Below, piece by piece: positions 1 to 33,198 of a DNA stretch of 33,198 nt. The stretch is from NCBI GenBank assembly GCA_009602725.1, contig WELB01000044.1:565651-598848 (forward strand), read 5' to 3'. A program made the position numbers and the translations under genes. Origin of the DNA: Spirogloea muscicola. Lineage: Eukaryota > Streptophyta > Zygnematophyceae > Spirogloeales > Spirogloeaceae. The notes beneath the pieces are model-generated. The model saw only the letters and a list, made by a program, of their open reading frames with translations. It made no database searches and had not been told where the DNA came from. Positions within the stretch are counted from its first letter, which is position 1, and each line of letters begins with the position of its first letter.

Positions 1-2621
1 GTGCTCGCGGCGGGCTCGTTGCTGCCGATGGCGGCGGCGGCGACGGCCGCGCCACCGTCCCCTGCGCCGAACCCCTCCTTCTTCAGCCCTGCCACGCCGC
101 CGCGGCCGTCGCCGCCGCCGCCGCCGCTGCCAACTATCTGGGCGGACAGCGGCCCATCTCCAGTGAGCAGCGCTGGCACACAACAGCGCCGGCGACGGAG
201 CTCGTTGCTGGGGCCCGCCCCGCGCGTCGAGTCACAGGCTGACCTTGACAGCCTGCTGGCAAGCTTCGGTCGCAAGTTGGAGGAGGCGGCCACTGCCGCT
301 GCCAGCGGCGTGGGCGCCGTGGATGCAACCTCAAGCCCAGCTGCCACCAATGTCGGCGCCGGCAGTCCGGCCCTGCAGATGCTGCTTGGCACAGGTTTCT
401 CGCCGATGGCTTGGCCAGCGCAGGCTTTGTCCTCGCCTGCCGACGCCGCTGCGGCCGGCCACGGAGCCTTCCCGTCGCTCGGCGGCAGCGGGCCTGCAGG
501 GCTCACCTGGAGCCCAATCGGCGAAGCTACGTCGGGATCCACCGCCGCCACGACCATCGGGGTCCCATCGAGGCAACCGCCAGCCAGCGGCAGCCCTCTG
601 CGGCCCTTCCGCGTGTCGCCGGGCCTGGCGCCGCCGCTGGCCAAGGGCGGCGCCAAGCGCGGCGAGCGCGACCTTCCGGCGCCCATGTCGCTGGAGGAGG
701 CAGACGAGGGCCTTCACAGAGCGGGCATCGCGCCGGGCCTCATGTCCTTGTGGCGCGATCAACTCCGGCAGTGGTTCGCTGAGCACCTGCTTGCCCGCCT
801 CGTCGGCAAGATGGACTCCAGCCCAGCTGAGGTCCGGCTGCCACCATGCCTGAAGCCCAAAATATTCTAAACTCTTTGAGTATCCCTTCTGGTTGAATTT
901 GTTAATCTCACATCATTGTGAAGTCAACTTCTGATCTTACTCGACTTTGGCGGTGCGCAGGTCGTAGCTACAGCGGCGAAGCTCGGCCTGCCGGTCAGGC
1001 TGGAGATGCTGGGAGCCGACAGGGGCAGTGGCGGCAACAGCGAGGCCGATGGTGCCAGCGGCGGCCTGGCGCAGTGCAGCGTCCACGGCACGCCGGTTGA
1101 TGAGCACCTGCTGCTGCAGCACCTCCGCATGGCGCTGGAGGCCGAGCGCGACAAGCCCCCGCCTGGTGAGACATGGCAGCGGTGCTTCTCAAGCAGCATG
1201 CCTGGTAGTGAGCTCCTAGCGCTGCAACCGCTTCTGTGACCGGTGCTCACTGGACCCCCGCGGGCGACAGCGCCGACGCCGTCGCTGTTCGGCCTGCAGT
1301 CCAGCGCGCCGCCGGCGCCAGGCTTGGTCAACCCGCTCATCACTGAGTGCCTGGACGCGGTGAAGGATCACCAGCAGCTGCGTGAGCTCCTGAGCGGAGC
1401 GTGGCGTCGGGGCTTCCTGCCGCACGCCGCGCCTGATGCCACGGCCTACATTGTCCGCCGCATCCGAGGTCAATGCCGGGCCAGTTTGTTGTCATGCGTC
1501 AACAATGCCAGGCTTCTACTTCAACGGCCGCCATTATAGTTGCTGCTGATGTTTGCAATGTCACTATCTTCTTGGTCGACATTGCAGAGCTGGCGGAAGG
1601 ATGGTGCGTAAGGGGCTTCGAATGGGCACCCAGATCCGCCAGCTCTGGTGGCAGCGGCAGTGGACAGCTCGGCTGGTCAATGGACCTGCCAAGCGACCCC
1701 CACCTGCTTATCTACCTCTTCTGCGCACTCCTCGAGCACCCCAACTGGATGCTACACCTTGGTCGGCTCTGTGACCAATTTCCAGACCTTATAGGAATTC
1801 TAGAGTTAATGAAGACTTATTCTAGCTGCCCTGACTGCCTAGACGATAATCCTAAATTGCATCCTAAACCGTGTTGCTTGAAAGGAAATTGAAGTTATGC
1901 ATCAGCTCTGCCTTAGGTTCTTGAGCACTGATTGCCAGCTAGGGCTAGTATTGCCGTTGATTGACTGACGCTAAAGCCGGAGTTCTGAGCCTTGCCACCC
2001 ATCTCTAAGACGTCAGGGGTTGGCGCCTGGCGCTGTCGCGTGTTAGCCTGCAGCTGTGAGATTCCTAAGGTTCTGCTGCCATCCTAAGGTTCTGCTGCCA
2101 CCTGTTGCTGTCGCTGGCATGTTCAGACTCTGCAGCCCACACAGGCGTGCAGGCTGGGGGCACATCTCTCTACATTGGCGCGCTGCCGGCGGTGGACCGG
2201 CTGCCGGAGCACTTCGTGGCCATCTTGAGCGGGCCCCCTGTGACGGGCGCACTCGCCGGCAGTGGCGCGTGCATCCTGAGCTTCAGCAAGGCAGTGCCAC
2301 CCGTCTTTGCACTCTTCTGGGACAAGAAGCCACAGTTCTGCTTCCAGGTCCGCTGCAAGCCTCAATCAACTGCTGTGTCCCGCTGCAGGAGCCGACAGTG
2401 GCGGAGTGCATTCAGTCCCCGTGCAAGGGCTGACGCTGGGTTAGATCTCGTCGCAGGGCCGCACAGCATTATGGGACGCCGTTGCGCTGCTGTGTCACCG
2501 AGTGCGGGAGGCCCACAGCGGCGCGCTGCGGGGCTTGAGCCTTGCATCGCCGTCACTCGACCTCATGCGGGTCTTGGACGTCCAAGCGGACCTCAACGAG
2601 GAGAGTTGGCTCGCTTTCTAG
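1..2621 (+). CDS. TMEM209: TMEM209 / cytochrome b561-related N-terminal domain protein (5' partial)
   Basis: The protein belongs to the TMEM209 family (Pfam CytochromB561_N), which in animals is a nuclear-envelope protein linked to nucleoporins; the plant member is uncharacterised. Exons by splice site and phase: 1-831, 961-1165, 1271-1468, 1588-1761, 2145-2347, 2457-2621, giving 591 codons in one frame plus a TAG stop. Exon 1 starts with a Pro/Ala/Ser-rich stretch and ends in WFAEHLLARLVGKMD. Later family blocks are RELAEGWCVRGFEW across the exon 3/4 junction, LLIYLFCALLEHPNWMLH in exon 4, PPVFALFWDKKPQFCFQ in exon 5 and GRTALWDAVALLCHRV in exon 6. The transmembrane segments normally near the N-terminus are absent, so the gene probably begins upstream of the window. 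Intron 4 (1762-2144) holds only a 19-bp tandem duplication. Family assignment is from remembered plant and human sequences; the exon 2/3 junction is the least certain. Confidence 0.85.
2063..2100 (+). repeat. Perfect 19-bp tandem duplication in a TMEM209 intron
   Basis: Two adjacent identical 19-bp units (2063-2081 and 2082-2100) lie 45 bp before the exon 5 acceptor. The absence of mismatches suggests a recent slippage event. No function is implied. Confidence 0.9.
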
Positions 2622-3221
2622 AAGCACAAACTGGGCCGACCCGCCTCACGACGAAGCCGGTGGCTGCAGCTACGATGCTAAGTCATAGCGGAGCACATAG
2701 CGACCCAGGCGCAGAGCCAGCACCTGATGTGGAACTTCTCTCTGAGCGGTGCCTGGCAAAAACGGACTTCAGAAGAGATGCCTGTAACTGCTTACCTGCG
2801 GGGCTGTAAATGGGGTGCAAACAGACGGCATCGTGCTTGCCACAGTTGACTGACAACAACAAGAATGAGAAGCTGGCGGCAGCCCTGGGGTCGCTTGCAG
2901 TTGTGGTGCCGGGCTTGAGAAATCAAGTTGCAGATTATGCAGATTATTCAACCTGCAGGGGCTTGACGAATGGGCCGTGATTGCAGAAAAAAGTGGCGCC
3001 AGGCCATGACGCGCAAATCCGCAAGCCCTTCCGGCCTCTGCCCGTGGCACACGGCCCGTCGTGGTGCGCAGTGACGCTGTGTAAAGAATGTCGATGGCTG
3101 ATAGACGATCATCCAAACGAGTCATGGCAAGCACACAGTAATAGATAGGCATCTGTGGGTGACAGATTGTGTCCATTATTATTGACGCTGCTCTTGCTGG
3201 TGCCGCCGTTGCGGTGCGCGC
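2622..3221. other. Convergent intergenic region between TMEM209 and the DUF1138 gene
   Basis: This holds the 3' untranslated regions of the two facing genes. On the + strand TGTAA, the usual chlorophyte poly(A) signal, occurs at 2783-2787 and 2805-2809, about 160-190 nt after the TMEM209 stop. I saw no coding similarity or RNA gene here. Confidence 0.6.
2783..2809 (+). terminator. TGTAA poly(A) signals of the TMEM209 gene
   Basis: Two TGTAA pentamers (2783-2787, 2805-2809) lie 3' of the stop at 2621. TGTAA is the established polyadenylation signal of chlorophyte nuclear genes. A pentamer is short, so the evidence is positional only. Confidence 0.4.
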
Positions 3222-3352
3222 TCACTCCCGCGAGAAGTTCTGCCTCGAGACGGGGTTCATGACCACGTTGGGCCCGGCCTCGCGCGGCATGCTGTCGAGC
3301 CGCTTGGACGCCTCCCGCGCCCACTCGTCGTTCAGCGTGCGGGGGACGGTGC
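3222..3352 (-). CDS. DUF1138 (ATOZI1-like) protein, last exon
   Basis: The exon encodes the C-terminus of a DUF1138 protein, a small plant/algal family that includes Arabidopsis ozone-induced ATOZI1; its molecular role is not established. The motif PREAGPNVVMNPVSRQNF matches the family's PRTAGPPVVMNPISRQNF, as I remember it, preceded by TVPRTLNDEWAREASKRL. A CAG acceptor at 3353-3355 precedes the exon, and its first two bases complete a split Gly codon, as expected for the GG-T-P segment of the family. The TGA stop is at 3222-3224. The N-terminal half, which normally carries one membrane-spanning segment, could not be found upstream: 3353-4031 is full of GGC/CCG runs and holds an unresolved base at 3710. 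The gene is therefore incomplete in this assembly. Confidence 0.82.
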
Positions 3353-3388
3353 CTGTGCAGCAGCGCCAGGGCGTCGGCCACTCCGTCA

Positions 3389-3390
<2 letters not shown>

Positions 3391-3434
<44 letters not shown>
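3391..3434. repeat. (GGC)n triplet run
   Basis: An uninterrupted run of about 14 GGC units lies just upstream of the last DUF1138 exon, probably inside an intron. Translations of it in any frame are homopolymers and should not be read as protein. Confidence 0.9.
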
Positions 3435-3655
3435 AGACGGGCGGGCCTGCTGATGCTACTGCCACAAAGACACGTGGCGGGCTGCGAAGCCCCAAGGCGA
3501 GCGGGCGGACGAAGGTGACGCGTGGCAAGCCCGGAGCTGGCTGACGTCCGGCGACTGCACGCGTCACCGAGCCGGCTGCTGATGACGAGTGACGACTGCG
3601 AAGGCGCGACGAGGCCGTCCAGGAGTGTGTATGCAGTGATGGACACCAGTTCTGA

Positions 3656-3709
3656 GATAGCGCTCGTGGGAAGAACCAGTGGGATAGCGCTCCATTGGGA
3701 AGAACCACT
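3656..3709. repeat. Imperfect tandem duplication, period about 27 bp
   Basis: Two adjacent copies sharing GATAGCGCTC and TGGGAAGAACCA (3656-3680, 3683-3709) abut the unresolved base at 3710 and the CCG run. They probably lie in an intron of the DUF1138 gene. Confidence 0.75.
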
Positions 3710-3710
3710 N

Positions 3711-3711
<1 letters not shown>

Positions 3712-3750
<39 letters not shown>
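3712..3750. repeat. (CCG)n triplet run next to an unresolved base
   Basis: Thirteen CCG units follow the N at 3710. A single N beside a triplet run suggests a collapsed or mis-sized repeat in the assembly, so the true length of this interval is unknown. Confidence 0.9.
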
Positions 3751-3753
<3 letters not shown>

Positions 3754-4037
3754 CGAGGCGCTCAAGCGCCGCAGCCGTTTGCCTCGGCGCGTCGTGCGGT
3801 GCTCCAACAGCCTCCGCTCGCCTCTTAGCGACGACGCTTGGCGCAGCTCGCCACCGTCTGCTGGCTGCAGGAGCTCCCTACGCCAGGGATCCTTGATTCA
3901 AGATGGCCTGGACTTAGACGGCCGTGCTGCTGATTGGAAAGCCGACGGCCGAGCGCACATGCGGAGCTTCACACTGGCGCGCTCGTTCAGGCTCGCCGGC
4001 AGGCTGGGGAAGCTACAAAAGGCACACTTACTGCCAT

Positions 4038-4114
4038 TCCACGAGGAGACCTCCGGGAGGGGCAGGGTGGATTGGGGACGTCGATGTCTTATGAGTGCTC
4101 ATAGCTAGACTGCA
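4038..4114. promoter_or_regulatory. Possible bidirectional promoter between DUF1138 (-) and RELCH (+)
   Basis: If the start codons proposed at 4037 (-) and 4115 (+) are right, only 77 bp separate two divergent coding sequences. 5' untranslated regions must share this space or extend into it. No TATA box is evident. The call rests on the tentative DUF1138 first exon. Confidence 0.3.
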
Positions 4115-7100
4115 ATGCAAGCCTTAGTCCATCCTGAAGAGGATGAGGAGAAGGACCTGCACGCGGACAGTGCTCCTGCGGTGGTCAAGTACCTCCTGCA
4201 GAAGCAGTATCTGCTGACCGCTCTTGAGCTCCTCCACGAGCTCCTCGAGGATGGCCGCGCTGAGGACGCCAAAGGCCTGCAGGACTTCTTTGACGACGAG
4301 GACATGTTCCCTCCTCATCAGATGGTGCAGCTTCGTCGACTCTCAGGTCAGCATTCTGACCAGATATTGGGTAGGCCTGAACTCCGCTCGTCTTTGAGCG
4401 ATTTGAACTGTTGGAGACAAGTTCTTGTCAAGCAAAAGGCAGTGCACCTGTTAGGCAGGCCAGCTTATGCTTGTTGCGAGTCTGATCGTAGCATGAGGCT
4501 GCTGTATGCAGGCTTGGACGACGTTGAAGAAGCTGTTGAGGTAGCTGCTGCTGCTCACAGGGCGACTCAAGCAGAGCAGAAGCTGCACCTCGCTCTGGAC
4601 GAAGTTGCGAGGCTGCAGGACGAGCTCAACCACTTGCGCAGGGAGTCCAGCACTTTGGCAGGGTCACCGGCAGGTACTTGTTGTGGCACTTGGCACCAAC
4701 TTCTGGCTCAGCAATGGATGTAACTCTAGCTTGTAAAGTACTCACTGAGGTCAACACTGCACTTTCAGGTGCGGCCCACAGTCAACAGGATAACTTGAAG
4801 TTCAGACGCATGACGTTGCATACCATTGGCAAGCAGGACAATGCGGTGCAACTAGAAGAGGACGTCAGGCATGACCTGGATTGTGCTGTGAAAGAGTACC
4901 TTGTGAGTGCAGACTACAAGATGACTGCAATGACCTTCTGCGATGAGGTACAAAGGTCTTAGCACTTGCAGAAACATCTGTACGCACTGACTCTGCTTAG
5001 TTGAAGTGGTCAGTCAGGCAGTCAATGGCTGTGCCCAATATGTTGACGACATAACCCTTAGGGCTATCCACTTGTGCTGCTCGTCTCACATTCTTTGGTT
5101 GTCACCTGTCCTACTTCTCAGTGACGCTGTTGTGGTCATGGGATTGGACAGGTTGGGAACCAGGATCTTGACAACTGGCAAGGGTCTCATTGCCGGCCCC
5201 CAGATGCATTGCAAGCCTACTACAAACAATACTATAATTCCACCTCTCAGACAGTCCAGGTTTCCATTTTCTCGCCATCCTATGATCAGATGATTGTTGG
5301 AAGCACAAAGCACAGGGTCTGCAGAGCTTGGTGAAGCCAGGAATAGAAGGTCTTGTTGGGTGCTTGGGGATGGAGCGCCCCAGATACTCTGTAATCACAT
5401 AAGTGAGAGGTGATGCATGCTGTCTCAGGTCATGCAACAGGAATTGCAGCTGCTTCGGCAGGAGAGGGAAACTTTTGAGAAAGACACTGCCAACCTGAGG
5501 GCCATCTTAGAGTACAATGATGATGTTTCCAAGCAAAAGGAGGAGGAGGTTAGTGTTTGCAGATACTGAAACCTCTATCATATATATGCACCACAGAGGC
5601 TGGTCGTCATATGCCTCAATCTGCCACAGGATGAGGCTTGTGCACCCTTAGGCAAGAGCTGCTGCATGATAGACAGAGCGAATTGCTCCTGTAAAATGTG
5701 TACATGGCGCATCGATGTATTAGGCACATTCAATTATCTGACTTGACCCAGAGCATCAACTGCGCATCTTGTCAGCTTGTCACTTGGCTTGCTATAAGGA
5801 AGCATGTAAACCTTTTGGCTCCAGAATACATTCTCATGCTCCAATGAGGCAATCTGGACTTTGATGTGTGCCAATTGCATGTGAAGCAGATGTCAGAGGA
5901 AGCTCGTGTGCTGAGGCACGAGCTTGATGACCGAGCTGCTGAGTTAGACAAGCTTAAGAAAAACCTGGTCTTCAGAGAAGCGGATGACCGGGGTCCTCCA
6001 GTCGTTGTGCCAGCAGAGTCACTGGAGGGTCTCAACTTTGAGGAAGGAATGCCCAAAGACATAGCAGCTCCAAGTACCACTGCTCTTGCCGTCCCGGATT
6101 ACTCGCTGCAGCTGTCAACAGTAACACACGGCGATAATGTTGTGCAAGCTCCGGGTGTCACTGATGCTTTTGTGGCTGGCACCAATGGACATGGGCACTT
6201 CAAGCACCTTGACAAGGAGACGAAATCAGTTGATGACAAAGAGGCCCACGAAGACACCAGTCAGTCCTTCTACCAGGCATGACCCTGGTTGCTTGTGCCC
6301 TGTGCAAGTTCTGTGCAAAACCTGGCACTAGCAAGGAGTATGCTGATGCCTATCCGTCTTGTCTGCATACAATGCCCCATTTGGCCATGACTTGATAATG
6401 TGGTCTTATGGGTTTCATGCTCCAGGAGGACGAGTCTGTCATCATCATTGCGGAGTCATTGCCCAAGATTGTCCCAAATGTCCTTATCAACAAGCGCGAG
6501 GTGCTCCTTCCGTTGTTCATGTGTGCTATCACGCGCCACCCAGATGCTGAAGCAAGAGACTCACTGGCACACTCCTTGTTCAACCTGATAAAGAAGCCAT
6601 CCTTGGAGCAGCGCGGCATCATCATTGCCTGTTGCAAAGAGCTGGCTGAGCACATAGGCAAGGAGAGGACGGAGTCAGAGCTCCTTCCTCACTGTTGGGG
6701 CCAGGTCTGAAAAGACTCTGCCATGTAGAAAGATAGACCTGCTATTGAAGGTTGACAGCGTAGCGACATCTCTCATATCCTGCTTACTGAGAGTGCCAGG
6801 GAAGCAAGGAGTGTCAGATTGGTCAGTCATTGTCCTTGCTGTTCTGACAGGTCAATCACAAACACCCAGAAAGGCGGCTTTTGGTCGCACAATGCTGTGG
6901 AGAACTTGCACACTGTGTGCAGGCGGAGACTTGCAGCTCGCTCATGCTGTCAATGCTTGCAGAATTAACTGGGGATGCTGAGCTTAACGTCAGAGAAGTT
7001 GCAGCACTTAGCCTAGCCACGCTTCTGCCCCTCATTACTGATATGGACAAATATCCGAAGGTGAAGCTGCGCCTCGAAGATGAAAATGGAAGACAATCTG

Positions 7101-10100
7101 TGCACTGGTTGTACGATATCTCCAGATCATCTTCATCTCAACTGTGCTGACATTGCATGACGAAGTTAGATATGTCCTGAAATCTGTTGCATATGCATAT
7201 TGCAGGTTGAGGACCTCGTTCTTGGAGTGGTCTGTGACCCGGCCGGCGAGGTCGTAAAGATTGGACTGCAAGAGCTTGTGCCAGCATTGGTGTCTTGGGG
7301 CAAACAAGGCAAACGTCCTCTCAGTCAGTTCTTGCGATCTCTCCTTTCTCGACTCCTGGGACCTGTCCAGGTCCGTGCAACAGTTGAGCTGCTTCTACTT
7401 GTGTTTGCTTGACTGCTGTGAAGCTAGCCAGGCAAAGTTGAATGTGCTGGCCCACATGAAAAACTGATGTTTGGCCCTTTTCAAGATGATGTATGATAAT
7501 TGCAGAAGTATGATAACAACCAAGTTTTGATTTAACTTGGGCCCTGCATGCTCACCGACAAAGAGGACCATCCATGTTGCAGAGATGCTCTCCTGCTTCC
7601 GGAGTTGAGGGCTCAGTGGAGTCTCACATACGTGTGCTTGGGGATAGGGAGAGATGGGATGTTGACGTCCTCCTGCAGCTTCTGAAGAGTTTGTTGCCAG
7701 AAGTAAGACTAGCTGCTGTGAGGACTTGCCCAACAAGAACACGTCAGGAAGTTGCAGATGCTGAAGGAGACCAGGAGACACTCTTTTCTGCTCACAAGTT
7801 GAGCGATTATGCAAGGTGAGCGATTATGCAAGGTGAGCTATGCAAGTGCAGTACATTGTGTTTTTACTATAGGGGCACCTGCTCTTCTCGCACAGCATAG
7901 AAGCAAGCCAGATCTCAGTATTTCTAAAGTGGTAACCTCAAAATTTGGAATTGCCTACTTCGTGGCAAGTTCAGGTGAACAAAACCCTTGTTTTGCAGCA
8001 AGCAGAGCATGTATTAGTGCTGACGTTTTGTTAGTCCCTCATTGGTTTCCATCGGTGCTCTGCAGCTACTGCACATGTGATAGATAGACACTGGTTGCTC
8101 AATTGCTACCAGTGACTGCCTGTGGCGATTGTAAATCATGCATGATCAGTAGCATGGCCAGAAGGAGGCCACTTGTACATTGCCAGGGACTGGTAAAAAA
8201 GCTCAGTCCTTCAGCAGCTGAGAAAGGCAACTGAGAAGCATCGGCGTGCATGGCAGGCTTGGTGCTGAGTGGCCTGCTCTGCATTGGCTAGCTGTGGACT
8301 GTCTACCCTCTCTTCTGCAGCTAGCATGCATGCTGCAGCCACGCGAGGAAAGCTTGCGACGTCGTCTTTCAGATGTAAGCAAGTATAAGCAGGAGAACGC
8401 ATCACTCTACATTCTGCAGCGTACATCCTGTTTCCGTGTAGTTTGGATGTCGACCAGGGGTATTGACGTTGTCAAGTCGAACCTTCCTTTCAGGTACTTT
8501 TAGGCGTAAGTGACCAATTTGGTCAGAGCTATTTGGTCAACATCATGCTTCCAGTTTTCCGAGCAGCGGTTGGGGCTGACTATGATGTTTCATTCCTTCC
8601 CGCAACAATGCAGCAACAACTTTCAGGTACTTCAATCACTGCATGGCAACATGCAGGAACAGAAAGAGCAGCATGGCATCAAGTCTCATCTCCTCAAGAG
8701 GACCTGGGCATGAGCAAATCTCTCGTTCCTTGACTACACTTGAAAGGTCTGACTTTGATGATTAGAACCTGACAGTGCCAATTATATGACTTTCATCTGG
8801 CAGACCTCAAGCCCTCCTCACCTATGGAGGAGCGATTGGCCAATGCCACTGTTCTACCTCTTCTCCTGGCTGGTGTTATGGGCTCTCCACAGATGACAGA
8901 GGGTGCACTTGCAAGTTGCCTTAAGGATCTTGTGCTCCAATCCTGCCAGAGACTAGGGGCATGGAGTGAAAGAGACAACCAAGAGTATGTTGACGCAGTT
9001 CGATTCTTATGGTAAGTGACATGAGTGATTGTTGTCACGATCATCTCAACCCTTGCCCTTTGGAGACTGCAAGATAGCTTCCAGAAGGATAGCTAGCGTG
9101 CTATCACGCAAGCAGATTTGTCTTGTCTCCACAATGAGTGGACTGCACCCAGCCAGCGGTTCTCCTCAGTCCTCCTGGCTTAAGCATTGTTTGGCATGCT
9201 TTGCCAGTTTGTACGAGCAGCATCACCATGTGGTTCTCGGTGTCTTGTGGGAGCTGGTGGTCATGGCAAATTCAGCCATCAAGGTCACCGCTGCTGTTCT
9301 GCTGAAGGCAATGGTAGGCTTGGACTTCACCTCTCTGAATTGAATAAGCAGCAGTGTGCAAGTTTCTGTAACGTTCCAGCCCCTGACGAGCCACATGTAT
9401 AGCCACATGTAATGGCAGCACCATCAGACTGATCATATTGATGCAGCCTAGCCTGCTGTATCAGATTCTTGAATCGGCTGATGGTATGCCTTCACAAAGC
9501 ATGTGAATAGGTGTGGTGGTTCTTCACAGTGGTGGCAAAACCTCTGTCTCTGACATATCTCCCCCTCAGACACCGTATGCAGGACAAGCCAAAGTTAGTC
9601 AACAGATCTTACCAGCTTTAGTCACGCTGGGCTCCGACCCGAATATTGAAGTCAAGTACTCCACAATTGCTGCTTTTGGCGTTGTTGTACAACACTACAA
9701 GGATGATATGGTTTGATACTTGGCCTGATCTGGCAACTGTACAACAATTGATCTTGTTTCAGTCATTGTCGAGCTAGCTGTATATATTTAGCCTTTACAC
9801 TCTCACAACCAGGGGTCGTACCTTTCCTTGTAGAATTTGCAAGATATTGAATATTGTGCTACTGTACTGGTGGCCATGTTCTGCAGACAGTGGACAAAGT
9901 TCGAGTGCAGCTAGAAACATTCCTGGAAGATGGTTCCCACGAGGCAAGCCTCGCTGTGATTCGCACGCTGACAGCAGCTGTTGCTGTGACCACAGCAAGC
10001 CTCCGAGAATATATCCTTTCTTGTTTTCCAAGGCTGGCAATCTTGGCAGGCTGTGCAACTTCATTCAGAAGTCTGCAGTTCGCACTTTCACAGCTGTGTT

Positions 10101-10931
10101 GTTCAATTAGACTCCAATGATTGGGCAGTTCTTGTTTGGCTCCTTGACAATCTCTGCACTCCTCGTCCAGAAAGTGCTGCAGATGGCTTCAAGCAGCAGT
10201 GTGGATCAGGACCTCGCGCGCCGTCGCGCAAGAGTGGAGATTTTGAGTGAAGCGATGAAGGCAGTGGACAAAACAGGTAACCCTTAATACTCAGCTGCAA
10301 TCAGCAGTCCTCTGTATGCACGTGGCATGTCTACTGGGAAAGCAGGCTAAGTATATACCGCAGGCCGTTGTCCTGTCTTTGGGCATGCTGAGTTGCTGAC
10401 CATGTGACCAAGAAGGGGAAAGCATGGGCTGCTATTACGAGCTCAACATGATGTGCCCAGTTGGACTTGCAGGCAGGACAAAATCATCCACCAAGCAGAT
10501 AATGACTTTGTCTTCTGCAGCACAACACCGACTACCAACTGATGCTAGTAGTGACAATGTTGGCAGATGTCTCAGCTGCCTTCTCGAGGGACCTCCTCGT
10601 GCCAGCTGTTCAGGCGCTGCTACGTGACAACGCACTGGAAGGAGCGGATAAGGAGTGTCTGGATGGCATCCTTAGGAACAGGGGAGGCGGGCCTGCAGCA
10701 AGGCACAAATCGGGCCTCTTTGGTGATGGTGGCCTGCTCGGGAAGAAGGATGCACAGGCCGACGGGATGGGCGGTGGCGAGGGTGGCCCCTGGGACGGTG
10801 GCGCGCTGTCGCCGGGCTCTCAGCCCCAGCAGGAGGAGGGGCGGCTCAAGCGCATGATGCGGCTTAAGTACGAGGAGATGGTGAAAGGCCGGAGTCGGCC
10901 CGCCACGCTCCCGCAGCCCTTACCTCGGTGA
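4115..10931 (+). CDS. RELCH: RELCH/KIAA1468-type LisH, coiled-coil and HEAT-repeat protein
   Basis: In mammals RELCH binds Rab11 and tethers recycling endosomes to the trans-Golgi for cholesterol transfer; the plant homologue At5g16210 is less studied. Exons: 4115-4346, 4512-4673, 4769-4947, 5152-5259, 5429-5548, 5890-6276, 6426-6704, 6851-7060, 7206-7370, 7583-7815, 8257-8374, 8494-8626, 8804-9011, 9208-9313, 9570-9710, 9887-10010, 10160-10276, 10567-10931. Phases close to 1128 residues, near the plant length. A LisH-like segment (about 20-50) is followed by coiled coil, a LisH (about 168-191, ending TAMTFCDEV), LDNWQGS, more coiled coil, an acidic linker (268-396), then HEAT repeats with PKIVPNVLINKREVLLPL, SGVEGSVESHIRVLGDRERW and ETFLEDGSHEASLAVIR. 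The C-terminus has GLFGDGGLLGKK. Intron 16 is of AT-AC type and intron 6 probably GC-AG. Introns 5549-5889 and 7816-8256 contain nothing recognised. Confidence 0.93.
6277..6425 (+). other. Probable GC-AG intron in RELCH
   Basis: Exon 6 reads in frame to CAG|GCATGA and would hit a stop one codon later. Exon 7 begins after CTCCAG at 6426 in phase 0 with EDESVIIIAESLPKIVP, a conserved block. The only donor close to the open-frame end that keeps phase 0 is the GC dinucleotide at 6277. An earlier GT donor inside the poorly conserved linker cannot be excluded. Confidence 0.5.
7801..7834 (+). repeat. 17-bp tandem duplication spanning a splice donor
   Basis: The unit GAGCGATTATGCAAGGT occurs twice in succession (7801-7817, 7818-7834). 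Each copy carries the same AAG|GTGAGC donor, at 7816 and 7833. The upstream donor gives the phase needed by exon 11; the downstream one would insert 17 nt with an in-frame TGA at once. Confidence 0.9.
10011..10159 (+). other. U12-type AT-AC intron (RELCH intron 16)
   Basis: The intron begins ATATCCTTTC at 10011, an exact match to the U12 AT-AC donor consensus ATATCCTTT. TCCTTGAC at 10141-10148 fits the U12 branch-site consensus TTCCTTRAC in 8 of 9 positions with its leading C, and the branch A (10147) lies 12 nt from the terminal AC at 10158-10159. Splicing joins GAA-T to TC-CTC and gives REFLVQKVLQ, which aligns without gaps to plant RDYLLSKILQ as I remember it. No GT-AG pair restores this frame. 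Length is 149 nt, phase 1, at residue 969. Confidence 0.88.
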
Positions 10932-11423
10932 CGAGGGGGCCACATTGGCCCACCCATGAAGCAGCTTCGGAATCATTGTAATTATGTGCAAATGTGAGTG
11001 GAGTCTTTTCTTTCTATTGCATCTGAGTTGCTGGCTAGGAAGTGAGCAGATTGTTGAGGACTGCGCTCTGCCACCTCCGCTATCGACCAGCCACCCTCAA
11101 TGGGGTCACCCTCACAGAGGACCAAGTCGTACGTGGGCGTCAGAAAGGCTGGCGCGGCAGAGGCTGGGCAAAGCCCAGGAGGAGCTCGGCAGGTCTTGCT
11201 TCGCAATCCTTGCGCAAGGTATGCTGCTTGGTCATCAGCCCTTCGTGAGTGACTGCTGATGCTACAGTATTTGCCACTTGTGGAGCACTAAAGAAGGCCC
11301 TGCTTGCCGAGCTTAGGCCGAGGCTGCGGGCTGCAAGCTCGTTGAATAGGGCGTGGGGCGCTTTGAAGGGCCAGGCGGCTACCTCTGCATGATCACAGAC
11401 AGGGTTGGCGCTGCTCTGGTGGG
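10932..11423. other. Convergent intergenic region, RELCH and an unrecognised gene
   Basis: This holds the 3' ends of two facing genes. Apart from TGTAA at 10977 I see no signal. Open frames here have no family resemblance, including one that continues the - strand frame of the next gene. Confidence 0.6.
10977..10981 (+). terminator. TGTAA poly(A) signal of RELCH
   Basis: TGTAA lies 46 nt after the stop codon at 10931, the usual spacing range for a short chlorophyte 3' untranslated region. Confidence 0.5.
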
Positions 11424-12117
11424 CTAGGCTGCAGTGTCGAAGGCTTGGATGCGCTGCGCAATGAGCTCGACGGCTGCATTGGCAGAGGAGAAGGCGCCAT
11501 GGAAGCTGTTCCTGAAGCTGAAGCTCTCCAGTTCCCGCACCATCTGTGGCGCAGCTCCACAGCGGCGCCTGGCGTAAGGCACTACGATGGCAGCACTTTG
11601 CCTGTGTGATCACGGAGTGGACAAGGGAGCGACGATGGTGAGAGACAGTGAACACATTGAGCAATGGGCAGCAGCGCACCTGCACGAGGATGTCGCCGAG
11701 GTCGAGCTGATCCTCGAGCAGGCAGTAGCGGTAGGTGCGCGCGCAGCGCGCCGCGATCTCCACATTGGCCGCCTCGGGGCAGAACTCGTCGTCCAGCCAC
11801 TGGCGCAGCGCGCCGGCCAGCCAGTCCGACTCCTGCGCACCAGCACGCTCGGCTGCGTCCTGAAGGCCTGAGTGCCATGCTATCGGCAGCGCTGGCGGCC
11901 ATTGACGTATGAGCGAGGCGCCGCGGACCTCCTGCGCAGCCTCGGCGGTCCGCCAGGCCTCGGGCGCGCACAGCGGCTCCACGCCGCCGCGCTCCTCGCC
12001 GCCGCCGCCGCCGCCGTCGCCGCCGCCACCGCCGTGCTCCCTCCTCAGCCCGCGCTCCGCCCCTCCCTCTCGCCGGCCCCGCTCGCTCTCGCTGCCGCCG
12101 CGGCCGCAGTAGCCCAT
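11424..12117 (-). CDS. Unrecognised protein of about 162 residues
   Basis: I do not recognise this family. Three exons on the - strand fit splice sites and phase 0: 11929-12117, 11680-11859 and 11424-11543, with a TAG stop at 11424-11426. Exon 1 is a Gly/Arg/Glu-rich low-complexity leader ending PEAWRTAEAAQE. Exons 2 and 3 look like a compact helical domain with WLAGALRQWLDDEFCPEA, ARTYRYCLLEDQLDLGDI and MVRELESFSFRNSFHGAF, ending in NAAVELIAQRIQAF. No transmembrane segment or catalytic motif is visible. The start at 12117 is the last ATG before the N gap and may not be the true one. The gene points away from the F-box gene across the gap. Confidence 0.65.
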
Positions 12118-12142
12118 GTCGTTGTCGTCGCCGCTGCCGCGA

Positions 12143-12721
12143 NNNNNNNNNNNNNNNNNNNNNNNNNNNNNNNNNNNNNNNNNNNNNNNNNNNNNNNNNN
12201 NNNNNNNNNNNNNNNNNNNNNNNNNNNNNNNNNNNNNNNNNNNNNNNNNNNNNNNNNNNNNNNNNNNNNNNNNNNNNNNNNNNNNNNNNNNNNNNNNNNN
12301 NNNNNNNNNNNNNNNNNNNNNNNNNNNNNNNNNNNNNNNNNNNNNNNNNNNNNNNNNNNNNNNNNNNNNNNNNNNNNNNNNNNNNNNNNNNNNNNNNNNN
12401 NNNNNNNNNNNNNNNNNNNNNNNNNNNNNNNNNNNNNNNNNNNNNNNNNNNNNNNNNNNNNNNNNNNNNNNNNNNNNNNNNNNNNNNNNNNNNNNNNNNN
12501 NNNNNNNNNNNNNNNNNNNNNNNNNNNNNNNNNNNNNNNNNNNNNNNNNNNNNNNNNNNNNNNNNNNNNNNNNNNNNNNNNNNNNNNNNNNNNNNNNNNN
12601 NNNNNNNNNNNNNNNNNNNNNNNNNNNNNNNNNNNNNNNNNNNNNNNNNNNNNNNNNNNNNNNNNNNNNNNNNNNNNNNNNNNNNNNNNNNNNNNNNNNN
12701 NNNNNNNNNNNNNNNNNNNNN
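12143..12721. other. Assembly gap (579 N)
   Basis: A run of 579 unresolved bases is flanked on both sides by very GC-rich sequence. It hides the start of the F-box/LRR gene, the shared upstream region of two divergent genes and possibly the start of the 11424-12117 gene. Confidence 0.99.
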
Positions 12722-15700
12722 GACCCGGCCGCCGCCAGCGACGATGGCGCCGCCGGCGGGCCTACCGCCACATCGCCGCCGGAGGCGGGCGACCTCGCCG
12801 CCCTTGACGAGCTGCTTGACGGCCGCGTCGCCGCCGACGTCATCCGCCTGGTGAGGCCGTCGACGCCTCGCCGCGCCGCCGCGGGCGCTGCCATGGCCCT
12901 GGCAAGCGCTCCTGGGATGCCAGATCGATCGCCGCCCTTCGCTGCTACAGGTGTATGAAGACGCGCAGCGCTCGCTGGAGCGAGCTGCCGCCTCGCTCCT
13001 CGCCCTCTCGGAGGGCGCCGGCAGCGGAGGCGGCAGCGGCGGCGGCGGCGGCGGCGGCGGGGCCGCCACGGCAGAGCAGGCCAAGTCCCGCAGCAAGTCT
13101 TCCGATAGAGCGAGCCTCCGAGTGGATGCCGGCGGCCGCGGCGGCGACGAGGACCTGTGGGACCGGCTGCCGACGGAGTGCAAGCGCCTGGTCCTGCAGC
13201 AGCTGACGCACTCCGACGCCGCCAAGGCCGCGCGGGTGAGGGCCCCGCCGCCGCTGTCCCAGCACCGGCTCCCGCTCGGCCAAATTGGGCAGCGGCCTGA
13301 TCTCTATGGCCACCGCTGGCTCCTCTGTGCTGCGCCTCACTCCTGCCGTGCTCCGCCGGGCATGACCGCCAGGTATCGCGGGAGTTTGCGGCGAGCGTGC
13401 GCTCCATCCGCGAGGATACCACCACCTTGGTGTTGCCGCCATCCGGCACCCCCGCCGCATTGAGCAGCCTGGTGAGAGCCAGCCGTCCGGGCCAGCCTCT
13501 ATCCACCACCCCTTGCTGCAAGTTGCTGCAGCCCTATCTGCCGCACGCATGCATGATTTTTAAGCCCTGGGCCCTGGACCGATTAGGTTAGGGTTCGGGG
13601 TTTGGGTTTCAGAGGTTTAGAGTTGGGGGTTGAAGGTTCATTCAGCCTATTCTAATTACTAACTAGACTAGCAAATCAATTGTCCGATATAAGTTAAGGC
13701 ACTTCAGATGCATTACGTCATTGATACACCAAACATCCTCAGCTCGCTACCGGAGAAAGTCATGAGTTCCAGTAACTGCCAGGATACACCACCAAGCTCA
13801 CGGTGTCTAAATAGCCTTCACCTCAGTACCTGAGACATTCCTACTTGCTGTACGCCTAAACCCTGAATCCACGTGTAAATCACCTGAAGGCAGATTGTAA
13901 ATTGCCTGGAGCTATGTAGTCTATGTCGTGCATCACGTCACAGACATGCGACACAGAGGCAACCCCTTATGCGCTGCAGCAGCCGAGCCTGCTACCAGCA
14001 GGCTTCATGAGGTCGTCCGCTAGCCATTGCTTTGAAGGGCCGGGCCCTCTCACTAGCCAGTGGCAAGTTCTTGACAAAGTGCAAGCACGTGCTTGCAATT
14101 CATTGCTGCTGCGTGGCCGTTGACGCTGCGCACCTCGTGCATCGTTGTGCAGGTCAAGTCCTACCCATGCCTGCAGCGGCTCAGCTTCCGTCGATGTGGT
14201 GAGGTTCAAGAAAGCCCTGAATCATTAGCCTGTACCCTGGCCTGGGATTCCTTCCACCCCCTTGGATTGAGATCCCTCAGATCCTTCAAAAATCAAATCG
14301 GAATTTGCTGAAGTGTGGGACCGACCCCCTAGCTACCCATTTGCAGTGGTTGCGCTGCTGTGTCACTCCTTATCATCATCCTGAGACGCGCCAGAGCCAA
14401 TTGGCAGCACCTCATGCTTGCAAGTCGGGCTGCACAAAGCAAGCTGCGATTGATCAGCTCCAGGTATAAGTACTGCCGGGATGCAGCGCCCAACTTCATG
14501 ATGAGGCTGGCCCTGTTGCGCTCCGTGACACAGGCTCTGCTCCCTGAGACCGTACATTGCACTCTTGAGGCCATAAGGCCATTTTAATTACTGCTATTGA
14601 CATCTATCAAATCTCTTGGCGTCCGCAGGCAGGTCGTGGAAGGACTTTGGCCCCATCTTCCAGGCGGCAGCAGGCGGCAGCGGCGGCGTGTGCTCGCGGT
14701 CGCTGCAGAGCATCGACCTCCGCAACTGTTCCCATCTCACGGACGCAGATGTCGCGCACGTCGTGGCGCTGCACACGGAGGTGTGAAGAGCTGACCTGTC
14801 ACACTGCGCCGCACCTCCCAGCCCTGCACCTATTTACTTGGGTCGTGTATTGGTCTGACTGCTGCACGCTCATGTCTCATCTTGCTGCACGCTCATGTCT
14901 GCATTGCAGCTCACAAGCATCGACCTGAGCAACTCGGGCGTTCAGGACCGTGGGCTGCACTGCTTGTCCACCATGGGTGGCAGCCACGGCAGGCTTTCAG
15001 CGGCAGAGGGGCCCAGCGCTATCAACTTCAATGGTGCTCAGCTGGAGCAGGCAGCTTCAAGCGCCGGAATAATGGCGATTACTTCAGCCCCAGATGGTTT
15101 GTTCAGCTGGCAGGAGCCCAGGGCCGTTGCCGCAGCGATCGCAGCAAATCTACCGGCCAGCGGCAACGGCCAGGAGAGAGGAGGCGCTGTCGCAACAAGG
15201 GGCATTGGCGCCGTCCGATGTGCCTCCTGTGCGGGAATTACGGACTGGGGCATCCAGGTGCCGCTTCACTTGGGGCTGCTCTAAGCCAGCCCCAGGTTGT
15301 CATGTGTGCCGTGCTTCAATGGCTTAGCTCGAGTTCTACAGTCTGGGACTGAGGATCTGGGCTACCATTTGGGGGTTGGGTCTGTTGTCTGATAGAATAT
15401 TAGTTGTGTCATGAGTGGCATGCCCAGGACAAGTAAACTGCCATAAGAGCAGGCGCCACATAGTACAGGTCGTTTGTCCTCAGAGAAGGACTGCTCTGCC
15501 CGTGGATGTGGTGTGCCCCGCTTTTACGCAGACAAGTGGATGCCTGCTGTTGCTCTCAGCTCTTCAAAGGACGTTACTGGCAGCTGTGCTTGTTTGTCCA
15601 GGCCACTCCTGGACATCGTTAGAGAGCCAGCTCAGTAGCTGCCGGCAACAGCGTCTGCAGCAGTCTGTCTGTCTCTCGGAGCGATGCTTTAGACGTCACT

Positions 15701-17221
15701 GAAGGCCCAAGAATGACCTACTAACCCTGTAGTCCTTGCTTGCATTACAGAGCCTGCTCGAGAGGCAGCCGTCCAAGGGCTCGCTCACGTTCCTGGATGT
15801 GTCACGGTGCTCGGGCCTTACCGATGCCGCCTTCCGGCTCCCCATCAAGACACAGCTGCAGTTCCTGGTTGCTGTTGAGTCGCCCCTGGCGCACCTCAAG
15901 CTTTACCCACCAGCGTCCATCAACTTGGAGGAGGTGAACTTGGCCCTATCAGCCCAGGTACGCCATTCTTGAGCACGTAATCTTCGCTCAGATAGCTCTG
16001 GATGAACTGGTGCACAGCTCTGCCATGACTGGAGGAGAAGCATATGAGTTGCATCAATATGCAGGGCTGGCTACTGGAGTGGCCTTGCTTCGTGGGATCA
16101 CATGATTAAGAACGCAACTCTAGAGCGCTATTCTTGGCAGTTGGAGGAGGTGAAGATTCGAGCGCCGCGGCTGCGGCAGCTCAACCTTAGCGTCTGCCGA
16201 AGCCTGACGAGCCTGGAGATTGATTGCCCTGCGCTGGAGGCACTGCAGCTTGGACACGCGGCAACGTTGGCAGCGGCAGCGCTTGACTGCCCATCCCTCC
16301 GGTCGCTGTCTCTCTTCATGTGCCGCTCGCTGGCCAATGACGCCCTGCAGCGTCTGGGCGGCACGTTGCCGCTGCTTGAGGACCTTGACGCCAGTGGTTG
16401 CAAGGGCCTCCGGGAGCTGTTCCTCCCGTGGCCGGCCCTGCGCAAGCTCAGCATTGCTGGCTGCACTGCCCTTCTCAAGTGAGCACCGTCAATGAGGAGC
16501 CCAGCAAGCTGGAAATGTTACTAAGATGTCAGACTAAATTAAAGCATGCCAGAAGTGGGGCGGGGCTCAGGGATGGTTCAGCATTGTGGAGAGTATAAAT
16601 CAGCTCTTAGCATAAGTTTAGTTCCGGTATTTTTAGCATTCTTTTAGCTGAAAGCTTGGACTGTGAATTGCCTTGGCATCTGTTAGAGTTCGTGTGGCGT
16701 CTACTGTGCTGGAGGATCTTGACTGCCGCACCTGCGAGCGGCTGACGGAGCTGCGGCTGCAGTCACCCTGCCTCCGCCGCCTCCTCCTCACAAATTGCTC
16801 CCATTTGAGCATCCTGGTGCAGTGACCAGCCCATTCTGAAATAATTCAACAATTATCTCTAGTCATCTTAAAAGCTGTGTTGCTGTGCTGCAGGCAGTGT
16901 TCCTCATCACCCTGCTCCATGCACTTGCAATGTTGAGGTTCAGATTGGTCATAGCTGCTAACTCCTGCTTGTGACTGCAGCCTCTATGCGAGTTTCCAAT
17001 CTGAGAAGATGTGCAGTTAGAGTGCATATTTCTCGTTTCCTTGATCAGTAATTTGCTGCTTGGCTGTCGGGCTGCAGTCACTTCCAATTGGCGCACTAGT
17101 AGAGGCACAGAGAGGAAGGAAGCGGCAGCTGGAGCTGAACATTAACGGTTGCCCATCACTGTCAGAGAATCTCAAGGGTGACCTTAGGAGGCTGTCTGCC
17201 CCAGAGACTACGGAATGCTGA
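12722..17221 (+). CDS. F-box/leucine-rich-repeat protein, SLOMO/FBXL15-like (5' partial)
   Basis: F-box proteins of this type select substrates for SCF ubiquitin ligases; plant SLOMO (At4g33210) affects auxin-linked growth. Exons: 12722-12850, 12951-13235, 13373-13471, 14153-14198, 14629-14780, 14910-15257, 15751-15957, 16141-16478, 16687-16816, 17078-17221, giving 625 residues after the gap. A Gly-rich leader precedes the F-box (about 110-150; DLWDRLPTECKRLVLQQLT), split by an intron. LRRs of the Cys-containing type follow, for example SLQSIDLRNCSHLTDADV, SLTFLDVSRCSGLTDAAF, LRQLNLSVCRSLTSLEIDCP and LEDLDCRTCERLTELRL. Exon 14910-15257 carries a long Ala/Gly-rich insert between repeats. The last exon ends LELNINGCPSLSENL. 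Introns longer than 300 nt (13472-14152, 14199-14628, 15258-15750) hold no gene. SLOMO orthology is likely but not proven. Confidence 0.85.
13581..13640 (+). repeat. Degenerate telomere-like tract inside an intron
   Basis: The tract is G/T-rich with repeated TTAGGTTAGGGTT, GGTTTGGGTTT and GAGGTTTAGAG-like units, resembling decayed plant/algal TTTAGGG telomere repeats. It lies in intron 13472-14152 of the F-box/LRR gene. It is an interstitial tract, not a chromosome end. Confidence 0.5.
14080..14097. promoter_or_regulatory. Perfect 18-bp palindrome with a CACGTG core
   Basis: TGCAAGCACGTGCTTGCA is identical to its reverse complement. The core is a G-box/E-box, bound in plants by bHLH and bZIP factors. 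It lies 55 bp before exon 14153-14198 in an intron, so a regulatory role is only a possibility. Confidence 0.45.
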
Positions 17222-17747
17222 GTGCCGAATGTACTGTCCTTCGCAAGTAGGATGGACAAAATGGTCAATTGAACGTAGCATTGGCGATCAAATGCAAAGG
17301 CGTCTGCCCTGTGTAGAAACCTCGACTGAGCTGCTCGCTGCTTGCATACTTTGACCTGTGCTTGCAACAGCAAGCCATGACTGCTACAGGTCCTCCTCTT
17401 GAGCTCTCAATATGAGTGCTGAGTAATGGGCATGTAAGTTGTCCCAAATACACTTATTCTGTGACAGAAGCTACATGTGACATTATCGACCTTGCTGGGC
17501 ACCTAAGGTGTGCTGCATCCTAACATCAGTCCTTTGGGATTACATCCAGGCAGCCTTCATGAGCTGGCAAGTTCAGAGTCCATAAGCAATGAACGAACTG
17601 GAGTTCCAGCCACATGAATATGTCAGGACGCAGCTGGAAAAAGTGGAAGGGTGGGCGATTGTGTGTGCTCAGTGTCATCTTGGCTCACCCTCGGCGGAAA
17701 TAGGTCAATCTAGGAGGAAATTCAATGGTGTTTAATAATGTGAAGCT
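17222..17747. other. Convergent intergenic region with poly(A) signals on both strands
   Basis: TGTAA at 17433-17437 (+) lies 212 nt after the F-box/LRR stop. TTACA at 17540-17544, TGTAA on the - strand, lies about 204 nt after the ABC transporter stop. The two inferred 3' untranslated regions would end about 100 bp apart. Nothing else is recognised. Confidence 0.5.
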
Positions 17748-20700
17748 CTAAGTGGCGCCCAACACGCTAAGTTGTCGTCTTGTCAAGCGCTCATACTCGC
17801 CTCCTTGTGATATCAACTCCTCGTGCGTGCCCATCTGAGAACCCCAGGTTCACACAGTCAAGCATCTGAAATTAGCACCTACCGAAAGCCTAGACAGCCT
17901 GTGGCAAGTTAGTGTTCAAAACAAAATTTGCTTTCAATTGGCACATACCAGGCTTTATGGGAGGACGAGCTTGGTCTGCATACCTCACTTATCCTGCCGC
18001 CTTCCATGACCACAATGCGGTCCGCTGCTCGCACAGTGGACAACCTTCAACAGTGGACAGGTGGATACTGGTATCAGCATCATATGCACGTGCAACCCGA
18101 CCCCGCAACTGGTTGCCCTCTTCAGTCACCATTGCAACCAGTTGCCCAACACTTGCCATGACATGTCCCTCGCCCTACCAATAGCTGCATGAGCACGCAC
18201 AAGGCTCTCAGTGAAGGCCCAGGTCAGCACGTCTACCTGTGGGCGATGACCAGCAGCGTCCGCTTGCGGCCTCCTTCCTCCCCGCGCATAGCCTTATCAA
18301 GGGCCACCTGGCAAGGACATCCCACCAGTGACTCACTCAATGGGCAGCTGAATGCTGATTGCTAAGCCCTCCTTGCCAACAGAGTGAAGTAAACCTCGAT
18401 ATTTCCTGTTTCTGACGTGAACCTTGCAGGTTGGCCCTTGGCTATGTTGCTGCTCTGCTTCTACAGCAAGGAAGAGCAGATCCTGATATTTAGAGGATCT
18501 GTAATTCTTCATGTATCCTCGTGTTCTGAGAAGAGGAAAGGACGTAATAATGGTCTTCAGTAGCTGCTAGGTAAACAGCCTCTACGGTGTTACCTGCACG
18601 TTGTGCTCGCTTTCGGCATCGAGGGCAGAGGTGGCCTCATCCAGGATGAGGATTGCAGGGTCTCGCACCAACGCCCTTGCGATGGCAATTCTTTGCTTCT
18701 GGCCACCACTCAACCTAGCATTGTCAACTACAGTATCGTAGCCGTCAGGCAAGGACATGATGAAGTCGTGGGCGTTGGCTTGTTTCGCAGCCTGCTTCAC
18801 ATCTGCATGGCTGATGGAGGAACCTCCACCGTATCTTATGTTGGCTTCCACGGATGTGCTGAACAGTCTAGGCTCCTGCACATTGAATCCTCGCAGGATC
18901 AGCACCTTCGTAGAAGCCTTTGCCCATCGAACTCAAGCCCTAAACGCAACCTAAACGCAAGATGAGAGTATCTGTGGTTCTCGCTGACAATGCATTCTCT
19001 GTGGGCATGACAGTCCCAAGTGCAGCGCTTCTATATCCGTAGCGGGTCACAGTCAAGCAACTCTTGCTTACAAGGCATTAAAGGCCTGAAAAACAATGTG
19101 GTCAATGAATACTGAGAAATAAGGTGAGGTGAAATATGGGCAATAAGTAAGATATAGAGGCTTCATCGTTGTTGAGGGCAACAGACACGTACATTGTTGA
19201 GGGCGACGACAAAGCACTACTGACCTGACTGACGACGCCAAGCTGCCTGCGATACCACTGTACATCAAGGTCCCTTAGGGGGACCCCATCTACCAAGATC
19301 TGCCATTGGGAGGAGCCTCACACAGTCAGGGCTTAGATCCAATATTGACACTTAACTCTGTGCAAAGCCAACAGGAATAATGTGGCGCAGAGTATGTAGC
19401 CCTGCAAACTGCATAGGATGCGAATACTCAATGTAGAGCTGTTGAAAAGGTGTTGGAAATTGACTTAGCTTGGTATACAAGCAGACAGCCGAGCGAAGGA
19501 TCTCACTAATGAGAGCAACAATTGCTTGCATGGAGGCATAGCTCTGATTGCCACGCAGAACTACCAGTGATGACGTGCACCTGCAGGGACTTGGTTGCCA
19601 CTCCCCATCACAAAGCAGGCAACTTACCTCACCCTCTGTAGTCTCATATAAACGCTGCAGAAGGCCAACGAGTGTGCTCTTCCCACTCCCGCTCAAGCCA
19701 ACCTGTGCATGGCGGTTGCAGCTGCAGCTGTCAGTCGCTTGCGCTCGGGAGTCTGTGTACTAGTCTGCATAGATTCAATTGTGCATTGCGGCACTCCTTC
19801 TCATGTCTGCAACAGCACGTCTGGGTCGTGTAGCGGATCAGAGAGCACTGCGCGTACAACGGGCAGTAACAAAATGGCAAGCGGCAGATGTCCTGGACAA
19901 AGCTACAGGGTTGCCAAGCCACCCGGAGCAGTATACAAGGACAGAGGTGCTCACCAGGGCAACGAGCTCTCCAGCCTGTACTGTCAGATTCACATTCTCC
20001 AGCACACTTGCCTGCAGCAAATTCAGAACCCACCCTGGCATGAGCTCTCGATGAGACCAAGGATTGAGAAGGTGAAAACGTTGAGCTACGCACATTCTTC
20101 TGAAGAATGACAAATCACTTCGAACCTTCATAACTTGCTGGCGAGAATAACCTTCATAACTTTCTGGCGAGAGTGGGTATTTTGGTAAGTCAAGGAGGAT
20201 TTAATCAAGCCTGGGAAGTGCTGGAGACACACCGTGGGCCTGGTTGGGTACCGAAATGTTACATTCTTGAATTGCAGGCTGCCTTGCAGCTTTGGCAACC
20301 TGACACCTGCATTAATAGTCAGCCTTAGCAGGTATGTTCTGCTCCATATTGCCTACAAAGAACCCAGCAAAACAGACCTTGGAGGGCTAATACGTGACTT
20401 GTAGCAGGCGCCACAGTGAAAGAATGCAGTGCGAATAATATGAGTGGGTCTAGATGTATACTAAGTGACACCAAATGTCCTTACTGAGACGACGTCTGTA
20501 CTCAAGTCAAGCAGAGGCTGCAAGCCCTGCACTGGCTGAGGCTTGGGAATGTATAGAAGGCAACATCCTTTAGTAGGTCTCAAACCTGCTGACTGTGCCA
20601 TCCAGGCCGCGTACTTGTATTGCTGCTCTGAGTCAAGTATAGGGAATGTGACCTACTACTTTGGTTCAGGGTGAAGTCTCATGTGTCCCGTCTACCTTTG

Positions 20701-23700
20701 CTGGTGAGCTGAGCTGCCAGGGGAAGGTCAAGGTAGTCAAAGACCTTCTCAGAGGCGCCCAGCGCCTCCATGACGCTCGCCCACTGGTTGCCGACCCACC
20801 ACGTGCAGTGCACCACCCACTCGGCATACAATGCATACTGCGTCAGCTGCTCTGCATTGATCAGCCCCTGCATCGCAAAACCCCCACCAATGACCAATGC
20901 CACTACCTGCAGGCCCACATGAGATCGAAAGAGCAGTCATCAGTGCAGTGTGTTAGGTGTCTGCATCTGGCAAAACCTTTAAAGAGGAACAGACCTTCAA
21001 TCAGTATGTAGGCCATCATTTGTCATAAGACACAAGCTGCTCTTCACAGGCTACCGCTCTAGTCCCGAGCTGCACAGCCAGTCCCAAAAGGCTGTCTGCC
21101 AGCCAGTGCTCACCTGGGACGCATTGTATAAAGTGCTACTGATCCACGACCAGAGCCCGTAAGCCAAGGACTGTCGCAACTTCACGCTGCCGAAGGCCTT
21201 GGTCCAATTGCTATATCTGCAGCATCAAATCATTTGACAACTTGGATGACGAGAGTGCTTTAAGGCTTTCACTGTAAAGGGTAAAAAGTGAGTTGTAATG
21301 AGTGACAATTTGAGGCGACATTTGGAGTACCTTGATATCTCTTGCTGCTCTGTGCCGAATGTTCGCACTACCCGAGCAAGCGAGAAGGCTTCCTCTGCGA
21401 CCTGCCATAGTTGTGCAGCATTGACTCAGTACAGATTATATTAAAGAAGTATTTGTCCTGGTGTCCTTTAACTGCATACACTTGGGAACTGGTGAAAGCA
21501 GCCCATGTACTGGCAAGAAAACAAGGTCAACAACGTGCTTTGCAAGCATGTCTGCAGCACTGACCACATTGGCTGATGCTGTGGCATCTTGCGCAGCCTT
21601 GGCTGTACGCCGGTAATACCTGGAGATCAGGCAGGTAGACAAATGGGCCATCAACGAGAGGTACATGACACTGAAGTTGCAGAATGGTTCCATATTCTAA
21701 TCATCAAGTTGTAGGCTGTTATTGCACAGTAAGGTTCTAAATTCATGTAGTTCCTGAGTACAGGCTATGCAGCTGAGCAATGCTTACTAAGCATTGTCAA
21801 CCATGGATGTGATGCACATAGATGTGATCAACGATTGGACAAGTATGTCACCTGCCATAGAGAATGATCAATGTAATCTTTACAGCACATATGCCTAGTG
21901 TAGTAAAGGCAAGGGGCCTTGACAGTCTGACTAGGTAAAACATTGCTCCAACTCCCTGCCATCACCACAATAGTAGGGTCTTAGGATGGCTAAAGAAGCA
22001 CGTCATTGAATCGTTGAAAACGTCGGAATGAGGCAGCTTGTTGACTACCAGTCAGATGGTGTTTTATTCACTAGCTGCAGACTTTACCTGCAACATGTTT
22101 CTCAGGAGAATATTGAGGTCGGATCCAATGATGCGGGACACTTGTTGGCAGTCAGAGCCCAGCCGGCTCGTGAGGCCTCCAACATCCTCGGCATCGAAAA
22201 ATGCTATATCCTGCAGAATGACAAAGATTGCCAGGATAGGAACAACTTGGCGGTAAGCATCGTAAGCATGTCAGCATGCTGCAAAGGCGTCAGAACAAAG
22301 AGCGTACTACTACTCAATTGTTAGCTTGTGTACAAAGAAGCGAGGCACCTGGACGCAATGCAATGCAGTACAGTATTCCTACATTTGCTTTGCTGCAAGA
22401 TGCAGGTAATCTCATGGCAGAGGATTCAAGGTCCGCACTGGATGCAGCATCTCACCTGGTTGACTACTGTAGAAAAGAGATTCTCCCTCATCCTGTTGAC
22501 CTAACGCACCAACACAGACTCGCAATCAGATCAAGGCCACATGTTTGACCAGCAGCAGAAAAAACTTGCAGACAGAGGTGCTAGCCTCTATCTCTGTATG
22601 ACATTCATAAAACAGGGATCTCACCAGTAGCTGATTGCCAATGGCAAAGAAGCAGCCCCTGGAACCACTGAACAGGCAGAACAGTGGATGTTCTGTTAGA
22701 AGGGACACTTTGCAACACTCTCGAGGGTCTAAAGCTTAGCAACTTAGGCTCCATAACTCAGGGCTTAAGCTAGGGCTAGGTCAATGCTCTGAGCTGTTGT
22801 CCCATTGCCTAATGACACAATGCCTGATGGTCATTGAGAGCTTCCAGAAGGAGCAGGATTTAACGTATCCTCAGTCAAGCTGTGTTCCAATCTGTTGGCG
22901 CACATCTGTCCCTTGTCACACACTCTTAGCGGCTCAGGTATTGCTATTGCTGTACAGCAATGTCGGGATGAAGCTGACCTGAAAACACCAGAGACGATTG
23001 CCATGATTGTCAGCATGCGGGCATTATGGTAGAATGTGGCACTGCCGCCAGACGCCGCCGAGAAGATGGAGGCAGCAACATAGTGCGGAATAGCCGCCTC
23101 CGACACCTGCGCATCCGCACTCGGGCCGACTCGTCACATACACACAGTCTGACACAATCACATCATGCAGTCCAAAGAGGTAAGGCACAAGCCAAGCTAG
23201 TGCAGGAGGAATAGTCGCAAGATGCAGCTATGGAAAGGAGAGCAGCTGCTGAATCTTTCAAGGACGGCACACTCGCTTCACGACAGCTCTGTATTCTGAG
23301 GAACAGAGGCTACATTCTGCAACTTGGTGAGGAAGTAGCGCAAGCTGACCGCAGCGGTGACGAGGGAGATGAAGGCGAGCGAGAGGACGAGCTTGTCGGG
23401 CGCCACGAGCGCGGCCAGGCGCCGGATGGATGCCCACACCGACTTGGGCGGGGGGCCGCTCTCACGACCAGCCTCGCCGAGGTCCCACCAGCTGCCGTAA
23501 GGCAAGAAGGACACCGCCGCCCGCAGGGCAGCAGATAGCCTCCGACTGGGCCCGTGGGGCGAGTCGCCCATGGAGGAGGAGGCGGAGGGCCGTGGCCATG
23601 GAGAGGAGGGAGCGGAGAAGGAGGTGGACGCCTCGGAGTCCACAGATGGCGCAGGATGGTCCTCGGAGGACGGCGAGGGAGTGCCGTTCCCGTTGCGGCT

Positions 23701-24060
23701 GATGTCCCCGGTCTCCGCGAGCTCGTGGATCATAGCGGCGGCCTCGCCAGCTCCATCGCCACTGCCGTTGCCGTTGTCGATGCTGCCATGGACGGCGCCG
23801 TCGCTGCCTCCGTGCTGCAGCAGCGGCTCGTGGCAGCCGTTGCCACGCTGCTCCTGCTCCTGCTGCCGCCGTTGTTGCGGCGAGGATACGGAGGGGCTTC
23901 GGCGCTGAGCCTCGAAGCTGGCTGCCCCGCCGGCGCCAGGGCCTTCGGCTGCGGCTGCGGCGGCGGCGCCGGCGCAGGCGGAGGGGCCGAGAGGCCGCCG
24001 CCGCGCCGNGGCGGCGGCGGCGTCGGCGGCTGCGCAGCGGCAGGGCAGCGGCGATGCCAT
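17748..24060 (-). CDS. ABCB26: ABC half-transporter, ABCB26/TAP1-like
   Basis: This is a TMD-NBD half-transporter of the ABCB group, closest to Arabidopsis ABCB26 (At1g70610), a predicted plastid TAP-like protein of unknown substrate. Exons in - strand order: 24060-23350, 23106-22979, 22667-22625, 22500-22456, 22210-22088, 21955-21852, 21619-21565, 21401-21331, 21216-21114, 20906-20696, 20306-20233, 20011-19955, 19702-19628, 19299-19225, 18875-18594, 18307-18237, 18044-17984, 17834-17748, totalling 791 residues. Residues 1-200 are Ala/Ser/Gly/Pro-rich, consistent with a transit peptide. The membrane domain (about 215-520) has [16 protein letters not shown] and [19 protein letters not shown]. 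The ATPase has Walker [10 protein letters not shown] (577-585), Q-loop VSQ-EPRLF, LSGGQ (680-684), Walker [13 protein letters not shown] and His-loop VIAHR; all look intact. The start at 24060 is the first in-frame ATG. Introns over 300 nt hold nothing recognised. Confidence 0.93.
20123..20173. repeat. Two-copy tandem repeat, period 26 bp
   Basis: Two copies of ACCTTCATAACTT(G/T)CTGGCGAGA begin 26 bp apart in an intron of the ABC transporter gene. They differ at one position. No function is implied. Confidence 0.8.
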
Positions 24061-24160
24061 CGATCGGCCTCTCAGCAGCGCAGAGCCATTGGCGGAGCTC
24101 GCTGCCCCGGCCGCCTCGTGCGCCCCGGCCGTCGCGCACGCCGCCGTCGGACGTGTCAAT

Positions 24161-24212
24161 GGCGGCTGCGGCGGCGGCGGCGGCCGCGGCGGCGGCGGCG
24201 GCGGCGGCGGCT
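24161..24212. repeat. GGC/GCC triplet run upstream of the ABC transporter start
   Basis: The run is nearly pure GGC with one interruption at about 24184-24188. On the - strand it would read as Pro, Ala or Arg homopolymers. No in-frame ATG exists in it for the ABC reading frame, so I place it in the 5' leader. A single unresolved base (24009) lies in a second GC-rich stretch inside exon 1. Confidence 0.8.
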
Positions 24213-24302
24213 GTTGTCTCGGAGCACTAATGTGAACGAGTCCCTAGCCTTGACCTCATCCCTGTCAGCTCTCCACGCTGGCACATACTTGTTGTGCAGC
24301 TC

Positions 24303-24334
24303 TGACGTGACCGTCAGAGCTGACGGTCACGTCA
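24303..24334. promoter_or_regulatory. 32-bp TGACG/ACGT palindrome upstream of the ABC transporter
   Basis: Two 15-bp arms, TGACGTGACCGTCAG and its exact reverse complement, are separated by 2 bp. Each arm holds TGACGTGA, the TGACG/ACGT core recognised by bZIP factors such as TGA and CREB relatives. A further related half-copy, CGTGACTGACCGTAA, follows at about 24336-24350. The site is 243 bp upstream of the ABC transporter ATG. Binding is an inference from the core motif. Confidence 0.55.
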
Positions 24335-24896
24335 GCGTGACTGACCGTAACTCGGTCGAAGATGGCAGGTTGTCGTTATTGGCTGTTGTCACTCGTGAAT
24401 CCTGAGGTTCTCCAGCCGTGCTTCTGTGCTGTATCCTCTCCTCTTAGCCTATCTATAGGCCCCTTCGTAGCTGCTAAGCGCTTTGGAGGAAAGGGCTCGG
24501 CCATTGAGGATAGGGGCTGGAAAAGCCAGTCCAAAAAAGAAGGAACAAAGTACGAGAAGGGGAAGCGCTAAGAGAAACAAGCACAACAAGAAACAAAGCA
24601 GCTTCGTAATACTCAGCAACCCCTGCTAAGCAGCCTCAGGTCAGAGAAGCTAGGCTCCTGGAAGTGGGTCCCCTAGCCAGAGCCAGAGGCAGCAGCGAGG
24701 GCTCTGCCGGCACGCAGGTGCAGCGCGCGGGCCATAGACCTCTGCAGCGAGACGGCCAAGCACATCTGGGACACCTGCGCTAGCGACCCTGCTGCAGGAA
24801 AGTCCACTGGCTCCCCATGGAAGCGGCGGACGATGGCGTGGCGGGCTTTAGGCCCCTCCGTCATTTTGCCCCTTCGAACCTTCGTCAATTTTTTTC

Positions 24897-25860
24897 GGGC
24901 TAGCTTTTCACAGCCCTTGCCACCATTGGGAGAGCCACTTCTCTCTTAGCCTAGGACTGTGATTTGTGCAGCCCCAGACTTTGCGATCCTTTGTCTTTCA
25001 CATGTGAATAAATTTGACTCAGCTCAGGCCAATCAAGCCATAGCCCTCAACTGGAAATGTCTTCCTCTCAGCTTGGCCTCCCTTTTATTATCTTGCGCAC
25101 CGTGTGCCTTCCCTTCCAAAGAGGCGGATGGCTGTGAAAGGTTGGTGTGCCGTGGTTGATGTTGTTATTATGGAGGCCTCAGAGTTGGTCCAAATTGCTG
25201 CTACGCAGTGCGTAATGCAGAGCGGAGAGTATCGTAGCACTAAGTCGACCACCCCCGCCTTGATCACCTTCTACCAGCCGCAACCTACATCTTCGATTGC
25301 TTAGATCCTCGTTCCCATAACCTACTCAGAATTTGACTGATTAAGGATGTATGCACAACGTGAGATTGTGCTTCCAGCTGAGATGGGCTTGCAGCAGCAG
25401 CATATATGTCGTTCTTGCGCCATCAAGTGTCAGCCTGTTTGCAGCGAGCTCAGGGTCATGCTTCGCACCTCAGAGCTGGACAAGCTCTAGTTGGTGGCAG
25501 AAGGGCTTGGGATTTGACGTCCAGTATGCGGGCATCAATCAGAAGCTTCTACTTGCTGACCCGTGGTTACTAAGCGGCTCAGCTTAGCTGCAGTGTGACG
25601 TACATCTGTACATGTGCTTGCTGTCGCTTCCTTGTTCATTCCTTTGGGCTGGCCTCTCACAGCCATCGCCTTGCATGAGTAGAGCTGTCTTTCTCATCGT
25701 ACTTGGCTAACTCATCTCATTTACGCGATTACCTGCAACTCCCGGCCCCTTCTTCGGGCCTCGTACAATCCTTTGGGGCTGGCTATTCACAGCCCTCTCG
25801 GCCCCTTGGGAAGAGCTGCGTGTATGTTCAATTCTTCTGGGCCAGCCTCTCATCACTCAT
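24897..25860. repeat. Dispersed degenerate repeat with a GGCTG...CAGCC hairpin
   Basis: Three clear copies start with GGGCTAGCTTTTCACAGCCC (from about 24897), GGGCTGGCCTCTCACAGCC (25646) and GGGCTGGCTATTCACAGCCC (25776). Each is followed by a CATTGGGAGAGCC-like or CCTTGGGAAGAGCT-like segment. A fourth weaker copy, GGGCCAGCCTCTCATCACTC, starts at 25839. The 5-6 bp arms GGGCTG and CAGCCC can form a stem. The family is not recognised. Confidence 0.5.
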
Positions 25861-26092
25861 TGAGCTTGGCATTGGAGAGCTTATTCTTCAACCTAGGCCC
25901 TCCATAACTCGATCCAAGCTTGCACCTCTGAAGCTTCTTCGCCCTGGGCGCGCCAGCCCAGCGCCCGGCCACGCCTGCCAAGCCGAGAGCTGAGCCGGAA
26001 GCCAGGGAAACCCAGCTGGGCACCCAACAAAGGTGCCGATCGGCGGAGCTTGGGCGCAGAGCACGGCTGCAACCGGCGGTGCCGCGGTAGCC

Positions 26093-27088
26093 ATGGCCCC
26101 GTCGCAGCGGAGCGGCGTCAAGGCGACGACGAGCGGCGGCGGCGGCGGAGGCGGCAGCGGCGGCGCGGACCCACGGCAGCCGCAGCGGGCCGTCAAGTAC
26201 ATGCCGCCGGTGGTAAAGCCCGAGGACCAGCCGCTGGACGTCGCAAGCATGGTCGCCATCATCATGGGCATCCTCGGCGTCATGCTGCGGGTGCGCGCTC
26301 GTTTGGTTGCTACCCTCCCGCCCTTGTTCTCCATCTGTCTTCCGCCATACTTCATGTTGTATCCCGCTACACATAACAACGACCTGAGTAGAAGTGGAGC
26401 AGAGCCGCATGTCGCCCACTGATGAAGCCATTGAATTGTCGTCTTGGTCTCTTGATCCTCAGAGATGAGGGACGCAGCCACTACTGGCCTCTCATGCATA
26501 GCGTCAGAAATGCAAGGGCGTTCTTGCCCACCAGGCAACGCTCAACAGTCCGCGGACTTACTTCCGCTCATTTGCGCTCCTGACAATGAGCGGCTGCTCC
26601 TACTTCCCCTCCCACCCCCCCCCCCCCNCCCCCCCCCCCCCCCTCCTCTGCTTTTACCTTCTCTATGTGCAGCAACGGTATGCGACTTGGCTGTCCATCG
26701 TGTTTTGTGCCCAAGCGCTGGCCAACATGCGGAATGCTGAGCAGGACCTAAAGCAGATTGTGTGTGCGTTCACGTAAACTCCTATCCCTTCAACTGCTCA
26801 ACTTTTCCACTGAATCCTGCATTTTGGACTTGGCTGTCCTATGCTCCAGTCTGTGTGCGACCTTGTTGCGTCATGCAACAACAGTTCATGTACTGCTAAG
26901 CAACTCATTTGCAAAGGTCGAACTGTACTGATCTCTAATACTAATGCGTAAACAATCAAAAAAGTCCTGCACGTTGCTTGAGCGAAGCCTCACTTGCATA
27001 CTTGTTCTTCCTTGGCAGGTTCGCTGTGATGGGCGTTGTGACCAACTACTTCGGGCCCCAGATCAAGGGAACCCAAGGATCTGCGTAG
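26093..27088 (+). CDS. WDR83OS: Asterix / WDR83OS (UPF0139), PAT-complex subunit
   Basis: Asterix pairs with CCDC47 in the PAT complex, which shields polar membrane helices of multi-spanning proteins at the ER translocon. Exons 26093-26290, 26673-26761 and 27019-27088 give 118 residues, close to the family's usual 105-120. A Ser/Gly-rich leader, longer than in animals, precedes DPRQPQRAVKYMPPVVKPED, which matches the family's RRPNKVLRYKPP block. Three hydrophobic helices follow: VASMVAIIMGILGVML, RYATWLSIVFCAQALANM and FAVMGVVTNYF. The second ends in the conserved NxRNAEQDLKQI-like turn. Exon 2 ends in phase 2, using the donor at 26762 so that a split Val codon forms; a donor two bases earlier would break the frame. 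Intron 1 contains a poly-C tract with an N. Confidence 0.93.
26615..26643 (+). repeat. Poly-C tract interrupted by an N
   Basis: A run of about 28 C with one unresolved base at 26628 lies in intron 1 of the Asterix gene, about 30 bp before the acceptor. The true length is uncertain. Confidence 0.95.
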
Positions 27089-27552
27089 TTCATCTGCACA
27101 CCCTTTATCCTTGATTCTTTTCGTATCTCGGCCACATTTAAGCTTCCACCTCTCCTTCTCACATTTCTAACAATGTGACACTCTCACTACAACATGATGA
27201 CTACTAAGACCAACACTAGACACTGATAGAGTGAAGTACTGGTTGGTGCACTTACCAGCTGCTGACCAGCTAAGGAGTGCCGCGCCCATCTACAACCTGC
27301 TAGCATCTCATCACCAGCGAGGGCGGTGGATATGTATGCAAGAGACGAGGATTTGCCAACATGGCAATTGCTCTAAGAATTGCTTACTATTTGGCTGAAG
27401 GTTTCACAATCAAAAACCACGAAGATGGCAGTTCAAGCATAACATAAATTGTGAAGCTAACCTCCACCAAATAGGCTGGGAAGGAATGGGACATGACGAA
27501 GAACATCAGGGGCCAGGTCTATGCCACCCATGGCAAGGAGCATTGGTGGGTG
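27089..27552. other. Convergent intergenic region between Asterix and NADK2
   Basis: This is AT-richer sequence holding the 3' ends of the two genes. I found no TGTAA on either strand here, unlike after the other stops, and no gene or repeat. Confidence 0.55.
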
Positions 27553-30500
27553 CTACTGCCGGTCAGTTGATGTGACAGACAGAGCCTTCTGCTCCAGGCG
27601 CTCATTCCAGTTGAGGCACCGGACCAGTGACCGGAACCAGTCATCGGTTTGGTCGGACTTGTTCACGGTGGGCATTGGGTGCTCGCTCATGCAGATGCGC
27701 ACTGAGTCTCCCTTAGAAAGCTGCTGCCGCTTCTTTCCATCAAAAGATACCCAGGCGTTGTTACGTGCATCCTTGGGCACCTGTAATTGACCACAAGCGA
27801 AGACCTTGGCAGTACTGAGAACGAGCTAATCTTCTCTATCAGACCACATATATACAGCTGGACTGCACAATCCTATCCAGGTATAGCTGATTATAAGTCT
27901 GATCTTGTCAATTAGAAACATGTCTGCACCATGCAAAAATATAGGAGGCGTTACTGGAGTACGTGATGCTCACCTTGAGCTCAAAGAGGGCAGAATCAGG
28001 AAGAATGACAGGCCTGAAGGAGAGCGAGTGTGGGCAGATTGGCGTGAAAAGCATGCAAGGCACATTAGGATGCACCTGCAGATTCCAGTACCAATCTGTA
28101 AGTGGCAAAACATTTGAGGAAGTGACAAGCAGTGGTACCTTGGTCTTTGACAATCGAAAGAGACCTTTCTGCAATGTGGAGCATGGCCTACCATAGAACC
28201 GCCAGCAGCAGTTGAGTACGCAGTGCTGCCAGTGGGTGTGGCAACCAACACTCCATCTGCTTGAACCTGAAAGTGGAAGGCAGTACTATCAGCGTCATCC
28301 AAAGAGTTTCCCACGGAAATTAATGCAATGACAGGCAGACAGACCGATAAATAGGGCTGACCAGTCCAAGCGTTTAACCTTGGTAATCAAGCGGTTGCGC
28401 TCGTAGCACTCGATCTTGCACAGGTACGGACTTGACCCGCGGTCCACAACCACTTCATTGAGCACATCAAAGATCTTTCCAGGAATAGGCTTCCCATCCC
28501 TCATGAGCTCGCACTTTAAGCGCATCCTAAGTGTGATGTACACTCCTTCCATGGTGTTGTTTCCATGCACAATTCTCTCCAAGTCCTGCTTGAAGTTTTC
28601 AAACTGCAGGACCAGAGACAAGACAGAGCAGCAAATCAGCTAAGTAACATGCATATCCTGCAGCTTCCATCAACTTCAATTCCTGAGATCCAGAATGGAG
28701 AAATGCATGTCTGACAACCTGTTAAATCTCTCCTTAATCTCTCCTCTCTTGTTAGAAGACCCAGCACGGAGTGGATTGCTCTTGGTCCTCGTATGATGGG
28801 GCATTTACAGCAATACAATAACAGGTGCACAATCAAAGAGGGGAACTGCTCAGGGCCATGACGATCGAGAAGCCTACCAGGTGAGCAGTCAAAAAGCCAA
28901 GAGATCCAAGGTTGAAGGAAACAATGGGTGGCACTGCTGAACGGAAGAGGTTGGAAGCATGCAGGATGACCCCATCCCCTCCCAAGCAGATGACAAAGTC
29001 CACCCTCTCGTGCAACTTGCTGAAAGCAGTGCAGTGTTGCTGTTGGTCTCAGAAGTGCAAAGCTCGCTGGGAGCTTAACTTGCTGAGATTGAGGCAACAG
29101 CTGCATATCAGTATGAAAGAACACATGGATGGGCCTTAGGATAAAATCTCACGCATACCTCGTGTCCTGATTGTAGTAGGTTTGCACAAAGCCAAAACCA
29201 GAGACACGAGCGAGCATATCGTGAACCTCAGGCTCTACTACCACATTCATGCCCTCGTGGTGATGCAACCACGAAGCCACCTGCAATCCAGGCAAGTCCA
29301 AGTGTGAGCTTCTCCATGGAGCTAGCTCTACATAGTGAGATGTTGGCAGAGTTCTGTAAATTACTACCCGTAATGCTGCTCAATTAAGCTGGTCAGGGCC
29401 TAGTCATTGTCACCACCATTGTTGGCAAAATGTGATAGTGGGAGTCAAGGGCAAAACTCACTGCTTGTGCTTCCTCCAGAAGCTCGCTGCCCAGCTTCTT
29501 GAGCAGCAGCACAGTCTTGGGGGGGGTCTTCCACATCAGCATCTGCTGCTGGGTGGAAGGGTGTGTAAAGGCCAGGGTCTTGTCCTTCACTCTCTCGCGG
29601 GTGCAAGAGAACCCGTCAGTTCTGACCAGATACATCTCCGCCTTCTTCCGCGACTGCACACGGACGACCCCTGTCGTACTTGCACACATGTCTCCTGTAA
29701 CTGAGGCAATCTCCTCTTCTTCGTCGTCAGTGCCGATGTCCCTTGCTCTGTCCTCCTCGACCTGTGAGTTTGTCAGAGGTCCACTTTCCAGGCCTCTGGA
29801 CAAATTCGAGGTCAAAGAGTCGCTGAGGTGACCACTGATGGTCCCACCTGTCAAGCTTCCGTTCTGTGGCAAGTCGTCCTCCAACCTTACTAGTCCTACA
29901 ACAAGAGGCAGGCTACTTGCCTCCTCAGGTTGCCTGTTCTCAACCATGGCATGACTTTCGGTTGCTTTGCCCTCCATCTCAGCCCCTGTGACTGCCACCT
30001 CCAACGCTGTACTTGACAGCAATTCTGACTTGTCGGCATCAACTCCTGCAGTAGAGCTCACGGCTCCATCCTCTCCTTCTCGTCGGTGCGACTCCACCCG
30101 TGGAATGCCTGGACCAGCTAGGGCCCAAGAGCCCGCAGGGCCCGCAATCGTTCCAGCCGCAACATCAGCTGCCTCCTGACCTGCACTTTTACCACCAGCA
30201 CTGCCAGTGATTCTGCGAGCCCTCCCTCTTCCTTGCATTGCAGAAGCGCCTGCCACCTTCCTGCTCTTCATGAATTTACTCATGCTCTGATAAACAACCA
30301 CATCAACATCAGAAGTTGGACAGACTGCAGGCATGGTCATTGACAACATGCCTAATGTATATTCTAGTCTTGATTAGTGTACGCTTACTACAGGCCAACA
30401 GGTGTCAGTAGCAGCCATTCACCAATACACCCCCTCTGTCTTAGCAGAACAATATCTTGCTCCTCACATTCCAGTGAGGTTTCTTTCGTGACTCCTACAA

Positions 30501-33198
30501 AAAGATTTAGTGGCAAATACATACCTGCTTGGAGAAGGCTCCAGGCCCAGGCCGCTGTGACTCGAACACGTTCGGCACTGTTGTCATGCTTAGATATTCA
30601 CTTTCTCGACTGTCCGCTTCTGATGGTGACGTAGTTAGAGCTGCTTCATGCTCAGCACTGGCAGTATGTGGTGATCTGTCACTTGGGAGAACACTCCCAC
30701 TAGCTTCTCCAGACTGCATCAGCGACTCCTTGACAGCGGTGGATGACAGTAGTATTGCATCCACATCAGCTGCAGGCGGTCCGGCCAGCTTCAAGCGAAC
30801 CACATGCGCAAAACCTGGAGCCTCAGTGCTGACCTGTGGACCGTCCTGCACAACTTCTGAGGGGCTCGGACCAGAGGATGCAGTACTCATTCCTGTGTAC
30901 ACTATATCTGAGAGCTCAGACGCCACCGTAGCTCTTTGACTGACGAGATCCTGGTTGGTCCTCAAGGTCATGGCAGGCAGCTGAGTTGGAGTGCTCGATG
31001 ACAGATGATGCTTCATTGGGAGAGGCCCTCTGCCATTGCTTTCGCCCCAGCGACCTGACCTTGAGCTGGCATCAGTGCCATTCTCCAGACCAGCTCTGGT
31101 CACATACTCTCGCCATCGAGAGACCATGGCACAAGCTCGGCCAACTCCTCCCTGCGAGTGCAAGTAGAGAGGCTGGTTGCTGCTGTCTGCCACCAGCCTC
31201 GCAAACTGCTCCACCTGCTCCTTGCTTGGTGCTGTGCCAAACTTGACTGGGATCCTGACGTAATTGATAGTGCCTTTTTTGGCCAAGTCCTCAATGGCCG
31301 GCTTAATCCACTGGTTGCTGAAGTCCACAGCCCGCATGTCAACAATGGATCTGAACCCTTCTGCCAGTAGCCACTCCAAGCCCTCTGAGGTCACCTGCCC
31401 GCCCCTCCAGAAGGCAACCTCCTCGTCCTGATTGATCTTCCTTCCACCCCGAAAAGGGCGTAGCTTGACTGCTGCGAAGTTGGGGATGTCGGCACTGTTT
31501 GGTGCGCCAGGCAGCCTAGGAAACCCAGCATCAAGAGTCACGTTCTTCAACCGCTCCAGGCGCTTCTTCACTGCCTGCGTCTTCTCTCCGTGATCTGGCA
31601 ATGTGACCTCCAATGTCCACTGTGCCAGTCACACACACTCAATCTCAGAACAAAGAGCAAAGCTATGTACACGCGTTGGGCACCCCTACCTTTCCATCAT
31701 CAAGTGCCCTTGTGTTTGTGTGGACAGTGCCGTATATCCGAGGAACTGAATATAGCATCATGCAAACCAGCAGCACTACAAGACCTGGAGGACTGCATCT
31801 GCCAGTCCTGTGTCCCATGGAGGGAAACTAACCTGCAACTCTTTGCAGCAACCCTGAAGCTCCTGCCTCAACACTGCAAGCGGAGGCAGCTCATTGCTTC
31901 CCACAGCGACGTCTCCGACCACGGTCTGACGGGAGCCTGTGTCCAAGTTGGCAGCCCGGCCCAGCACTGTAAGGCGCCCTGTCTGCAGCACCGAGCCAAT
32001 CTTCGCAAGGCCCGATATTATCTTCTCCTCTGCGCTTGACAGAGACGAGTAAGAGCCAGCAGCTTCAGAGAAGGAGCTGGTGTAAGTCCTAGAGCGAGCA
32101 CTAGAGCAGCCCTTCACCTCCTCCTTCCTGATCAGAGCGAGCAGCATTACCAACAGAGGCCAATTGGCACAAAGACTTGGTTTATCATAGTAAACCAGTT
32201 CTAGCTCAATTCAAGTGTTGTGCTTGTATCAAGTTGTAAGTGCTTGTGTCAAGTTGTCATCGTCAAGTGCAGCAGACCTGTCTCAGATATGTCCCCCCTC
32301 TCTGGCTCATCTGGCAGCCTTCTTGCAGCCCAGCCTCCATTGTCGGCTGGGGCATTTGCAAGTTCCTTAAGGGCCTCCATCACTGCTGCATGAAGCTCCT
32401 CAGCTAGGCGGTAGATCCGGCAAAACGCTTCAACCTCCGCAACATCACCAGGTGGGGGTCCATTCCTGAAGAGGCGCGACTCCTCCTCTTGGGCCTGCCA
32501 TCATCATTTGACCATGCAGTGCACGTCGCTGACTCAATCCTCTGCAAGCAGCCTCTGGCACTTGATGCGTGGTGAATGTGAAATTATGGCCGATGTGCCC
32601 TGTATGCACTGCATCAGCATGCTCACTACCATCACGCATAAGAAATGAGCTCTGTGGTTTTGTTGGATGCTTCTACTATGCCTAATTATTGTACCTGTCA
32701 AATCTATGCAACCTCAACCTCGTGCTTTATCACGACAAATGACAAGTCCGCAGCACGGCTTGACAGCTAGTGACTGTGCCAATGAGGTCTAATGCTTTAG
32801 CCAGGGGAGTATACAGGCAAATGTGCAAGTTAGGTCTGACGGAAGCTAAGACACAGTAGGAGCAGCTCAGTTATTCCATGGGCTCTTTCGGAGCAGATCG
32901 GAGTCGGGGAACCTCGGAAGGGCTTTGGCGTCAGTCATCACCTGCAGCTGCACGCTCTGCTCGTAGGTCATTGAGGTGCCCCACTCGGTGTCGAAGGCGG
33001 CCATCACGGCACGACCACCCTCGCCTTGACGAGCCGCTCTCCGCAAGCGCGCCGCCCCGCCGAGGTTCGGCTGCGAGGAGGGCGTAGCCGTCGTTGGGAC
33101 CCGCAGCGACGCCCTCGAGGCGGAGCGGCGGCTGCGGCTGGCGGACCGCTGCGGCAGCAGCCGGGCCGACGGGCCCGCCGGCGCGCTGCAGGTGACGC
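27553..33198 (-). CDS. NADK2: NAD kinase 2, chloroplast type (5' partial)
   Basis: The enzyme phosphorylates NAD to NADP with ATP; plant NADK2 supplies NADP in the chloroplast and binds calmodulin. Exons in - strand order: 33198-32942 (partial), 32494-32278, 32029-31833, 31607-30525, 30286-29462, 29280-29159, 29019-28878, 28603-28379, 28266-28192, 28075-27974, 27780-27553, giving 1156 residues in one frame. The first exon is Arg/Ser/Pro-rich, like a transit peptide. A phosphatase-like domain has FWRGGQVTSEGLEWL and LYLHSQGGVGRACAMVSR, with Ser where active phosphatases have Cys. A Ser-rich linker (about 430-760) is longer than I remember in Arabidopsis. The kinase domain has LGGDGVILHAS, VVSFNLGSLGF-like IVSFNLGSLGFL, LVATPTGSTAYSTAAGG and SDQTDDWFRSLVRCLNWNE. 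The exon 32029-31833 acceptor was chosen by phase and is the least certain. Confidence 0.93.

Follow-up and report, generated by a model that had tools for sequence, protein, structure and literature searches.

A predicted U12-dependent AT-AC intron in a RELCH-like gene of a streptophyte green alga, and an altered U6atac in the same genome

The window analyzed here, a stretch of 33,198 nucleotides, contains at positions 10011–10159 an intron that its sequence features assign with high confidence to the U12-type AT-AC class (Table 1), and whose removal would take place at the junction 10010/10160. Very probably this is a U12-dependent AT-AC intron of the ordinary kind, carried by a nuclear gene in a streptophyte green alga near Zygnematophyceae. 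With the intron itself mostly unexceptional, the remaining point of interest is the U6atac of the same genome, which is altered in all of its copies.

Table 1. Features of the host gene and its intron, with sister introns and candidate U4atac genes from elsewhere in the genome.
Feature	Position	Strand	Basis or remark
Host gene, RELCH-like HEAT-repeat protein, 18 exons	4115..10931	+	hand-built model, from sequence alone
Upstream exon (exon 16 of 18 in the model)	9887..10010	+	hand-built model
AT-AC intron, U12 type	10011..10159	+	149 nt, phase 1; motifs and open joined frame
5' splice site ATATCCTTTC	10011..10020	+	exact RTATCCTTT class
Branch site TCCTTGAC	10141..10148	+	would pair with GUAAGGAAAA of U12 from the same genome
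3' splice site AC	10158..10159	+	terminal C 12 nt past the branch-site A
Downstream exon (exon 17 of 18 in the model)	10160..10276	+	hand-built model
Sister introns L041 and L047			one family; joined product ...GGMRIQYSKNPFGRKK...
Sister introns L043, L044 and L045			one family; joined product ...GVSVALSCALLFKYAGLSVYK..., one residue changed in L044
Sister intron L048			third family; joined frame open two ways
U4atac candidate	C27:603336-603368	-	kink-turn/stem I pattern
U4atac candidate	C81:366615-366647	+	kink-turn/stem I pattern
U4atac candidate	C423:19741-19773	+	kink-turn/stem I pattern

The host gene model is open over 1128 codons, and its other 16 introns comprise 15 of the GT-AG type and one GC-AG intron (6277–6425). 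The encoded protein, putatively RELCH, carries the HEAT repeat expected of that protein (PF02985, E 2.4e-13, in Pfam); the N-terminal LisH motif of RELCH was not detected in its first 227 residues at E values up to 10, in a search where HMMER filters drop weak short matches. A genome search with the C-terminal part of the gene returned four matches, all on contig C44 within the gene itself, and no second copy. Within the intron, the donor ATATCCTTTC conforms to the U12-type sequence RTATCCTT, CTCCTTGAC at 10140–10148 is close to the branch consensus TTCCTTRAY, and the 12 nt from the branch adenosine to the terminal C fall within the approximately 10–16 nt by which U12-type branch sites precede AC or AG. 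The joined product ...SLREFLVQKVLQMASS... is open, with the exons meeting as SLREF/LVQKVLQMASS. The motif triple of RTATCCTT, TCCTTRAY and, 9–16 nt further on, AC or AG occurs once in the window, against an expectation of 0.0075 per window on both strands, derived by simulating the window 400 times with a first-order Markov model. No further motif triple was found in 15 stretches beside the window (108,438 non-N letters), and Rfam models gave no match on the window itself. Pairing of the donor at 10011 with the 5' end of U11 from the same genome is predicted at -6.0 kcal/mol.

Several minor-spliceosome RNAs are encoded in the searched genome (153,112,186 bases in 471 contigs). These include three copies of U6atac (RF00619; 85.5, 85.5 and 83.2 bits, Rfam cut-off 33), three copies of U12 (RF00007; 81.1, 80.1 and 80.1 bits, cut-off 53) and four matches to U11 (RF00548; 59.6, 57.2, 52.4 and 45.8 bits, cut-off 39). 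A further U6atac match, which fell under the cut-off, is an ordinary U6. The branch-pairing stretch of U12, GUAAGGAAAA, is intact and the same as in the Rfam consensus; relative to its own Rfam model, U11 retains AAAGGG, has U at position 2 and reaches lower bit scores. One U11 match (L011) reads AGAGGG in place of AAAGGG. Upstream, all three U12 genes and three of the four U11 genes have ATCCCA at -75 or -76 and, at -31 to -33, a TATA-like box, while ATCCCA lies at -67 or -68 in all three U6atac genes, one of which also has a TATA-like match at -30, and at -65 in the U6 gene. This spacing is that of plant snRNA genes transcribed by Pol II and Pol III. The fourth U11, L011, is probably a pseudogene, since its sequence lacks both ATCCCA and the TATA-like box.

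For U4atac, no Rfam match was obtained at E 1 among the 48 scored of 1771 first-look candidates. A first pattern, based on pairing with U6atac and drawn from the letters of stems I and II, was discarded, having matched twice in the genome and six times in the control, with neither genome match U4-like. A second pattern, combining the kink-turn with stem I, gave five genome matches against two in the control; three of the five, on C27, C81 and C423, are equal in length at 33 nt, a coincidence with a simulated chance of about 0.05. In one of these candidates, AGATGCTAAC is a 10-nt complement of U6atac from the same alga, a pairing that extends three letters beyond what the pattern demands (chance about 0.014). 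We regard these pattern matches as candidate U4atac genes. The U6atac stretch expected to meet stem II of U4atac reads AUAAGGACGG. Among proteins, zf-U11-48K gave no match at E 0.01, a threshold too strict for this 25-position model. The minor-specific proteins expected of such a genome, among them 65K, 35K, 25K and 48K, are inferred to be present. Of the minor snRNAs that the preliminary description expected the genome to encode, U11, U12 and U6atac are present, all above their Rfam cut-offs, whereas U4atac had no Rfam match among the candidates scored and is represented by a pattern candidate. With the first three genes present, the genome does not lack all parts of the minor spliceosome, a finding that the same description had named as grounds for abandoning its reading.

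Further introns of the same kind were sought with the genome-wide pattern TATCCTTT-N(101-161)-TCCTTRAC, in which donor and distance are fixed, so that the result is neither a donor survey nor a genome total. This pattern matched eight times, against three in the reversed control, and one of the eight is the window intron. Seven of the eight matches begin with A and reach AC 11–15 nt past the branch adenosine; six of them are sister introns of the form ATATCCTTT...TCCTTGAC...AC, spread over three other gene families. The eighth match (L046), which opens with C and lacks an AC or AG within reach, was counted as chance. Within two sets of paralogues, identity is 100% at the donor and 95 and 100% over the segment from branch site to AC, compared with 76.5 and 69.5% for the intron interiors. 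Pfam searches on the spliced stretches of three sister introns gave no match. The donor, branch site, terminal AC and open joined frame originally described for the window intron are all borne out by the motifs and the gene model, and its U12-dependent reading finds support in the motifs, in the U11, U12 and U6atac genes of the same genome and in the six sister introns.

Applied to intron 10011–10159, the textbook order of minor-spliceosome events would proceed as follows. U11 would pair with UCCUUU of the donor and U12 with UCCUUGAC, bulging the branch adenosine; U4atac–U6atac would then join, with U6atac displacing U11; and the minor spliceosome would excise the 149 nt, joining CGA-GAA-T to TC-CTC-GTC (REF-LVQ).

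One component of this scheme departs from expectation. All three U6atac copies carry GCC at positions 12–14, where the Rfam consensus has AAG, and accordingly read AGCCGA instead of AAAGGA, the stretch of U6atac that meets the donor; positions 14–15 are said by Incorvaia and Padgett to pair with donor C5–C6. In other respects these genes resemble the Rfam model, being full-length (85.5 bits) with the GAGAGAAGGUUAGCA core, the 3' hairpin and the T run retained. The first 68 nt are identical among the three copies, and a whole-genome pattern search allowing up to two mismatches found no U6atac beyond them. GCC at positions 12–14 weakens the predicted pairing with the donor at 10011, from -8.2 kcal/mol for the consensus to -2.9 kcal/mol for the altered U6atac, and we count this against the reading as an ordinary U12-dependent intron.

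A compensating shift in the donors was sought by leaving positions +6 to +8 free (ATATCNNYT...TCCTTGAC, with one distance range and an exact TCCTTGAC), which gave 49 matches against 13 in the reversed control. Among the 43 of these 49 for which the letters were read, ATATCCTTT occurs in seven and ATATCGGCT, which would suit the altered U6atac, in one. Another seven of the 43 carry ATATCTGCT, a class that was set aside because three of its members (on C15, C128 and C182) share one sequence, which by our own reading is coding on the other strand. Over that single range of distances, and for an exact match to TCCTTGAC, there is no sign of donors following the altered U6atac. The alteration may reflect a relaxed need for the helix, pairing in another register, or a canonical U6atac located in missing sequence. 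Possibly, though we hold this only tentatively and consider it somewhat doubtful, the minor spliceosome of this alga works with the catalytic pairing between U6atac and donor broken or moved, while U11 and the donors keep their ancestral letters. If so, donors would be selected through U11 and proteins, or through U6atac in a different register, and the altered U6atac, if expressed, would constitute a natural test of minor splicing's need for the U6atac–donor helix.

Other splice pairs were weighed against the AT-AC junction. The assertion in the preliminary description that the frame is restored by no GT-AG pair proved wrong: when donors from 9931 to 10120 were combined with acceptors as far as 10230, a stop-free joined frame resulted for 100 pairs, comprising 27 GT-AG, 64 GC-AG and nine AT-AC pairs. 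Scores were assigned with a U2-type matrix built from the 16 other introns of the host gene, which themselves score 2.4–15.9 when each is left out in turn; under this matrix the AT-AC pair 10011–10159 scores 0.1, as a U12-type intron should. If only the U2-type scores and the reading frame are considered, a GC-AG intron would be possible, with 9944–10170 giving the top score (14.4), followed by 9944–10128 (12.1, with loss of 12 residues) and 10037–10170 (11.7). The major spliceosome could accordingly remove the intron at 9944–10170 or 10037–10170, both stop-free and scoring inside the gene's own range, with the U12-like letters a coincidence or relic, and the gene model itself holds one GC-AG intron. 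We nevertheless consider this very improbable: a fair GC-AG score is expected by chance because 64 such pairs keep the frame, and GT is used by all modelled U2-type introns of the gene except one. Moreover, 9944–10170 costs 26 residues of the AT-AC product, 10037–10170 combines a weak donor, CTG/GCAATC (3.9), with five extra residues, and both leave the motif triple, at 0.0075 expected, without explanation. Removal at a GT-AG pair, such as 9986–10170 or 10023–10174, would also keep the frame, and the latter yields REYILSLLQ, which resembles the plant string RDYLLSKILQ cited in the preliminary description but is one residue short. This reading appears extremely improbable, as 10023–10174 scores only -0.1 and the best of the 27 GT-AG pairs (9986–10170 and 9956–10170, both 5.8) score below all but one of the 16 other introns of the gene and lose 12 and 22 residues, respectively. 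The AT-AC junction is preferred over the GC-AG pairs on three counts: the motif triple, the snRNA genes and the sister introns.

The lineage of the host was assessed from a plastid contig (C392; 56,897 bases), on which several gene names are our own reading of the frames and nine frames were run through Pfam. This contig carries rpoB-rpoC1-rpoC2-rps2-atpI-H-F-A, psbA, trnH, psbD-psbC, rps14 and psaA-psaB, a trnK interrupted by a matK-containing group II intron, and also a ycf2/ftsH-like frame, an odpB-like gene, chlB, chlI, tilS, ndhJ-K-C and atpE-atpB. Chlorophyte plastids are not known to carry matK in trnK or, in most lineages, ndh genes; a chlorophyte origin was rejected on the plastid gene set (ndhC-K-J and matK inside trnK). 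The best PDB matches of PsaA are 8htu, 9lut and 6l35 (1649.5 to 1633 bits; next 1606), of which 8htu and 6l35 are presumably moss. A mixed sample, in which nuclear and plastid contigs come from different organisms, leaving room for a chlorophyte host, is highly improbable. The eight PsaA_PsaB matches include one full-length locus only (psaA beside psaB, on C392), the other six being short pieces; the snRNA genes show ATCCCA and TATA-like boxes at plant spacing; and the window encodes a PTP-NADK protein, a kind known from plants. Turmel et al. (2005; PMC1277820) place the loss of chlI, odpB and ycf62, which occur in Chaetosphaeridium too, at the emergence of land plants or shortly earlier, and report that zygnemataleans and Marchantia have in common the clusters rps4-trnS-ycf3 and atpB-atpE-trnV-trnM-ndhC-K-J. 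As expected of Zygnematophyceae, C392 contains chlI, odpB, ycf62 (tilS), rps4-trnS(gga)-ycf3 and atpB-atpE-trnV-trnM-ndhC-K-J. Lemieux et al. (2016; PMC4877394) report the loss of ndhK, trnT and trnV(uac) in Klebsormidiophyceae and the absence of rps14, tilS and the matK of trnK from Coleochaete, and describe zygnematophycean plastid genomes as much rearranged; all six of these genes are present in this alga. By plastid gene content, the host is a streptophyte alga and resembles Zygnematophyceae most, with Charophyceae a less probable placement.

The comparison that the preliminary description draws with Chlamydomonas, Volvox and prasinophytes is inapplicable, since C392 is the plastid contig of a streptophyte alga and minor introns in streptophyte algae have already been published (PMC10639083); with it falls the lineage claim that made the AT-AC intron look startling. 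In the part available, a 2010 paper describes green algae as lacking U12 introns, the green alga tested being Chlamydomonas (PMC2846911), and a 2023 paper gives 166 minor introns for Chara braunii and 110 for Klebsormidium nitens (PMC10639083). The terms 'chlorophyte', 'Chlorophyta', 'Trebouxi' and 'Chlamydomonas' are absent from the main text of the latter. Minor introns are to be expected here: the alga appears closely related to land plants, and such introns are on record from both sides of the tree. Intron 10011–10159 fits minor-intron retention along the streptophyte line. It shares with the U12-type AT-AC introns of land plants, Chara braunii and Klebsormidium nitens the same donor, branch site and short branch-to-AC distance, along with the minor snRNAs; it differs in that its lineage is not named in the available part of PMC10639083 and in that U6atac positions 12–14 depart from the Rfam consensus. 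A search of part of the literature found no paper on U12 or minor splicing in Zygnematophyceae. Separately, the recurring threes in this genome recall the whole-genome triplication reported, in the accessible part of PMC9065682, for Spirogloea muscicola.

The U6atac copies found in the genome, three of three, carry AGCCGA in place of the consensus AAAGGA, within the stretch that contacts the 5' splice site. Three of the five kink-turn pattern matches, on contigs C27, C81 and C423, are equal in length and are candidate U4atac genes; in the one U4atac candidate with letters, complementarity to U6atac spans 10 nt. The U11 copy at L011 (1501-1639) lacks both the upstream ATCCCA element and a TATA-like box, and is probably a pseudogene. 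Six more introns of the form ATATCCTTT...TCCTTGAC...AC, from three gene families, were found (L041, L047, L043, L044, L045 and L048).

Coordinates of snRNA and candidate snRNA loci and of a further intron of the RELCH-like host gene
Feature	Location	Strand	Remark
Candidate U4atac	G000:C27:603336-603368	-	kink-turn pattern match
Candidate U4atac	C81:366615-366647	+	kink-turn pattern match
Candidate U4atac	C423:19741-19773	+	kink-turn pattern match
U6atac	L001 1501-1619	minus	AGCCGA
U6atac	L002 1501-1620	minus	AGCCGA
U6atac	L003 1501-1620	minus	AGCCGA
GC-AG intron	window 6277-6425		donor CAG|GCATGA; same gene model as the AT-AC intron

Also within the host gene, a 17-mer containing the donor AAG|GTGAGC occurs in 2.6 tandem copies (window 7795-7838), thus placing two equal 5' splice sites near each other at the start of intron 10.

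Elsewhere in the window, minus-strand frames at 27970-31625 include a PTP-NADK phosphatase-like domain (E 1.5e-54) and a NAD kinase C-terminal piece, which together probably form one gene. Short stretches of (CGG)n/(GCC)n repeats occur at several places (3389-3434, 3712-3750, 11982-12034, 13014-13060 and 24161-24211), and the 582 N comprise three lone letters and a single run of 579 (12143-12721) within a GC-rich stretch.
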